From assembly GCF_000314995.1 (NCBI RefSeq), contig NZ_BAEO01000055.1:186001-250000 (forward strand): a stretch of DNA of 64,000 nt, given 5' to 3'. This DNA is from Paraglaciecola arctica BSs20135 (GTDB lineage: Bacteria; Pseudomonadota; Gammaproteobacteria; Enterobacterales; Alteromonadaceae). Under the pieces are notes generated by a model that did no database searches, had not been told where the DNA came from, and worked only from the letters and a program-made list of their open reading frames with translations. This document shows positions 1 through 64,000 of the stretch, in pieces. Position 1 is the first letter of the stretch, and each line of letters begins with the position of its first letter. Position numbers and translations under genes: made by a program.

Positions 1-1651
1 GGTCTGGGTTTCCAGCAAAGGGTGAGGTGCCTTGGCCACCAAAACCAGTAATACCATCATATAGATCAGTGGTTTTTGGAGTTTTAAAACCAGTACTAAC
101 CCCTCCTTTTATTGTCCAATTCTCTGACAAGGTGTAAACGGAATATAAACGTGGTGATAGGTTACTGCCAAACACATCATGATTATCATATCGAATACCA
201 GCAGTAATGGTTAATGGCTCAATGACATTCCAGTTATCTTCTACAAACAAAGCGTAAATGTTGTGCTCTTGTACACCATTAGTGGCGTTATTTTCCATTC
301 CAAATACACCGTCAAGTAATTCACCTTGGATTACTTGACCGCCAATCACTAAATTATGGTTACCTGCAAAATTAGTCACTGGAATGTCTAGACGTGCATC
401 CAATGTATATTGACTACTTTCTAGTGGACGTTGGGGTCTAGGTAAAAATGTCTGTTCAGCTAAGGCTTTGCGATCGTCTTCAGTCATGCCAGCATAATCG
501 CCTTCGCCATCATACATAGTTTGTAATAACTGACGTTCAGCAACACTTAAGGGCATAGTGCGGCCATTATTTTGTGTGTCCACATAAGCTAATGAAATAA
601 ACGAACTACCAAAATCCCAATCTGCATCGTAAGTTAATGACCACCATTGGCGATCAAATTCTTGATCGGCAGCATAACCTGCTCTAGGTGAAACTTGGCC
701 TTTAGATGCGCGCCATAATGCTTCAATATTGTCTTTTGTACCCAGCGGATAAATAATTTTACCGGAATTGATGTTGTAAGTTGGAGTGTTGTCATATTTT
801 TGATTGGAATTGTCGTAATCAAAACGAATAGTATGGGCGGTTCCTGGAGTGAAAAGTAAAGATACCCCGTATTGTTGATTAGTATTGTCTACTGTTTTAC
901 CGCCACTTCCAAAACCTAATGAACGTTCATGTACAGTTCCGTTGGGATCTATTGCTGGAGCAAACTCTGGTGACGACGCCAAACGTTCATAAACACTACC
1001 CCGTAAACTAAGCTCTAAGACATTTTCAATTAAAGGCCCCATAACAGAAAAATCTGTAGTGATATCATCACCAAATTGGTCATCAGTTTGTAAACTACGA
1101 CCAAAACTAACAGAGCCAGACCACTTACCTTCTGATTTTTTGGTAATAATGTTAATCACACCACCTAACGCATCCGCACCATATAATGTCGATGCTGGTC
1201 CACGGATCACTTCTACTCGAGCAATGGCATCCATAGGGGGGATATGCCCAAATGCATTACCACCAAAGTTATTTGGATATATGTCACCATGGTTATTTTG
1301 ACGTTTACCGTCAACTAATATCAATGAATATTCGCTGGTTAGGCCGCGCATACTAATAGAGCCTTGACCGGTTTTATCACGGCTAGTCCCAATATCTACA
1401 CCTTCCTGATATTTAATGGCATCAAGTAATGTTGTAAAAGGACGGCTACGAATATCGTCTTCCGTAATAATAGAAATACTGGCTGGAGCAGCGGTTAGTT
1501 TTTGTTCAAAACCCGTAGCAGTGATTACCATTCGTTCTAGTGACGATTTAGTTTCACTTGCCTCATTATTAGTTTCTTGTGCATTAACATTCATACCAAA
1601 TGCCATGGCAATACATGTTGCTAGGGTTTGATACTTAAACAGCTTACTCAT
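1..1651 (-). CDS. TonB-dependent outer-membrane receptor, siderophore/colicin-receptor type (3' end outside window)
   Basis: Reading down from the ATG at 1651 gives 550 open codons that run off the left edge. The product starts with a signal peptide (cleavage probably after VNA, residue 24). A plug domain follows with ERMVITATGFEQ, a QGSISMRGL segment and the diagnostic EVIRGPASTLYGADALGGV stretch, then the beginning of a beta-barrel rich in aromatic strands. Known role of the family: energised uptake of ferric siderophores, haem or similar ligands through TonB-ExbBD. The plug resembles FepA/CirA-type receptors, but the ligand cannot be read from the sequence. A Fur-like box lies about 100 bp upstream and a fur gene is divergent, so iron-repressed expression is likely. 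The C-terminal barrel is not visible. Confidence 0.93.
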   Translation of the reverse strand, partial: MSKLFKYQTLATCIAMAFGMNVNAQETNNEASETKSSLERMVITATGFEQKLTAAPASISIITEDDIRSRPFTTLLDAIKYQEGVDIGTSRDKTGQGSISMRGLTSEYSLILVDGKRQNNHGDIYPNNFGGNAFGHIPPMDAIARVEVIRGPASTLYGADALGGVINIITKKSEGKWSGSVSFGRSLQTDDQFGDDITTDFSVMGPLIENVLELSLRGSVYERLASSPEFAPAIDPNGTVHERSLGFGSGGKTVDNTNQQYGVSLLFTPGTAHTIRFDYDNSNQKYDNTPTYNINSGKIIYPLGTKDNIEALWRASKGQVSPRAGYAADQEFDRQWWSLTYDADWDFGSSFISLAYVDTQNNGRTMPLSVAERQLLQTMYDGEGDYAGMTEDDRKALAEQTFLPRPQRPLESSQYTLDARLDIPVTNFAGNHNLVIGGQVIQGELLDGVFGMENNATNGVQEHNIYALFVEDNWNVIEPLTITAGIRYDNHDVFGSNLSPRLYSVYTLSENWTIKGGVSTGFKTPKTTDLYDGITGFGGQGTSPFAGNPD

Positions 1652-1748
1652 TGAAGTTCCTTATGTGTGTTCTGTAGGTGTAAATGTTGAATTAGGAGTT
1701 TGATGTGCGGGTACTTTAAAAAACAGAATAACAAATGTCAATCTAAAT

Positions 1749-1767
1749 GATAATGATTCTTATTTAT
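1749..1767. promoter_or_regulatory. Candidate Fur box upstream of the TonB receptor
   Basis: The stretch starting GATAATGATT matches the 19-bp Fur consensus at about 13 of 19 positions, with the first nine matching exactly. It lies roughly 80-100 bp upstream of the receptor start. Assignment is by eye, supported by the receptor family and the adjacent fur gene. Confidence 0.6.
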
Positions 1768-2163
1768 GCTGTGCAATGTAAATAGTCTAGTTAAAAATAC
1801 AATTCTGGTGCACTAATACTGTGTAAGTACTTGATTTAAAATTTTATTATTTGGGTTGTGCGTGAAAAACACTTGTCTTCACACCCATCAAGAAGTTTCT
1901 GGCAAAATCAAAGTATTGATAAAGGGGAGGATTGAAGGTATTGAGCACTTATCGCGAGAGAATGTTTTACCTTCAGAAATAGCACTCAAAAAAGACGTTT
2001 CCATAATAGGTATTATCGAAGAGTGATGAATAGGCATACTTTAAGGATCCCCCCTGATTTACAAAGTGAATAATGAAATGTTACTAATCGCTCAGAAACA
2101 TGATGACTGGCCACTTAAAGGGCTAAAAAAGCAATCTGTCATTTTTTAAGATTAATTTAAATC

Positions 2164-2182
2164 GGTAATGGTAACGATTATC
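2164..2182. promoter_or_regulatory. Candidate Fur box upstream of fur
   Basis: GGTAATGGTAACGATTATC matches the 19-bp Fur consensus at 15 of 19 positions and sits about 105 bp before the fur start, so autoregulation is plausible. Confidence 0.65.
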
Positions 2183-2286
2183 ATTTGCAATTGGTGGGCA
2201 GTTGTCGTTACACTTGTCATTAATTAACCAATACCTGTGAGTCAACTCTAGCAACTGCTCAGGTTAAGAATGATGAGAGGCTTATT

Positions 2287-2712
2287 ATGGATCAAAATAG
2301 AGAACTTAAAAAAGCGGGGCTAAAAGTGACTCACCCTCGTATGTTGATCCTCGATATTTTACAAGATCCCGCTCACCAACATATCTGTGCCGATACAGTC
2401 TATAAATTGTTATTGGAAGCAAAAACTGATATTGGCTTAGCCACGGTTTACAGAGTACTCAACCAATTTGACGATGCAGGAATAGTGGAGCGTCATCATT
2501 TTGAAGGTGGCAAATCAGTATTTGAATTAAGCAACAAAAATCATCACGATCACTTAGTGTGTTTAAAATGCGGCAAAGTCATCGAATTCGAAGATGACAT
2601 AATTGAACAGTGTCAAAAAGAGATTGCCGTTAAAAATAACATGGATCTTACCCACCATAGTTTGTATTTATATGGCGAGTGCAAAGACGGTTGTAACGAG
2701 AATATTGCTTAA
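2287..2712 (+). CDS. fur: Ferric uptake regulator Fur
   Basis: The 141-residue protein has the usual Fur length and reads collinearly with E. coli Fur. It has the N-terminal winged helix (LKKAGLKVTHPRMLILDIL, then IGLATVYRVLNQFDDAGIV), the metal site HHDHLVCLKCGKVIEF and the C-terminal SLYLYGEC. It is an Fe(II)-dependent repressor of iron uptake. A GAGG ribosome site lies at a good distance before the ATG. The stop codon overlaps the ATG of the cytochrome peroxidase gene (TAATG), so the two are probably co-transcribed. Another fur copy elsewhere in the genome cannot be excluded; this one is embedded in an iron-uptake locus. Confidence 0.95.
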   Translation: MDQNRELKKAGLKVTHPRMLILDILQDPAHQHICADTVYKLLLEAKTDIGLATVYRVLNQFDDAGIVERHHFEGGKSVFELSNKNHHDHLVCLKCGKVIEFEDDIIEQCQKEIAVKNNMDLTHHSLYLYGECKDGCNENIA

Positions 2713-3843
2713 TGAAGTACCGCTTAGCCTACGGGGTCATTTTTTGTGCTGCACTTGGTTGCTCATTTTCTGTTAACAGCAAAACTTCTATTTCTGAACC
2801 GCAGCCATCACAAGCAGCCTTAGAAAATCTCGGTCAACAGATATTTTTTTGACACCCGCTTATCTGAGCCTCAAGGCCAGTCTTGTGCCAGTTGTCACAA
2901 CCCACAACATGCTTATGCACATAAAGATGTGAGTGTTTCTCCAGGGGCTACACCTAGATTACTCGGCAAACGTAATGCACCTAGCCTGAGTTATTCTAGT
3001 CTGACGCCTGCTTGGCATTTCAATAACGAAGATGAAACTTGGATCGGTGGTTTTTTTGTCGATGGCCGAGCATTAACATTAGAAGAGCAAGCTTTAGGGC
3101 CGTTACTTGATCCTCTTGAAATGGCATTACCGTCCAAGGTAATACTCGCACAGCGGATAAAGTCTGGTCCATATGCAAAGGTGCTTGAGTCACTCTATGG
3201 AACAGAGCTTTGGCAAGACAGTGACAATGTAGCAACTTTGATTGCAAAGTCTTTGGTCGCGTTTCAGTCTAGCGATAGTTTCACACCAAGATTTACCTCT
3301 AAATACGATGCTTATTTACGTGGTAAAACTCAGCTAACCCCGCAAGAAACAAGAGGTTTACAGCTATACGAAGCCGAAGATAAAGGAAATTGCGCCGCCT
3401 GTCATCAAAGCCAAATAGGTGAAAACGGCGAATGGCCGCTGTTTACTGACTTTTCTTATGACAACTTAGGTCTACCAAAAAATCCAGAATTAGCATTTTT
3501 AAAAGCAAGCGTTGAACATAACCCTTTGGGTGAAAATTTTGTTGATAGAGGTTTAGCCGACAACCCAAACATTCTTGATAGTCTTGCACAATTAGGTAAG
3601 TTTAAAGTACCTACTCTGCGTAACATCACAGTTACTGGCCCTTATATGCATAACAGTTTGTTTAGCGACTTAACTGAGGCTGTTGAATTTTATAATTCAC
3701 GAGATATCGAAGAAAAATGGTCTACCCCAGAAATAGCCGAGAATGTGAATAAAGACGAACTCGGCGATCTTAAACTGACATCACAAGAAGTCGAAGACAT
3801 AGTTGTGTTTTTAGGTACCTTAACCGATGGCTGGTCGCAATAA
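2712..3843 (+). pseudogene. Di-haem cytochrome-c peroxidase (MauG/CcpA family), frameshifted near the N-terminus
   Basis: Translation from the ATG at 2712 gives 46 residues, a signal peptide and the start of the mature protein ending GQQIFF. It then stops at TGA 2850-2852. Skipping one base in the T7 run at 2844-2850 restores the reading frame (FDTRLSEPQGQSCASCHNPQ...), which stays open to 3843. The restored product would be about 376 residues with two haem motifs, CASCH (near 2884) and CAACH (near 3391), and the family's C-terminal PYMHNSLFSDL...EFYNSRD. The family reduces hydrogen peroxide, or oxidises other substrates, in the periplasm. The break may be a real mutation, a slippage-tolerant tract or a base-calling error; only the first haem region depends on it. 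The gene overlaps fur by one base. Confidence 0.85.
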
Positions 3844-3978
3844 ATTAGCTACCTAATAAATAGTTAAACCTGTGAGGTAGGGCTGATGAAATGACTACTT
3901 CTGCATTTTTGGGAATCGATTCAAAGTCAACAGAGAAAAGCGCTTTATCAAATGGGTGATTTCCTTATCTACCTGCAT

Positions 3979-4338
3979 TTATGAAAAAGTAAGTAAATAA
4001 ATGTTAAACCGTCTCAATATCAACGTAAGTGCGAATAGGCTTATGACTGACACCACTGAGCCAGTAAAAAGTGCAGCCCAGAAACCAATACGTTCTATTA
4101 CTAAAGGAAAAATCAGGAATAATGGCAGTGTCGGTAAAACATACCAAAACGTATACCGCACATGATTAGCGATCTTTATGGTCGGCTGCCCTTCTAAGTA
4201 GAGCCAAATAACCACCAAAATAGTGACTGTTGGCAGTGCAACAAGCAACGCACCAAACTTGTCATTACGCTTAGCGACTTCAGAAACGCCAACAATAATT
4301 CCTGCGGTAAGTAGATACTTGGTAATTAACCAACCCAT
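3979..4338 (-). CDS. DUF3147-like small inner-membrane protein
   Basis: Starting at the ATG at 4338, preceded by AAAGG, the product has 119 residues and four predicted membrane helices. Signature-like segments are GWLITKYLLTAGIIVGVSEVAKR and KFGALLVALPTVTILV. I recognise it as resembling the DUF3147 family, whose function is unknown. A longer upstream start would run across the dyad at 4357-4379, so the internal ATG is preferred. It is divergent from the BlaI-type repressor gene and shares an 88-bp intergenic region with it, so it may belong to the same regulon. Confidence 0.75.
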   Translation of the reverse strand: MGWLITKYLLTAGIIVGVSEVAKRNDKFGALLVALPTVTILVVIWLYLEGQPTIKIANHVRYTFWYVLPTLPLFLIFPLVIERIGFWAALFTGSVVSVISLFALTLILRRFNIYLLTFS

Positions 4339-4356
4339 ATTTTTACCTTTAACGTT

Positions 4357-4379
4357 AAAACCGATTGCCTGTCGGTTTT
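4357..4379. promoter_or_regulatory. 23-bp dyad, candidate operator of the BlaI-type repressor
   Basis: Perfect 8-base arms AAAACCGA and TCGGTTTT are separated by TTGCCTG. The dyad lies in the divergent region between the DUF3147-like gene and the repressor gene. An almost identical dyad with the same arms and spacer length occurs at 5829-5851. Function as an operator is an inference from position and repetition. Confidence 0.6.
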
Positions 4380-4426
4380 CATTCTGGCAGTATAAACACA
4401 TGATGAAAATTAATAAAGGTCATTCT

Positions 4427-4822
4427 ATGTTTCTCGGTGAACTCGAAAAACAAGTATTGCAATATTTGTGGTCTTCGCCAGGTGTCGATGTTAAACGCGT
4501 ACATGCTGAACTTGCAAAGCAGCGCGATAGCTCACTGAATACGGTTCAAAGTGCACTAGAACGCCTTTTTAAGAAAGGATTATTAAGTCGTGAAAAGCAA
4601 GGGCACGCTTATCTATACCGTGCAGAGGTAGCAAGAAATGACTTAATCGCTAAGTTGATTGATAGCGTCGCCAGTGATTTTGTCAGCAAGGGTGAAAGTA
4701 GCTTGATTGCGGCATTTTCTTCAGTATCTACTGAAATGGATGAAGCACAACTTGACCGGCTTGAGCAGCTAATTGAGATCCAACGCCAGCAACTTAAAAA
4801 AGGCGATAGTAGTGCTGATTAG
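4427..4822 (+). CDS. BlaI/MecI/CopY-family transcriptional repressor
   Basis: From the ATG at 4427 (AAAGG six bases upstream) the product has 131 residues. The N-terminal winged helix MFLGELEKQVLQYLWSSPG...VHAELAK...SLNTVQSALERLFKKGLL...GHAYLYRA is typical of the BlaI/MecI family. The C-terminal half (SLIAAFSSVSTEMDEAQLDRLEQLIE) matches the family's dimerisation helices. Such repressors bind dyads and are inactivated through a partner membrane protease. Here the next gene is an M56 protease, and metal-efflux genes follow directly. That suggests control of metal resistance rather than beta-lactam resistance (inference). In-frame ATGs at 4400 and 4403 lack a good ribosome site. Confidence 0.88.
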   Translation: MFLGELEKQVLQYLWSSPGVDVKRVHAELAKQRDSSLNTVQSALERLFKKGLLSREKQGHAYLYRAEVARNDLIAKLIDSVASDFVSKGESSLIAAFSSVSTEMDEAQLDRLEQLIEIQRQQLKKGDSSAD

Positions 4823-4838
4823 TGATGTAGCCGTCATT

Positions 4839-5786
4839 ATGAATCTAATCACCATTGCTTTGCTTGGATTCTTTGTGGGGGCATTATTGCTAACTATCGC
4901 ATGGACTGTTTTTGGCAAACTTATCGGTTCTTATTCTATTCAGTCTCAGAAAACGTTGATTTTGACATGGGTGTTAGGTCCTTGGGTGTTAGGTCTGATG
5001 ACCATGCTTTTTTTAAGTCCGTTGTTTGAAGAAACGGCTCTATACAATTGGATGGAAAGCTTCGCGCATTGGCACCATCTTTACGTCTTTCAATTAGCCA
5101 GTTGGCATGGGGTTAGTGTTGTAGTGTTTGCCTTATTTAGCCTCGGCTTGATAGCGATTAAAGGGACACAACTTTACCGACAAAGTAACGCGATTTATAC
5201 TTTGAAGCATTTTTCGATGACTGAGGATCACGCTCAAATTCAACGAGGTGTTCAGATAATTGACAGTGATATCCCTACCGCATTTACGTCAGGATTTTTT
5301 CGACCCATCTGTTATGTTGCTAAAGGTCTGGCAGATAAACTTAACGATAAAGAACTCAATATCGTCATAGAGCATGAGTTTGCCCACGCTCGCAATAGAG
5401 ACCCGCTAACTAAACTCCTGATAGCTTTTTTATCTGCTTATTATCCGAAAAAATTAGCCCAGCTTTTAAATACAAAGTACGCGTTATTGACCGAGCATAT
5501 TGCAGATCAATCTACAGTATTACTTCACTCAGCTGAAGATGTTGCAGCGACACTTGTAAAAGTGGTCAGGTTGAATAGCGCTTCACCAAAAAATGAGTCC
5601 AACACGTCGCTGAGCTTTTTTGGTGCTGATGATATTTCTCTACGAGTGCATCAGTTGTTAACACCGACTAGAAAATCAATGCCAGTCATTGTTCTCATCG
5701 CTTTTATGGCGGTAATGCTCTGTTGCACCATAGTTGCAGTGGATGTCACTCATCATCTAGTCGAATCCGTTTTTACTCATTCTTAA
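4839..5786 (+). CDS. M56 (BlaR1-type) membrane metallopeptidase without an obvious sensor domain
   Basis: The 315-residue product has membrane helices near residues 3-22, 40-60 and 90-107 and a C-terminal one near 290-312. The zinc-protease motif HEFAH is at 179-183, within IVIEHEFAHARNRDPLTK. This is the BlaR1/MecR1 protease architecture, but the protein ends soon after the last helix. It has no room for the penicillin-binding sensor domain that makes BlaR1 about 600 residues long. Family role: cleavage or inactivation of the partner BlaI-type repressor. The ATG at 4839 has only a weak ribosome site, so translational coupling to the repressor gene (stop at 4822) is likely. The signal it senses is unknown; metal is suggested by context. 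Confidence 0.85.
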   Translation: MNLITIALLGFFVGALLLTIAWTVFGKLIGSYSIQSQKTLILTWVLGPWVLGLMTMLFLSPLFEETALYNWMESFAHWHHLYVFQLASWHGVSVVVFALFSLGLIAIKGTQLYRQSNAIYTLKHFSMTEDHAQIQRGVQIIDSDIPTAFTSGFFRPICYVAKGLADKLNDKELNIVIEHEFAHARNRDPLTKLLIAFLSAYYPKKLAQLLNTKYALLTEHIADQSTVLLHSAEDVAATLVKVVRLNSASPKNESNTSLSFFGADDISLRVHQLLTPTRKSMPVIVLIAFMAVMLCCTIVAVDVTHHLVESVFTHS

Positions 5787-5796
5787 GGAATAACAC

Positions 5797-7110
5797 ATGC
5801 AAAACTATTTAAATTTTTGCTTAATCAAAAAACCGATTGCAGCTCGGTTTTTAGTCCTAAACAAACGCTGCATTTACTTAACACTCGCTGCGGTGCTGCT
5901 GATACTACCGCAGTTAGCACATTCGCAAGAGGTGAATAATAAAGACGCACTAGATTTGTCCCAAGCGATTGGCTTTGCGCTGTCCGAGCACCCTGAAATG
6001 GCGGTGTTTATCCATCAGCGCGATGCGCTCAATGCAAGAGTAAAACAAGCTAAAGTTTTGCCCAGACCAACTATTGGGTTAACGATTGAAGATGCAATGG
6101 GAACCGGCACGCACAGCAACTTTGATGCAGCCCAAAGCACACTGAGTATCGCTTGGGTGCTTGAGCAACGTGCTATCGATAGTCGCGTGAATGTTGCTAA
6201 GAATGCAGCAACACAAGTCGATTTTGAAAGGGACATAAAAGCCTTAGATATTTCTGCACACACAGCAAAATTGTTCATTGAAGCACTGATTTTAGAGCAA
6301 CGACTACAACTAGCAAAGCTGGCTGAGCAACAGGCCGATGGTGCATTATCTGCCATAACGCGAAGAGTAAAGGCGGGTAAAAGCCTATCCATTGAACAGC
6401 TACAATCTGAAGCAGAGCTTGTACGAAGAAGTTTGGAGGTTGAAGATTTAGAGCATGAATTAGAGGCGAGTCGTTATCAGTTGGTAGCGCAGTGGGGAGG
6501 CGAACCCAATCAATATGTGCCTCAAGGCGACTTACTCGATGTCCCTGTTATCGAAAATTTATCTACTCAATTAGCCAAACTAAAAGCGCATCCAGCTCTA
6601 TTGGCATTTGCCAATCAACAACGTGTTGCGCAGTCACAAATAGAACTCGCTCGTATCGAAGCTAAACCTAAATGGCAGGTATCAGCGGGGATAAGGCGCT
6701 ATGAAAGCACCGATGATTTTGGTTTAGTTGCGAGTGTCTCAATTCCTTTTGGTAATGATGCACGCAGCTTGGGCGAGGTCCAAGTTATCCAAGCTAAACG
6801 AGCTGTATACCAAAGCCAAGCCGATGTGTTGGCACGCAAACTCAATACTCAGTTGTTCGTATTATTGCAAAATATGAAACACAGTAAACATGTTATCGAC
6901 ACGCTCACCGAGCGAGTGATCCCGTTGCTAGAAAAAGCGTCTGAAGAAGCCAGTAAGGCATATGACATAGGCCGACTTGGCTATTTAGAGTGGACGTCTA
7001 TTCGACAAGAGCTGCTAAGTACTCAAGCGCAATTGCTTGATGCATATCAGGCTATACACCTTCAACACATTGAAATTCAGCGCCTTACTGGTGCAAGCCT
7101 TTCCAATTAA
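5797..7110 (+). CDS. CzcC/CusC-type outer-membrane efflux channel (TolC family)
   Basis: The 437-residue protein has a long signal sequence ending LAHSQ, then two repeated outer-membrane-efflux domains rich in helices (ALDLSQAIGFALSEHPEM; repeated LARIEAKPKWQVSAG region). It ends with LGYLEWTSIRQELLSTQAQLLDAY, as in the CzcC/CusC subgroup. It would form the outer-membrane exit duct for the RND pump encoded downstream. AAGGA precedes the ATG. The first codons contain the second copy of the 23-bp dyad (5829-5851), so protein-coding and regulatory functions may overlap here. The next gene begins 11 bp downstream. Confidence 0.9.
   Translation: MQNYLNFCLIKKPIAARFLVLNKRCIYLTLAAVLLILPQLAHSQEVNNKDALDLSQAIGFALSEHPEMAVFIHQRDALNARVKQAKVLPRPTIGLTIEDAMGTGTHSNFDAAQSTLSIAWVLEQRAIDSRVNVAKNAATQVDFERDIKALDISAHTAKLFIEALILEQRLQLAKLAEQQADGALSAITRRVKAGKSLSIEQLQSEAELVRRSLEVEDLEHELEASRYQLVAQWGGEPNQYVPQGDLLDVPVIENLSTQLAKLKAHPALLAFANQQRVAQSQIELARIEAKPKWQVSAGIRRYESTDDFGLVASVSIPFGNDARSLGEVQVIQAKRAVYQSQADVLARKLNTQLFVLLQNMKHSKHVIDTLTERVIPLLEKASEEASKAYDIGRLGYLEWTSIRQELLSTQAQLLDAYQAIHLQHIEIQRLTGASLSN
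5829..5851. promoter_or_regulatory. Second copy of the 23-bp dyad, inside the 5' end of the czcC-like gene
   Basis: Arms AAAACCGA and TCGGTTTT (nine bases each if the flanking A and T are included) surround TTGCAGC. Arms and spacer length equal those of the dyad at 4357-4379. It is either a repressor site or an early attenuator, since the right arm ends in a short T run; the sequence alone does not decide. Confidence 0.55.
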
Positions 7111-7121
7111 GTGAGAAAAAA

Positions 7122-8357
7122 ATGAATAAACGACTCTTTATTTTTGTATTTTTGTGGCAGCTTGGAATAGCTTGTGCGCTAACACCCAATGCGGCATTGG
7201 CTGAATCGTCAGCCGTAGCAGAGGAGCCCGAGCCTGAAAAAGGCCCAAATAACGGCAGAATGTTACGAGATGGCGACTTTGCAGTTGAACTATCTATATT
7301 TGAAACAGGTGTCCCGCCCGAATTCAGAGTGTGGGTGACTCAAGATGAAAAGTCAGTTGCGCCTCAGAAAGTGCAATTAAATATCAAATTAACGCGCTTG
7401 GGTAAGCGGATTGATGACATCAACTTCAGGGCCGAAGGCGATTACCTGCGAGGCGATACGGTAATCTACGAACCACATTCGTTTGTTGTTTCTGTCAGCG
7501 CTCGTCATCAAGGTAAACCCTATACGTGGCAATATGACAATTTTGAAGGCCGCACGTTGATTCAAGATAAAGTGGCAAAAGCGATGGAAATTGATACCGA
7601 AATAGTCAGTGCTGCCAGCTTACATAAAACCATCAAAGTATACGGTAAGCTAGTGTTTCCAGCGAATGCAAAGCGTCAAATTAAAGCCCGTTTTGAAGGG
7701 GAAATCAAACAAGTGCATGTTGGCTTGGGAGATACAGTCAAAGAAGGACAGCTTTTACTCACCATCGAAAGTAACGAAAGCTTACAGTCCAATCAAATTA
7801 AAGCGCCGATTGCGGGCGTTATCACTGAACAGCTTGCCAATAGCGGCGAACAAACGGGACAGCGAATATTGCTTGAAATTACTCAGCCTAGCAAACTTAT
7901 TGCGGAGCTTGCGGTGTTCCCGATGGACTTTATGTCGGTTAAACAATCTGCTCCGGTTACCTTGATGGTTAATGGTCAGGACGCCTCAATTCCCACAGCT
8001 ATAAACGGAAATCGACTTACGATTCGAAATGATCAAGCTCGATTATTCCTTGCTGAAGTTGACAATTCCAATGCGTTATTAAGTGAAGGTACTTTTGTAT
8101 CTGCGTTAATCGAAATCGACACTTTTGATGTGCCCTTAGCAGTTAAACGCGTTGGGTTGCAGGCTTTCAGGGACTTTACCGTTGTGTATGCCAAGGTTGG
8201 CGAGCAATACGAAGTGAGAATGCTGGAACTGGGTCGTGAAGCTGGTGAATGGGTTGAGGTACTTGGCGGCATTGATGCAGGCACAGAGTACGTCACCAAT
8301 AATAGCTACATCATTAAAGCCGACATTGAAAAATCTGGCGCATCACACGACCATTAG
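7122..8357 (+). CDS. CzcB-type periplasmic membrane-fusion protein (HlyD family)
   Basis: The 411-residue product has a signal peptide (about 28 residues, ending AALAE). A CzcB-specific N-terminal beta domain follows (NNGRMLRDGDFAVELSIFETGVPPEFRVW). The lipoyl-like halves are IKARFEGEIKQVHVGLGDTVKEGQ and SNQIKAPIAGVI, then come the beta-barrel and membrane-proximal domains. It ends in a His-containing tail (SHDH). It bridges the RND pump and the outer-membrane channel. The coiled-coil hairpin between the lipoyl halves is very short, as in some heavy-metal adaptors. The gene is embedded in the operon with 11-bp and 9-bp spacers. Confidence 0.92.
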   Translation: MNKRLFIFVFLWQLGIACALTPNAALAESSAVAEEPEPEKGPNNGRMLRDGDFAVELSIFETGVPPEFRVWVTQDEKSVAPQKVQLNIKLTRLGKRIDDINFRAEGDYLRGDTVIYEPHSFVVSVSARHQGKPYTWQYDNFEGRTLIQDKVAKAMEIDTEIVSAASLHKTIKVYGKLVFPANAKRQIKARFEGEIKQVHVGLGDTVKEGQLLLTIESNESLQSNQIKAPIAGVITEQLANSGEQTGQRILLEITQPSKLIAELAVFPMDFMSVKQSAPVTLMVNGQDASIPTAINGNRLTIRNDQARLFLAEVDNSNALLSEGTFVSALIEIDTFDVPLAVKRVGLQAFRDFTVVYAKVGEQYEVRMLELGREAGEWVEVLGGIDAGTEYVTNNSYIIKADIEKSGASHDH

Positions 8358-8366
8358 GAGTAGCAC

Positions 8367-11300
8367 ATGCTAGATTTTATTTTACGCTTTGCGATAAAAC
8401 GCAACATTCTTGTCATGGTGCTAGTGCTGGTGGTTTCGGCGCTAGGCTTGTGGAATTTCACCAAATTACCCATTGATGCTGTGCCTGACATTACTAATGT
8501 ACAAGTAATGATTAATACTGATGCACCAGGTTATACGCCGCTGGAAGTCGAACAGCGTATTTCATATCCCCTTGAAACCGCATTGGCAGGATTGCCAAAC
8601 TTGGAAGGCACGCGCTCTGTTTCTCGCTATGGTTTATCACAAGTGGTTGCCGTCTTCAGTGACAATACCGACGTGTACTTTGCACGCCAGTTGGTAAATG
8701 AAAGGCTTTCCGCTGCAAAGTCAGAATTACCACTTGGACTGGAGCCTCAGTTAGGTCCCATTGCGACCGGACTTGGCGAGATATTCATGTTTACAGTTGA
8801 CGCCGAACCTGGCGCGACGGATAAAGATGGTAACTTGATTACACCTATGGAATTACGCTCTGTGCACGACTGGGTGATCCGCCCTCAACTTATGCGAGTG
8901 CCGGGGGTTGTTGAAGTCAATCCCATCGGGGGCTTTGAGCGAGAGTTAGTCGTGGCTTTTGACCCTGAAAAACTGTTGACCTACGGCGTCACTCAAGCTG
9001 ATTTAGTCAATGCCATTGAAAATAACAATACTAACCAAGGTGCCGGTTTTATTGAGAAGAATGGCGCACAATGGCTCATTCGGATCCCAGGGCAAATTGA
9101 AAACATTAACGCCCTTGCCAATACAGTGGTGAAAACCACTGATGGCGCCAGTGTTCGTATTAGCGATGTGGCAAATGTGGTTGAAGGACATGGCCTACGC
9201 ACAGGTGCAGCGACTCAAGATGGCCGTGAAGTGGTGATGAGCACAGTGTTTATGTTGATAGGCGAAAACAGCCGCACAGTTGCATATGCAGTTGGCGAAA
9301 AACTTAAAGAAATCAATAACTCACTACCAGAAGGGATTGTCGCAACCGCCGTATATGATCGCACAAAACTAGTTGACCAAACACTTAATACCGTCAAGAC
9401 CAACCTGGTTGAAGGCGCATTGTTGGTTATCGTTATTCTGTTTCTGCTCTTAGGTAATTTTAGAGCCGCGTTTTTAACTGCCTTAGTGATCCCTTTTGCC
9501 ATGTTAATGACAATAACCGGCATGGTGCAAACCAAGGTCAGTGCTAACTTAATGAGTTTAGGCGCATTGGATTTTGGTCTGCTGGTTGATGGCGCTATTA
9601 TCATTGTCGAAAACTGTTTACGTCGTCTCAGTCATGCTAGTCCAGACGGTCAGCAACTAGCACTAAAACATCGTCTGGATATTGTATTCACAGCCACTAA
9701 AGAAGTGATACGCCCAGCCTTATTTGGCGTATTTATCATTACTGCGGTATATCTGCCCATTTTTGCGCTAGAAGGCGTGGAAGGTAAGATGTTTCACCCG
9801 ATGGCGCTTACTGTTGTTATTGCTTTGTTATGTTCGATGGTTTTGTCCATCACCTTTGTACCCGCCGCTACTGCTTTGTTGTTTAAAAAGCCTGTTAAAG
9901 AAAGTCGTAACTTCATCATGAGCGGTGCGACTTTTGTTTATAAGCCTGCTCTTAAGTGGGTAATAAAAACAAGATGGTTTGTGGTGGTGTTTGCCGTCGC
10001 TCTGGTGGGGATCATGGGCTATCAGGCAACAAAGCTTGGCAGCGAATTTGTGCCTAACTTGGATGAGGGAGACATTGCTATGCATGCACTGCGTATTCCT
10101 GGTACATCATTGAGTCAAGCGGTAGCACTACAAGAAAGCTTAGAAGCCCGCATCATGGAAATGCCAGAAGTGGAGCGGGTATTTGCAAAAATTGGCACCG
10201 CCGATGTCGCTACCGATGCTGTACCGCCTAGTGTTGCCGATAACTTCATTATTATGAAACCACGAGAGCAATGGCCTAACCCGAATAAAACCAAAGACCA
10301 AATTGTTGAAGACTTAGCAGCATTAGTTGAGCCTATTCCAGGTAATCGTTATGAATTTTTGCAACCCATACAGATGCGTTTTAATGAACTGTTGTCAGGC
10401 GTGCGAGCCGAGCTAGCAATAAAGGTATTTGGTGATAATTTTGAAATATTGAATGCTGTCGGCAGCGAGATTGAGAGTGCTATCGGCAGTGTCGAGGGAG
10501 TTGCTGACATCCAAATGGAACAAACAACAGGTTTGCCGATGCTCACCATAGTGCCGAAAATGGAAAAGTTAGCGCAATACGGCATTTCAAAAACGCTTAT
10601 TCAAGAGCAATTGGCAACATCCTTGGGTGGACGCGTGGCAGGAAAATTCTATGAGGGAGATGCAAGAGCCGATATTGTTGTGCGTTTGCAAGAGAGCTTG
10701 CGCAGCGATGTTGATGCATTATATCGCCTACCTATCCACTTGCCAGATGGTCACTATGTACCATTACAAGAGTTGGCTGATATTGAAATGCTACTGGGTG
10801 CAAACCAAGTCAACAGGGAAAATGGTAAGCGCCGCGTTGTGGTGACTGCAAATGTTCGCGGTAGGGACTTGGGCAGTTTTGTAGCGGATATAAAAACACA
10901 AATAGAGAGCAAGGTAGATATTCCTGCGGGTTATTGGCTGGAATATGGCGGCACCTATCAGAAGTTACAATCTGCTTCACAGCGTTTGTCCATAGTAGTG
11001 CCAGTCACTTTGTTATTGATCCTTGGACTACTCATTCTTGCATTAGGCTCGTTTAAAGATGCCATGATCATATTCACTGGTGTGCCATTAGCCCTAACCG
11101 GCGGCATTGCTGCGCTTATGTTGCGAGATATTCCTTTTTCAATATCAGCGGCAGTTGGGTTTATCGCATTATCAGGGATTGCCATACTAAATGGTTTGGT
11201 CATGGTGTCGTTCATACGGGATTTGCGTAAACAAAACATACCGCTGGAACAAGCAATATTTGATGGCGCAATCACGCGCCTGCGGCCTGTCATTACCACA

Positions 11301-11504
11301 GCGCTGGTTGCTTCATTAGGTTTTGTGCCAATGGCGTTAAATACGGGAATGGGCTCTGAAGTACAGCGCCCCTTAGCCTCTGTGGTTATCGGTGGGATCA
11401 TTTCATCAACCATACTGACCTTGTTTGTGATCCCCGCGTTATATCGATTATTGCATAAAGATAAAACACCTACGGCTGACAAGGAGCAATTAAATGCTCA
11501 ATAA
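8367..11504 (+). CDS. czcA: CzcA-type heavy-metal RND efflux pump
   Basis: The 1045-residue protein is a complete HME-RND transporter with twelve membrane helices and two large periplasmic loops. It starts MLDFILRFAIKRN and ends in the usual LFVIPALYRLL. The fourth-helix signature near residue 400, LDFGLLVDGAIIIVEN, has the DFG..VDGA..VEN pattern of the divalent-cation (Zn/Co/Cd) pumps. The Cu/Ag CusA type has an alanine-rich variant there. Proton-driven export of zinc, cobalt or cadmium is therefore the best guess; the exact ion is not proven. Its last codons overlap the start of the hupE-like gene (11 bp). Confidence 0.93.
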   Translation: MLDFILRFAIKRNILVMVLVLVVSALGLWNFTKLPIDAVPDITNVQVMINTDAPGYTPLEVEQRISYPLETALAGLPNLEGTRSVSRYGLSQVVAVFSDNTDVYFARQLVNERLSAAKSELPLGLEPQLGPIATGLGEIFMFTVDAEPGATDKDGNLITPMELRSVHDWVIRPQLMRVPGVVEVNPIGGFERELVVAFDPEKLLTYGVTQADLVNAIENNNTNQGAGFIEKNGAQWLIRIPGQIENINALANTVVKTTDGASVRISDVANVVEGHGLRTGAATQDGREVVMSTVFMLIGENSRTVAYAVGEKLKEINNSLPEGIVATAVYDRTKLVDQTLNTVKTNLVEGALLVIVILFLLLGNFRAAFLTALVIPFAMLMTITGMVQTKVSANLMSLGALDFGLLVDGAIIIVENCLRRLSHASPDGQQLALKHRLDIVFTATKEVIRPALFGVFIITAVYLPIFALEGVEGKMFHPMALTVVIALLCSMVLSITFVPAATALLFKKPVKESRNFIMSGATFVYKPALKWVIKTRWFVVVFAVALVGIMGYQATKLGSEFVPNLDEGDIAMHALRIPGTSLSQAVALQESLEARIMEMPEVERVFAKIGTADVATDAVPPSVADNFIIMKPREQWPNPNKTKDQIVEDLAALVEPIPGNRYEFLQPIQMRFNELLSGVRAELAIKVFGDNFEILNAVGSEIESAIGSVEGVADIQMEQTTGLPMLTIVPKMEKLAQYGISKTLIQEQLATSLGGRVAGKFYEGDARADIVVRLQESLRSDVDALYRLPIHLPDGHYVPLQELADIEMLLGANQVNRENGKRRVVVTANVRGRDLGSFVADIKTQIESKVDIPAGYWLEYGGTYQKLQSASQRLSIVVPVTLLLILGLLILALGSFKDAMIIFTGVPLALTGGIAALMLRDIPFSISAAVGFIALSGIAILNGLVMVSFIRDLRKQNIPLEQAIFDGAITRLRPVITTALVASLGFVPMALNTGMGSEVQRPLASVVIGGIISSTILTLFVIPALYRLLHKDKTPTADKEQLNAQ

Positions 11505-12189
11505 TATTAAACCATTCGCCGCATTCCTTATAGGTTTGCTTTTGGTAAGTCTGTCTTTTGGTGCACTTGCGCACGGAGTGGATGACAATACCCGAGTGTT
11601 CTTGGAACAAAATACGGGCATGCAATTCATTCCGTTTATCTATATTGGCGCTAAGCATATGTTTACCGGCTACGACCACATATTGTTCTTGGTCGGCGTG
11701 ATATTTTTCCTGTATCGAAGTCGTGATGTATTGCTGTACGTAAGCATGTTTACTGTTGGTCATAGCATTACTTTGTTATGGGGGGTATTGGGTGACATCC
11801 AGGTTAATCCCTATTTAATTGATGCCATCATTGGCTTCTCGGTTGTGTACAAAGGTTTTGATAACTTGGGTGGTTTTAAACGCGTGTTTGGCAGGCAGCC
11901 GAATACCAAGTTGGCCGTGCTGATATTCGGTTTATTTCATGGCTTTGGTTTAGCCACTAAGCTGCAAGAATTTGAACTGGCTCCAGACGGATTAGTTGCC
12001 AATATGATTGCATTTAACATTGGCGTCGAATTGGGGCAATTTATGGCGCTTGCCTTCATTGTGATTGTGATTAACTTTTGGCGAAAACTACCGTCATTTG
12101 AGCGTTTTTCAACCGTTACAAACACCATGCTTATGAGCGCTGGGTTTATGTTAATTGGTCTCCAGTTAACTGGCTATTATTTACATTAA
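11494..12189 (+). CDS. HupE/UreJ-family membrane protein
   Basis: The 231-residue product has a signal-like first helix ending ALAHG, then about six membrane helices with the family motifs HMFTGYDHILFLVGV, FTVGHSITL and LFGLFHGFGLA. HupE/UreJ proteins are proposed nickel/cobalt permeases linked to hydrogenase or urease. Neither enzyme is nearby, and here the gene lies inside a metal-efflux operon, overlapping czcA by 11 bp and preceded by AAGGAG. A role in metal export or metal handling is inferred from this context. Confidence 0.85.
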   Translation: MLNNIKPFAAFLIGLLLVSLSFGALAHGVDDNTRVFLEQNTGMQFIPFIYIGAKHMFTGYDHILFLVGVIFFLYRSRDVLLYVSMFTVGHSITLLWGVLGDIQVNPYLIDAIIGFSVVYKGFDNLGGFKRVFGRQPNTKLAVLIFGLFHGFGLATKLQEFELAPDGLVANMIAFNIGVELGQFMALAFIVIVINFWRKLPSFERFSTVTNTMLMSAGFMLIGLQLTGYYLH

Positions 12190-12206
12190 TTAGAACGAGA
12201 GAACTT

Positions 12207-12734
12207 ATGACACAACATGTAGTAAGCACAAAAACATTAATAAAATCGACCATTGCTGCCACTATTATCGCAGCCGTGGTATTCGTATGTTTTATTCTTC
12301 CAGCAGAATACAATATTGACCCAACGCACATCGGTCATGAACTAGGATTAACCGCGTTGGCACACCTTGACGATGAATCAATACCAGTAGCAAAAGACAC
12401 CGCAATCACAGAGCAAGGACAACAGGTGATTGAAGTAATGGTGCCTGCCGGGACAGGTATTGAATATAAATTTCAAATGAATCAATACGACAAAATGACC
12501 TACGAGTGGTTAACCGATGGCGAACCGCTTTATTTTGATTTACATGGTGAGCCTGAAGGCGACACTACAGGTTATTTTGAGAGTTACGCTATAGCCACGC
12601 TTTCAGAAATGAAAGGCAGTTTCACCTCGCCTTTTACCGGCTCTCACGGCTGGTATTGGAAAAACACCAATAACAAACCCGTCTCAATCCAATTGATTGT
12701 TTCGGGCCAGTACACCGCTATTGGACTTAAATAG
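12207..12734 (+). CDS. Membrane-anchored periplasmic protein of metal-resistance clusters
   Basis: The 175-residue protein has a single N-terminal membrane helix (IKSTIAATIIAAVVFVCFIL) and a soluble domain predicted in the periplasm (GTGIEYKFQM, YFDLHGEP, FTGSHGWYWKN). Proteins of this form are commonly found after HupE-like genes in RND metal operons and are annotated only as transmembrane anchor proteins; no biochemical role is known to me. It lies 17 bp after the hupE-like gene in the same operon. Confidence 0.75.
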   Translation: MTQHVVSTKTLIKSTIAATIIAAVVFVCFILPAEYNIDPTHIGHELGLTALAHLDDESIPVAKDTAITEQGQQVIEVMVPAGTGIEYKFQMNQYDKMTYEWLTDGEPLYFDLHGEPEGDTTGYFESYAIATLSEMKGSFTSPFTGSHGWYWKNTNNKPVSIQLIVSGQYTAIGLK

Positions 12735-12757
12735 TAAACACCACATAGGACTATAAA

Positions 12758-13084
12758 ATGAAAATTATTTTACGCACATTATTACTGATTGCCTATATTG
12801 GGCAAGGCGCTGCCATTGCACATCAAGACCATAACGAAATTACTAGTGAAACTGCACTTGGCATTGCCAATAAATTCGTCCAACAGCTTACATTTAAGGA
12901 TTTTGGTTATGAAGTGGGTCAACTTAACGAAAGTTGGAAATCGCTAACAGAAGCGAACTTCAGTGTAATTGAAGTGTTGGAGAAATCGTTTATCGTTAGC
13001 GCAGCGAACTCATCTACTAATACAGTCATTTATTTCGAGATAGCCAAAAATGGAAGCGTGCTCAGTGTAAACGCTTCTAAGTAA
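12758..13084 (+). CDS. Small secreted protein, last gene of the metal-efflux operon
   Basis: The 108-residue product has a signal peptide ending GAAIA, then HQDHNE, a possible metal-binding start. The rest is a compact domain, possibly helix then beta strands (SETALGIANKFVQQL, VYFEIAKNGSV). It resembles small periplasmic proteins seen at the end of similar operons (I believe DUF6488, not certain). It lies 23 bp after the anchor gene, so it probably belongs to the same transcript. A periplasmic metal-binding accessory is a guess from context. Confidence 0.65.
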   Translation: MKIILRTLLLIAYIGQGAAIAHQDHNEITSETALGIANKFVQQLTFKDFGYEVGQLNESWKSLTEANFSVIEVLEKSFIVSAANSSTNTVIYFEIAKNGSVLSVNASK

Positions 13085-13599
13085 TCAGCATTGAAGGTGA
13101 ACACAGCAACGCTGTTGAAACTCATGCAATCTGACACTTCGCCACATTCTTTGACAATCCGAAAGTCACAGAATGTGTCGTGTTGCAGTTACTCGAAGTG
13201 GAATATTTACAACGGGTAAACTTGCATATGATTCATTTCTAAAAACATGGATGATTGCTGAAAAGTTCTAGGTTAGCCAAAGTAGAGTTGACGAACGATC
13301 CTATCGTCGCAAATGGAAAATGGCAAATTGCAGATAGTCGATGAAATTGACTGTATGATTACTTCGAGGAAGCAACGGTAAGTTAGTAACGACGCCTTCT
13401 ACTATGAGTGTACTGGGAAGGTCGTCCCTCGTAACTGAGTGCCTCTTTAAGCACGATCTCCCGCAACAACTGTTAATTGATTTAATTTGGGGCAGGTTTC
13501 AATTGATTATCAACTGGTGAGGTTATGAGTTGCTCACGGAGCATTAATTGGGATATCGATAGCACAAATGATCAAGATATCTAATTAGTAACTAGCAAT

Positions 13600-13716
13600 A
13601 CCCCACTTTGTACTCCTTAGTGATGATAGCAATGCTGCCCAAATAATCACTAAGGGTATCGTCTCTTTACCATCATATAGAAGCAGATCTTTTTTAAAAC
13701 AACAGCCTGCAAAGTT
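13600..13716 (-). pseudogene. Relic of the C-terminus of a DUF4143-type AAA ATPase
   Basis: The minus-strand translation reads ...CFKKDLLLYDGKETIPL...WAALLSSL. It aligns with the C-terminus of the intact ATPase at 17924-19150 (RFKTGLVLYDGTETMPL...CAAPLSSLWGR). Only about 35 codons are recognisable and no upstream part is visible, so this is a deletion remnant. Confidence 0.65.
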
Positions 13717-13844
13717 AAGTTATACCAATCCTTTTAAATTAATCGCTTCCCAATTAATTTATACACATAAATTGTGTAGTGGCGAATAAATGTAATTGCG
13801 ACACAAGATTGAAAACTCGATGCTTTATTTAAAATTTGTCAATT

Positions 13845-14099
13845 ATTTGGGGCTTTGGCTTGCCTTACTGAGCCTATTACAATTCAAATGAATATGGTGG
13901 CATGGACGGCTGGAATTTCAATTCTTGGTTTGTAACCGAGGTTGTCTTCGAAGGGGCCGTTAAAGGTTTATTTTCGCTTTTGTTTGGATCAGGCTTTATT
14001 TTAATGCCTAACAGTCTCGAAAAGCTCGGCATGGATGTTTACACTAGGCGGCTAGAGTGGTTATTAGCATTTGGTTTGATTTATGGCCAACTACGGTAA
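13845..14099 (+). pseudogene. Fragment of a DUF418 (YeiB-like) membrane protein gene with an in-frame stop
   Basis: In one frame the sequence reads GFGLPY-stop-AYYNSNEYGG, then FVTEVVFEGAVKGLFSLLFGSGF and YTRRLEWLLAFGLIYG. These match the N-terminal region of DUF418 proteins (FEG..RGLFSLLFGAG...RR..WLL..GL.H). The TGA is at 13869-13871 and the frame ends at 14099, so only a short broken piece of the usual gene of nearly 400 codons remains. Confidence 0.65.
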
Positions 14100-14253
14100 A
14101 TTAGAACATGTAGAATTGTAGTGTGTGGTAGTCGCCATATGGGTATTTAATATAGTGTTTTCCAATATATAGGTTGTTGCAATGATTGGTGTTGTAATGT
14201 CATACCAGAACACAAACATCCGCCTTTTATCATGAATAAAAGGCTCAACACAT

Positions 14254-15858
14254 TTAATAAGTAAATTGCGCGTTTACTGCGTTTTTTAAACGCAGCAACG
14301 AGTCTTCTGATTTTTGTTCAACTTTTGACTTAAAAAACAGCGCATTTACGGTTACCAAAGCAAAGTTGGGCATAGTGTAGTGCAATGTTCTTTCGAATTC
14401 GGATTTGTTTCCTAATGCCCGCACCTGATATTGAAGTCGAATAGTCGAGCCATTGGTTTGGTTGTTGGCTTCGGCAATCCAAGTATCGTTTGTGCTTTGA
14501 ATCACTTTCCAAGATAAATGATTTTTACCCAAGGCTGTCTGTATATCTTCTTCAAATGTATCACCTTTAATTAAAGGCTGTGATGAACTCACATACACTT
14601 TTGATGATTGTGGGTGCCAGTCTGACCATAATCCAGGCGAGCTAGCATATGATAGTACCTGTGCCGCTGGTTTATCCATCACTATAGTGTTGATAATCTG
14701 AGTAGTAGAGGTGCTAAACCATAAATTTGAAGCTAGCCAAAATGTAACAGGTAAGCGAATAAGCTCAAAAAACGTCAGACTTTTACTACCTTCTAAAAAG
14801 TGACTAATAGCAACAAAACCATAAACAACAGTGAATGTGCCAAGTATTAACATTAAGGCCGATAATTTTGGCGACATAAATAAAAACATAACTGTGATAG
14901 CTATTAGTAGTAGAAAATTAATAGCAGTATAAATTTTCACTAAGTTTGATACTTGGGGATCATATTTTACTATGTTGGTACTGCCCGAGCTTTGCAGTTT
15001 GCTTGTTGAGCCATCGCCTTTTATACAATCCCTTGGTCTCCAGCCAGTTGGTTTAAACCATAATATAAATTTGTCATGCCACGAAGCTGTTTTTACCGTG
15101 TCTTTTGCTAACATTTCCCAATGCTGCAAATTTGCTTTAATGGGGTTTAAGGTATTGAGGGGGAGCGTGGTGCCATAATGACATGGCTCTTGGGCTAATT
15201 CTGGTTGCCATGTGCCAAATATGCGATCCCATATGGCTAAGGTTCCACCGTAGTTTCGGTCAATATATACGGGGTTTTTGGCATGATGAACACGGTGGCT
15301 GGAGGGTGTTGAAAATATGCCCTCTATAAGCGGTACTTTGTTTATGGCTTGAGTGTGTAACCCGAATTGATAGAGTTTTAGTAAAATAAACAAAATTAAG
15401 AATACTTGAGGAGGGCAACCTAAAAAGGCTAAGGGCAGATAAAATACCCAAGAAAAAGCATATTGGAAGGCACTCTGCCGTAATGCTGTGGTGAGGTTGT
15501 ATTCTTCACTTTGGTGATGTCCAACATGGGCGCCCCATAAGAAATTTATTTCATGGGCAGCTCTGTGAAAAGCGTAATAACAAAGATCCAAAACAAAAAA
15601 GAATACAACCCAAGTAATTGGCTCCTGAACACTAAAATCCAACGACCTGTGGTTTTCCCATAAGTACATATAAGCCGCAAATGTGAAAGTTTTTAATAAG
15701 GCATCCGATATCAATAGGCACATTCCCATCGAGAGGCTATTGACTGAGTCGTTATAGCGATGCAGGTTCTTGCCTTTTAGCCTTAGGAATATATATTCGA
15801 TAGCCATAAAGAACATAAATAAGGGGATGACTAAACCATTGAGATTGTATTCAGACAT
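14254..15858 (-). CDS. Sterol desaturase/fatty-acid hydroxylase fused to a C-terminal SRPBCC-like domain
   Basis: The 534-residue product begins with membrane helices and a fatty-acid-hydroxylase domain. Its three histidine clusters are FHRAAH (about 97-102), HVGHH (111-115) and HRVHH (188-192), the di-iron ligands of this superfamily. A linker and two or three further helices lie around residues 305-395. The C-terminal 140 residues (DKPAAQVLSYASSPGLWSDWHPQSSKVYVSS...) look like an SRPBCC/polyketide-cyclase-type ligand-binding domain. Family role: oxygen-dependent hydroxylation or desaturation of a lipid. The fused domain could present or bind the substrate (inference). The divergent AraC-family gene is its probable regulator. 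Confidence 0.82.
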   Translation of the reverse strand: MSEYNLNGLVIPLFMFFMAIEYIFLRLKGKNLHRYNDSVNSLSMGMCLLISDALLKTFTFAAYMYLWENHRSLDFSVQEPITWVVFFFVLDLCYYAFHRAAHEINFLWGAHVGHHQSEEYNLTTALRQSAFQYAFSWVFYLPLAFLGCPPQVFLILFILLKLYQFGLHTQAINKVPLIEGIFSTPSSHRVHHAKNPVYIDRNYGGTLAIWDRIFGTWQPELAQEPCHYGTTLPLNTLNPIKANLQHWEMLAKDTVKTASWHDKFILWFKPTGWRPRDCIKGDGSTSKLQSSGSTNIVKYDPQVSNLVKIYTAINFLLLIAITVMFLFMSPKLSALMLILGTFTVVYGFVAISHFLEGSKSLTFFELIRLPVTFWLASNLWFSTSTTQIINTIVMDKPAAQVLSYASSPGLWSDWHPQSSKVYVSSSQPLIKGDTFEEDIQTALGKNHLSWKVIQSTNDTWIAEANNQTNGSTIRLQYQVRALGNKSEFERTLHYTMPNFALVTVNALFFKSKVEQKSEDSLLRLKNAVNAQFTY

Positions 15859-16004
15859 TAGTGAACCACGTTAAAATTGTTGTTATATGCTCCTTAGTAT
15901 CTGTCTACTTAGACTAATAGTCATTGACACTAACGTCTAAAAATTGACAGTATGTGACAGTTTCATCATATATATTCTTCGTAAACTGCACATGCAAGGT
16001 TGTC
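15859..16004. promoter_or_regulatory. Divergent promoter region of the desaturase and AraC genes
   Basis: The 146-bp region holds two TTGACA hexamers about 26 bp apart. The second, at about 15943-15948, is followed after 17 bp by an AT-rich hexamer (CATATA) and is a plausible -35/-10 pair toward the araC-family gene. Repeated TTGACA/GACAG words could be regulator half-sites. This was judged by eye only. Confidence 0.35.
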
Positions 16005-17018
16005 ATGAAATATCTCTATATCGAAGGAGAGTGGGTTAATTCTCTGCTCAATACTTTTGCTGATTTAGGATTAAATCTTAAAACAATCATTCAAGATTTC
16101 GATGAAATTGAAAATGATCGCGTGTTTACTAATCAAAGATTAGAAGTAAGTATCGTTAGGAAAATTTGGCATCGGGCGGATAGGTTGGCGCAAGACCCGC
16201 TTCTGGGAGTTAAGGTAGGCAGATTACTTAATTATAGAGCGCTAGGCGTTTTGTCACCTGTGATTTGGCATAGCCCAACTATTCGAGATGTTATCGAAAA
16301 TATTAAAAAATTTCAGACGCTGATCAGCGAAAGTGGCCGCTACCATATTAATGAAAGACTTATTGATAATGAGCCAAGCCTTTACTGTGAATATGTTGCT
16401 GTAGAAAGTAGCGTACCCATTAATCATCATCAAATTTTGGCGGTTGTAGCGCATACTATTGAATTGATGAGAGCAATTACCAGCAGTACCTTCAAGATTA
16501 ATAAAATATATGTACCAAAGAGTCTGAATGCAGAACTACTTGCAAATAAGTTTGGAATTAAGGTAATCAGTCATAATGGTAATTTTGCGATTTGTTTCTC
16601 TTCCAATCAAATAGATAAACCTTTTTTGGGAGTAGATAATAACCTTTATCAAATAAATTTGGCTTACGCCGAAGAACTCTTGAGGGGCAAGAATGCATCT
16701 AGTGCGCTGATTAACTCAGTTAAGGCTTTAATTAAAGAAGGGGGGCTTGCTTTAGCTAATATAGAGTTTGTAGAGTCGTCACTCAGACTAAATAAACGTA
16801 CATTGCAACGCACCTTAACTAAATACGGCACAAGTTTTCGTCAACTTAAAGAGGAGGTGTTGAAAGAAGAAACAGTTAGCCTACTGCTAAAACAATCAAT
16901 AGATATGGAAGGGTTAGCTTCCTATTTAGGATATTCAGAGCCCAGTGCTTTTTATCGCGCTTTTAAGACATGGTATAAAATGACACCAAAGCAATTTTAT
17001 AAGGGCCACCATTATTAA
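16005..17018 (+). CDS. AraC-family transcriptional regulator (arabinose-binding-like N-terminal domain)
   Basis: From the ATG at 16005, preceded by AAGG, the product has 337 residues. The N-terminal two thirds (LLGVKVGRLLNYRALGVLSPVIWHSPTIRDVI) match the OruR/ArgR-type ligand-binding domain seen in many gammaproteobacterial AraC proteins. The C-terminal 100 residues form the double helix-turn-helix (SSLRLNKRTLQRTLTKYGTS; LASYLGYSEPSAFYRAFKTW). It is divergent from the desaturase gene, which suggests local control of lipid modification. A longer reading from 15954 lacks a ribosome site. Confidence 0.88.
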   Translation: MKYLYIEGEWVNSLLNTFADLGLNLKTIIQDFDEIENDRVFTNQRLEVSIVRKIWHRADRLAQDPLLGVKVGRLLNYRALGVLSPVIWHSPTIRDVIENIKKFQTLISESGRYHINERLIDNEPSLYCEYVAVESSVPINHHQILAVVAHTIELMRAITSSTFKINKIYVPKSLNAELLANKFGIKVISHNGNFAICFSSNQIDKPFLGVDNNLYQINLAYAEELLRGKNASSALINSVKALIKEGGLALANIEFVESSLRLNKRTLQRTLTKYGTSFRQLKEEVLKEETVSLLLKQSIDMEGLASYLGYSEPSAFYRAFKTWYKMTPKQFYKGHHY

Positions 17019-17037
17019 TTTATTTTCTTGCCTCCAA

Positions 17038-17679
17038 CTACAGTGGCAAAGCAATCAAGTTACCAAAACCACCCTCTGGCATAATATCTTGATTAGGAAA
17101 TAATCTATCGAAGCAATCAAATGATAGTAACGGATAGAGTTCCATTGTTTTACGCAGTAGACCATTGCCTAACCGCCGAGCATCACTGGCCGCTACAGCT
17201 TCTGAGAAAAATATCCATACAATGACCGCCATGCCCACTTCGTGAACGCTCTAATAAATAAGGAATATCTAATGATCCACAAGTAAGAGAAAATGCTGTT
17301 TCCGCTTTAAACCAATCATCTTTGTCAAAATCAGCGGCTAGAATATACGTTGAGTTATCATTTAATAAAGGGTAAATACCTACCGTTTGAATACCTTTCA
17401 AATGCCCATAAATAGCCTGATAATCAGGAGCTTTAAATTTCTGGTTTTACATTCGGTACAGCTAATCTTTGGTTTGTTGCAGATATTTGGTTGCCATTCA
17501 TTCCAACAAGCAGGTGAATCGCCACTTCTACCATTTTTTGATTCCCACCTAAACGGATACACATCATTACGGCCCTTAAAATATGATAGAAAAAGGGTAG
17601 TTTTAGATTCAGGAGAGGCGTGTAGATTAAAGTTTTGAGCTAATTCAGTTTCATATTGTGCGCACGATATGCGTATCAT
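17038..17679 (-). pseudogene. Frameshifted fragment of a TOTE-type archaeo-eukaryotic primase gene
   Basis: Three minus-strand frames join into one protein. The first part (17398-17679) has SPESKTTLFLSYFKGRNDVYPFRW...SPACWNEW...CTEC. The second (17183-17445) has KFKAPDYQAIYGHLKG...GIYPLL...AADFDKDDW...LLERSRSGHG. The third (17038-17238) has WIFFSEAVAASDARRLG...SFDCFDRLFPNQDIMPEGGFGNLIALPL. This order and the DFD catalytic motif match the primase-like domain of TOTE conflict-system proteins, which normally continue into a helicase. Two frameshifts (near 17445 and 17220) and the loss of everything after NLIALPL mean it is dead. TOTE systems are predicted anti-phage or genome-conflict systems. 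Confidence 0.75.
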
Positions 17680-17707
17680 TTAAGTTTAATAATTAGAAAA
17701 ATAAAAT

Positions 17708-17741
17708 AAGAAAGCCCGAATATTGCTATTCGGGCTTTCTT
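17708..17741. terminator. Strong symmetric hairpin, bidirectional terminator-like
   Basis: Arms AAGAAAGCCCGAA and TTCGGGCTTTCTT enclose TATTGCTA. It sits between the primase relic and the ATPase gene and could terminate transcription either way; with the relic dead it may be a leftover. Confidence 0.65.
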
Positions 17742-17923
17742 AAAACAGTTATGGGTTTCTATAAATATTGAAGGGTATACGCCTCAATATTATTTGCATC
17801 TTGCCGCCCATTGGTGTGTATATCATTGATAGTAAAGGAAAAATAAAAACTTTGGAAATGGTGCCCCGCTTTATCCCTCCTTCAATAATGCAAATCTGGC
17901 AATAAAATACCTATCACATTAGA

Positions 17924-19150
17924 CTATCTACCCCATAACGATGATAACGGTGCTGCGCAAATGTTTTCACCGAGTGGCATAGTTTCGGTACCGTCATATA
18001 ACACCAGGCCTGTTTTAAAACGATTACCAGCGAGCTCTGCCAACTTTTTTAATCCTTTTAAGTCTTTCTCGGTAACAGTAGCAGACGCTTTGACTTCAAC
18101 CCCAACAATATCTCCTATCGTATTTTCAATTACAAAATCTACTTCAACTTTATCGGCATCTCGGTAATACATAATGCGATAATTACCGTCAGAATTTGTA
18201 GTATGTTTGAGAAGTTCGCCATAAACGAATGTTTCAAGTACATTGCCGAATCGAGTTTTATCTAGTTGAATTTCATCTGTTGTTAAATCAAGCAGTGTGC
18301 TCAACAAACCTGAATCAATAAATTGTAGCTTTGGGGTTTTGACGACACGATTGAGCCGATTACGAGACCAAACGTCTATTCGTTTTAGTAAATACATTTG
18401 TTCAAAAATGCCGATATATTTGGATGTTGTCTTACCATCAAGGCCGACTCGACCGCCAAGTTTACTATAATTACACATTTGACCCACAGTCTGGCACAGT
18501 GCACTTAGAAAACGAGGTAATTGATCAAGTTTATCAATATTTGCAATATCTCTAACATCCCGCTGAATAATAGCGTCAATGTACTGTTGTGACCATTTGG
18601 CTCGTCTGCGACTTGTTTCTCGTGCCACCGATTCTGGATAACCACCTTTCAGAACACGATCAATAAGTCCAGCACCAACTGATAGCTGCGCAGCCTCAAG
18701 AATGCGCCCTTTAAACGCGTTATCGATCCAATTAGCAGTTTGTAGCTCTATTTCGCTTTGAGACAGAGGTAATAAAGATAAAGTTTCCATTCGTCCGGCC
18801 AACGAATCGGCAACCTTTGGCATTGTCATTAAGTTTGCTGATCCGGTAAGCAAGAATCGCCCTGGACGCCTATCTTCATCTACACTCTTTTTAATCGCTA
18901 ATAGTAATTCTGGAGCGCGTTGAATTTCATCAATAACAACCTTGTCTATGTCTCTTATCATGCCAACTGGATCGTTTTTAGCGGAAAGAAGTGTTAACTG
19001 ATCATCTAATGTCATGTACTTTATTCCCTGCTCAACCGATATTTGCTTAACTAGGGTTGTTTTGCCAGCTTGACGTGGTCCCGCGAGTAAAGTGACGGGT
19101 GTATCTTGTTGTGCTTCGAGTAGACGAGGCTTGATGAGTCGAGAATACAT
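17924..19150 (-). CDS. AAA ATPase with DUF4143 domain
   Basis: From the ATG at 19150 the product has 408 residues; a GTG five codons upstream (19165) is an alternative. The N-terminal AAA_14 domain has a Walker A, GPRQAGKTTLV, and a Walker B, KVVIDEIQRAPELL, then LTGSANLM as sensor region. The C-terminal DUF4143 half contains YRDADKVEVDFVIEN...GVEVKASATV, a PD-(D/E)XK-like D..E.K pattern. Members are widespread single genes in accessory regions and their function is unclear. A relic of a related gene's C-terminus lies at 13600-13716, so copies of this family have turned over nearby. Confidence 0.88.
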   Translation of the reverse strand: MYSRLIKPRLLEAQQDTPVTLLAGPRQAGKTTLVKQISVEQGIKYMTLDDQLTLLSAKNDPVGMIRDIDKVVIDEIQRAPELLLAIKKSVDEDRRPGRFLLTGSANLMTMPKVADSLAGRMETLSLLPLSQSEIELQTANWIDNAFKGRILEAAQLSVGAGLIDRVLKGGYPESVARETSRRRAKWSQQYIDAIIQRDVRDIANIDKLDQLPRFLSALCQTVGQMCNYSKLGGRVGLDGKTTSKYIGIFEQMYLLKRIDVWSRNRLNRVVKTPKLQFIDSGLLSTLLDLTTDEIQLDKTRFGNVLETFVYGELLKHTTNSDGNYRIMYYRDADKVEVDFVIENTIGDIVGVEVKASATVTEKDLKGLKKLAELAGNRFKTGLVLYDGTETMPLGENICAAPLSSLWGR

Positions 19151-19334
19151 ATTTATTTTATCCACAATAATATTTCGCGATAATTTGGGATTATACTAAC
19201 GTAAATTACGGAATGTAACTACTCGAATTTCGGAATCTAGGCTATTGAATTCTGGCGAGACTAAGCTAGTTAACCGCAGTGATGAATCTTAAAAAAAAAA
19301 GCATATAAGATTTTGACTTACTTTAATCCATTAA

Positions 19335-19368
19335 AAAAGCCCGCAGACCATAAAATCTGCGGGCTTTT
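19335..19368 (-). terminator. Rho-independent terminator after groEL
   Basis: Arms AAAAGCCCGCAGA and TCTGCGGGCTTTT enclose eight bases, 43 bp beyond the groEL stop. On the minus strand the stem is followed by a T-rich run. Confidence 0.85.
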
Positions 19369-19410
19369 CTGTTTTCAGCTTATGAGGCTAAGCTACATAG
19401 TCAAATTCGA

Positions 19411-21087
<1,677 letters not shown>

Positions 21088-21101
21088 TTAATAGGTTGGG
21101 T

Positions 21102-21392
21102 TTATTCGACTACTGCTAAGATGTCACTTTCACTAAGGATAAGTACTTCTTCGCCGTCTAACTTTTCAGTTTTAACCCCATAACCATCGTTGAATATTAC
21201 GATGTCACCAATTTTCACGTCGACTGCTTTCACGTCGCCGTTGTCTAATACACGGCCATTACCTACAGCGATTACTTCGCCGCGAGTCGATTTTTCTGCT
21301 GCAGAGCCTGTTAATACAATGCCACCTGCAGATTTACTTTCTTGTTCGTGACGCTTAACGATAACGCGATCGTTTAAAGGACGAATTGCCAT
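21102..21392 (-). CDS. groES: Co-chaperonin GroES
   Basis: From the ATG at 21392 (AGGAG upstream) the product has 96 residues, [14 protein letters not shown]...[18 protein letters not shown], with the mobile loop and the C-terminal [12 protein letters not shown]. It caps the GroEL ring. An in-frame start eight codons upstream would place the ribosome site inside the gene, so 21392 is chosen. Confidence 0.98.
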
Positions 21393-21433
21393 TTTCAAAT
21401 CTCCTGAAAATTCCAATGTTAATGATGCTATGT

Positions 21434-21482
21434 GCCTTTTTCATAAAGGCGGTGATTAAGCAGAAGACGCATCGTCTGCTTA
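21434..21482 (-). promoter_or_regulatory. Two hairpins in the groES leader
   Basis: GCCTTT/AAAGGC with loop TTCAT spans 21434-21450. An imperfect dyad with arms TAAGCAGA/TCTGCTTA spans 21457-21482. Both fall between the sigma32-like promoter and the groES ribosome site, so they would be in the 5' untranslated RNA. Their role is unknown; this is not a CIRCE element. Confidence 0.5.
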
Positions 21483-21517
21483 GAATTCTTTTCTAATAGA
21501 ACTTTGTTCTGCGTCAA

Positions 21518-21546
21518 TAGATGGGGCTAGCAGGAGTGAACACAAG
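21518..21546 (-). promoter_or_regulatory. Sigma32-type heat-shock promoter of groESL
   Basis: On the minus strand CTTGTGT (21540-21546) is followed after 13 bp by CCCCATCTA (21518-21526). This matches the heat-shock consensus CTTGAAA-N13-15-CCCCATNTA well, and is about 125 bp upstream of groES. Confidence 0.8.
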
Positions 21547-21709
21547 TCTTTTTTTACAAAAAAGTGAAATAAATACGATGTTTTCCAGCATAAATTTAAC
21601 ATAGGATAAGGGAATTACATTTTATAAAACTTTAGACACGAGATCTTTTGCTGGTGTCGCAGAGTACATATTCGAACTGCAGTAATAATTGTTCAATAAA
21701 GGATCTGTT

Positions 21710-22597
21710 TTGGTAGCAATAAATAGTCGGTTTTATCCCGTAAAATTTTTGGCAATAATATTGATAGTTGCCTCGAGTGCTAACATTAAGGCACAAGAGG
21801 AAATTTCCTTAGAAGATGATTTGCGACCCGTGTGGGAAGCTGGCATATTTGCTGCCGCTTTTAATTCGCCAGAATACCCCGCTGCCGATCAAAGTCAGAC
21901 CAACGTTATTCCCAGCCCATACTTTATTTACCGCGGTAAAACGCTACGTATTGGTGAAGGCTCAATTGCTAGAGCTGTGGCAATTGACAAAAGTTGGTAT
22001 GAGTTGGACTTATCTTTGTCTGGTTCCTTTGGTGCGAACTCTGACGATAATATCGCGCGAGAAGGTATGCCTGATTTAGATTTTATTTTTGAGTTAGGTC
22101 CACAATTAAAAATGCGTTTAGCAAAAATTGAATTTGCCGAGCATGGTAAAGGTGAATTGTTTTTAAACCTGCAAACTCGCTCGGTGTTTTCAACTGACTT
22201 TTCTGGAATGGATCATAGGGGATATGTTTTTCAACCAGAGTTTAAGTATTTACAGCGCGGTTGGTTAAGTGAAAAAACAGCCTTATCTATCAGTTTATCG
22301 CCAACTTGGGCGACCGAAAAATTGCATGACTATTTCTATCAAGTGGATCAAGATTTTGTCACTGAACAACGCCAATTGTTTGATGCAAAAGGTGGATATT
22401 TTGGAACGCGTTTGTTGCTGAGTGTGTCCTTTAATGCTACTCAAGACATTAGAGTGTTTCTCGGCAGCAGCGCATCTATGCATGGAGGGGCTGCAAATGA
22501 AAATAGTCCTTTGTTTTTGGAACAAAACACCTTCTCATTTAGTGCAGGTATGGTCTGGCGATTGTGGGAGAGTGACGAAAGGGTGGCTGGGCGCTAG
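21710..22597 (+). CDS. MipA/OmpV-family outer-membrane protein
   Basis: The 295-residue product has a signal peptide ending IKAQ. A beta-barrel follows with motifs WEAGIFAAAFNSPEYPAADQSQ, PSPYFIYRGKTLRIGEG and SGMDHRGYVFQPEFKYLQ, typical of MipA/OmpV scaffolding-type proteins. The family has been linked to murein-enzyme complexes and to antibiotic or metal-responsive porin functions, so the role here is uncertain. There is no ATG near the start. TTG at 21710, seven bases after AAAGGA, is the best start; a TTG at 21689 is less likely. It appears monocistronic. Confidence 0.85.
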   Translation: MVAINSRFYPVKFLAIILIVASSANIKAQEEISLEDDLRPVWEAGIFAAAFNSPEYPAADQSQTNVIPSPYFIYRGKTLRIGEGSIARAVAIDKSWYELDLSLSGSFGANSDDNIAREGMPDLDFIFELGPQLKMRLAKIEFAEHGKGELFLNLQTRSVFSTDFSGMDHRGYVFQPEFKYLQRGWLSEKTALSISLSPTWATEKLHDYFYQVDQDFVTEQRQLFDAKGGYFGTRLLLSVSFNATQDIRVFLGSSASMHGGAANENSPLFLEQNTFSFSAGMVWRLWESDERVAGR

Positions 22598-22740
22598 CTG
22601 TGGCGATAATTTATTTAATGGCATTGGTATAAACCAGCGGCGCAGCCAACTAAGTGTTTAGAGGCTTTGCCAATAATTTACCAGAGTGTCATTTTCATCC
22701 GTTTTTTATCCGTTATTGATCTCTTATTTACACTGCTATT

Positions 22741-23538
22741 TTACAGTATTACAAAATCACTAATAGTGTAATTGGCGGCGTCACATTCTTCACGTCCAGC
22801 ATTGATGTAATATTGTTCAGGTATTCCCGTATTACTAAATTTAGGTAACTTATTTTGTTCATTGACGTTTAAGCCTGCTTCGATGGGAGTGAGTTGTAAC
22901 TGTAGTTTAAGTTCGCTATACAGTTCGTCAATTGTCATGTACTGACTGATGTTGCTTAGAAAGGTGTCGTTGTTTATGTCGTACACTGTATTGATCGCAT
23001 CATTGTTGACGGTAATGGTAACTATTGGCGTAGGGACAAAGGTTGGGCAGTCGCTATAACTCATATTAAACTGAAACTGATAATTTGCTGTTTTGTTCGC
23101 TTGCCAAATGCTGTGTTGCTCATCTAATTGGTTTATTAAAGCGTATTTTTTTGAGTCTGAAATGACCTTATACTCACATTTCGCATCAAACTGTGCATCT
23201 GGAAGAGTAGATAATCGTGAAAACCCTAGAGATTCTGCGGTACCTAAATCTTTATCGTGTATGGTGAATATATTTATAGAGCCTGTCTGGGAGCCGCATG
23301 ATTCTGTGTAAGACATGCCATCATCACCTTTTTGTGAGCAGTGTAATTCGATATCTTCATCGATAAGCAACTTGCCGTGAGTTTTAACCGAGACAGCCCC
23401 AGTATCCTCGCAACTAATGGCTTGGTCGTCTTGATATACACGAACATGCTGTTCGCCTTCAAAATCAAATATATTTTCGTTACAGGCTGTTAAACTCAAA
23501 CAAAGTAGTCCAATAGTTATTCTTGAATTCTTAGGCAT
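22741..23538 (-). CDS. Lipoprotein with a DUF6174-like C-terminal domain
   Basis: The 265-residue protein begins with a lipoprotein signal (LLCLSLTAC, lipobox LTAC, Cys19). The N-terminal half is unrecognised and has several cysteines (ISCEDTG, LHCSQKG, ESCGSQ, AKCEYK). The C-terminal half, WQANKTANYQFQFNMSYSDCP...VTITVNNDAINTVYDI, resembles DUF6174, a small domain of unknown function in secreted proteins. The paired cysteines suggest disulfides in the periplasm or at the surface. It is convergent with the MipA-like gene and has no obvious operon partner. Confidence 0.7.
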   Translation of the reverse strand: MPKNSRITIGLLCLSLTACNENIFDFEGEQHVRVYQDDQAISCEDTGAVSVKTHGKLLIDEDIELHCSQKGDDGMSYTESCGSQTGSINIFTIHDKDLGTAESLGFSRLSTLPDAQFDAKCEYKVISDSKKYALINQLDEQHSIWQANKTANYQFQFNMSYSDCPTFVPTPIVTITVNNDAINTVYDINNDTFLSNISQYMTIDELYSELKLQLQLTPIEAGLNVNEQNKLPKFSNTGIPEQYYINAGREECDAANYTISDFVIL

Positions 23539-23812
23539 TACATTTCCTTTTTTAGTATAAATTTACGATCCAGATTGTAATCACCCAAGACAAGTCTTTC
23601 TGCTGATAATTGATACTGAATGTAAGGAAATGCAATTCACTTCAATAACTTATTTTTAAGCGTTCTAATGCTTCACTCGTAAATCTGTAACTAGGCATAG
23701 GCAATGATTTATATGTGACTACTTTATTTAATGTGTCGCAAATTTTTGTTATACCTGTGTTTTTGTAAGTTGCGGTTAGCAATGTTGTATTTTCATTTAT
23801 AGGGTAGAAGGT

Positions 23813-24412
23813 TTGTTAGAGTTTAAGGAAGTAAGTCAGTCTTACCAAAATCGCTGTCTTTTTAGTGAATTTTCTTTGGTGATCGATGAGCCAAGAGTGT
23901 TGATTAGTGGCCCTAACGGCAGTGGAAAAACAACCTTATTATTAATGGCCGCAGGATTAGTTCAACCTGATAGTGGAGAGGTCAGTTTTAACCAGCAATC
24001 GGTGCTTGGTGCCGATAGCAAAAAAAGTATTGGTATCAGTGCCAGTAAGGTGAGTTTACCTGGTTTTTTTACTGTTCAAGAGTTGTTAGATTTTCACTCA
24101 AGACAATTCAATTGCGAGGTCAGCGAAAAATGGCTGGGACAATTTTCGTTGCAAGATTACCTCAATACTAAAGTCACAGACTTATCATTAGGCAATTATA
24201 AAAAATTAAGTTTAATGACAGCTATTATTCACCAACCGGATTTATTACTGCTTGATGAGCCAGCTAATGGCTTAGATGAAAAAGCGCGTCTGGCACTTAA
24301 TTTATTGCTTAGTGAATATCCAGGGCAAGTGGTGATAGCCAGTCATGAAGCTTTAGCTGCAGACCATAATCAGGTTCGACATATTCAATTACAACGTAAT
24401 ACGAGTACTTAA
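23813..24412 (+). CDS. ABC transporter ATP-binding protein
   Basis: The 199-residue protein has the nucleotide-binding-domain order: Walker A GPNGSGKTTLL, a degenerate signature LSLGNYKK in place of LSGGQ, Walker B LLLLDEPANGLDE and a switch histidine in IASHE. It starts at TTG 23813, since no ATG or GTG lies nearby and the first residues MLEFKEVSQSYQNR are where family members begin. The next gene follows after 2 bp and encodes the membrane partner. The short length fits small exporter-type systems; the substrate is unknown. Confidence 0.85.
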   Translation: MLEFKEVSQSYQNRCLFSEFSLVIDEPRVLISGPNGSGKTTLLLMAAGLVQPDSGEVSFNQQSVLGADSKKSIGISASKVSLPGFFTVQELLDFHSRQFNCEVSEKWLGQFSLQDYLNTKVTDLSLGNYKKLSLMTAIIHQPDLLLLDEPANGLDEKARLALNLLLSEYPGQVVIASHEALAADHNQVRHIQLQRNTST

Positions 24413-24414
24413 TT

Positions 24415-25539
24415 GTGAATTATTGGCAATTTCGACTGCGTGTGTATCGTGAATATTTAAAGCAATGGTTAGACAGTATTAAACAGATGAGTCTAGCTAT
24501 TGTGGCTTTATTTCCCTTGGCTCTATCTGCGTTGGTTCTTTTTCCCTTTTTAGCGTGGGGCGTTCTGGCTGAGTCTGCCACCAATAATGAGGTATGGATA
24601 TATACCTTATGGGGCTATTTGTTGTTTGTTTATAGTTGGATGATATTACAAAGGGATGGGATCCTCGGCGTGGAACATCAACTGTATATAAATAGCTTGC
24701 CTGTCAGTCGTTCCACCAAAGACTGGTGTGAATTAGGCTTGAGTCTCTACGGGGCGAATCTATTTATTTTAGGCCCACTTGTTATATTTCTTGTGTTGTT
24801 CAAACATGGGGCAGAGCAAGTATTACACTTACCTTTTAGCTATGTTATTGAAAAACTAGCCCCAGCCGCGGGCTTACTCACCTTGTGTACTTATTACTGC
24901 ATAGCTGCAGTAAAAGTAAGAAGACTTCCTTTCTTAAGTTTATTAATACTGCCGCTATTGATTACACCTTGGGCACAAGAGTTAAGCAAAATTCAATGTT
25001 TAGTACTGTGGTGCCTAGCTATTTTGACAGAGCGCATTATCCCTATGCCAATGTTTGGGATAGGCACGTGGCTTAAAGGCAGTTACCGTTTATTCTTTCA
25101 AGGGGATATGGCATATCCTAGGGCAGAAGGATTAAGGTTAGTTGCCTTGCTTTTAATGCTGATCATGTTGCGCGCCATGTTTAATGGTGTGCCTATTGAC
25201 GTTAAATCTAATGTGGCCAGTTTTTTAAGTTTTACAAGTGCGTTACTTATGGCCAGTAGCTTATTCGATACACAAGCCTTATGCCGTCAGTATCAATATT
25301 ATTTAACGAGTTTGCCGGTATCAAAATTTAGGCTGCAAATTATATCCATTAGTTATGTGATGATGAAAGCTTTGTTAGGGCTAAGCTTAATTGCTTATTT
25401 AGACATATTTGAAGCACAACACTGGGCCTTATGGAGCCTTTTTTACGTGACCAGCTTATTGGGGATTTTGTACCTTCCAAAATGGTTTTTTAGTTTGCCT
25501 ATTATTGCCGCTGTGCTGGTGTTTGTGATTGGAAGTTAG
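24415..25539 (+). CDS. Integral membrane protein, probable ABC exporter permease
   Basis: The 374-residue product has about ten hydrophobic helices and begins at a GTG two bases after the ATPase stop, which implies translational coupling. Two internally similar segments, LYINSLPVSRSTKDW (residues about 92-106) and YYLTSLPVSKFRLQI (about 297-311), each follow a helix and suggest a duplicated half-permease. I do not recognise the family by name; the tight linkage to the ATP-binding gene is the main evidence that it is the transmembrane partner. Confidence 0.75.
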   Translation: MNYWQFRLRVYREYLKQWLDSIKQMSLAIVALFPLALSALVLFPFLAWGVLAESATNNEVWIYTLWGYLLFVYSWMILQRDGILGVEHQLYINSLPVSRSTKDWCELGLSLYGANLFILGPLVIFLVLFKHGAEQVLHLPFSYVIEKLAPAAGLLTLCTYYCIAAVKVRRLPFLSLLILPLLITPWAQELSKIQCLVLWCLAILTERIIPMPMFGIGTWLKGSYRLFFQGDMAYPRAEGLRLVALLLMLIMLRAMFNGVPIDVKSNVASFLSFTSALLMASSLFDTQALCRQYQYYLTSLPVSKFRLQIISISYVMMKALLGLSLIAYLDIFEAQHWALWSLFYVTSLLGILYLPKWFFSLPIIAAVLVFVIGS

Positions 25540-25566
25540 AAATTAATGGCGGCATTATGTTCGCGA

Positions 25567-26022
25567 TTAGATGGCAAGCTCAATCGACATGGCTAATTTT
25601 TTAATACCATGAGCTGGAGTCCATCTTTTAAATTCAACAAAGCCATGTTTTTTGTATAAATTGATTGCAGGGATATTCACAACCGCGGTTTCCACCATCG
25701 CTTTTGAAAAAACTATATTATTTAAAACATAGCTTATTAATTTGTTTGCAATACCCTTTCGAAAATAGCTTGGGTCGACAGTTAAACTATTAATTTCTAA
25801 GAGTTGATCTTCTATCGCAATCTCTATCACTGCAGCGAGACATTCATTTTCTCTAAAGCCATAAAACTGTGTTGTTGAGTTTTGTATATCTTTAGTACTT
25901 CGTAACAACGGAGGGAAATTATCCGTACCAATAAGTTGCGCTTCAATTTTATAAGAATTTTGAAAAACAGTAAAAATCTGTTCAGCAATGTTTTCATTTG
26001 AGTTATTAAGTTTAGTTATCAT
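25567..26022 (-). CDS. GNAT-family N-acetyltransferase
   Basis: The 151-residue protein shows the GNAT fold: beta strands around FYGFRENECLAAVIEI, the central LEINSLTVDPSYFRKGIANKLISYVL with the acetyl-CoA pyrophosphate loop (R-K-G-I-A), and the late strand VNIPAINLYKKHGFVEFKR. The substrate is not predictable. A repeat at 26041-26092 lies just upstream and marks the beginning of the toxin-antitoxin cluster. Confidence 0.85.
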   Translation of the reverse strand: MITKLNNSNENIAEQIFTVFQNSYKIEAQLIGTDNFPPLLRSTKDIQNSTTQFYGFRENECLAAVIEIAIEDQLLEINSLTVDPSYFRKGIANKLISYVLNNIVFSKAMVETAVVNIPAINLYKKHGFVEFKRWTPAHGIKKLAMSIELAI

Positions 26023-26040
26023 GTACGCCTCGCCTTTACC

Positions 26041-26092
26041 GACTAAGAGTTTTGGATGGCTTTGCCAAAATTAATATGTGTGTCCCGATAGT
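26041..26092 (+). repeat. 52-bp boundary repeat, copy 1
   Basis: CTAAGAGTTTTGGATGGC...TTGCCA is joined to AATTAATATGTGTGTCCCGATAG. The same two-part module occurs at 28579-28632, its right half at 27441-27468, and degenerate or split parts at 29321-29376. It lies downstream of the ParE toxin gene. Confidence 0.75.
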
Positions 26093-26112
26093 GTTTGCTT
26101 GTAATCTTTTTC

Positions 26113-26403
26113 TTAAAATTGTTGGCTGATATCCATATTTTTGTGAAGGACGCGAACAATGATGATGCCTTTTAAGGTTTCTGTGTAAAACAGGATATGA
26201 CTGGCATAGGGGAAACTATATAATTCCCTCGCTAATTCAGGCCTATTTTTGCCAATACTCGGTTGGTCTGCTAAACGATTTGATACTAGTTTTAATCCGT
26301 CTACATAAGTGCGGGCTTGAGGTTTTCCCCACTCAGCCACAGTGTATTTAACAATTTCAGTAAGATCGTTTAAAGCTTCAGGAGTAAAAGTGAAATTAGG
26401 CAT
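26113..26403 (-). CDS. ParE/RelE-family toxin
   Basis: The 96-residue protein has the ParE pattern: FTPEALNDLTEIVKYTVAEWG, YVDGLKLVSNRLADQPSIGKNRPEL, SFPYASHILFYTE and IIIVRVLHKNMD. Family members poison gyrase (ParE) or cleave mRNA (RelE); the RVLH..MD ending is typical of ParE. It overlaps the antitoxin gene by 8 bp and is downstream of it. It looks complete. Confidence 0.88.
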   Translation of the reverse strand: MPNFTFTPEALNDLTEIVKYTVAEWGKPQARTYVDGLKLVSNRLADQPSIGKNRPELARELYSFPYASHILFYTETLKGIIIVRVLHKNMDISQQF

Positions 26404-26659
26404 TGTCTATAGTGTTTAGTAGTTGATTTATCGCTTCTTCGCCATCAATAACTCGCCCTGCTTTTAAGCTATTTAAACCTTTTTCTATCTCCATTTTTAA
26501 AGCTTGCTGTTTTATAGCTTGCAGGTCTTGAAACTCTTTGGCAGACATCACTACCGCAACAGGTTTGTCGTGACGAGTGATCCATACAGGTGCTTGTTGC
26601 ACTTTTAGCACAACATCACTGAATGACTTTTTAGCATCAGTGGAATTGATTGAATCCAT
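26396..26659 (-). CDS. Phd/YefM-type antitoxin
   Basis: From the ATG at 26659 (purine-rich site upstream) the product has 87 residues. MDSINSTDAKKSFSDVVLKVQQAPVWITRHDKPVAVVMSA is the Phd/YefM DNA-binding fold, followed by a toxin-wrapping tail. It pairs with the overlapping ParE gene and should repress the operon through the palindrome at 26689-26718. Upstream in-frame starts cross that palindrome and are rejected. Confidence 0.88.
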   Translation of the reverse strand: MDSINSTDAKKSFSDVVLKVQQAPVWITRHDKPVAVVMSAKEFQDLQAIKQQALKMEIEKGLNSLKAGRVIDGEEAINQLLNTIDNA

Positions 26660-26688
26660 AGGTTGCTCTTCTCTGATTAAAGTGAGTG

Positions 26689-26718
26689 TTTTGTACATAA
26701 TAGTCATTATATACAAAA
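26689..26718. promoter_or_regulatory. Palindromic operator of the phd/parE operon
   Basis: TTTTGTA-C-ATAAT is followed by AGTC and by ATTAT-A-TACAAAA, a near-perfect 13-base dyad about 30 bp upstream of the antitoxin start. This is the expected position for antitoxin autorepression. Confidence 0.7.
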
Positions 26719-26886
26719 TGTACCAATTTTATGTAGAGGGTCATTATATGGAAATGCTGGGGTAGGTGGTTAGGAGAGAGTTTTAGTCGAATATTTTTCG
26801 ACATTTACAACATTTGTACAAAAATGACAGTTTGTTGCTATTAACATATATGATGAAGTACGTGGTTTTTTATACAGGAGAATGTT

Positions 26887-27129
26887 ATGCGTTTATCTAT
26901 CGACATTACCCCAGAACAACTTCAACATTTAAAAGCAGCGGCCGCACTACAAGGCCAATCCATCAAAAATTATGTGTTAGAGCGTGCCTTACCGAAGGGC
27001 AATGAACAAGAAGCACTGAAAAAATTAGAAACATTTCTAGGGCCGCGTGTGGACAAAGCCATAGCTGGTAAAATTTCGACTAGCTCCGTTGACTCTATAT
27101 TTGAAGAAGAATTAGCGAAAGCCAAGTAA
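26887..27129 (+). CDS. Ribbon-helix-helix antitoxin (ParD-like), partner of a broken toxin
   Basis: The 80-residue protein begins MRLSIDITPEQLQHLKAAAALQGQSIKNYVLERAL, a ribbon-helix-helix DNA-binding domain. An acidic C-terminal segment (SSVDSIFEEELAKAK) would bind the toxin. AGGAG precedes the ATG at six bases. The gene is intact, but the toxin gene 5 bp downstream carries a nonsense mutation. It could still act as a repressor or neutralise related toxins. Confidence 0.85.
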   Translation: MRLSIDITPEQLQHLKAAAALQGQSIKNYVLERALPKGNEQEALKKLETFLGPRVDKAIAGKISTSSVDSIFEEELAKAK

Positions 27130-27134
27130 CCATC

Positions 27135-27434
27135 ATGTGCCAATACAAGATTACGGAAGATGCAGAGCAAGACTTACGTGAGATCGCACGTTATACCCTC
27201 AGTAAATTTGGGATCAAATAATTAGAAATATACCGACAAGCGCTAAACATCACCTTTAATGCTATTGGTAAAATCGAGGTTGTTCAGCATCAATTTTCAA
27301 AGAACCGACCGGATATATTAGTCACTAAATGCCAACATCATTATGTTTTCTATATCGTTATTGGCGTGATTCATGAAGTGAGAGACATAGTGGTTTTACT
27401 TGCTTCTCGATTGACTGGCGAAGGTGAACGGTAG
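27135..27434 (+). pseudogene. ParE-type toxin inactivated by an in-frame stop codon
   Basis: The frame from ATG 27135 reads MCQYKITEDAEQDLREIARY...FGIK, stops at TAA 27219-27221 and continues in the same frame LEIYRQALNITFNAIGKIEV...FYIVIGVIHEVRDIVVLLASRL to 27434. This is a full-length ParE homologue of 100 codons with one nonsense change, most simply CAA to TAA. No frameshift is needed. Confidence 0.88.
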
Positions 27435-27440
27435 CTTGTT

Positions 27441-27468
27441 GCCAATAATTAACATGCGTGTCCTGCTA
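27441..27468 (+). repeat. Right half of the boundary repeat, copy 2
   Basis: GCCAATAATTAACATGCGTG plus TCCTG matches the right half of the repeat at 28601-28632. It starts 7 bp after the stop of the broken toxin gene. Confidence 0.65.
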
Positions 27469-27510
27469 ATTTTTTAAAATGGATGAATAACAGTTAATCA
27501 AAGTAATTAA

Positions 27511-27807
27511 TTATAAGCCTTCCAAAGCTTCACGAACGACATTGGGACGTTTAGATATAACTGTTAGGTAGGCCTTTGCAGCACCTTCAGGATTACGTTT
27601 TCCTGCTTCCCATTTTTTTAGGCTGTGTACCGACAAACCATAAGCTTCTGCAAAATCAACTTGCGATAGTCCTGTTTGTGCACGAATTGACTTAACATCA
27701 ATTATTGTATTGATAATTTTATTGGCTCGTCCTTTTTTAGGATCTCCGCGCAAAAATTCTAAGGCTTCGTTCGCCCCTGATAAGATATCATTTCCAGCTT
27801 TTGTCAT
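27511..27807 (-). CDS. Helix-turn-helix antitoxin (HigA/NadS-like)
   Basis: The 98-residue protein has a C-terminal XRE-type HTH: VKSIRAQTGLSQVDFAEAYGLSVHSLKKWEAGKRNP. It is encoded directly after its toxin (4-bp ATGA overlap), the higBA order. It should bind toxin and operator. Confidence 0.88.
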   Translation of the reverse strand: MTKAGNDILSGANEALEFLRGDPKKGRANKIINTIIDVKSIRAQTGLSQVDFAEAYGLSVHSLKKWEAGKRNPEGAAKAYLTVISKRPNVVREALEGL

Positions 27808-28136
27808 GGTTGCATCTCCTTCTTAATCGATTGCACAATTTTGTAAAGCGCATTTTTATCTGCATCACTGATATTTGTACGTTCATTTTTCCCAAAAACG
27901 GTAAATAGAAGAATAGGATTATTCTTAGTGTAGTAATAATAAATAACGCGAAATGAACCACTTTTACCTTGCCCTTCTCGTGCTATCCGAATCTTTCGAA
28001 CCCTACCAGTTTGAGCGATAATCACACCACTTTCTGGTGCCGCAGCAATAGCATCAATCAACTCTGCCCGTTCTTTTGATGTTATGAGCTTTTCGGCTTT
28101 GCGGATAAACTGTAATGTTTCAATAACCGTTATCAT
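27804..28136 (-). CDS. RelE/HigB-family toxin
   Basis: The 110-residue protein carries ELIDAIAAAPESGVIIAQTGRVRKIRIAREGQ, SGSFRVIYYYYTKNNPILLFTVFGKNERTNIS and a C-terminal helix, the RelE/HigB fold of ribosome-dependent mRNA interferases. The gene is intact and precedes its HTH antitoxin. It is of the same subfamily as the broken toxin at 28685-28991. Confidence 0.88.
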   Translation of the reverse strand: MITVIETLQFIRKAEKLITSKERAELIDAIAAAPESGVIIAQTGRVRKIRIAREGQGKSGSFRVIYYYYTKNNPILLFTVFGKNERTNISDADKNALYKIVQSIKKEMQP

Positions 28137-28195
28137 TTCCAGGTGGTACCCATTGGGCGCTTTGTGTGCAATGAAAAGTTTTCTATTGGCATTGC

Positions 28196-28632
28196 TGACT
28201 AAGAGTTTTGAATGGCTTCGCCATCAAAGCATGCGCTAGCGCTTACTGACATCCTTGTCAGTTTTTGACTCGAATCCCTTCGAGCCAGTTACTCTTTTTA
28301 TGAAATACTTCCTTGTATTTCACCCAGCGGGCCGCACTGAAGTGCGTTCTAAATTTATCCATTAAATTTTTGGTCAACAGCAAAAAAAGAGTAACCAGAA
28401 AAACGCCGCTCGAGGGCAATGCTCTTCATCCGGTTATTTTGCGAATTCAGCAGGTCGCGATGATCCGCTCCAGGAGGTACATCACTTAATTGGCTATCCC
28501 TGCCAATTACCCCACTGAATTCACAAAATAACCGGCGAGCCTTGAGTCGAGGGTAAATCAAAAGCATCGGCGTTGCCTACTAAGAGTTTTGAATGGCTTC
28601 GCCAATAATTAACATGTGTGTCCTGATAGCGT
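28196..28632 (+). repeat. Multi-hairpin repeat element, copy I
   Basis: This is a string of small stem-loops with conserved order: AATGGC-TTC-GCCAT; GCGC-TA-GCGC; ACTGAC-ATCCTT-GTCAGT; CTCGAA-TCCC-TTCGAG; GTTACTCTTTTT pairing with AAAAAGAGTAAC; a long inverted repeat (28430-28450 with 28515-28535, 20 of 21 pairs) around an inner hairpin TAATTGGC/GCCAATTA; and GGCGTTGCC. The element is flanked by direct copies of CTAAGAGTTTTGAATGGCTTCGCCA and ends in the boundary repeat. Copies II and III share the scaffold with different arms. The short ORFs inside it look spurious. Confidence 0.8.
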
Positions 28633-28684
28633 ACCTACCAATCGACGCATTTGAATTAATACGGCATTGCCGTATACTTGTTGT

Positions 28685-28991
28685 ATGATTTTTATAGAAA
28701 CTAGTATATTCACAAAAATCTTACCCAATTACCCTACTGATGATGATTACCGAGGGTTGCAACCGTATCTTTTACAAAAACCTGATGCTGGTGATATTGT
28801 CCGTGGCTCTGGTGGAGTAAGGAAAGTTCGCTGAGCTGTTTCGAGGAAAAAGTGGTGGGATACGCGCAATCTATTATTGGAAGAAATCAGAACATGAAAT
28901 TTGGATGCTAACGATGTATGGCAAATCTGAAAGGGCGACAATTTCTGGTAATGTCTTAAAACAAATAGTGGAGGCAATTGATCATGAATAA
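28685..28991 (+). pseudogene. HigB-type toxin destroyed by a stop codon and a frameshift
   Basis: From ATG 28685 the frame reads MIFIETSIFTKILPNYPTDD...GSGGVRKVR, then TGA at 28832-28834 where relatives have Trp. After a frame change near 28844-28850 it continues GKSGGIRAIYYWKKSEHEIWMLTMYGKSERATIS...VEAIDHE, ending at 28991. Together these form a complete HigB homologue, so two lesions have killed the toxin. Its end overlaps the intact antitoxin start by 8 bp. Confidence 0.85.
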
Positions 28992-29271
28992 TCGTGATAT
29001 TGGATTAGAAATTATTGAAGGGTTAGATGAGATTAAACAATTCAAAAGTGGCAATGCCCAACTAAAAACAACTAAATTGTCTGAACCATCTAAACCTAAA
29101 ATAATCAGAGCAAAATTAAAATTATCGCAGTCAGCATTTGCTGGTTTGCTTGGTGTAAGCATGCGGACATTACAGGACTGGGAGCAAGGGCGTAGAAGCC
29201 CTCAAGGCCCAGCATTAGCGCTGCTTCGTATTGCAGAACAGCATCCAGAAGTTTTTGCTGATTTACACTAA
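28984..29271 (+). CDS. Helix-turn-helix antitoxin (HigA/NadS-like), partner of a broken toxin
   Basis: From the ATG at 28984 (GGAGG upstream) the product has 95 residues. It ends with an XRE-type HTH, IIRAKLKLSQSAFAGLLGVSMRTLQDWEQGRRSP, and a helical tail. It is intact although its toxin gene is dead. It is related in fold to the antitoxin at 27511-27807 but has a different N-terminal part. Confidence 0.87.
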   Translation: MNNRDIGLEIIEGLDEIKQFKSGNAQLKTTKLSEPSKPKIIRAKLKLSQSAFAGLLGVSMRTLQDWEQGRRSPQGPALALLRIAEQHPEVFADLH

Positions 29272-29320
29272 AACATGTAATAAATCCGTCAAGAACTTGC
29301 TGTGCCTTACGCATATGGAA

Positions 29321-29690
29321 AAGTTAACGTAAGTGTCTTGATAGCGTTCAGACTAAGAGTTTTAAATGGCTTTGCCATCAAAGCATGCGCTGGCGCTTAC
29401 TGGCCTCCTTGCCAGTTTTTGACTCGAATCCCTTCGAGCCAGTCACTCTTTTTCAACAGCAAAAAAGAGTAACCAGAAAATGCCGCTCGCTACCAAAGTT
29501 CTTAACCGCACAAAAAGACTTATTTTAGGGTCGCTACAAATGTGTCCATCCAACTTTCGCTCAAATGGCATCCTTGCCATTTGCCCCTAAAATAAGCCTT
29601 TTTGTGCTGAAACTTTAAATGCGGGAGCCACCTAAGAAAAAAGCATCGGCCTTGCCGACTAAGAATTTTGGATGGCTTCGCCATTAAAGA
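29321..29690 (+). repeat. Multi-hairpin repeat element, copy II, with a degenerate boundary repeat
   Basis: It begins with a degenerate boundary repeat (AAGTTAACGTAAGTGTCTTGATAGCG). The same scaffold as copy I follows: AATGGCTTTGCCAT, GCGCTGGCGC, ACTGGC-CTCCTT-GCCAGT, CTCGAA/TTCGAG and CACTCTTTTT pairing with AAAAGAGT. The long arms at 29508-29530 and 29584-29607 (22 of 23 paired) differ completely from those of copy I and enclose AAATGGC-ATCCTT-GCCATTT. It closes with GGCCTTGCC and CTAAGAATTTTGGATGGCTTCGCCA. No credible gene lies within. Confidence 0.8.
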
Positions 29691-29814
29691 ACTATCAAAG
29701 ATGTCTTCGTAAATACCAACAAGCATAATTTATCGGGTGAAAATATTTGTGTGCTTCATCAGGTTGTAACACACTCGCGAAGAGCACAGACATTAACTTA
29801 AGGGTATGTATTTG

Positions 29815-30780
29815 ATGCAAACAAAGAAACAACATTATGTTCCACGCTTTATATTGAAAAATTTCTCCTTTGGAAAAGGGAAGAAAATCCATGTATTTGA
29901 CAAGCTAAATAATCGCACTTTTGTATCATCTATAATTGATGCTGGCTCTGAAAATTATTTTTATGTTGACCCTGTTGAATATGAAACAAACACAGAGGAT
30001 AAACTTTGCGAACTTGAAACGCAGACCGCGCCAATCATAAGTAAAATAGTTCAGGAACAATCTATAAATAATGTTTCTGACTTCGAGCTCGGTATTTTAT
30101 CTCTCTTTATTTCTGTTCAGAAACTCAGGACAAACAACCAAAAAGAACTGATCTTTCAGATGAACCAATCTATCTCCAATTGGTGTAGGAAAAATGGACG
30201 AGATCCAAACACCGATATTGAAAACTTCCAGGAGATTACGAAAGATGAAGCAAGCGTTCTTGCTACAGGGAATTTGCGTTCCTTGGCAGGAGACTTTGCG
30301 CCAATTCTTCTTGAAAAAGTTTGGATTTTAAACAAAGCACCTAAAGGACAATCCTTTTTAACATCTGACCACCCAATTGCTTTGCACAACCATCGCCCTA
30401 GACCGGGTAGAGGGAATTTAGGGATCAAATTAGAGGGTATTGAAATACAATTCCCAATATCATCTAAATTATCTCTGACTTTGTTTTGTCCCATCTTGTT
30501 TAAAGAAATGGTGAAAAAAGTAAATCAACATAAAGCAACTTGTTTGTTAATGAACAAGAAGCCTTTAGACACATCAGAAATTGAACTTTTGATTAGTGAG
30601 GTAAAAGACAGGAAAACAAGACAAATGACTCCTGAAAACGTTGAATTTAATAACTCTTTGCAAGTACAGCAATCTAGTCGTTTTGTATATTCTCCAACAA
30701 AGAACTTTACGATTGTTGAAGAAATGATAACTGAGTTTCCCGACTTACAAAGTCCACCAACAATCGAGAAAAATTTCTAG
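29815..30780 (+). CDS. DUF4238 domain protein
   Basis: From the ATG at 29815, ten bases after AAGGG, the product has 321 residues starting MQTKKQHYVPRFILKNFSFG, the hallmark of DUF4238. Further family segments are KIHVFDKLNNRTF, ENYFYVDP, and FLTSDHPIALHN in the second half. The biochemical function is unknown. Such genes are scattered in genomic islands and sometimes near defence genes. An ATG at 29806 is too close to the ribosome site. It stands alone between a hairpin repeat and the HEPN-like gene. Confidence 0.85.
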   Translation: MQTKKQHYVPRFILKNFSFGKGKKIHVFDKLNNRTFVSSIIDAGSENYFYVDPVEYETNTEDKLCELETQTAPIISKIVQEQSINNVSDFELGILSLFISVQKLRTNNQKELIFQMNQSISNWCRKNGRDPNTDIENFQEITKDEASVLATGNLRSLAGDFAPILLEKVWILNKAPKGQSFLTSDHPIALHNHRPRPGRGNLGIKLEGIEIQFPISSKLSLTLFCPILFKEMVKKVNQHKATCLLMNKKPLDTSEIELLISEVKDRKTRQMTPENVEFNNSLQVQQSSRFVYSPTKNFTIVEEMITEFPDLQSPPTIEKNF

Positions 30781-30933
30781 TGTTAATGTGACATCACAGT
30801 CATTTTAAGAGCACGTCATGAAATACCTAAAAAGTTAGTTTTAGGTAAATTAGCTTTAATAGAGTACCGCAGCAGCGATTGTAGACAGAGAAAGACTTTT
30901 CCCAATTAATGTAAGAAAGTAGCAACAGAAGGT

Positions 30934-31848
30934 TCAAGATTTAAATAAATCAAAAGAAGACCATCCCATACGATGCCATGCCTCTTTTGAAAACTTGTTA
31001 TTGTAACCAGATAGTGAGCAAATTAATTTTTCATTTAAACGGCCTAAACATCTTCCAAACCTTCTATTGCTTCGTCCCATTCCTAAAATCGTATCAGCCC
31101 ACATGGCCTCATGAAACAACTCGTTGCGAGCTTTACAAATTTCTTCAACTAGGTTTTTTTCATAGGCGATACCGTAGTAATCACACAAAAACAAGATGCG
31201 CTTTGCATGCCCTATACGTCTAGGGGGGGGGGGATGTAGATGACTATAAACATTAAAAATCGCATCCAATATCATGTATTGCAAAGAAAAGCTCTCCCAT
31301 TCAGATTTTATACTGCATGCTTTCGTATGAAGGTAGATAATATTAATTACCTTTGTCTGTAAGCTTGGATCGAGAGTTGTCCACCAGCTATATAAATGCT
31401 CTATAAAATGAATAGCAGTGTCATTTCTAATTAATAGGCTATTATTTTTCTTGATTGGGACTCGCCCCACGAACCTCCATTCTTTGAATTGTAACGTAGT
31501 CCCGAAAAGAAACCCTAAGGCATGGATTATTAAGGCTTCATCCGAAACCTTGGGATCGTTTAAAGAAACTGGCTTATTTACTACGACAAAGTGTGATGGT
31601 GGTAAATGAAAAACCGTTGCGGGCTTTTCAGAATTGGAGACTTTTTTTCGAGTTTTTTCATTGTCTGGATCAAACTCATATGTTGCTACTAACGGAGGGT
31701 AGAAATATCCATCAATATTTGTACGAGTATTTACCCATTCTGAAGTTTCTTTGAAATCAGGTTTAACTGATATAATAACACCATCAAAAGAACCTTCAAA
31801 TTCATTCGGTAAAAACCCAAATTCATGCTTTGTAGTTGGGATTAACAT
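30934..31848 (-). CDS. Hypothetical protein with a C-terminal HEPN-like motif and a poly-G tract
   Basis: The product has 304 residues from the ATG at 31848; a GTG at 31866 would add six. The N-terminal half (FGFLPNEFEGSFDGVIISVKPDF) is not recognised but looks beta-rich. The C-terminal half is helical and contains CKARNELFHEAMW, fitting the HEPN ribonuclease pattern R-N-x3-H. The general layout recalls ApeA/abortive-infection HEPN proteins, but I cannot assign the family. A run of eleven G at 31223-31233 encodes HPPPPR just before the HEPN part. Any slip there would remove the motif, so expression could be phase-variable. No obvious ribosome site was seen. Function is unproven. Confidence 0.6.
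   Translation of the reverse strand: MLIPTTKHEFGFLPNEFEGSFDGVIISVKPDFKETSEWVNTRTNIDGYFYPPLVATYEFDPDNEKTRKKVSNSEKPATVFHLPPSHFVVVNKPVSLNDPKVSDEALIIHALGFLFGTTLQFKEWRFVGRVPIKKNNSLLIRNDTAIHFIEHLYSWWTTLDPSLQTKVINIIYLHTKACSIKSEWESFSLQYMILDAIFNVYSHLHPPPPRRIGHAKRILFLCDYYGIAYEKNLVEEICKARNELFHEAMWADTILGMGRSNRRFGRCLGRLNEKLICSLSGYNNKFSKEAWHRMGWSSFDLFKS
31223..31233. repeat. G11 homopolymer within a coding region
   Basis: Eleven consecutive G on the plus strand encode consecutive prolines on the minus strand, inside the HEPN-like gene. Tracts of this length are prone to slipped-strand changes, and also to sequencing error. Confidence 0.8.
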
Positions 31849-32024
31849 TTGGAATAAGAAAAACACTATAAAAACTATTTAATGCAATCATGTTTTCATA
31901 AATTCCCTTCGTATTAAAGAATCTTTTTACCCGCAGAAATTCAATTATTTGTATTAATGGAATAGTTGCAAATAACTGGGGAAAGATATCACTTTATGTA
32001 ATTTAATTCCGGAGCAACAAACAT

Positions 32025-32056
32025 CAGCAATAAACAGGACCAGCAATAAACAGGAC
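32025..32056. repeat. Two tandem copies of a 16-bp repeat
   Basis: CAGCAATAAACAGGAC occurs twice without a gap, followed by AGCC. The same words often mark dispersed intergenic repeats; nothing else in the window matches fully. Confidence 0.7.
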
Positions 32057-32097
32057 AGCCTTGATAACTCTTCTAAAATAGGTTGCCTTAGATTCTA

Positions 32098-32400
32098 ATC
32101 GGCGAAGCCGATAATCTTGTCTTTTGATTTCCCCTCGACTGTATGTTCGCCAATTATCTGTTCACTTTTGTGGGGCAATCGCCATGGAAGGCGATTGAGT
32201 AATGCCTCGTCGGGAACGAATCATTACGACCTACAAAAGTGAACAGATATTTGGATGAAGAACATATTTGGAGAGCGGCTTCTTTTTGGTTACTTTTTCT
32301 TAGCTGTAGAAGAAAAAGTAACTGGCTCGAAGGGATTCGAGTCAAAAACCGCATGGAGGCGGGTAAGCGCAGCGCATAGTCTTTGTGCACAAAGTGCATG
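32098..32400 (-). repeat. Multi-hairpin repeat element, copy III (inverted)
   Basis: Read on the minus strand it shows the scaffold of copies I and II: GCGCTGCGC, then CCGC-CTCCAT-GCGG, TTTTTGACTCGAATCCCTTC and GTTACTTTTTC pairing with AAAAAGTAAC. Its own long arms (32155-32171 with 32233-32249, 17 of 17 paired) enclose CAATCGCC/GGCGATTG, and it ends with a GGCTTCGCC hairpin. The flanking CTAAGAG direct repeats are lost or unrecognisable here. Confidence 0.75.
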
Positions 32401-32584
32401 CTTTTACCCCCCCAACACAGTATAAAACGCCGAACAATTCCCCCCATCCCCCCTAAATCCCTGAAAAACAGTCTATTTACGGCTGAAAGCCAAATAAATC
32501 TTGTACAAAAAGTCCAGTTTATATACAATCCGCGCCGCTTAAAACAGTCACTAATTTTAGTTCCTTGTCTCTATATAGTCTGAC

Positions 32585-32621
32585 TGTGCTATCGAGGCTA
32601 CAACCGTGAGGAGCAACATAC
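32585..32621 (+). promoter_or_regulatory. Possible S6:S18-binding leader of rpsF
   Basis: The leader just before the GAGGAG ribosome site contains GGCTACAACCGTGAGG. The known S6:S18 autoregulatory RNA motif has a conserved CCG in a bulged stem close to the start of rpsF, and CCG occurs here at 32604-32606. The fold was not tested. Confidence 0.35.
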
Positions 32622-33056
32622 ATGCGTCATTATGAAATCGTATTTATGGTTCACCCTGACCAGAGTGAACAAGTTCCAGGTATGATCGAGCGTTATACTG
32701 GAATTCTTACCCAAGATGGCGGCACTATTCACCGCTTGGAAGATTGGGGCCGTCGTCAATTGGCTTACCCAATCGATAAACTTCATAAAGCACACTATGT
32801 TTTAGTAAACGCTGAAGCTACTGCTGAAGCTGTTGAAGAGCTAGAAACTGCTTTCCGTTTTAATGATGTTGTTCTGCGTAACCTTGTTATGCGTACCAAA
32901 GGTGCTGTTACTGAACAGTCTCCAATGGCTAAAGAAGAACGTCGTGAAAAGCGTGATGAAAAACCTTTTGAAAAACCTGCTGCCGCCGCTGTTGAAGAAA
33001 CCGCTGCTGAAGCTCCTGTAGCTGCTGAAGCTCCTGTAGAAGAAGGGGATAAATAA
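32622..33056 (+). CDS. rpsF: 30S ribosomal protein S6
   Basis: The 144-residue protein begins [26 protein letters not shown] and contains the S6 core ([20 protein letters not shown]). It has a long Ala/Glu/Lys-rich tail ([14 protein letters not shown]...) beyond the usual core. It binds 16S rRNA with S18. Its stop overlaps the ATG of rpsR, so the two are translationally coupled and there is no priB gene between them as in E. coli. Confidence 0.98.
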
Positions 33057-33283
33057 TGGCTCGTTTTTTTAGACGTCGTAAGTTCTGTCGTTTTTCTGCC
33101 GCTGATGCACCTGCGATAGATTTTAAAGATATCGCTATGTTGAAAAACTACATCACTGAAAGTGGTAAAATTGTACCTAGCCGTATTACTGGAACTAGCG
33201 CGAAATATCAGCGTCAGTTGTCAACTGCAATTAAGCGTGCGCGCTTCTTAGCGTTGCTTCCATATACTGATTCTCACAAGTAA
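33056..33283 (+). CDS. rpsR: 30S ribosomal protein S18
   Basis: The 75-residue protein, [25 protein letters not shown]...[15 protein letters not shown], is a standard S18. It partners S6 in the 30S platform. It lies between rpsF (1-bp overlap) and rplI (15-bp gap). Confidence 0.98.
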
Positions 33284-33298
33284 TCATAGGTAGCAAAG

Positions 33299-33751
33299 AT
33301 GGATATCATACTATTAGACAAGATCGCTAACCTAGGCGGCTTGGGTGACAAAGTCACTGTAAAATCAGGTTACGCGCGTAACTTCTTGTTTCCGCAAGGT
33401 AAAGCAGTTCCCGCGACTAAAGTAAATGTAGAAAAATTTGAAGCTCGTCGTGCTGAGTTGGAAGCAAAAATTGCTGAACAACATGCTGCAGCACAGGCTC
33501 GTGCAGATAAAATCACTGCTTTGGGTGAAGTGACTATTGCTTCTCCTGCTGGTGATGAAGGTAAATTGTTTGGTTCTGTCGGTACACGCGACATTGCTGC
33601 TGCAATTACTGCTGCTGGTGTTGAAGTGACTAAATCTGAAGTTAAATTACCTGTTGGTACTTTACGTGAAACTGGCGAATTCGAAATCGATTTGCAAATT
33701 CACTCAGACGTTACTGCTAGTATCAAATTGATTATCATTCAAGAAGCTTAA
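33299..33751 (+). CDS. rplI: 50S ribosomal protein L9
   Basis: The 150-residue protein starts [30 protein letters not shown], the L9 N-terminal domain. The connecting helix and the C-terminal domain ([14 protein letters not shown]) are complete. It is the last gene of the rpsF-rpsR-rplI operon and is followed by a clear terminator. Confidence 0.98.
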
Positions 33752-33775
33752 TCGCTACTTGTTTTGAGAATATAA

Positions 33776-33804
33776 AAACACCGCTAATTTAGCGGTGTTT
33801 TTTT
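33776..33804 (+). terminator. Terminator after rplI
   Basis: AAACACCGCTAA and TTAGCGGTGTTT form a stem followed by TTTT, 24 bp after the rplI stop. Confidence 0.88.
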
Positions 33805-33827
33805 ATGTCTATTAATTGCTATCACTG

Positions 33828-34358
33828 TTATTTAGCCTGTTCGTAAGCTTCTTTAATCCACGCTAACAACTCATCATCAATTTGCTCTATATCGGTCAGC
33901 TGCACTCTATGGGTACACATAGTACCAAAGGGGCCCGATGTCTCTAGTCTCTCACCATGGGGTTTGTCATTAAACTTCAGGCCTAAATCGATGCGCTTTT
34001 TAGTCGATGGTTGAATAAGTGCAAATTGTCGCTTTACTCGCATGCTAACTGCCGATTTCTTAGGTGCAACTTCGATATCTGTTCCAAGCTTGGTGATGGC
34101 AGCATGTAATTTGTCGAAGATAGGTGTGAGGGTTTCTTTGCCTTTATATTGGTTGCCAATTAAATCAACTGGATTTGCTGAGCCTGCATCAGCTTCGCGA
34201 AATTTCAAGGTTATAAAATTGGCGAAACCGTGAGTGATACCATGCCCTTTTTTGAGAAAAATCATGTATTCGCCATGTTTGCTAAACGATTGTTTGGACA
34301 ATAAAATTTTCCAATCATCCAGTGTTTTACCGGTTTTCTCTTTTAAATTTTGTTCCAT
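33828..34358 (-). CDS. DUF4287/DUF5655 domain protein
   Basis: The 176-residue protein has an N-terminal DUF4287 segment (TGKTLDDWKILLSKQSFSKHGEYMIFLKK) and a C-terminal DUF5655 segment (APKKSAVSMRVKRQFALIQPSTKKRIDLGLK...MCTHRVQL). The latter resembles a restriction-endonuclease-like/transport-linked fold; function is unknown. It is followed 27 bp downstream of its start by the MOSC gene on the same strand, so the two may be co-transcribed. Confidence 0.82.
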   Translation of the reverse strand: MEQNLKEKTGKTLDDWKILLSKQSFSKHGEYMIFLKKGHGITHGFANFITLKFREADAGSANPVDLIGNQYKGKETLTPIFDKLHAAITKLGTDIEVAPKKSAVSMRVKRQFALIQPSTKKRIDLGLKFNDKPHGERLETSGPFGTMCTHRVQLTDIEQIDDELLAWIKEAYEQAK

Positions 34359-34385
34359 AACTTGTCTCTCTTCTTAGGCTTTAAG

Positions 34386-35015
34386 CTAAATGGTATTTTT
34401 TTGTAGCCGATTTTGCCATTCAGGATCAAGTCCAATGGCGGTAGTGGCCAGTTCAATTGACTGCTCATCAGCATTTGCATAAATAACTTTAAGCATAGTA
34501 TCTATAGTGAGATGGGCATTTGGTCTTTGTTGCAACAGGAATTCATCTTTTATAGTAATCTCTCCTGGCTGCAAAACTCGGTAATACCAACCGTTTAGCC
34601 TATGCAGGCTGATAAATTGGTTCAAATCGGGTTGTTTGAACTTGGCATCAATTTTCCAGCAGGGGATACGGGGCGAGCTAACTTGTAATATCGCGGTACC
34701 TAAGTTGTAGATATCACCAATACACACATTGTGTTCGTTCATAGCTGTGGCAGAGAGGTTTTCGCCTATCGCTCCAGGCTTGGCTTGTTTATGCAGCAGT
34801 GGGTAACGTTTGATGATCTTTTCGTAGCTGCTCAATGCATATTGATGTAACGCTTTCTCCACGCCACCATGGAAACGTTTATCGGCTTGAATATCGCCTA
34901 CAATGCCTAATTCATCCACAGTCACTTTGTCTACTGATTGTTTATAGATACCAGTTGGGCTGCGTTTTTCACCAATGTGGGATAGTTTTCCCGTATATAA
35001 ACCAATGATTTTCAT
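34386..35015 (-). CDS. MOSC-domain protein (YiiM-like)
   Basis: From the ATG at 35015 the product has 209 residues with MOSC features: VDELGIVGDIQADKRFHGGVEKALHQY, KPGAIGENLSATAMNEHNVCIGDIYNLG and QVSSPRIPCWKID, the conserved cysteine of the sulfur-carrier domain. YiiM-type proteins act in molybdenum-cofactor-dependent reduction of N-hydroxylated compounds. An in-frame start four codons upstream is less well placed. Confidence 0.85.
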   Translation of the reverse strand: MKIIGLYTGKLSHIGEKRSPTGIYKQSVDKVTVDELGIVGDIQADKRFHGGVEKALHQYALSSYEKIIKRYPLLHKQAKPGAIGENLSATAMNEHNVCIGDIYNLGTAILQVSSPRIPCWKIDAKFKQPDLNQFISLHRLNGWYYRVLQPGEITIKDEFLLQQRPNAHLTIDTMLKVIYANADEQSIELATTAIGLDPEWQNRLQKNTI

Positions 35016-35113
35016 AACTTTTCTCACTAATTTTAATTATTATTTTTGTGCTTTAAACCTTTGTGATCTAATCTGCGACTAATCTTTTAACACAATAAGA
35101 GTAAGACGTTAGT

Positions 35114-35680
35114 TTGATTACACAAGGAAATGTCGTTGCTGCCCAGTATAAGTTTGCCTCAAAAAGTGAGTGGGACTTAATAAAAGCTGTGCAGGGCGGA
35201 GATAAACAAGCTTATAACCAATTGTATCAACAATACATAGGGCAAGTGTATGGGCTGTGTATTCGACTGACAGGTGAAAAAATGTTGGCTGAAGATGCTG
35301 CACAAGAGGTGTTTATTCAGTTGTGGCGAAAAATAGGTAATTTTAAAGGTGACAGTAAGTTTTCAACTTGGCTGCACACAGTGACCTCTAACATCACTAT
35401 TTCTTACATACGTAAACAAAAAGGTTGGCTGCAAAAGATGTTTAATATCGAGGACTCTGTTGCCATGAATGCCGAGGCAGAAGAGTCGAGCAGTAGCGTT
35501 GATATTGAAAGTTATGTTGCAAGATTGCCTGAAAGAGCACGGATTGTGTTTGTGCTTCATGCAATTGAAGGTTATCGACACGAAGAAATTGCCACTATGA
35601 CTGATATGGCAGTGGGCTCGAGTAAAGCACAATTTCACCGCGCCAAACATTTGCTGAAGGAGTGGATGGGTTATGAATAA
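35114..35680 (+). CDS. ECF-type RNA polymerase sigma factor
   Basis: The 188-residue protein has sigma region 2 (AYNQLYQQYIGQVYGLCIRLTGEKMLAEDAAQEVFIQLWRKIG) and region 4 (LPERARIVFVLHAIEGYRHEEIATMTDMAVGSSKAQFHRAKHLL). It starts at TTG 35114; the only nearby ATG is out of frame. The next gene, encoding a membrane protein of anti-sigma type, overlaps by 8 bp. A third gene encodes a secreted beta-repeat protein. Likely it responds to an envelope signal, which cannot be read from the sequence. Confidence 0.9.
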   Translation: MITQGNVVAAQYKFASKSEWDLIKAVQGGDKQAYNQLYQQYIGQVYGLCIRLTGEKMLAEDAAQEVFIQLWRKIGNFKGDSKFSTWLHTVTSNITISYIRKQKGWLQKMFNIEDSVAMNAEAEESSSSVDIESYVARLPERARIVFVLHAIEGYRHEEIATMTDMAVGSSKAQFHRAKHLLKEWMGYE

Positions 35681-36164
35681 AACTAATTTTGAACAGGCGT
35701 TAGTGGATAAGCTAGCGGACTTAGATAAAGATAAACAGCCGGATAGAGATTTATGGCCGGGCATAGAGTTGGCATTGTCGAGTGAGACTTCAGAGCAATC
35801 ACGGACGCTGGTGGGAAAGAAAATGTACTTGGTTGCAGCTACGGTTGCCATGTTTGGATTGCTTGGCTGGTTATCAATTAATCAACAGGCTGTTTCGTTA
35901 ACAGGTGATGCTTTGGTGGCGTCATTAAGCGAACAACATCTAAAGCAAAAAAATGCTTTATTGGTTCGTTTTCAAGATCAACCTGCATTGACCGAAAATT
36001 GGCAGAGTCAACTAACCGAATTAGATGACGCCGCAGTCGCGATAAAAACGGCATTAGAAAATGAGCCAAATAATATGGCGCTATTAAAGATGCTACAAAG
36101 TGTATATCAACAACAAATTAATTTAATTGAGCGCGTGCATTCACCGAAGTGGTCTCAAATTTAG
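35673..36164 (+). CDS. Putative membrane anti-sigma factor
   Basis: The 163-residue protein has a soluble N-terminal part (ALVDKLADLDKDKQPDRDLWPGIE), one membrane helix (YLVAATVAMFGLLGWLSI) and a helical C-terminal domain. That topology and the 8-bp overlap with the ECF sigma gene support an anti-sigma role, though no zinc-binding HxxxCxxC motif is present. It has the same layout as regulators next to DUF4097 genes in related bacteria. Confidence 0.72.
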   Translation: MNKTNFEQALVDKLADLDKDKQPDRDLWPGIELALSSETSEQSRTLVGKKMYLVAATVAMFGLLGWLSINQQAVSLTGDALVASLSEQHLKQKNALLVRFQDQPALTENWQSQLTELDDAAVAIKTALENEPNNMALLKMLQSVYQQQINLIERVHSPKWSQI

Positions 36165-36206
36165 GCGGTCACAAATTTAAAGTGCTGAATTTTTAGGAGT
36201 ATTAGA

Positions 36207-37157
36207 ATGAAAAAGTTATTAATTTTTGCAGGGTTTTTATGTCTGAGTTGCACAGCTTTAGCTGCAGAGAAGATCAACCGTTCATTGGACGTATCGAAAA
36301 CCCCCTATGTGCAAATTGAGCATGTAAATGGCTCTGCTAAGGTGATTGCCTGGGATAAATCTGAAGTAAAAGTAACAGGCATTTTAGGCGACAGAACTGA
36401 AAAATTTATCTTTGAAAAAGACGATAATGAAGTGCTTATTAAAGTCAAAATAAAGAATAACAATGGTTGGAATAATTGGGGCTCAGATAATGGCGACGAG
36501 TTAGAAATATATATACCTCGTCAAAGTAAAGTGTATTACAGCGCAGTCAATGCTGACGTTGAACTTGAACAAGTGCGTGGTGGCGCAAGAGTTGAAACAG
36601 TTAACGGCGCTATTGATGTTAAAGAGTTGGCTGGGCGTATCCGTCTAGAGTCGGTAAATGGTCGAATTTCTGCTGATAGTTTAGAGGGCGATGTAAAAAT
36701 AAGCACAGTAAACGGCACTATTGACTCCCGCAGTTCAAAAGGCAAAGAAGACTCCTACGAGTCGGTGAACGGCGATATTGAAGTCACCAGCGAAAGTGGC
36801 GATATCAATGTGGAGACAGTTAATGGCGATATTGAATTGAAGCTTGGTAAGGTCAATCAGTTGAATATGGAAACCGTAAACGGCTCGATAGAGGCGAAAC
36901 TTGAGCTTGAGAAAAATGGAGAAATTGAAGCTTCATCAGTTGGTGGTTCGATATATCTTTATCTACAAAGTGATGTTTCAGCAAGGTTTGATATTGAAGG
37001 TCATGCTGGTGGAAAAATTACCAATGATTTGTCTGATGATAAAGTACAAAAAGCTAAGTATGGTCCGAATCGCTGGTTAAAATTTTCTCTAAACGGTGGC
37101 AGCGCCAAGGTGAATGTATCTACAGTGAGTGGACGGGTGAAATTGGATAAGAAATAA
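36207..37157 (+). CDS. DUF4097-type secreted beta-strand repeat protein
   Basis: The 316-residue protein has a signal peptide (ending TALAA). At least six repeats of the form VETVNG-x-I follow (VETVNGAIDVK, LESVNGRISAD, VSTVNGTIDSR-like, YESVNGDIEV, VETVNGDIEL, METVNGSIEA), which build a right-handed beta-helix-like stack. It lies 42 bp after the putative anti-sigma gene and probably belongs to the same operon. The function of DUF4097 proteins is unknown; an envelope or adhesin role is a guess. Confidence 0.85.
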   Translation: MKKLLIFAGFLCLSCTALAAEKINRSLDVSKTPYVQIEHVNGSAKVIAWDKSEVKVTGILGDRTEKFIFEKDDNEVLIKVKIKNNNGWNNWGSDNGDELEIYIPRQSKVYYSAVNADVELEQVRGGARVETVNGAIDVKELAGRIRLESVNGRISADSLEGDVKISTVNGTIDSRSSKGKEDSYESVNGDIEVTSESGDINVETVNGDIELKLGKVNQLNMETVNGSIEAKLELEKNGEIEASSVGGSIYLYLQSDVSARFDIEGHAGGKITNDLSDDKVQKAKYGPNRWLKFSLNGGSAKVNVSTVSGRVKLDKK

Positions 37158-37281
37158 CATTGGAATAAAAAAGTTCGATTTTGGTTTAGCCTTAGTAGCT
37201 TAGCCAATCTCGAACATCATTGTTTTAGTTTTGTATTGTTGTAGCAACCCAGTTTTTAATAAGCTCCCGAATTTTAATACC

Positions 37282-38253
37282 TTAAGCAGCACGCTCAACG
37301 GCAATACGGGCTAATCCTATTAGTGCCGTTTTATAGTCTGAATTAGGCACAATATCTAATGCTTTAATTGCTTTTTCAGACGCATCAAGTGCAAGTTTTT
37401 TGGTATAGGTTAATGCACCAGTCTGATCCATTGCTGACATGATCTCGGCGAAGTGTTGTAGACCATTGCCTGTTTCAATGGCTTCTTTTATAAGGGCTTG
37501 TTGTTGTTCAGTGCCATTCCACATTGCATAAAGCAGCGGCAGAGTTGGTTTGCCTTCGGCTAAATCATCACCGACATTTTTGCCCATTTCTTCTGGATCT
37601 GCAGCATAATCAAGGATGTCATCTACTAACTGGAATGCTGTACCTAAGTATTTTCCATAATCTTGCATGGCAAATTCAATTTCTTCATTCTGCTCGGTTA
37701 ATACAGCTGCAAGTAAAGTAGCTGCTTCAAATAAACGAGCCGTTTTACTGTAAATCACCTGCATATAACTTTCTTCGCTAGTTTCAGGGTCGTTACAGTT
37801 CATGAGTTGCAGAACTTCACCTTCTGCTATTACGTTGGTGGCATTAGATAAAATTTCCATCACCCGCATACGTTTTAAACTCACCATCATTTGAAATGAG
37901 CGTGTGTAGAGAAAGTCACCTACCAATACGCTGGCTTGATTACCAAACACAGCATTCGCAGTTTCTTTACCACGGCGCATGGTAGATTCGTCGACAACGT
38001 CATCGTGAAGTAGGGTGGCAGTGTGAATAAACTCGATGATGGCAGCCAAGGTATGATGCTGATCTGTTTGAGTATTCAGCGCTCTTGCAGCAAGCACAGT
38101 TAAAAGGGGTCTTAAACGTTTGCCACCACTATTGACTATATAAAAGCCTAGTTGGTTAATTAACGATACCTCTGAATCGACTTGCTTTTGAATAAGCGCA
38201 TTTACCGCCAGCATATCTTTATGTGCGAGTTGATTAATCGTTTCTAATTTCAT
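37282..38253 (-). CDS. ispB: Octaprenyl diphosphate synthase
   Basis: From the ATG at 38253 the product has 323 residues, the same length as E. coli IspB, and is collinear with it. The two aspartate-rich motifs are LLHDDVVDE and LVDDILDYAAD; GGKRLRPLL is also present. It makes the side-chain precursor of ubiquinone and menaquinone. It is divergent from rplU, a usual arrangement. A start six codons upstream would add residues absent from relatives. Confidence 0.97.
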   Translation of the reverse strand: MKLETINQLAHKDMLAVNALIQKQVDSEVSLINQLGFYIVNSGGKRLRPLLTVLAARALNTQTDQHHTLAAIIEFIHTATLLHDDVVDESTMRRGKETANAVFGNQASVLVGDFLYTRSFQMMVSLKRMRVMEILSNATNVIAEGEVLQLMNCNDPETSEESYMQVIYSKTARLFEAATLLAAVLTEQNEEIEFAMQDYGKYLGTAFQLVDDILDYAADPEEMGKNVGDDLAEGKPTLPLLYAMWNGTEQQQALIKEAIETGNGLQHFAEIMSAMDQTGALTYTKKLALDASEKAIKALDIVPNSDYKTALIGLARIAVERAA

Positions 38254-38423
38254 ACTACCGTTTTTACCCATTTTAAAATGAAATTCATTTGTGAACCGTG
38301 GCTCAGGAGGTGGATTTTACAGAAATTTAACGGGGTATCCAGTGTCACTTTGGCTTGCTAGCACGAAAAATATTGGGTTGGGGTAAAGCGTTTGATATTT
38401 AACCAAATTAATTCAGAAATGAG

Positions 38424-38452
38424 CTTGCTTGGTTTTATCTGTTCACGTACAA
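38424..38452 (+). promoter_or_regulatory. Candidate sigma70 promoter of rplU-rpmA
   Basis: TTGCTT and TACAAT are separated by 17 bp, ending 54 bp before the rplU ATG. The -10 matches 5 of 6 consensus bases; the -35 is weak. Confidence 0.5.
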
Positions 38453-38506
38453 TTCGCCGCCTGTTTTTGAATATAAGTGTCAAGAGACACAGTGCGGAGT
38501 TTTATT

Positions 38507-38818
38507 ATGTACGCGGTTTTCCAAAGTGGTGGCAAACAACACCGTGTGGCTGAAGGTCAAACCCTTCGCCTAGAAAAAATCGAAGTGGCTCCAGGTGAGT
38601 CAATTGAATTCGATGACGTCTTAATGGTAAGTAATGGTGATGATATTAAAATTGGTACCCCTTATGTTAGTGGTAGCAAAGTTACAGCTGAAGTTGTAAC
38701 GCATGGACGTGGCGAGAAAGTAAAAATCGTTAAGTTCCGTCGTCGTAAACATTCACGTACCCAAATGGGTCATCGTCAGTGGTTCACGGAAGTGAAAATC
38801 ACTGGTATTAGCGCTTAA
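38507..38818 (+). CDS. rplU: 50S ribosomal protein L21
   Basis: The 103-residue protein, [27 protein letters not shown]...[13 protein letters not shown], is standard L21. The ATG at 38507 follows GGAG; upstream in-frame codons are not used by the family. It is the first gene of rplU-rpmA. Confidence 0.98.
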
Positions 38819-38833
38819 TAGGAGTATACACAA

Positions 38834-39088
38834 ATGGCACATAAAAAAGCTGGTGGTAGTACTAACAACGGCCGTGATTCAGAAAGTAAACGCCTAGGTG
38901 TTAAGCGTTACGGTGGTGAGTCAGTTTTAGCCGGAAACATCATAGTTCGTCAACGTGGTACTAAATTCCACGCTGGTAACAATATGGGTATCGGTAAAGA
39001 CCATACTTTATTTGCTTTATCTGATGGTAAAGTACAATTTGAAGTTAAAGGTCCTAAAAATCGTAAATTTGTGAGCATAGTTGCTTAA
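38834..39088 (+). CDS. rpmA: 50S ribosomal protein L27
   Basis: The 84-residue protein, [29 protein letters not shown], is standard L27 and lies 15 bp after rplU. A terminator follows. Confidence 0.98.
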
Positions 39089-39112
39089 TAAGCAATAGCC
39101 CATAGAGTTTTT

Positions 39113-39140
39113 AAAGGCCCCGCTTTATGCGGGGCTTTTT
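39113..39140 (+). terminator. Terminator after rpmA
   Basis: GCCCCGC, loop TTTAT, GCGGGGC, then TTTTT, 24 bp after the rpmA stop. Confidence 0.88.
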
Positions 39141-39229
39141 GTTTAAGTCTTAAAAATAGTCTGCGCTGCAATTTCTAGTACGAACAGACTATACTCGATT
39201 CAATTGAGTCATATTCAAGGTGTTATTAA

Positions 39230-40387
<1,158 letters not shown>

Positions 40388-40410
40388 TCAATTCTTGAAT
40401 AAATAAACAT

Positions 40411-40436
40411 GAAGCCAGAAACGTATTTCTGGCTTC
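40411..40436 (+). terminator. Terminator after obgE
   Basis: GAAGCCAGAAA and TTTCTGGCTTC form an 11-bp stem with a CGTA loop, 23 bp after the obgE stop. It also argues against folA starting upstream of it. Confidence 0.75.
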
Positions 40437-40492
40437 GTCTAATTCTTATATACTTCACTCACTACTTTTCTAAAAATACTCACTTCTATATG

Positions 40493-41011
40493 ATGCAAAT
40501 TTCAATGATAGCCGCGATGGCCAATAACCGAGTTATAGGTGCAGATAATGCTATGCCATGGCATTTGCCAGCAGATCTAAAGCATTTTAAAAAAATCACT
40601 TTAGGTAAACCCATTATCATGGGGCGTAAAACTTATGCTTCTATAGGTAAAGCCTTGCCTGGTAGGTTAAATATAGTTGTTAGTTCTGATGTTAATTATA
40701 AATTGGCTGATGCAACTGTAGTACATAGTTGTGAAGAGGCAATTGAGGTTGCTGCGGAACATTGCACAAAGGAAAAATTCGAAAATCCAGAAGTGATGAT
40801 AATAGGTGGGGGCACCATTTATCAGCATTTCTTAAGATTTTGCCATCGACTTTATTTGACTCAAATTGAATTAGAAGTCGATGGTGATACCTATTTTCCT
40901 GATTATGCTGCAATCTATGATTGGCAAGAAATCGCTAGTGAAGCTCATCAGGCAGAGCCATTAAATCCTTATGCTTACCGTTTTATTACTCTTGTAAAAC
41001 AGGCTGTTTAG
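40493..41011 (+). CDS. folA: Dihydrofolate reductase
   Basis: From the ATG at 40493 the product has 172 residues: MQISMIAAMANNRVIGADNAMPWHLPADLKHF. It has the NADPH site IIMGRKTYASIG, MIIGGGTIY and the catalytic acidic residue in PADL. It reduces dihydrofolate for thymidylate and purine synthesis. An adjacent ATG at 40490 is equally possible; starts further upstream cross the obgE terminator. Its 3' end overlaps the convergent membrane-protein gene by 26 bp. Confidence 0.95.
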   Translation: MQISMIAAMANNRVIGADNAMPWHLPADLKHFKKITLGKPIIMGRKTYASIGKALPGRLNIVVSSDVNYKLADATVVHSCEEAIEVAAEHCTKEKFENPEVMIIGGGTIYQHFLRFCHRLYLTQIELEVDGDTYFPDYAAIYDWQEIASEAHQAEPLNPYAYRFITLVKQAV

Positions 41012-41513
41012 GTTTCGACAGCAGGGTGTAGGTATACACATAACCATAAATAGCAGTCATTAAAATACTAGGTGCAACGGTCAACCATAAGTTAGGTGTA
41101 TGATTAATCCAGTTAACACTGATGGCAATGCTGGATTGAATGGCAATTGGTAACAAGGGTGCCAACAAGCTACCAGGGATGGCATTGTTACTAAGGTATT
41201 TGGCAGAATTATCTAAGGCATTTTTAAAGGTTTTGAAAATAGCAATGTTTTGCGAAGTCTTGGAATGCACTGTACAGATAATAGGCACTACAAATATTAA
41301 TGATAAATAACTTTCACCAAATTTAGACACTGACTTTTCTAAAATGAAAGTAAACAATATAGTAATAGTCGCACTTAGTGTTCCCTGCACAAAAGCAGAC
41401 CTTAGTACTAATGCCTGATCTTCTGTCGCCATGCTGTTGGCCCAATAGGACCAAACAAAATAAAAAATAAAGGAGATAACAGCAGAAAGAATTAGTCTTA
41501 CTGTAGAGTTCAT
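40986..41513 (-). CDS. Hypothetical integral membrane protein
   Basis: The 175-residue protein has four predicted membrane helices (LILSAVISFIFYFVWSYW; TLSATITILFTFILE; LSLIFVVPIICTV; LWLTVAPSILMTAIYGYVYTY) and an elongated central segment. I do not recognise a family. It is convergent with folA, sharing 26 bp at the 3' ends, with no operon partner. Confidence 0.7.
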   Translation of the reverse strand: MNSTVRLILSAVISFIFYFVWSYWANSMATEDQALVLRSAFVQGTLSATITILFTFILEKSVSKFGESYLSLIFVVPIICTVHSKTSQNIAIFKTFKNALDNSAKYLSNNAIPGSLLAPLLPIAIQSSIAISVNWINHTPNLWLTVAPSILMTAIYGYVYTYTLLSKPKQPVLQE

Positions 41514-41649
41514 AGGTGTAATCTTCTGAATAATAAAACTGATAGTTAATAATACTCAGTAGAATACTATGAAGCGAATGTTATCTGATTATATGAATGC
41601 TTTTTTTGAGCTACAATAAGCTCTTAATAAACATCTAAGGAATACAAAA

Positions 41650-42144
41650 ATGGCTACAGTAACATTGCAAGGTAACGCGTTTAATACAGTTGGTGATTTA
41701 CCAAAAGTAGGGTCTAAAGCGCCTAACTTTACTTTAGTAGAAACTGACTTATCAGAAACTACTTTGGCAGATTACGCAGGTTCAAAACTGATCTTGAATA
41801 TTTTCCCTTCTGTTGATACCGGAGTATGTGCCACTTCAATCCGCACTTTTAATCAAAAAGCTAGCGATTTGGGTGATACTAAAGTGTTGTGTGTTTCTGC
41901 AGATTTACCTTTTGCTGCAGCAAGATTTTGTGGTGCAGAAGGCATTAAAAATGTAGCAACTGGCTCTAGTTTTAGAGGCAGTTTTGGTGCTGACTATGGT
42001 GTGAGTTTTAGTGATGGTCCTTTGGCTGGATTGTTGTCTCGTAGCATTGTCGTGATAGATGAAAAAGGTACAGTTATCTACACTGAACAGGTAGCTGAGA
42101 CTACTGAAGAGCCAGATTATGCTGCGGCCACAGCTGCACTGTAA
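41650..42144 (+). CDS. tpx: Thiol peroxidase
   Basis: The 164-residue protein is collinear with E. coli Tpx: NIFPSVDTGVCATSIRTFN holds the peroxidatic cysteine and DLPFAAARFCGAEG the resolving one. It detoxifies hydrogen and alkyl peroxides using thioredoxin. AAGGAAT precedes the ATG. It is monocistronic, ending at the terminator at 42175. Confidence 0.97.
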   Translation: MATVTLQGNAFNTVGDLPKVGSKAPNFTLVETDLSETTLADYAGSKLILNIFPSVDTGVCATSIRTFNQKASDLGDTKVLCVSADLPFAAARFCGAEGIKNVATGSSFRGSFGADYGVSFSDGPLAGLLSRSIVVIDEKGTVIYTEQVAETTEEPDYAAATAAL

Positions 42145-42174
42145 AACATTCTAATAAGTTAATTTAGTCACTAA

Positions 42175-42198
42175 AAAAAGCCTCATTTGAGGCTTTTT
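42175..42198. terminator. Bidirectional terminator between tpx and rpoS
   Basis: AAAAAGCCTC and GAGGCTTTTT with a three- to four-base loop, A run on one side and T run on the other, between two convergent genes. Confidence 0.88.
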
Positions 42199-42240
42199 GA
42201 TATTTTGAACTTGTATATAATTTAAGTAACCCAAATTAGG

Positions 42241-43224
42241 TTAAGTCAGTTTGTTAAATAAAGCCTCCAAGTCTAAACCTTTGTGACCTAACATATCTCT
42301 GAGTCGACGTAAGGCTTCAACTTGTATTTGACGTACTCTTTCTCGAGTCAGCCCAATTTCTATACCTACATTTTCTAAGGTTGAAGGTTCATAACCTAAT
42401 AGCCCAAAGCGCCTTGCTAATACTTCACGTTGCTTAGGATTAAGATCTTCTAGCCATTTGATAATATTGAGTTTGATGTCTGAATCTTGTAGATTTTCTT
42501 CAGGACCGTGACCTCTGTCATCCGCTATGACGTCCAGTAAAACCTTGTCGTTTTCACCACCTATAGGCGTGTCAACGGAGGTAATTCTTTCGTTTAGTCG
42601 CAGCATCTTGGTAACGTCATGAACGGGCTTATCCAGTGACTCAGCAATTTCTTCAGCTGTAGGTTCATGGTCAAGTTTCTGTGCCAGTTCTCTGGCTGCG
42701 CGTAGGTAAACATTTAATTCTTTGACTACATGAATAGGTAATCGAATGGTGCGGGTTTGGTTCATGATTGCCCGCTCTATGGTTTGCCTGATCCACCAAG
42801 TAGCATAGGTTGAAAATCTAAAACCTCGTTCAGGATCAAATTTCTCGACAGCGCGAATAAGGCCTAAATTTCCCTCTTCGATCAAATCAAGTAATGCTAA
42901 ACCGCGATTATTGTAACGTCTGGCAATTTTGACTACGAGACGAAGATTACTCACGATCATACGTTTACGTGATGCTTCATCACCTTTTAAGGCTCTTCGT
43001 GAAAAATATACTTCTTCTTCGGCGGATAATAGAGGGGAAAATCCAATTTCGCCTAAATACAATTGGGTGGCATCGAGGTTTTTTGGCTTATCTTCTTTAT
43101 TGGCTAAAATATCTTCTAACTGTTCTTCGGCTTTTTTTTCGGCCTTGGCAAGTTCTCGCTCTACGGCATTTTCAATATCGCTGAAAGCATCAACTTCCAC
43201 TACAACTGTTTTTACTTGACTCAT
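42241..43224 (-). CDS. rpoS: RNA polymerase sigma factor RpoS
   Basis: From the ATG at 43224 (AGGAG eight bases upstream) the product has 327 residues. It has the sigma70-family order: region 1.2 [24 protein letters not shown], region 2 [55 protein letters not shown], region 3, and region 4 [15 protein letters not shown]-like ending [18 protein letters not shown]. It is the stationary-phase and stress sigma factor and lies directly after nlpD, as usual. The ATG at 43230 is too close to the ribosome site. Confidence 0.97.
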
Positions 43225-43306
43225 AATCATGACTCCTTAACGGTAGTGTTTCTCCAACTTCTCCTAATCTATTCTTTTTATTATTTATTGTTATTAGCAA
43301 TTAGTC

Positions 43307-44158
43307 TTATCTCTTGGGTAGAAAACGCAAAGGATTAATGGATTTTCCTTTGTACCTTACTTCAAAATGAAGCTGAACCTTATCGGTTCCACTCCTACCC
43401 ATAGTGGCAATTTTTTGGCCTGCCGTTACCCACTGCTGTTCTTTGACTAACATATTGTCATTATGTGCATAGGCCGTTAAATAAGCGTCGGAATGCTTGA
43501 TAATGACTAATTTTCCAAACCCACGTAATGCATCGCCCGTGTATACTACTTTCCCATCGGCGGCTGCCAAAATTGGCATCCCAAGTTTCCCTGAAAAATC
43601 TAAGCCTTTGTTGCCTTGTTCTTTGGCCGAAAAACCACGTGAAACCGTTTCAGATGTAGGCCAATGCCAACTTTTAACTCGATCAGGAAATTGACCGGTA
43701 GCAGATCCAATTGGATCCTTGTTTACATTTTGTTCACTTTCACCATACGCCTGCTTTTTAGAAGGGTCAACAGCTTGATTTACAATTACTTTTGAAGTCT
43801 GACCAGTACTATTGTTAGACTTAAGTTGTATTGACTTTGGCAATTCGACTAGAGTCAAAAGTTGTCCAGGTCTTATCTGATAAGGGGGGGCGATGTTATT
43901 TATTCTTGCTAAGTCTCTATAATCGTTACCTGAATACCAAGCAATAGAATATAGGGTCTCGCCAGCTTTGACTTGATATGTCTTTGCTGAATAGGCTTGT
44001 TGTTCATAATCTCTAAAAGTTTTACCTTGATAAAGCTCTGAGACTGGGGCAGGTTGACTGCGGTTTGAGCAACTTATATTTATTACACAGCAAAATAAAA
44101 CTCCAATATATATTGAAGTGTTTTTAGCGCAGGCTGTTTTGGGTCTAGATTTATCCAT
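43307..44158 (-). CDS. nlpD: NlpD-type murein hydrolase activator (LysM + degenerate M23)
   Basis: From the ATG at 44158 the product has 283 residues. It has an N-terminal signal or lipoprotein-like helix (IGVLFCCVINISC), a LysM domain (YQVKAGETLYSIAWYSGNDYRDLARIN) and a C-terminal LytM domain. In that domain NKGLDF replaces the catalytic HxxxD, as in E. coli NlpD. Such degenerate domains activate the amidase AmiC during cell separation. The start overlaps the stop of the DUF368 gene (TAATG). The rpoS promoter may lie within this gene, as in E. coli. Confidence 0.93.
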   Translation of the reverse strand: MDKSRPKTACAKNTSIYIGVLFCCVINISCSNRSQPAPVSELYQGKTFRDYEQQAYSAKTYQVKAGETLYSIAWYSGNDYRDLARINNIAPPYQIRPGQLLTLVELPKSIQLKSNNSTGQTSKVIVNQAVDPSKKQAYGESEQNVNKDPIGSATGQFPDRVKSWHWPTSETVSRGFSAKEQGNKGLDFSGKLGMPILAAADGKVVYTGDALRGFGKLVIIKHSDAYLTAYAHNDNMLVKEQQWVTAGQKIATMGRSGTDKVQLHFEVRYKGKSINPLRFLPKR

Positions 44159-45102
44159 TAATGAGCAGTTGGTTTGTGGCCTATGTTTTCTAGCGCAATA
44201 ACCATTACCATGCCTAATATCATCAATATTATGGCGTACCACATATAGGCTGGTTGCGAATAAAGTGTTTCAAAGGTGTGTGGCAATACATTATTTTGTA
44301 CTAGAGGTATTTCTTTTCCATGGCGATCAATCACTGACTCAATAGTCTGTTTCCAAGGCCAAACCTTGTTTAAGGATCCCAACATAAATCCGCCTAACAA
44401 GGCTAAAGTCATAGTTTTGTAATGCTTAAACATCCAACTTAGTACATGTGAAAAACTCAATAAGCCTGCCACACATCCGCCTGCAAATAAACATAAGGTC
44501 AATAATTGCAATTCTTTCACCGCAGTTAACATAGGCGCATACATACCCAGTAGTAACAATATAAAGCTGCCAGATATGCCTGGTAAGATCATGGCACAGA
44601 TAGCAATCATGCCTGATAGAAATACGATTAAAGGAGATGTTTCGATAGTAGTAGGGCTTATGGTCGTAATAAAAAACGCAGTCCCAGTGCCGACTAAAAA
44701 CGTAGCAATAACGCCTACTTCCCATTTGTCGATATGTCGAACTAAAGACCAAACGGCAGCTAATATCAATCCAAAAAAGAATGACCATAACAAAATTGGA
44801 TGGTTATCCAGAAGGTATAAGACTACTCGTGACAGGGTTAAAATACTCATGATAATACCACTGAACAATGCCAGAAGAAATCCACCGTTGATATGTTGCC
44901 AAGTGGGCTTTACTCCCTTTTGAAACAACATTTTCACAGCACTAACGCCGCATTGTTTAAGTGAAAATATGAGTTCTTCATATATGCCAGTCATAAAGGC
45001 AATGGTGCCCCCAGAGACACCAGGTACAGCATCTGCTGCGCCCATTAAAATACCTCTAGCGGCGACGCCTGCATAACCGGACTTTGTCCTTACTGTTTTC
45101 AA
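44158..45102 (-). CDS. DUF368 membrane protein (PopT-type undecaprenyl-phosphate translocase candidate)
   Basis: The 314-residue protein has about nine membrane helices and the DUF368 signature [29 protein letters not shown], repeated in part as [22 protein letters not shown]368 members (PopT) have been proposed to return undecaprenyl phosphate across the inner membrane. It sits between pcm (4-bp overlap) and nlpD (1-bp overlap), apparently in one operon with peptidoglycan-related nlpD; that supports an envelope role. Confidence 0.9.
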
Positions 45103-45737
45103 ATAATATCTCCGGCAACCAAAGGCACAAATCTGACCGCTTCGATAATTTTTGATTCAAATTCACCATCACGTTTGGTAATGCAATGTAACTGCTGATT
45201 CTCTTCCCCAACGGGGATAATTAAACGGCCACCATCATTTAGTTGCTGTAATAACTCTTCAGGCATTGATCTAGCGGCGGCCGTGACTATGATTGCATCG
45301 TATGGGCCTTTGCTGCTCCAACCTAACCAGCCATCACCATGTTTCATTTTAACGTTATGCAAGTCCAACTGATTCATGCGCCGTTTGGCTTGAAATTGCA
45401 GAGTTTTTATTCTCTCGACTGAATAAACACTTTTGAATAATTGCGCCAGTACTGCTGTTTGATAACCTGAGCCTGTGCCGATTTCCAATACACTTTGAGC
45501 TTGGTTGTCAGACTCTAATAATAATTCAGTCATACGAGCAACTATGTAGGGCTGGGATATGGTTTGACCCTGACCAATAGGTAAAGCCGTATTTTGATAA
45601 GCTTTGTGTTTTAGGGCATCAGGCAAAAAAAGCTCTCTAGGCGTTTTAGCTATGGCGGTCAGCACTTGGGTATTGCTGATGCCTTCTTTATGTAAAAGTT
45701 GAGCAAGGCTTTCACCTTTGCGTAATGTTGATCTCAT
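45099..45737 (-). CDS. pcm: Protein-L-isoaspartate O-methyltransferase
   Basis: The 212-residue protein has the SAM-binding motifs [43 protein letters not shown] and the family [17 protein letters not shown]. It repairs isoaspartyl damage in proteins. In E. coli pcm follows surE; here surE is absent and only 50 bp separate pcm from truD. Confidence 0.96.
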
Positions 45738-45787
45738 TGCTTGCCTATATTTTTATTATTAGGTGTGATTTTGTATGTTCTAACATT

Positions 45788-46837
45788 TTAAGTCTTGGTT
45801 TGGTTGTTATCTTGTACATCTAGTAATTCTCGCAGTACTGAAGTAGCAAAGGTGCCCGCGGGAAGTGAGAAGCATAGGTTTAATGTATCATTCGCCAAAG
45901 ACCATTCAAGCTCACTTGGAAATAAGTTAATGGCCCTTCTTTCTTGTTTCAAACCTAAATCTTCGAGTGTTCGGGCAATAGCATGATGTTGCTTAGATAA
46001 ACCGTGTTCGAACTGCAATGCATCAGATTGACTGGCTAATTGGCCTTTACCCCACAACGGAACAGTCAGGTATATATCCCGCTGTGCTAGGCGTTGAATA
46101 ATACTGTTATCTATCTGAGGTGCACAGAAAAAACTATGACTACCAGCAAGTTGCATCACATCACCACACAAAGGTTTAGTTAGACAATCATTTTTCAATC
46201 TACTATTTAGCATTTCATTAAATAACCATGAACGCAGCGCAGAAATAGCCATTGAACGCTTATTTCGGTTACGGATAGTTTCGCCGTTGATCATTTTGTC
46301 AGCTAAAACTAAATTTCCGCCTCGAGGATCATGTTGGGTGTTTCCGAATCGCTGCGAGCCATAATAATTGGGTACACCGCTTTGTTTTATCCGTTGAAGA
46401 CGTTCATCAATGCCAGATGTTGAACTGAGTTGTCTAAGAGTAATATTAAATCGATTACCTTTTAGTACTCCTGTTCTTAGTTTTTTATTGTGGCGTATGG
46501 ATTTTAGTACTTCAGCCCCTGGCTCATTGAATTGAGTCCAGTCAAATTCACCTTTACCAGGAAGATGCACACTAAACCATTGTTCGGTTTGGGCGTGTTT
46601 GTCTTTTCGTCCTGCATAAGTGACGGCTCTTAATGGTAATTTCGTAAACTTGGCAATTTGTTCTGCTAAATAAGCAGTATTTAATCCTGTTTTACGTACC
46701 CACAAGTAGATATGTTCACCCTCGCCCAGAGGTTCATAACCTAATATCTCTGTGACTTGGAAGTCTTCAGCAGAGGATTTAAGTTGTCCCGAGATATTGA
46801 GTTTCGGATATTGGTACAGCCAATGATCTATTTGCAT
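45788..46837 (-). CDS. truD: tRNA pseudouridine(13) synthase TruD
   Basis: The 349-residue protein has TruD motifs: [48 protein letters not shown] with the catalytic aspartate, and [11 protein letters not shown]. It modifies U13 of tRNA-Glu. It overlaps ispF by 10 bp in the ftsB-ispD-ispF-truD-pcm run. Confidence 0.96.
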
Positions 46838-47328
46838 TTGCAGTCATCTACTTGCTGAGTCAATAAAACCACAGCATAAGCTGCAATACCTTCTTTACGA
46901 CCTGCAAAACCTAAGTTTTCAGTCGTTGTGGCTTTAACGTTTATTTGACTAATATCGGCGCATAAGTCTGCAGCAATATTTTTGCGCATAAACTCAATAT
47001 GAGGGGCCATTTTTGGAGCTTGAGCAACAATGGTCAAGTCTAAGTTTCCAAGCTGATATTGCTTATCTGTGATGAGTTTGTATACGTGGCGAAGTAAGTC
47101 GCGACTATCTACCCCAGCCAATGCGGGGTCAGTATCTGGAAAATGTTTTCCAATATCCCCTAGCGCTAAAGCACCTAACATTGCGTCACATAATGCATGT
47201 AACAGCACATCGCCATCAGAGTGGGCAATCAAACCCATATCATGGTCTATTGATACGCCGGCAATAACAATAGGGCCAGCTCCGCCAAATTTGTGTACAT
47301 CATAGCCATGGCCAATTCGAATACTCAT
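46828..47328 (-). CDS. ispF: 2-C-methyl-D-erythritol 2,4-cyclodiphosphate synthase
   Basis: The 166-residue protein, [25 protein letters not shown], has the zinc ligands GHGYDVH and [19 protein letters not shown]...FPDTD. It ends in [25 protein letters not shown] plus a short Cys/Lys-rich tail. It makes the cyclodiphosphate of the MEP isoprenoid pathway, after IspD encoded 22 bp upstream. Confidence 0.97.
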
Positions 47329-47350
47329 ATTTTAGTCAAATTTCCTTTCA

Positions 47351-48064
47351 TTACTCAGCTTGTTGTTGAGTCAGATAAAATTCTGCTAACAACAAATCTT
47401 CCGGTTGCGTGATTTTGATATTTGAGGCGCGTCCCTCAACTAAAATCACCTTTTCGCCTAAAAGCTCCATAGCAGAGGCTTCATCAGTGATCTTTGTATT
47501 TTGTCTATTTGCTGCATTTATCGCTTTTTTTAATAATGAAAGTCTAAAAAACTGCGGTGTTAATGCGTGCCATAAATTTTCTCTAGATTCCGTTTGTTTG
47601 ACCATATGTTGTGTATTTATCTTTACTTCAAGCGCTCGCTTCATGGTATCGCGAACAGGTGTGGCTAATATCCCACCAACGCTTCCTTGTTCTGCTAATT
47701 GCAAAAGGGCAGTTAAATCTGTTTTATTTAAACAGGGGCGCGCGGCATCATGGACCAACACCCATTTTTCATCATCAGCTAGATAATTCAGCCCTGCCAA
47801 AACTGAATCACAACGTTCTTGGCCACCTATGACAAGCTCAATGCTCGGATGACGCGCAATGGGGAGTTGAGCGAAGGACGTATCGTTTGGACTTAGCACC
47901 ACAATCACACGTTTAACTTGGTGATGTTCAAGTAAATTGGTGAGGGTATGTTCAATGATAGTTTTACCGGCAAGTTGCAGATATTGCTTAGGGCAATCTG
48001 CTTGCATACGTTTACCAATCCCGGCGGCAGGTACAACAACAGAATACTGGGGAAGTGAGGGCAT
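47351..48064 (-). CDS. ispD: 2-C-methyl-D-erythritol 4-phosphate cytidylyltransferase
   Basis: The 237-residue protein has the CTP-binding loop [33 protein letters not shown] and the late [11 protein letters not shown]. It is the third enzyme of the MEP pathway. It lies 5 bp after ftsB and 22 bp before ispF, in the conserved order. Confidence 0.97.
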
Positions 48065-48069
48065 AGAGG

Positions 48070-48348
48070 TTAATCGACTGAGGGCAAAATACGATAAAAT
48101 GTTTCGCCTTGTTTTATTAGACCTAATTCATTTCTAGCTCGTTCTTCAGCCGCTTCCAAACCAATTTTTAAATCATGGATATCCGCTTTTAACAAACTAT
48201 TGCGCTGCCTTAAATTGGCGTTTTGAGTAACTTGTAAAGCGACTTCTTTTTTTAAAATCATAAAGTCAGGAACGCTATTTTTACCAAACCATAAACGATA
48301 TTGGAGCAAACAAAATAGAGTGAACAATACTGCCACTAGCCATTTCAT
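48070..48348 (-). CDS. ftsB: Cell-division protein FtsB
   Basis: From the ATG at 48348 (GGAG upstream) the product has 92 residues: one N-terminal membrane helix ([22 protein letters not shown]), a coiled coil ([21 protein letters not shown]) and [19 protein letters not shown], as in FtsB. It acts with FtsL and FtsQ in the divisome. A TTG five codons upstream would place the ribosome site inside the gene. Confidence 0.95.
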
Positions 48349-48684
48349 AGTTTTTGTCTCCAATTCGTCGCCATTACCCTATTATGCAGCGGTTTTGTGG
48401 GGAGGGCTAGTGGTATCAAAAACCTTGTGTTGTCGCCTAGTGAGAGTAAGACAGTCTTGCTGCCTGAATTAGGCGACCTAAGGCATGTTTAGTCATTTGC
48501 CAAAAAGCTTTTTTAAGGCTTCTTTCTATCTGGTTTTAGCTTTAATTTGCCGGGCTTGGTTTATTCGGTAGCAATTAACCAAGCCCGACAAATTTAGAGC
48601 GACTATTGTTCCGCCAATATCGGTATTGGCGGTGAATTTTTAGGTTGATTTAGATAAACACTTTGGCTCAAATTAGTAGCCGGA
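48349..48684. other. Intergenic region with three inverted repeats
   Basis: No gene is seen. Inverted repeats are GTCGCCTA/TAGGCGAC at 48432-48477, an 18-base pair of arms (AATTTGCCGGGCTTGGTT and its near-complement) at 48544-48594, and CCGCCAATA/TATTGGCGG at 48611-48632. They lie between two same-strand genes (upstream ygiM-like gene, then ftsB). Confidence 0.7.
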
Positions 48685-49299
48685 TTACATCCAATTATCG
48701 TTTCTTCGTCTTTTCTTAGGTAAGTAGGTAAGAATAATTCCTAAAAGCAAACTAATAACCGCAACAATTCCGCCGCGAGTGAACCATTCCATTTGTGCAG
48801 TTTGGTCATAATCGGCAAGGGTTTGCGTTATTTTTACATTTTCTTTTTCAGCATCACTTAGCTTCTTTTTTAAGTTAGTATTCTGAGACGTCAGATCAGC
48901 TATTTGTTGGTTAAGTAAATCATTACTTTGGCGTTGTTGGATGATTGTTTGTTCAGTTTCTTCTACTTGTTGTTGAAGACCAGGAACCAAAGCTCTAACG
49001 CTGCTACTGATACTAATAAATTCTGCATCAACCCAACCTGTACGCTGTTTATCATCAATTATTTCGACAAAGTTTTTCTCAGTGTCTTCTTGAAGCAAAG
49101 TGACTCGAGTACCGGCTACAACCGTTCCTAAAATTCGGAAGTTTCGTCCGGGCCCAGCATGTAGGTAAGTAAATAAATCATCAGAAATATAGCGAATTTC
49201 ACCTTCGCTATCATTGGGTTCTTGGGCCAACGTCTGTGCACTTATAAAACAGCTAGCTATGCATAATAAAAATAAAACTATTCGCTTACGTATAATCAA
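48685..49299 (-). CDS. YgiM-like SH3-domain membrane protein (TIGR04211 type)
   Basis: The 204-residue protein has a signal peptide (ending AQTLAQ), a bacterial SH3 domain (RYISDDLFTYLHAGPGRNFRILGTVVAGTRVTLL), a coiled coil (QRQSNDLLNQQIADLTSQNTNLKKK) and a C-terminal membrane helix followed by Lys/Arg residues. This is the YgiM architecture, and the ygiF-like gene is divergent next to it, as in E. coli. The start is a TTG about 10 bases after AGGAG. The role is unknown, perhaps at the cell envelope. Confidence 0.88.
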   Translation of the reverse strand: MIIRKRIVLFLLCIASCFISAQTLAQEPNDSEGEIRYISDDLFTYLHAGPGRNFRILGTVVAGTRVTLLQEDTEKNFVEIIDDKQRTGWVDAEFISISSSVRALVPGLQQQVEETEQTIIQQRQSNDLLNQQIADLTSQNTNLKKKLSDAEKENVKITQTLADYDQTAQMEWFTRGGIVAVISLLLGIILTYLPKKRRRNDNWM

Positions 49300-49494
49300 A
49301 AAAATCTACTCCTAAAAATATGCCGTAAATGGTATTGCTTGGCTAAAAGAAAGGCAAGGGACTATTTACTTTTAAGCCGATAGAGTTGCTGGATTGGTGC
49401 GCTTTTGCGACAGTTCTTTATTGAATAGTCAGATTTGAACGGCTAAGGTAAGGCAAATACGCGGAATATACATTTATTAGCTGAAAAAAATTTT

Positions 49495-50523
49495 ATGGAA
49501 TACGAAGTTGAACTTAAATTACTTACCAATGAAGATGCTGGTGAGGTTATTGAAACAAAGTTGTTACCACAGCTCAATGCCAGCGTAACCAAAGAAGCGC
49601 TTATATTAACTAATCATTATTTTGATACCCCAGATAGAAGGTTACGACAGCACGATATAGGCTTGAGAATTCGTGGTAATAACCAAAAGTTCGAACAAAC
49701 CTTAAAAACTGCAGGAAAGTCTATTGGTGGATTACATCAACGCCCAGAATATAACGTGTATCTCGATGAGGCAAAAAATCAAAATGTTAAGCTCCCTGAT
49801 CTTAGACTATTTCCACTGTCGGCATGGCCAAAAACCATTGATGTTGATGATTTGCAGGGTAAAATTGAAACGCTTTTCACGACTCATTTTGCGCGCAAAG
49901 TCTATTTACTTGAATTCCCAAATGGCGACATTGTAGAGTTGGTGTGGGATCTAGGAGAGGTAACCTCGGGCGATAAAAGTGTACCCATTTGCGAAATTGA
50001 ATTGGAACTTAAAAAAGGCAATACATCGGCGTTATTTGATTTGGCTAAGCGCCTTGTAGGTTTATTGCCAACCTCAATCGGTACAGATAGCAAAGCGGCA
50101 CGTGGATATAACTTGCTCGACGGTTTGCCAGTTAAAAAATACCTGCAATATCAACAAAAACAGCCAGAAAACATACAAGCTGACGCTACAGTAGTTGCCA
50201 GTTTATTGACAACTTTGCTGCAGGATTTTCAAATGTTGTCATCTGAAATAAGACGTCAGTATAGCGAGGGGGTAGCAAATAATATCAAGCAAGTACTCAT
50301 TGCTTTGGTCGAAAACTTAGCGAAATTTAATCAACATTTCCCCTGTCCACCTTTAAACAGTATTCACATCCAGCTAAAAACCTTGGTCAATGGCTGGTCT
50401 TTAGTTATACAACAAAACAATAAAGATGCCGTTTGTGAATTGTTGAACCAAGCGCAAACAACCCAGTTGCAATTGGATATAGTGCAGTGCTTAGTTGAAC
50501 GGCCTTGGTTTTCTGAGGATTAG
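49495..50523 (+). CDS. CYTH-domain inorganic triphosphatase (YgiF-like)
   Basis: The 342-residue protein starts with the CYTH signature MEYEVELKLL and has HYFDTPDRRLRQHDIGLRIRGNN...EQTLKTAGK and ICEIELELKKGNTSALFDLAKRL. CYTH enzymes hydrolyse inorganic triphosphate. The C-terminal 130 residues are helical but shorter than the CHAD domain of typical YgiF (about 430 residues) and lack an obvious histidine pattern. Divergent from the ygiM-like gene. Confidence 0.88.
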   Translation: MEYEVELKLLTNEDAGEVIETKLLPQLNASVTKEALILTNHYFDTPDRRLRQHDIGLRIRGNNQKFEQTLKTAGKSIGGLHQRPEYNVYLDEAKNQNVKLPDLRLFPLSAWPKTIDVDDLQGKIETLFTTHFARKVYLLEFPNGDIVELVWDLGEVTSGDKSVPICEIELELKKGNTSALFDLAKRLVGLLPTSIGTDSKAARGYNLLDGLPVKKYLQYQQKQPENIQADATVVASLLTTLLQDFQMLSSEIRRQYSEGVANNIKQVLIALVENLAKFNQHFPCPPLNSIHIQLKTLVNGWSLVIQQNNKDAVCELLNQAQTTQLQLDIVQCLVERPWFSED

Positions 50524-50691
50524 TTATTTATAAAAATGATTGAGTTAATCGGTTTTTTATACTTTACCTACACTAATAACAAACAGATTATATAAGTAGA
50601 AAAACAAATTAAGGCGATGACCTTACTTTTTGTTAGCCCTAACTGCTAGATAGTTGTTGGTTAATATCCCTACAAACCTATAGGAGCGCAC

Positions 50692-52332
50692 ATGAAAGCG
50701 TCTGATTTATTTGTAAAAGCCCTTGAAGCCGAGGGTGTGGAATACATTTTTGGTATTCCAGGTGAAGAGAACCTCGACTTATTGGAATCTTTGCGAGCGT
50801 CACCCATCAGACTTATTTTGACCCGTCACGAACAGGGCGCAGGATTTATGGCTGCCACCTATGGTCGATTAACCGGTAAAGTCGGCGTATGTTTATCAAC
50901 ACTTGGCCCTGGGGCGACGAATCTTGTTACTCCTGCAGCATATGCACAATTAGGTGCCATGCCAATGTTAATGATAACCGGGCAGAAGCCAGTTAAAACC
51001 AGTAAACAAGGGCGCTTTCAGGTGATTGATGCTGTAGATATGATGCGTCCTATTACCAAATACACAACACAACTGGTCAGTGGTGACCGTATTCCTTCAG
51101 CTGTGCGTGAAGCTTTTAGATTGGCCCATGATGAACGCCCCGGTGCCACCCACATCGAATTACCTGAAGACATTGCAGCTGAAACCACTAGTGCTTACTT
51201 ATTGTCACCTAGCGTAAGTCGACGTCCTATTGCCGAATATAAAGCGATTAAAAGAGCTGTCGAAATGATTGAAGCGGCTAAGTCACCCTTGTTGCTTATT
51301 GGTGCTGCTGCTAATCGTAAACTAACCTCGAAAATGCTTAAAGAGTTGGTCGATAAAACCGGCATTCCTTATGTCACTACTCAATTGGGTAAAGGTGTAC
51401 TTAACGAAAGTGATGAGTTGTTTATGGGCAACACAGCCCTATCATCGGGGGATTTTGTGCATCGAGTCATTGATAGCGCCGATTTAATCATCAATGTTGG
51501 TCATGATGTGGTAGAAAAACCGCCTTTCTTTATGAAGAATGATGGGCGACAGGTTATTCACATAAACTTTGAGCCAGCAGCGGTTGATCCCGTGTATTTC
51601 CCGCAACTAGAAGTGATTGGCGATATTGCGAATACTATCTGGCAAATTAAAGAACAAATTGTCGCCAAAGCCAATTGGGATTTTAGTTTTTTCCTTAAAG
51701 CCCACAGTGCTTACATTGAGCATAAAGCTGAAAGTGAAAATGATGACCGATTCCCGATTTTACCTGAGCGTTTTGTTAGAGATATTCGCAGAGCCATGCC
51801 AGATGATGGCATAGTCACGCTCGACAATGGTGTTTATAAAATTTGGTTTGCACGAAATTACCCCGCTGCCTTGCCTAACACCTTATTATTAGACAATGCT
51901 TTGGCCACCATGGGCGCAGGCTTACCTTCGGCTTTGGCAGCTAAAATGGTGTATCCAGATAAGCCGGTGATCTCAGTATGCGGTGACGGTGGATTTATGA
52001 TGAACAGCCAAGAATTGGAAACCGCGGTTCGTCTCAAACTGCATGTAGTGGTGATCATTCTGCGTGATGATGCTTACGGCATGATCAAATGGAAACAAGC
52101 TAACATGGGATTCGAAAACTATGGCTTAGATTACGGCAACCCAGATTTTGTTAAATATGTAGAAAGTTATGGTGGTAAAGGCTGGCGTATTGCCGCTGCC
52201 GATGAGCTACTTCCACAAGTGCAAAAGTGTTTAGCAGAACCTGGTGTGCATTTGATAGATGTACCAGTGGATTATTCCTTAAATGATAAAACCTTAAATC
52301 ACACGTTACGCCAGCGTAGTGAAGCTATTTAA
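50692..52332 (+). CDS. Acetolactate synthase large-subunit-like, thiamine-diphosphate enzyme
   Basis: The 546-residue protein has the ThDP enzyme domain order. The N-terminal Pyr domain has the catalytic glutamate in TRHEQGAGFMAATYGRLTG; a central domain follows; the C-terminal PP domain has the ThDP motif GDGGFMMNSQELETAVRLKLHVVVIILRDDAYGMIKWKQ. It resembles catabolic AlsS-type acetolactate synthases, and no small regulatory subunit is encoded nearby. The neighbouring aldehyde dehydrogenase, 24 bp downstream, suggests a joint pathway, perhaps pyruvate/aldehyde metabolism, which cannot be fixed from sequence. Confidence 0.88.
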   Translation: MKASDLFVKALEAEGVEYIFGIPGEENLDLLESLRASPIRLILTRHEQGAGFMAATYGRLTGKVGVCLSTLGPGATNLVTPAAYAQLGAMPMLMITGQKPVKTSKQGRFQVIDAVDMMRPITKYTTQLVSGDRIPSAVREAFRLAHDERPGATHIELPEDIAAETTSAYLLSPSVSRRPIAEYKAIKRAVEMIEAAKSPLLLIGAAANRKLTSKMLKELVDKTGIPYVTTQLGKGVLNESDELFMGNTALSSGDFVHRVIDSADLIINVGHDVVEKPPFFMKNDGRQVIHINFEPAAVDPVYFPQLEVIGDIANTIWQIKEQIVAKANWDFSFFLKAHSAYIEHKAESENDDRFPILPERFVRDIRRAMPDDGIVTLDNGVYKIWFARNYPAALPNTLLLDNALATMGAGLPSALAAKMVYPDKPVISVCGDGGFMMNSQELETAVRLKLHVVVIILRDDAYGMIKWKQANMGFENYGLDYGNPDFVKYVESYGGKGWRIAAADELLPQVQKCLAEPGVHLIDVPVDYSLNDKTLNHTLRQRSEAI

Positions 52333-52356
52333 CCCAGATATTACTCAGGAGAATTT

Positions 52357-53787
52357 ATGTTAGCAAAAGCTTACCCTTATTATCTGGCTAGTGAAGCCGT
52401 ATTTGCCAATCAAGATTTGGCGATAACCAATAAATACACCAATGAAGTGGCGACTTACACTGCCCTTGCTGATGCAGACGTTATAGATAAGGCTATTGCA
52501 GCCGCAGAAGCCAGCCAGCCATTATTAAATAAAATGGCGCCTTACGAACGCCAGAATATTCTTAATCATTGTGTAAAACGTTTTGAAGAGCGTTTTGATG
52601 AATTGGCCTATGCTTTATGTATTGAAGCAGGCAAACCAATCAAAGATTCTCGTGGTGAAGTAACCAGGTTAATTGATACCTTTAGAATTGCAGCTGAAGA
52701 ATCGGTGCGTATGCATGGAGAAGTCATAAATCTAGAGATTACGCCTCGTGCAAAAGGTTATACCGGCATGTACAAACGTGTGCCTATTGGTCCATGTTCA
52801 TTTATCTCACCTTTTAATTTCCCGTTAAATTTAGCCGCACATAAGGTGGCGCCAGCTATAGCAACAGGTTGCGCTTTTGTTCTTAAGCCAGCTAGTAGAA
52901 CGCCGCTAGGTGCGCTTATTATAGGTGAAATTTTAGCAGAGACTGATTTGCCAAAAGGGGCTTTCTCAATTTTGCCTTGTAGTCGTGACGGTGCGGATTT
53001 ATTTACAACTGATGAAAGATTTAAGCTTCTTAGCTTCACTGGCTCACCACAAGTAGGTTGGGAGTTAAAAGCCAAAGCGGGTAAAAAACCGGTGATCTTA
53101 GAGCTAGGTGGTAATGCTGCTTGCGTAGTTGATGCTGATTCAGACCTAGACGATGCCATCGAACGAATTGTATTCGGTGCTTATTATCAGTCTGGCCAAA
53201 GTTGTATCAGCGTGCAAAGAGTCATAGTGCATGAGTCTATTTATGAAGATTTTAAACAGCGCTATACAGATAAAGTTGCCAATTTAGTCCATGGCGATCC
53301 CCTTAATGAAGACACTTTTATTGGCCCGATGATTTCAGAATCAGAAGCAACACGCTTAGAAGGTTGGGTCCAAGACGCAGTAGCAGCAGGCGCCACACTC
53401 TTATGTGGAGGTGAGCGAAAAGGTAATATGCTACAAGCCGCTTTGCTTGAAAATGTGCCTAAAGAAGCAGCCATTAACACCGAAGAAGCCTTTGGGCCTG
53501 TTTCTATCATCAGCTCATTCAGTGATTTTGATGCAGCCTTAAAAGAAGTCAATAACAGTCAATTTGGCTTACAAGCCGGTGTTTTCACAAGGGATATCTA
53601 TAAAGCACACAAAGCATGGGATGAACTAGATGTGGGTGGTGTTGTAATAGGTGATGTACCCAGTTGGCGAGTCGACAACATGCCTTATGGCGGGGTAAAA
53701 GAGTCAGGTCTAGGTCGCGAAGGCATAACCTTTGCTATGGAAGATATGACCGAGATTAGATTGATGGTTTTAAGAACTCCTAGCTAA
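52357..53787 (+). CDS. Aldehyde dehydrogenase family protein
   Basis: The 476-residue protein has the ALDH motifs FISPFNFPLNLAAHKVAPAIA, LSFTGSPQVGWELK, the catalytic glutamate in ILELGGNAA and the nucleophile in YYQSGQSCISVQRV. EEAFGPVS and MPYGGVKESGLGREG follow. It oxidises an aldehyde with NAD(P)+; glyceraldehyde-3-phosphate-type or lactaldehyde-type substrates are both possible. AGGAG precedes the ATG; probably an operon with the acetolactate synthase-like gene. Confidence 0.92.
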   Translation: MLAKAYPYYLASEAVFANQDLAITNKYTNEVATYTALADADVIDKAIAAAEASQPLLNKMAPYERQNILNHCVKRFEERFDELAYALCIEAGKPIKDSRGEVTRLIDTFRIAAEESVRMHGEVINLEITPRAKGYTGMYKRVPIGPCSFISPFNFPLNLAAHKVAPAIATGCAFVLKPASRTPLGALIIGEILAETDLPKGAFSILPCSRDGADLFTTDERFKLLSFTGSPQVGWELKAKAGKKPVILELGGNAACVVDADSDLDDAIERIVFGAYYQSGQSCISVQRVIVHESIYEDFKQRYTDKVANLVHGDPLNEDTFIGPMISESEATRLEGWVQDAVAAGATLLCGGERKGNMLQAALLENVPKEAAINTEEAFGPVSIISSFSDFDAALKEVNNSQFGLQAGVFTRDIYKAHKAWDELDVGGVVIGDVPSWRVDNMPYGGVKESGLGREGITFAMEDMTEIRLMVLRTPS

Positions 53788-53809
53788 CGTTTGAGATTAG
53801 TTAACTATT

Positions 53810-53848
53810 TAGCGATGAATTTGGGTTTAATACCCAGATTTATCGCTA
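53810..53848. terminator. Long inverted repeat between the ALDH gene and mutH
   Basis: TAGCGATGAATTTGGG pairs with CCCAGATTTATCGCTA at 14 of 16 positions around TTTAATA. It covers the mutH stop region at the convergent gene ends and can serve as a terminator in both directions. Confidence 0.65.
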
Positions 53849-54528
53849 TTGAAAAAAGCCTGGAGTATTTCTCCGGTAAACTCTTTTCTCAAATAAAATC
53901 CTCTTGGTCTGGTGTTAATAACCTGACCATTTTTACCCACTGCTTCTGTTAGCGCATTGCCATTGGCAGCCTTAGGGCGTAATTGTAGGTATTGACCATG
54001 CCTTGCAGTAATATTTTCAATTTGACCAAGGGCTATCATTTCCATCAACTCTTCCCAGTCGCTACGTAATTGATTATCTTGTTCTATATCGGGCGACCAT
54101 AAGAAGGGCGTCGCTATGCATCTATCTTGTGGGGCTACTTCTCTTCTGCCATCGATAGGTACCCAGAGTACTTGTTGGATCTTATTTTTGACGCTGCTAG
54201 TTTGCCACTCTATGCCAGCTATATTGGTTAGTGGGGCAAAACAAACGTAGGTTGTTTCTAAAGGTTTGCCTTGTTCGTCTATGGGAATGGTCTTTAATTC
54301 AATCCCTAATTTGGCAAAATCTTGTTGGGTCTTAGAGCCTGCACTGGCGCCAAGGCAAAATTCAATGAGTTGCCCTGTCCAACCCTTTTCTCGTTTGAAG
54401 TTTTTGGGCACTTTTACATGAGCCAATTCTGCGACTTCACCTAGGGTTAATCCTGCCAGCGCTGCCGCTCTTTGCATTAGCTCTTGGATAGTTTTAGGTT
54501 CGGCTTTTGGCATCTTAAATATTTTCAT
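53827..54528 (-). CDS. mutH: DNA mismatch repair endonuclease MutH
   Basis: The 233-residue protein has MutH motifs: AALAGLTLGEVAELAHVKVPKN, GWTGQLIEFCLGASAGSK and the catalytic DxnExK as FAKLGIELKTIPID. It nicks the unmethylated GATC strand with MutS and MutL, so Dam methylation is expected in this organism. The start may be ATG 54528, GTG 54534 or ATG 54513. It is divergent from rppH. Confidence 0.95.
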   Translation of the reverse strand: MKIFKMPKAEPKTIQELMQRAAALAGLTLGEVAELAHVKVPKNFKREKGWTGQLIEFCLGASAGSKTQQDFAKLGIELKTIPIDEQGKPLETTYVCFAPLTNIAGIEWQTSSVKNKIQQVLWVPIDGRREVAPQDRCIATPFLWSPDIEQDNQLRSDWEELMEMIALGQIENITARHGQYLQLRPKAANGNALTEAVGKNGQVINTRPRGFYLRKEFTGEILQAFFNSDKSGY

Positions 54529-54631
54529 TTGCACACTTTTACTTTTCGAATACTTTTTTTATTCCTTTGAATACACGGTAGTTTATGGAAGAATGCATGA
54601 CATTAAAAGAATTGAGTTCTCGGGAGTCTAA

Positions 54632-55162
54632 GTGATTGATGCCGAAGGATTCCGCGCCAATGTTGGTATAGTGATTTGCAATGAGTTAGGCCAGGTTTTT
54701 TGGGCAAGACGTTATGGGCAACATTCTTGGCAGTTTCCGCAAGGCGGAATCGATGAAGGTGAAACTGCCGAACAAACAATGTATCGCGAACTCCATGAAG
54801 AAGTAGGTTTAAAGCCAGAACATGTAAAAATTCTGGGTGTCACCAAAAATTGGTTGCGTTACAAACTGCCTAAGCGATTGGTTAGGCAGGGAAGCAATCC
54901 TGTTTGTATTGGACAAAAGCAGAAGTGGTTTTTACTGCAACTTGTCTGTAAAGAAGAGGATGTGGATTTATTACAATCAGGCCATCCAGAGTTTGACGAC
55001 TGGCGCTGGGTAAGTTTTTGGTATCCGGTGCGTAATGTGGTGTCTTTCAAACGAGATGTATATCGCCGTGTGATGAAGGAATTTTCACCTACAGCTATGC
55101 CAGAAAGTGTAGTGCAACATCAAGGTGGCTTTCAAAAATCTAAACGGCGTAGAAAGGCTTAG
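54632..55162 (+). CDS. rppH: RNA pyrophosphohydrolase RppH
   Basis: The 176-residue protein is collinear with E. coli RppH, with the Nudix box [22 protein letters not shown] and [28 protein letters not shown]. It removes pyrophosphate from mRNA 5' ends and starts mRNA decay. It begins at a GTG preceded by GGGAG. It is followed 50 bp later by ptsP, the conserved order. Confidence 0.97.
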
Positions 55163-55212
55163 GGTCTACAGACCCTAATTAACCAGATATACATGAGAGA
55201 TAAATAAGTCTA

Positions 55213-57501
55213 ATGCTAACCATGCTCAAACGTATCGTTCAGGAAGTAAATCAAATCCCTGTATTTGATGATGCGTTAAGCTGTTTGGCAAATAGGTTAA
55301 TAGAAGCTTTAAAAGTCGACTCATGCAGTATTTACTTAGCCGATTACGATCAACAACATTTTATGTTGGTGGCGACTGAAGGTTTAGCAAAAGCTGCCGT
55401 AGGCCAAGTTTCTGTTGGTTTCTCTGAAGGTTTGGTTGGCCTAATTGGCCAACGTGAAGAGCCTCTCAATATTAGCGATGCTCAAAGACATCCTCGCTTT
55501 AAGCATTACCCCGAAGTACAGGAAGACAATTACCACGCTTTTTTAGGTGCGCCGATAATCCATCAGCGCAAGGTCTTAGGCGTATTAACTCTGCAGCAAA
55601 AACAAAAAAGACGCTTTAGTGAAGACGAAGAGGCGTTTTTGGTAACACTTGCGATGCAATTGGCCGTTGAAATTGCCAATGCTAAAGCGCGCGGTTCGAT
55701 TAATCTGTTACAAGAAAATATCCCTAAAGACTGGCAAAAATCTCTAAAAGGCGTGCCAGGCTCGTCAGGGTTAGCCAGTGGCGTTGGTTATTTACAAGAC
55801 ATGATGGTCAGAATTCACAGTCATGTACCTAAGCGTAATGATAATCAGCAGGAACAAATTCAAAATTACCGCCAGGCAGTGAAACAAACGCAGGCGGACA
55901 TGGCTGTGTTATCTGAGCGAATGCAAGGTGAAGTGCCTGAGGATGTGCGCGCTATTTTTCAGCTTTATTACCACCTACTCGATGCAAACAGCTTAGGACG
56001 AGACGTCGAAAAAGAGATTAAATCTGGATGGGATGCTCCTACCTCTTTAAAAATGGTTGTAGAGAACTATGTTCGTCAATTCCAAGCTATGAATGACCCT
56101 TACATGCGCGAACGTGCTGTAGATGTTGAAGACATGGGTAATAGGGTGTTGGCTAATATATTAGGGATTACAACTGACAAAAACGAAAAGCGAGAGATCC
56201 CAGAACAAGCCATTCTCATTGCCGAAGAAGTAACTGCTGTGATGTTGGCCGAGTTTCCTAGTGAACAACTCAAAGGCATAGTCTCGATGCGTGGTTCCAA
56301 CAACTCCCACGCGGCTATTATGGCAAGAGCTATGGGTGTGCCTGCAGTCATGGGGCTGAGCAATGTGCCAATCGCTTTGTTGCACGATAAAGAAATTCTA
56401 CTCGATGGCTACACTGGTGATGTGATTGTTTCTCCAAATGGTACCATTAGACGTGAATTTGACCAGTTAGTGCTTGAAGAGCAATTATTATCTGAGCGAA
56501 TTCATGCTGAAGATACATTGCCTGCAATCACTACCGACAACTGCGAAATTCGATTGTTTACTAATGCGGGTTTGTCACTTGAAACAGAAAAAAATGATAA
56601 TCCTTATTCTGATGGCGTAGGTCTGTTTCGTACCGAAATCCCCTTTATGATGCGTGAACGATTCCCTACTGAACATGAACAAGTAGAGTTATACCGAAGC
56701 TTACTTGAGGCCGAACCCAATAAGCCTTTTACCATGCGTACTTTAGATGTAGGGGGAGATAAACCTTTACCTTACTTCCCTATTTCCGAAGAAAATCCTT
56801 TTCTTGGCTGGCGGGGAATTCGCTTAACTTTAGATCACCCTGAAATTTTATTAGTGCAAATTCGAGCAATGTTACGAGCCAGTATTGGTTTGCAGAATTT
56901 GAGTATTATGTTGCCAATGATCACCTCAGTAAGTGAAGTGAGCGAGGCTAAGCGTCTTATCCGCCAAGCGTTTTATGAGGTTGAAGAAGAGGCCCAAGAG
57001 CAGGGTGAAGTCCTACATATGCCCAAAATTGGGGTGATGCTAGAAGTGCCTGCCGTTTTATATCAATTACCGCAGTTATCTAAAATCGTAGATTTTTTCT
57101 CTGTGGGCAGTAACGATTTGACCCAATATTTATTAGCGGTAGACCGCAACAATGCACGTGTGGCTGATTTATACGATAGTTATCATCCTGCGGTACTAAG
57201 TGCATTACATACTATTGCTAAACATTCCGACTTGTTGCAAGTACCTGTCACTGTCTGTGGTGAGCTAGCTGGAGAGCCCGGTGGCGTAGTTTTACTGCTT
57301 GCAATGGGATATAGAAAACTTAGCATGAACAATCATAATCTACTCAAAGTGAAGTGGATTGTTCGCAATATTCATCGGGGCAGTGCGGAGCAATTGTTGG
57401 CCAAGGTATTAACCTTAAATAATCCTCAAGATGTACGAGAAGAAATAAACCTGTATCTTGAGTCCGTTGGCTTGGGCGGTTTAGTACGCGCCGGTATATA
57501 A
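55213..57501 (+). CDS. ptsP: PTS-Ntr enzyme I (GAF domain + EI), PtsP
   Basis: The 762-residue protein has an N-terminal GAF domain (residues about 20-160), then PEP-utilising enzyme I. The phospho-histidine is in RGSNNSHAAIMARAMGVP. The C-terminal PEP-binding barrel has GVGLFRTEIPFMMR, LDVGGDKPLPYFPI and the cysteine in VTVCGELAGEP. It phosphorylates NPr in the nitrogen-related PTS. In E. coli lgt follows; here thyA comes next, 35 bp downstream. Confidence 0.96.
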   Translation: MLTMLKRIVQEVNQIPVFDDALSCLANRLIEALKVDSCSIYLADYDQQHFMLVATEGLAKAAVGQVSVGFSEGLVGLIGQREEPLNISDAQRHPRFKHYPEVQEDNYHAFLGAPIIHQRKVLGVLTLQQKQKRRFSEDEEAFLVTLAMQLAVEIANAKARGSINLLQENIPKDWQKSLKGVPGSSGLASGVGYLQDMMVRIHSHVPKRNDNQQEQIQNYRQAVKQTQADMAVLSERMQGEVPEDVRAIFQLYYHLLDANSLGRDVEKEIKSGWDAPTSLKMVVENYVRQFQAMNDPYMRERAVDVEDMGNRVLANILGITTDKNEKREIPEQAILIAEEVTAVMLAEFPSEQLKGIVSMRGSNNSHAAIMARAMGVPAVMGLSNVPIALLHDKEILLDGYTGDVIVSPNGTIRREFDQLVLEEQLLSERIHAEDTLPAITTDNCEIRLFTNAGLSLETEKNDNPYSDGVGLFRTEIPFMMRERFPTEHEQVELYRSLLEAEPNKPFTMRTLDVGGDKPLPYFPISEENPFLGWRGIRLTLDHPEILLVQIRAMLRASIGLQNLSIMLPMITSVSEVSEAKRLIRQAFYEVEEEAQEQGEVLHMPKIGVMLEVPAVLYQLPQLSKIVDFFSVGSNDLTQYLLAVDRNNARVADLYDSYHPAVLSALHTIAKHSDLLQVPVTVCGELAGEPGGVVLLLAMGYRKLSMNNHNLLKVKWIVRNIHRGSAEQLLAKVLTLNNPQDVREEINLYLESVGLGGLVRAGI

Positions 57502-57536
57502 AAATTAAACTTTAAAGTATTAAGAGATTAAGAAGC

Positions 57537-58370
57537 ATGCAACAGTATTTACAGCTAATGCGCCATGTATTAGACACAGGTGTCAAAAAAGAAGATCGCA
57601 CTGGTACAGGCACTCTCAGTGTGTTTGGCTATCAGATGCGTTTTGACTTAAACGCAGGGTTTCCATTAGTCACCACTAAAAAATGTCACATGCGCTCCAT
57701 TATTCACGAACTGTTATGGTTTTTAAAAGGTGAAACTAATATCGCCTACTTAACCGAAAATAATGTAAAAATCTGGGACGGGTGGGCCACAGACGATGGT
57801 GAGTTAGGTCCAGTTTATGGTCAGCAATGGCGTAGTTGGGAAGGCGCAGATGGACAAGTTATAGATCAAATTAGTGAATTAGTTGAGCAAATTAAAAACA
57901 ACCCGGATTCAAGACGTTTAATTGTCAGTGCTTGGAATCCATCTGTACTGCCTGATACAACATTTTCACCAAAAGAAAACGCCCTACAAGGCAGGCAGGC
58001 ATTACCACCTTGTCATACTATGTTTCAGTTTTATGTATTAGAAGGGAAGTTATCTTGTCAGCTATACCAGCGAAGCGGCGATATCTTTTTGGGTGTTCCT
58101 TTTAATATTGCTAGTTATGCATTGTTAACTATGATGTTAGCGCAAGTCTGTGGTTTACAATTAGGTGATTTTATTCATACCTTGGGCGATGCACATTTAT
58201 ATGTAAATCACCTAGAACAAGCAAATTTACAGTTAAAACGTCAACCCTATCCCTTGCCGAAAATGATAATCAATCCTAATGTTAAAGATATCTTTGCTTT
58301 TGATATCAAGGATTTCGAATTAAAGGACTATCAAGCACATGACCACATCAAAGCACCTGTGGCCATTTAA
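57537..58370 (+). CDS. thyA: Thymidylate synthase
   Basis: The 277-residue protein has [15 protein letters not shown], the catalytic cysteine in [29 protein letters not shown] and HIKAPVAI at the end. It makes dTMP from dUMP. It is longer than the E. coli enzyme (264) because of an insertion just before the active site ([17 protein letters not shown]). It lies 35 bp after ptsP with no lgt between. Confidence 0.97.
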
Positions 58371-58411
58371 TTAGTTAGCTTAACAGCTCTGAACTAGGTG
58401 ATAATGTCCAT

Positions 58412-59428
58412 ATGACTACCGCTGTACTTATTTGTGATGATTCGCGTTTTGCTCGTAATCAAATGCAAAGAACTATTCCAGATGCATGGGATGTTGAAAT
58501 AAGCTTTGCTGAACATGGACTGGAAGCCTTGGAAATGATCCGCGCAGGTAAAGCGGACGTGCTGTTTCTTGATTTGAATATGCCCGTTATGGACGGTTAT
58601 CAGACCATGCAGGTAATCAAGGATGAAGATTTACCCACCATGGTTATTGTAGTGTCTGGTGATGTTCAACCTGAAGCGCGCGCTCGGATGTTAGCGCTTG
58701 GGGCACTTGAATTTATTCGCAAGCCGACCGATAACGCTAAATTGATAGAGGTTCTTAATCAGTTTGGCTTATATTCAGGGAAAGCTTCAGCCACTAAACG
58801 TGCTGAAAAAGTGATACTGCCTGCAAAAAATTCTCATTTAGAAAAGTTAGATGCTTACCGTGAAATGGCCAATGTGGCCATGGGCCAAGCGGGCGAAAGT
58901 CTAGCTAAGTTGTTAGGTGAGTTTATCAATTTACCTATCCCAAATGTCAATTTGATCACCAATACTGAATTACATATGGCCATAGCTGATATTCAGCGCA
59001 ATGAGAGTGTTTCTGCAGTCTCTCAAGGTTTTATAAGTGCAGGTATCAATGGAGAAGCGCTAGTTATTTTCAACGATTCTAATTTTGGCAATATGGTTAA
59101 ACTTCTTAAATATACAGATGAAAAAAGTAGCGCTTCTTTAGAGTTAGAAGCGCTGATGGATGTATCAAATATTTTAATTGGTGCATGTTTACGAGCTCTT
59201 TCGGAACAGTTGCACTCAGTATTTAGTCATAACCACCCGATTATTTTGGGTAGGCACTGTGATTTGGATGATATCCTCAAAACGACCACCCATAGAAAAG
59301 AAGATATGTTAGCAATCGAAATCGCCTATTCGATTAAGAGTCAGAACATAAATTTTGATTTATTGTTGTTATTTCCTAACAAATCTATCGATTTGGTATT
59401 CGATAAACTTGTTACATCTAATTCTTAA
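58412..59428 (+). CDS. Response regulator with CheX/CheC-like output domain
   Basis: The 338-residue protein has a receiver domain (residues 3-125: VLICDDSRFARNQM, phospho-acceptor in VLFLDLNMPVMDGYQ, GALEFIRKPTD). A CheX/CheC-like phosphatase domain follows, with SLELEALMDVSNILIGACLRALSEQL as the catalytic helix. CheC-type domains dephosphorylate CheY-like receivers. It lies 11 bp before a PAS-GGDEF gene, suggesting a two-protein signalling unit. Confidence 0.88.
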   Translation: MTTAVLICDDSRFARNQMQRTIPDAWDVEISFAEHGLEALEMIRAGKADVLFLDLNMPVMDGYQTMQVIKDEDLPTMVIVVSGDVQPEARARMLALGALEFIRKPTDNAKLIEVLNQFGLYSGKASATKRAEKVILPAKNSHLEKLDAYREMANVAMGQAGESLAKLLGEFINLPIPNVNLITNTELHMAIADIQRNESVSAVSQGFISAGINGEALVIFNDSNFGNMVKLLKYTDEKSSASLELEALMDVSNILIGACLRALSEQLHSVFSHNHPIILGRHCDLDDILKTTTHRKEDMLAIEIAYSIKSQNINFDLLLLFPNKSIDLVFDKLVTSNS

Positions 59429-59439
59429 GGTCTAATTTT

Positions 59440-60393
59440 ATGGCAGTTGACAGCAGTTTGGCAGAAATGCACTGGAAACATGACCTCCTTGGTTCGATTG
59501 AGGTGGGAATTGTTGTTCTGGATAAAGAATTTAATGTGAAGGTGTGGAACCAGTTTATGGAAAACCACAGCAGCATTGTTCCGGGAATGATCCAAGACAA
59601 AAATTTATTTGAGTTTTTTCCAGAAATAGATAATGAGTGGTTTATGCGTAAAGCAGCTCCGGCATTTTCTTTGAAGAGCCCTGTTTTTATTATTTGGGAA
59701 CAACGTCCGTATCTGTTTCATTTTGATTGTAATCGTCCCATCACTTCTCAAGCCAATTATATGTACCAAAATATTACTATCTTTCCATTGGCGTCTTTGA
59801 CGGGGCAAGTGGAGCAGGTATGTATAGTAATATATGATGTGACAGACGAAGCATTAAGCAAATTGGCAATGCAATCACTTAACGCCCAGTTAGAGAATAT
59901 TAACCGAGTAGACGGCTTGACGGGACTTTACAACAGACGTTTCTGGGAAGAACAGTTTATTATGGAGTACAAAAGAAATCACCGTAGTAAAAACCCTTCG
60001 GCACTGATTATGTTGGATATCGACCATTTCAAAAAAGTGAATGATACTCATGGGCACCCTGCAGGTGATGAAGTGCTTAAAATCGTCGGTAGTATCATCA
60101 AAAAAGCAACGCGAGAAACCGATATTGCTGGTCGTTATGGAGGTGATGAGTTTGCCATAATATTGCCCGATACACCTGCTGCTGACGTAGAGTTTGTCGC
60201 AGAGCGTATTCGCCGGTTAGTTGAGAAATGCACTGTGGTTTATGATGAAGTAAATATTTCAATTACAATCAGTATTGGCATTGCTGGATTTAAGCATAAC
60301 TTTACAGATAACATCCAATGGTTGGATAGCGCTGACAAAGCTTTGTACCAAGCAAAAAATTCAAGTAGAAATCGAGTTATACTTTCTGAATAA
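59440..60393 (+). CDS. Diguanylate cyclase with PAS-like sensor domain
   Basis: The 317-residue protein has an N-terminal PAS-like domain (LLGSIEVGIVVLDKEFNVKVWNQFMENHS). The GGDEF domain has the intact active site RYGGDEFAIILPD and an inhibitory I-site RETD five residues upstream, so it should make cyclic di-GMP and be product-inhibited. It is encoded 11 bp after the REC-CheX gene, its likely regulator. Confidence 0.93.
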   Translation: MAVDSSLAEMHWKHDLLGSIEVGIVVLDKEFNVKVWNQFMENHSSIVPGMIQDKNLFEFFPEIDNEWFMRKAAPAFSLKSPVFIIWEQRPYLFHFDCNRPITSQANYMYQNITIFPLASLTGQVEQVCIVIYDVTDEALSKLAMQSLNAQLENINRVDGLTGLYNRRFWEEQFIMEYKRNHRSKNPSALIMLDIDHFKKVNDTHGHPAGDEVLKIVGSIIKKATRETDIAGRYGGDEFAIILPDTPAADVEFVAERIRRLVEKCTVVYDEVNISITISIGIAGFKHNFTDNIQWLDSADKALYQAKNSSRNRVILSE

Positions 60394-60446
60394 ACTTAGT
60401 GATTGTCTGCACCTTTTAATAATAATAACAAAAGCTCCACCTATTA

Positions 60447-61712
60447 ATGACCAATAAAACTTTCAAAGAAGCCATCCTCAACAAACGGATGCTAATATGT
60501 ATTACGACTGGATTTTCTTCTGGATTGCCTCTTTATTTACTCATTCAATTTGTACCTGCATGGTTGCGATCTGCAGATATTGACCTTTCAACAATAGGCT
60601 TAATCAATCTGGTTTTGTTTCCTTACACATGGAAGTTTTTGTGGTCTCCTGTTATGGACCGTTTTGTTTTACCATTTTTTGGACGACGTCGTGGTTGGAT
60701 GTTTGTCACACAAATTATGTTAATCACTCTAATGAGTGCATTGTCTTTATTTGATCCAGCTACAGAACTCACTCACATTATTTTGATTGTTTCGGCTATT
60801 TCTTTTTTCAGTGCAAGCCAAGATATTGTAATAGATGCCTACCGAAGAGAAATTTTGCCAGATGATGAATTAGGTGCTGGGAATGCTTTCTATGCCCAAG
60901 CATACCGGTTGTCATCATTTGTACCCGGGTCGTTGGCAATGATTTTGGCAGGTTTTTTCCCTTGGTCAGTGGCGCATTTGAGTATTGCTGTTTTTATGCT
61001 GGTGGGCTTAATTACAACACTTTTGATTAAAGAGTCATCCAAACCCGGTGATGAACCTCAAACATTGCGTATTGCTGTCATCGAGCCTTTCAAAGAGTTT
61101 TTTCAGCGTGATGGTTGGCAACAAGCAGTTTGGATGTTGCTGTTTCTTATTTTATATAAGCTTGGAGACAGCATGGCGACAGCATTGGAAACCCCATTTT
61201 TTATGGATATGGGTTTTTCGACCGTAGAAATAGGTTCAATAGCAAAAATATCCAAGACAATTGGCGCCACCGTAGGAACAATTTTGGGTGGCCTAGCTAT
61301 GATTAAGTTAGGCATTAACCGAAGTTTATGGATTTTTGGGGTATTTCAATTGATATCCATATTAGGTTATGTGCTGTTATCCATTGTTGGATACAACCAT
61401 CTCGTTTTAGCAATTGCGAGCGGTTTTGAATATTTAGGCGTTGGACTAGGTTCAGTTGCACTAATAGCCTATATGGCAAAATCGACTAATAAAAATTTCA
61501 CAGCTACTCAGTTTGCTTTATTTTCTAGTATTGCGGTGATCCCACGTACTTTTGTGAGCGCGACTACAGGTTTCATAATTGAGTCATTTGGCTACACACA
61601 GTTTTTTATCATTTGTTTTTTCTGCGCTTTGCCGGGTATGTTGATGTTGCTAAAAATAGCCCCTTGGAATAGTAAGCCGGAAGAACCTGGTCGTATTGAA
61701 AGAACGAGCTAA
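60447..61712 (+). CDS. AmpG-like MFS permease
   Basis: The 421-residue protein has twelve membrane helices with the AmpG-type segments GFSSGLPLYLLIQFVPAWLR, NLVLFPYTWKFLWSPVMDRF, QDIVIDAYRREILP and GNAFYAQAYRLSSFVPG. AmpG imports anhydromuropeptides for cell-wall recycling; several paralogues exist in this order, so the substrate is not certain. Its end overlaps the convergent small gene by 4 bp. Confidence 0.88.
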   Translation: MTNKTFKEAILNKRMLICITTGFSSGLPLYLLIQFVPAWLRSADIDLSTIGLINLVLFPYTWKFLWSPVMDRFVLPFFGRRRGWMFVTQIMLITLMSALSLFDPATELTHIILIVSAISFFSASQDIVIDAYRREILPDDELGAGNAFYAQAYRLSSFVPGSLAMILAGFFPWSVAHLSIAVFMLVGLITTLLIKESSKPGDEPQTLRIAVIEPFKEFFQRDGWQQAVWMLLFLILYKLGDSMATALETPFFMDMGFSTVEIGSIAKISKTIGATVGTILGGLAMIKLGINRSLWIFGVFQLISILGYVLLSIVGYNHLVLAIASGFEYLGVGLGSVALIAYMAKSTNKNFTATQFALFSSIAVIPRTFVSATTGFIIESFGYTQFFIICFFCALPGMLMLLKIAPWNSKPEEPGRIERTS

Positions 61713-62041
61713 GGTCTGATCCCAATGCAGTCCAATGGCATTGGATAATTGCCTTCACTTTCCAGACAATCTAGGCAGGTCTCTAGTTCACCCCTTAGGT
61801 ATGGATCTTCAATTAGTGAGCGTTGAGGCCAGTATTGCAATTGATGTAATAAGTGCCAAAACACTTGTTCGGTTTTTTCGTAAGGTAGGTGTTTGCCTTT
61901 TTTGATTTGTGACCATTCTTCTAGGGTATCCCAAAAAAACAAATCTAATTCTGAGTAAGGAATTTTATGTTGCAAGAAGCCTCGAACAAAAAATGCCAGT
62001 TGTTTGGATTTTCTCTGCACAAAATTGCTAACATTAGACAC
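61709..62041 (-). CDS. Conserved hypothetical protein (110 residues)
   Basis: The protein, MSNVSNFVQRKSKQLAFFVRG...LDLFFWDTLEEW...QVFWHLLHQLQYWP...CLDCLESEGNYPMPLDCIGIRP, has no signal peptide or membrane helix. It has two clustered cysteines and looks like a small cytoplasmic protein conserved in gammaproteobacteria; I cannot name a family. It overlaps the convergent permease gene by 4 bp. Confidence 0.72.
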   Translation of the reverse strand: MSNVSNFVQRKSKQLAFFVRGFLQHKIPYSELDLFFWDTLEEWSQIKKGKHLPYEKTEQVFWHLLHQLQYWPQRSLIEDPYLRGELETCLDCLESEGNYPMPLDCIGIRP

Positions 62042-62160
62042 GAATAAAAAACCATTCTTTGAATATGAGAATTATTCACAGTATAGCAGAATTTATTTTT
62101 TTCCCGAAAATGAAGATAAATTTATACTCTCTTTACAATACATCCATAACTCAGGTTAAT

Positions 62161-63120
62161 TTACCACCCCATATGACTGATCCAGCCATAAATTTCCTTG
62201 CTAAGATAGGCACTATGTTGCTGAGGCATATTAAACCCGAGTAATTTTCGTTGCCGGTATTGTAGTTTTAATGATTTTATTGCTGCTATTTCACGGCGAG
62301 CAACTGTCTCTCTTGCCCATCCGTTATCCCGTCCACTATACAGGTCCAGTACTGGCATTGGGGTGTTAGCAATCCATTCTGGCAGGTGCCTATTGTGCTT
62401 TCTATCTGGCCAATAGGGACTGATTACAACAAAAGCGTCAGGGGCATCTAAGGTTTTCTCAGCATAAATTTTACTTAACCAAGCGGCACTTGTACCTTGG
62501 CTGATAACCATAAAAAATCCAGGGTACTCTTGAGATTTTTCGATTGCAGCTTGTAAAAGTGAAGTTAGTTGTTGTTCGTGTTTTATAAATGCCTGGGTAT
62601 TTATGATGGTAGCTGCGGACTTACTGATATCTAACTCTGTTATTAACTCAATTGGGTTGGTTACTGGCGTACCCCCTGAAGTGTTTATTTCCGTTTCATC
62701 TGAAGTTGCTGCATCCTCTGTTGCTGCGGTTTCTTCGACTTCTTCGACTTCTTCGACTTCATCATTAATAGGATTAAAACCAGCGTCTGGAGCTGGCAGC
62801 AAGATGGTGACCCAACCAATTTTGTTAAGTTCTGTGGCTAAAGCAGCGAAACCTTCTTGGCTTAGTATGGGAATACCGCTATCTGCAACCATCACTGCAA
62901 ACCCTCGAGTAATAGCCGTGGTGTTTTCTTGTAATACATAAATAATTGCTTGATCGTTAATGTCAAAACTTTGGTAACTATCAGCAAATAACCCACGCTT
63001 AATATCCAATTGTCTTAACAATTGACTATCAGGGGCCGCAAAACTGTGGGAGCACAGAGCTGCGAGAATAAAAACAAGTAGAAATTTAATAACGATAATG
63101 ACTCTGAATAAGTATCTCAA
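62161..63120 (-). CDS. DUF3530 family periplasmic protein
   Basis: The 319-residue protein has a signal peptide (ending SHSFAA) and DUF3530 features (RGFAVMVADSGIPILSQEGFAALATELNKIGWVTILLPAP; GFFMVISQGTSAAWL; MPVLDLYSGRDNGWARET), an alpha/beta-hydrolase-like fold whose activity is unknown. An acidic insert contains EEVEEVEE, encoded by three 9-bp repeats, so its length may vary. An 8-bp tandem repeat lies 45 bp upstream of its start. Confidence 0.88.
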   Translation of the reverse strand: MRYLFRVIIVIKFLLVFILAALCSHSFAAPDSQLLRQLDIKRGLFADSYQSFDINDQAIIYVLQENTTAITRGFAVMVADSGIPILSQEGFAALATELNKIGWVTILLPAPDAGFNPINDEVEEVEEVEETAATEDAATSDETEINTSGGTPVTNPIELITELDISKSAATIINTQAFIKHEQQLTSLLQAAIEKSQEYPGFFMVISQGTSAAWLSKIYAEKTLDAPDAFVVISPYWPDRKHNRHLPEWIANTPMPVLDLYSGRDNGWARETVARREIAAIKSLKLQYRQRKLLGFNMPQQHSAYLSKEIYGWISHMGW

Positions 63121-63164
63121 ATAGGGTATCGGATAGTATTCAGTAGTTCTTTAATTTTGCACCC

Positions 63165-63204
63165 TTTATTGTTTTATTGTTTTATTGTTTTATTGTTTTA
63201 TTGT
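63165..63204. repeat. Five tandem copies of an 8-bp unit (TTTATTGT)
   Basis: The unit is repeated five times exactly, in the 208-bp gap between rapA and the DUF3530 gene, upstream of the latter. Copy number changes would alter the spacing in the upstream region. Confidence 0.85.
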
Positions 63205-63328
63205 TTCGTCAATAATGGGTAATTCAAAAAGGCACCTGAGACTCAAATCGTAAAGTTTGTTCGGTAACTGGATGGCGAAGCTTAAGAACACCCTATGTAA
63301 ATTGAGTCTATTGGCCATATGTCAGTGC

Positions 63329-64000
63329 CTATTTGGGATTGTTCACTATCAACCTGACTGCTTCTAGATTTAACTTCGCTTCACCCATGATATTTTCAAG
63401 ACTACTAATTTGATTGGCGACATGTTCAATTTCTTCATCACGGATCGCAGGGTTCACTTTTTGTAAGCTTTGTAATCTTGCCAATTCATCACCTAACAAT
63501 TCCTGCATCTGGCTTATTCGTCTAGTTTTTACCAATTGTGATTCTTGCTCGGCTTGTTGTTGTGCATTATCTAAACATTTTTCCACCTGAGTTTTTAACG
63601 CACTGATTAACTGGTTGCCCATTTTAGGTAATACTGACTCTAATTGAATAAATTGTTTGTTTATCAATTGTAAGTTGGCATCAATACAAATCTTAATGGG
63701 TGTTGGCGGTAAAAATCGTGACAGTTGTAAGCCATGTGCCGCTTTTGCCGAAAGAACAAATAGGCATTCTAGCCAATAGGCGCCAGCGGGTTTGCTTTTA
63801 TCTTTACAAAAAGCGATAGAACTTTTGCCAATCACGTCTGTGGTCAACATATCCATAGCATGATGGATCATAGGGTGATCCCAACTTAGGAAAGTAACAT
63901 GCTCCAATAGTGTTGCCGTTGTGCGTTCATAGGTAATGGTCATGCCTTCTTCGTCCAGACCAGGGAGAGGGCTAATCATGGTTTCGGTAGGTCGCAATAT
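63329..64000 (-). CDS. rapA: RNA polymerase-associated protein RapA, C-terminal part (5' end outside window)
   Basis: The visible 223 residues match the C-terminal domain of RapA: EEGMTITYERTTATLLEHVTFLSWDHPMI, LSRFLPPTPIKICID, LLGDELARLQSLQKVNPAIRDEEIEHV and LNLEAVRLIVN. RapA is a Swi2/Snf2-type ATPase that recycles RNA polymerase; its helicase part would lie beyond the right edge. Confidence 0.95.
   Translation of the reverse strand: MLRPTETMISPLPGLDEEGMTITYERTTATLLEHVTFLSWDHPMIHHAMDMLTTDVIGKSSIAFCKDKSKPAGAYWLECLFVLSAKAAHGLQLSRFLPPTPIKICIDANLQLINKQFIQLESVLPKMGNQLISALKTQVEKCLDNAQQQAEQESQLVKTRRISQMQELLGDELARLQSLQKVNPAIRDEEIEHVANQISSLENIMGEAKLNLEAVRLIVNNPK

What the first reader, a model, noticed from the sequence alone, without database searches (positions are those of the whole stretch)
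28196..32400. Multi-hairpin repeat family with co-varying stems and exchangeable central inverted repeats
Three copies (28196-28632, 29321-29690, inverted 32098-32400) share the same order of small stem-loops. Stems vary with compensation, for example ACTGAC/GTCAGT, ACTGGC/GCCAGT and CCGC/GCGG around a 6-base loop, and TAATTGGC/GCCAATTA, AAATGGC/GCCATTT, CAATCGCC/GGCGATTG in the centre. The long outer arms (17-23 bp, nearly perfect) have unrelated sequences in each copy. Structure is conserved where sequence is not, so selection probably acts on folded single-stranded DNA or RNA. I know of no named element of this form.
Basis: partly seen in the sequence, partly recalled or inferred. Interest (0 to 1): 0.8.

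Follow-up and report, generated by a model that had tools for sequence, protein, structure and literature searches.

The report
Dispersed repeats with CsrA-like hairpins
A marine bacterium carries dozens of scattered DNA repeats that fold into chains of hairpins whose tips look like docking sites for the gene-control protein CsrA, which would make them a repeat-borne decoy for a global regulator if they are transcribed.

Summary
The three copies belong to a multi-hairpin repeat family with 47 covariance-model matches in this genome (genus taken to be Paraglaciecola). It is present in 22 of 22 genomes of the genus and, with weaker matches, in 82 of 394 sampled genomes of the order. Covariation is strong: at one site upstream of rpsF, 21 of 85 pairs changed on both sides among four species, 0 of 500 shuffles as high.

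On the strand opposite to the one described for copies 1 and 2, the covarying hairpins present an ANGGAN loop, usually closed by C-G. That is the CsrA/RsmA site described in PMC7652899 and PMC4005645 (passages). All 8 ANGGAN hairpins with 5 or more Watson-Crick pairs in the 64-kb window lie in these copies. Stem wobbles are G-U rather than A-C on that strand (20 to 0 in C-G-closed stems), so that strand is the folded one. In other genera of the order 25 of 31 copies have the motif, against 4 of 31 on the opposite strand.

Best reading: dispersed structured RNA elements carrying CsrA sites. Transcription and CsrA binding are untested.

The parts
28225..28575 (-). copy 1, read on the minus (GGA) strand; R1 core match 28225-28411 (L062 6225-6411); outer limits approximate
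28245..28262 (-). hairpin ACTGAC-AAGGAT-GTCAGT; on the + strand the same stem is followed by a T tract (terminator-like)
28266..28287 (-). hairpin TGGCTCGA-AGGGAT-TCGAGTCA (the same in all three copies)
28300..28323 (-). hairpin GTGAAATAC-AAGGAA-GTATTTCAT in an optional module inside the T-rich hairpin of copy 1
28487..28509 (-). hairpin TAATTGGC-AGGGATA-GCCAATTA at the tip of the long arm (loop with one extra base)
28430..28535 (-). long variable arm of copy 1 (21-nt arms, 95% complementary)
29375..29660 (-). copy 2, GGA strand; R1 core match 29379-29488; outer limits approximate
29399..29416 (-). hairpin ACTGGC-AAGGAG-GCCAGT; on the + strand the same stem is followed by a T tract (terminator-like)
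29420..29441 (-). hairpin TGGCTCGA-AGGGAT-TCGAGTCA
29562..29583 (-). hairpin CAAATGGC-AAGGAT-GCCATTTG at the arm tip
29508..29607 (-). long variable arm of copy 2 (23-nt arms, 96% complementary)
32098..32383 (+). copy 3, GGA strand; R1 core match 32273-32383; matching copies upstream of rpsF in other species of the genus
32176..32197 (+). hairpin CAATCGCC-ATGGAA-GGCGATTG at the arm tip
32323..32344 (+). hairpin TGGCTCGA-AGGGAT-TCGAGTCA
32349..32362 (+). hairpin CCGC-ATGGAG-GCGG
32150..32254 (+). long variable arm of copy 3 (25-nt arms, 92% complementary)

Best explanation
The three copies are members of a dispersed repeat family that specifies a structured RNA on the GGA strand (minus strand for copies 1 and 2, plus strand for copy 3). 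The RNA is a string of hairpins: a long fast-evolving arm carrying one or two hairpins, a T-rich hairpin that may hold extra modules, then two more hairpins. Many of the hairpins present A(N)GGAN in the loop, usually closed by C-G, the form bound by CsrA/RsmA. The likely action is CsrA capture: when a copy is transcribed, alone or inside a longer mRNA, it offers several CsrA sites (3 or 4 found in each window copy) and acts as a sponge or as a cis landing site. Shown: the repeats, the covariation, the loop motif, the strand, and the presence of csrA and of a separate csrB-like locus. Inferred: transcription, CsrA binding, sponge action, and how copies multiply.
For: Predicted hairpins with GGA in the loop: 269 of 603 on the GGA strand of 118 model matches in the genus, 22 of 608 on the opposite strand, 9-16 of 286-310 in five shuffled sets, 8 of 589 and 5 of 595 in control windows. 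ANGGAN hexamers flanked by 5 or more Watson-Crick pairs: 166 of 396; other hexamers 53 of 42,221 (copies not de-duplicated). Closing pair C-G in 92 of 137 in the genus, A-T in 34, many of them the one conserved hairpin, and in 25 of 25 distinct hairpins in other genera of the order. Wobbles on the GGA strand 60 G-U to 6 A-C; in C-G-closed stems 20 to 0 over 65 distinct stems; control triloop hairpins 309 to 318; other hexaloops of the same regions 471 to 424. In the whole window all 8 such hairpins are in these copies. GGA counts on the two strands of copies 1, 2, 3: 9/1, 5/3, 7/1. Covariation. Published CsrA sites: SELEX consensus RUACARGGAUGU, GGA in a hairpin loop in 51 of 55 RNAs, six-nt loops in 44 with AC and GU paired (PMC7652899, passages); A(N)GGAX closed by C-G (PMC4005645, passages). 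csrA in 48 of 48 genomes asked (46 of the 82 plus two of the genus) and in 25 of 27 of the class hits (the two misses are 81% and 73% complete). The genome's CsrA keeps L4, T5, R6, Q29 and R44 (my count on the sequence; T5, R6 and Q29 are named as RNA contacts in the passages, L4 and R44 are recalled).
Against: No transcription or binding data. Promoter-like sites in 28100-32700 are at chance (14 found, 12.7 expected). csrA is common anyway (313 of 369 class genomes), so co-occurrence is weak evidence. Most SELEX hairpins had four or fewer contiguous pairs (PMC7652899); many stems here are longer. The motif (4 or more Watson-Crick pairs) is absent from 6 of 31 copies in other genera of the order and 16 of 27 in other orders. 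No Rfam family matched at gathering score; at the permissive threshold five matches, all below gathering score and none of the Csr/Rsm kind. The hairpin at the 3' end is terminator-like on the other strand in copies 1 and 2. The wobble test is uninformative outside the genus (4 to 2 and 2 to 2).
Confidence: 0.6

Rival explanations
1. The GGA strand acts as folded single-stranded DNA, for example as the substrate of an unknown HUH-type transposase, and the loops are recognition marks for that enzyme.
For: High copy number and dispersal; DNA folding of copy 1 is also far better than shuffles; the 3' flanks hold many GNA triloop hairpins on the same strand (58 of 208 triloop hairpins, 14 of 210 on the opposite strand, controls 33 and 27 of 661), a loop recalled to be unusually stable in DNA.
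Against: Of the five Y1_Tnp regions of the genome only one holds an R1 match, where the transposase gene abuts a copy that lacks its 5' part, and the repeats at that gene's ends are of another kind (GGGGTCAGAG). A further Y1-like ORF lies beside a weak copy in L047. I found no clean empty site in the two places looked at. The ANGGAN loop closed by C-G is the form reported for CsrA.
Confidence: 0.17
2. The repeats are terminators or 3'-end elements of the neighbouring genes, acting on the other (TCC) strand.
For: The hairpin at the 3' end of the GGA strand is followed by a T tract on the TCC strand and is called terminator-like in copies 1 and 2 (6 such sites in the region, 3.5 expected); the ORF at that end points toward the element in 78 of 111 copies (mechanical ORFs of 90 aa or more; binomial p 2e-5, copies not independent).
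Against: Wobbles are G-U on the GGA strand, so they would be A-C mismatches on the TCC strand. A terminator needs no conserved loop and no 250-nt architecture.
Confidence: 0.1
3. No function at the RNA level: arms and hairpins are kept perfect by templated correction between inverted repeats, and the loops are inherited from a common ancestor.
For: Long arms change fast and stay nearly perfect, as templated correction would produce.
Against: The same loop sits on many different stems (128 distinct stem-and-loop combinations), recurs in other genera and orders with a C-G closing pair, and wobbles are strand-asymmetric while control hairpins are symmetric.
Confidence: 0.13

Closest known systems
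CsrB/CsrC and RsmX/Y/Z sRNAs (CsrA/RsmA sponges)
   Same: several A(N)GGAN loops closed by C-G on one RNA
   Different: dispersed, 47 model matches in this genome, fast-evolving long arms, no Rfam match; the genome has a separate csrB-like locus at G000:C33 (RF00018, 28.9 bits, below the 71-bit gathering score) that R1 does not match
REP/BIME elements with RAYT transposases
   Same: intergenic, high copy, hairpins
   Different: REPs are 20-40 bp palindromes (PMC3733652, start of the abstract in a search listing); these are 250-450 nt, multi-hairpin and not regularly beside the genome's Y1_Tnp genes
BOX, ERIC and NEMIS repeats (recalled)
   Same: modular or stem-loop intergenic repeats
   Different: not compared here
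Csr sRNAs Pf1-Pf3 of Pseudoalteromonas fuliginea (PMC11882849, passages)
   Same: GGA-rich Csr sRNAs in a marine gammaproteobacterium
   Different: described as three individual intergenic sRNAs with 25, 21 and 9 GGA motifs, with promoters tested for Pf2 and Pf3, not as a dispersed repeat; sequences not compared

Membership tests
CsrB/Rsm sponge sRNAs | multiple GGA motifs in hairpin loops, A(N)GGAX closed by C-G | tested here: met
   motif from passages of PMC4005645 and PMC7652899
CsrB/Rsm sponge sRNAs | match to the Rfam CsrB model or another Rfam family | tested here: not met
   RF00018 matched only contig 33 of the genome, at other loci
CsrB/Rsm sponge sRNAs | own promoter and intrinsic terminator | tested here: inconclusive
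   promoter-like sites at chance; a hairpin with a short T tract at the GGA-strand 3' end was seen by eye only
CsrB/Rsm sponge sRNAs | binds CsrA in vitro and in vivo | not testable with these tools
   needs EMSA or RIP
REP/BIME with RAYT | repeat flanks or accompanies a Y1_Tnp gene | tested here: not met
   R1 match in 1 of 5 Y1_Tnp regions; a further Y1-like ORF beside a weak copy in L047 was read by eye
REP/BIME with RAYT | single 20-40 bp palindrome | tested here: not met
   250-450 nt multi-hairpin unit
Integron attC sites | integrase gene and paired core boxes | not tested
   considered because toxin-antitoxin genes lie nearby; no integrase search was made
Intrinsic terminators | stem followed by a T tract on the transcribed strand | tested here: inconclusive
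   terminator-like on the TCC strand in copies 1 and 2; wobble asymmetry points to the other strand

The most novel reading that the evidence does not exclude
A widespread family of mobile decoy repeats in Gammaproteobacteria: dispersed elements that multiply in genomes and encode strings of CsrA-binding hairpins, so that copy number and transcription of a repeat set the free level of a global translation regulator. A related architecture (a T-rich hairpin preceded by GGA hairpins) occurs in several families of the order and in part of the copies of other orders.
Probability: 0.3. Interest if true: 0.9.

Novelty: new variant of a known kind. Interest (0 to 1): 0.7.

Why it matters
Csr sponge sRNAs are reported as a few dedicated genes per genome (two to four copies in various species, passage of PMC11882849). 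A dispersed repeat carrying the same hairpins would couple repeat load to a global regulator, and would give a testable function to multi-hairpin intergenic repeats that recur in Gammaproteobacteria. The copy upstream of rpsF (compensated changes at 21 of 85 pairs among four species) is a clean place to test it.

Tried and rejected
Rfam at gathering and permissive thresholds: nothing relevant. Plasmid and phage records: no match for copy 1; a copy from another genus had none in plasmids (phages not asked). RAYT mobilisation: not supported. Empty sites: at rpsF 8 of 22 genomes have an R1 match close upstream and 14 have none, but no clean junction was seen by eye; a second site (L035) matched in two other genomes, syntenic on one side only. 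Targeting behind terminators was considered by eye and not tested. Loss of the motif in taxa without CsrA could not be tested: every genome asked with a match and at least 90% completeness has csrA. Paper searches for the repeat or for CsrA-site repeats gave no description in the listings I saw (open-licence PMC papers only, lists capped). I read passages of five papers; PMC2267715 and PMC9788540 gave nothing on this family.

Rows dropped and limits: A1 uses 18 of 43 extracted core copies, chosen for compactness. Model R1 holds two of the GGA hairpins in its structure, so matches lean towards those stems; the arm-tip hairpins and the window-wide scan do not depend on it. The 118 matches come from loci fetched because they matched, and include weak ones. 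A2 is fitted to the structure. In one search, 7 of 118 copies lacked a neighbour on one side. The order sample is 31 of the 34 matches (the three weakest left out); the class sample is 27 of the 33 matches, one per locus. The copy of G017 in A3 was found by eye after a motif search missed it, and R1 later confirmed it at 68.6 bits.
Full report
The window lies in a 5.96-Mb genome, contig 18, positions 186001-250000. The 14 named stretches that carry the family's core pattern are all from Paraglaciecola records, so the genus is taken to be Paraglaciecola; the genome itself is unnamed.

Observation. Copies 1, 2 and 3 are present as described. Copy 1 folds better than all of its 100 shuffles, as RNA on both strands and as DNA on the + strand. 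BLAST with copy 1 finds 58 pieces in the genome and matches in 20 of 40 genomes of a sample that includes this one. A covariance model, R1, built from 18 core copies finds 47 matches in this genome, matches in 22 of 22 genomes of the genus, 3 to 47 each, and matches in 82 of 394 genomes of the order, 24 of 114 genera. At a stricter limit it finds 28 of 369 genomes of a class sample. Outside the genus the scores are far lower (best 55 bits in the order sample and 66 in the class sample, against 133), and in the eight loci I aligned the shared part is mainly the T-rich hairpin.

Covariation. In the 18 core copies 93.0% of cells pair, against 31-48% with partners slid by one to three columns, and 40 cells changed on both sides, 0 of 500 shuffles as high; two of the five measures (pairs with a double change, further pair types) did not exceed shuffles. 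In 118 copies aligned to the model, 92.6% pair, 24 of 25 pairs show a double change (2 of 500 shuffles as high) and 590 cells do (0 of 500); that alignment is fitted to the structure. The strongest test is one site. R1 matches close upstream of rpsF in 8 of 22 genomes of the genus. Four of them (this genome, G001, G017, G021) hold alignable elements. In their alignment 95.6% of cells pair and 21 of 85 pairs changed on both sides, 0 of 500 shuffles as high, 3 or fewer such pairs in slid versions. The structure was taken from one of the four sequences, which favours it on cells paired; the G017 copy is a divergent subtype in its 3' hairpins. The rpsF side of the site is shared; the far side was not shown to be. 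Genomes G003, G004 and G014 hold more distant elements there, G015 a weak match, and 14 of 22 none.

The loop. Read on the GGA strand, the covarying hairpins share a loop. In 118 genus matches 269 of 603 predicted hairpins have GGA in the loop; the opposite strand has 22 of 608, five shuffled sets 9-16 of 286-310, and control windows 8 of 589 and 5 of 595. Without any folding program, 166 of 396 ANGGAN hexamers are flanked by 5 or more Watson-Crick pairs, against 53 of 42,221 other hexamers; 128 distinct stem-and-loop combinations carry the motif. In the whole 64-kb window, both strands, 8 such hairpins exist and all 8 are in these three copies. The finding's own examples (ACTGAC, ACTGGC, CCGC, TAATTGGC, AAATGGC, CAATCGCC) all close an ANGGAN loop on this strand, the TAATTGGC one with an extra base.

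The strand. If one strand is the folded molecule, its stems tolerate G-U, which would be A-C on the other strand. On the GGA strand I count 60 G-U to 6 A-C, 27 to 2 in 67 distinct stems closed by C-G, U-G or C-A, and 20 to 0 in 65 distinct C-G-closed stems. Control triloop hairpins give 309 to 318, and other hexaloops in the same regions 471 to 424. Stems are related by descent, so the counts are not independent events.

Other lineages. In 31 copies from other genera of the order, 25 have an ANGGAN hairpin (4 or more Watson-Crick pairs) on the model strand and 4 on the opposite strand, and all 25 distinct hairpins that pass the 5-pair test are closed by C-G. In 27 copies from other orders it is 11 against 0, with 14 of 17 closed by C-G. 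Wobble counts there are too few to use. Copies without the motif include L185 and L186 of family f8, so the motif is frequent but not obligatory.

Reading. [quoted passage not shown] RsmE binds A(N)GGAX loops closed by C-G, five to eight nt long (PMC4005645, passages). The hairpins here have that form, including five-nt AGGAN loops (10 distinct C-G-closed stems). The genome has one csrA match; its protein begins MLILTRRVGETLMVG. It also has a separate csrB-like locus, which R1 does not match. I therefore read the family as dispersed RNA elements that carry CsrA sites. The steps not shown are transcription, binding and effect. Stems longer than in most SELEX sites, promoter-like sites at chance level and the common occurrence of csrA (313 of 369 class genomes) all weaken the claim.

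Context. Of 111 copies with an ORF on both sides, the ORF at the 3' end of the GGA strand points toward the element in 78 (p 2e-5, copies not independent). The hairpin at that end is terminator-like on the other strand in copies 1 and 2. The family may therefore serve neighbouring genes as a terminator as well. How it spreads is unknown: Y1_Tnp genes are not regularly associated, and copy 1 has no match in the phage and plasmid records.

Novelty. Neither Rfam nor the listings of ten paper searches gave a name for the family. Both parents are known kinds, interspersed hairpin repeats and CsrA sponge RNAs; the combination is new as far as I could search.

Noticed in passing
window 26113-29271: Toxin-antitoxin-type genes cluster here: ParE (26113-26403), Phd/YefM (26396-26716), ParD (26887-27129), RelE with an HTH partner (27511-28136), and an HTH/MqsA-like gene (28978-29271).
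   Followed up: partly
window 27440-27470, 28600-28641, 29319-29356, 32025-32056: A second short repeat resembling TTAACATGNGTGTCCTGNTAAT flanks the elements; similar units occur in tandem near other copies (partly by eye).
   Followed up: no
3' flanks of copies, e.g. L164, L166, L140: Arrays of short hairpins with GNA triloops on the GGA strand: 58 of 208 triloop hairpins are GNA against 33 and 27 of 661 in controls; in 64 distinct C-G-closed ones G-U to A-C is 34 to 9.
   Followed up: partly
L087 (same place as L031 8607-8714): A Y1_Tnp (RAYT-like) gene with GGGGTCAGAG-type repeats abuts a copy of the element that lacks its 5' part, as if it had inserted there (the insertion is inferred).
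   Followed up: partly
G000:C33:26987-27319 and upstream (L082, L214): A csrB-like locus with many GGA motifs (21 in 333 nt) and a repeated unit just upstream, scoring 28.9 bits with RF00018, below its gathering score.
   Followed up: partly
L064, L067, L073, L043: A small GC-rich insert (GCGGACGCCGCGCGGGA-like) sits inside the loops of some hairpins, as if nested repeats enter at the GGA (by eye).
   Followed up: no
L185, L186 (family f8): Copies of the T-rich hairpin lack GGA hairpins and instead have AAGTGCGGT-type inverted repeats (resembling Pasteurellaceae uptake sequences, recalled) upstream.
   Followed up: no
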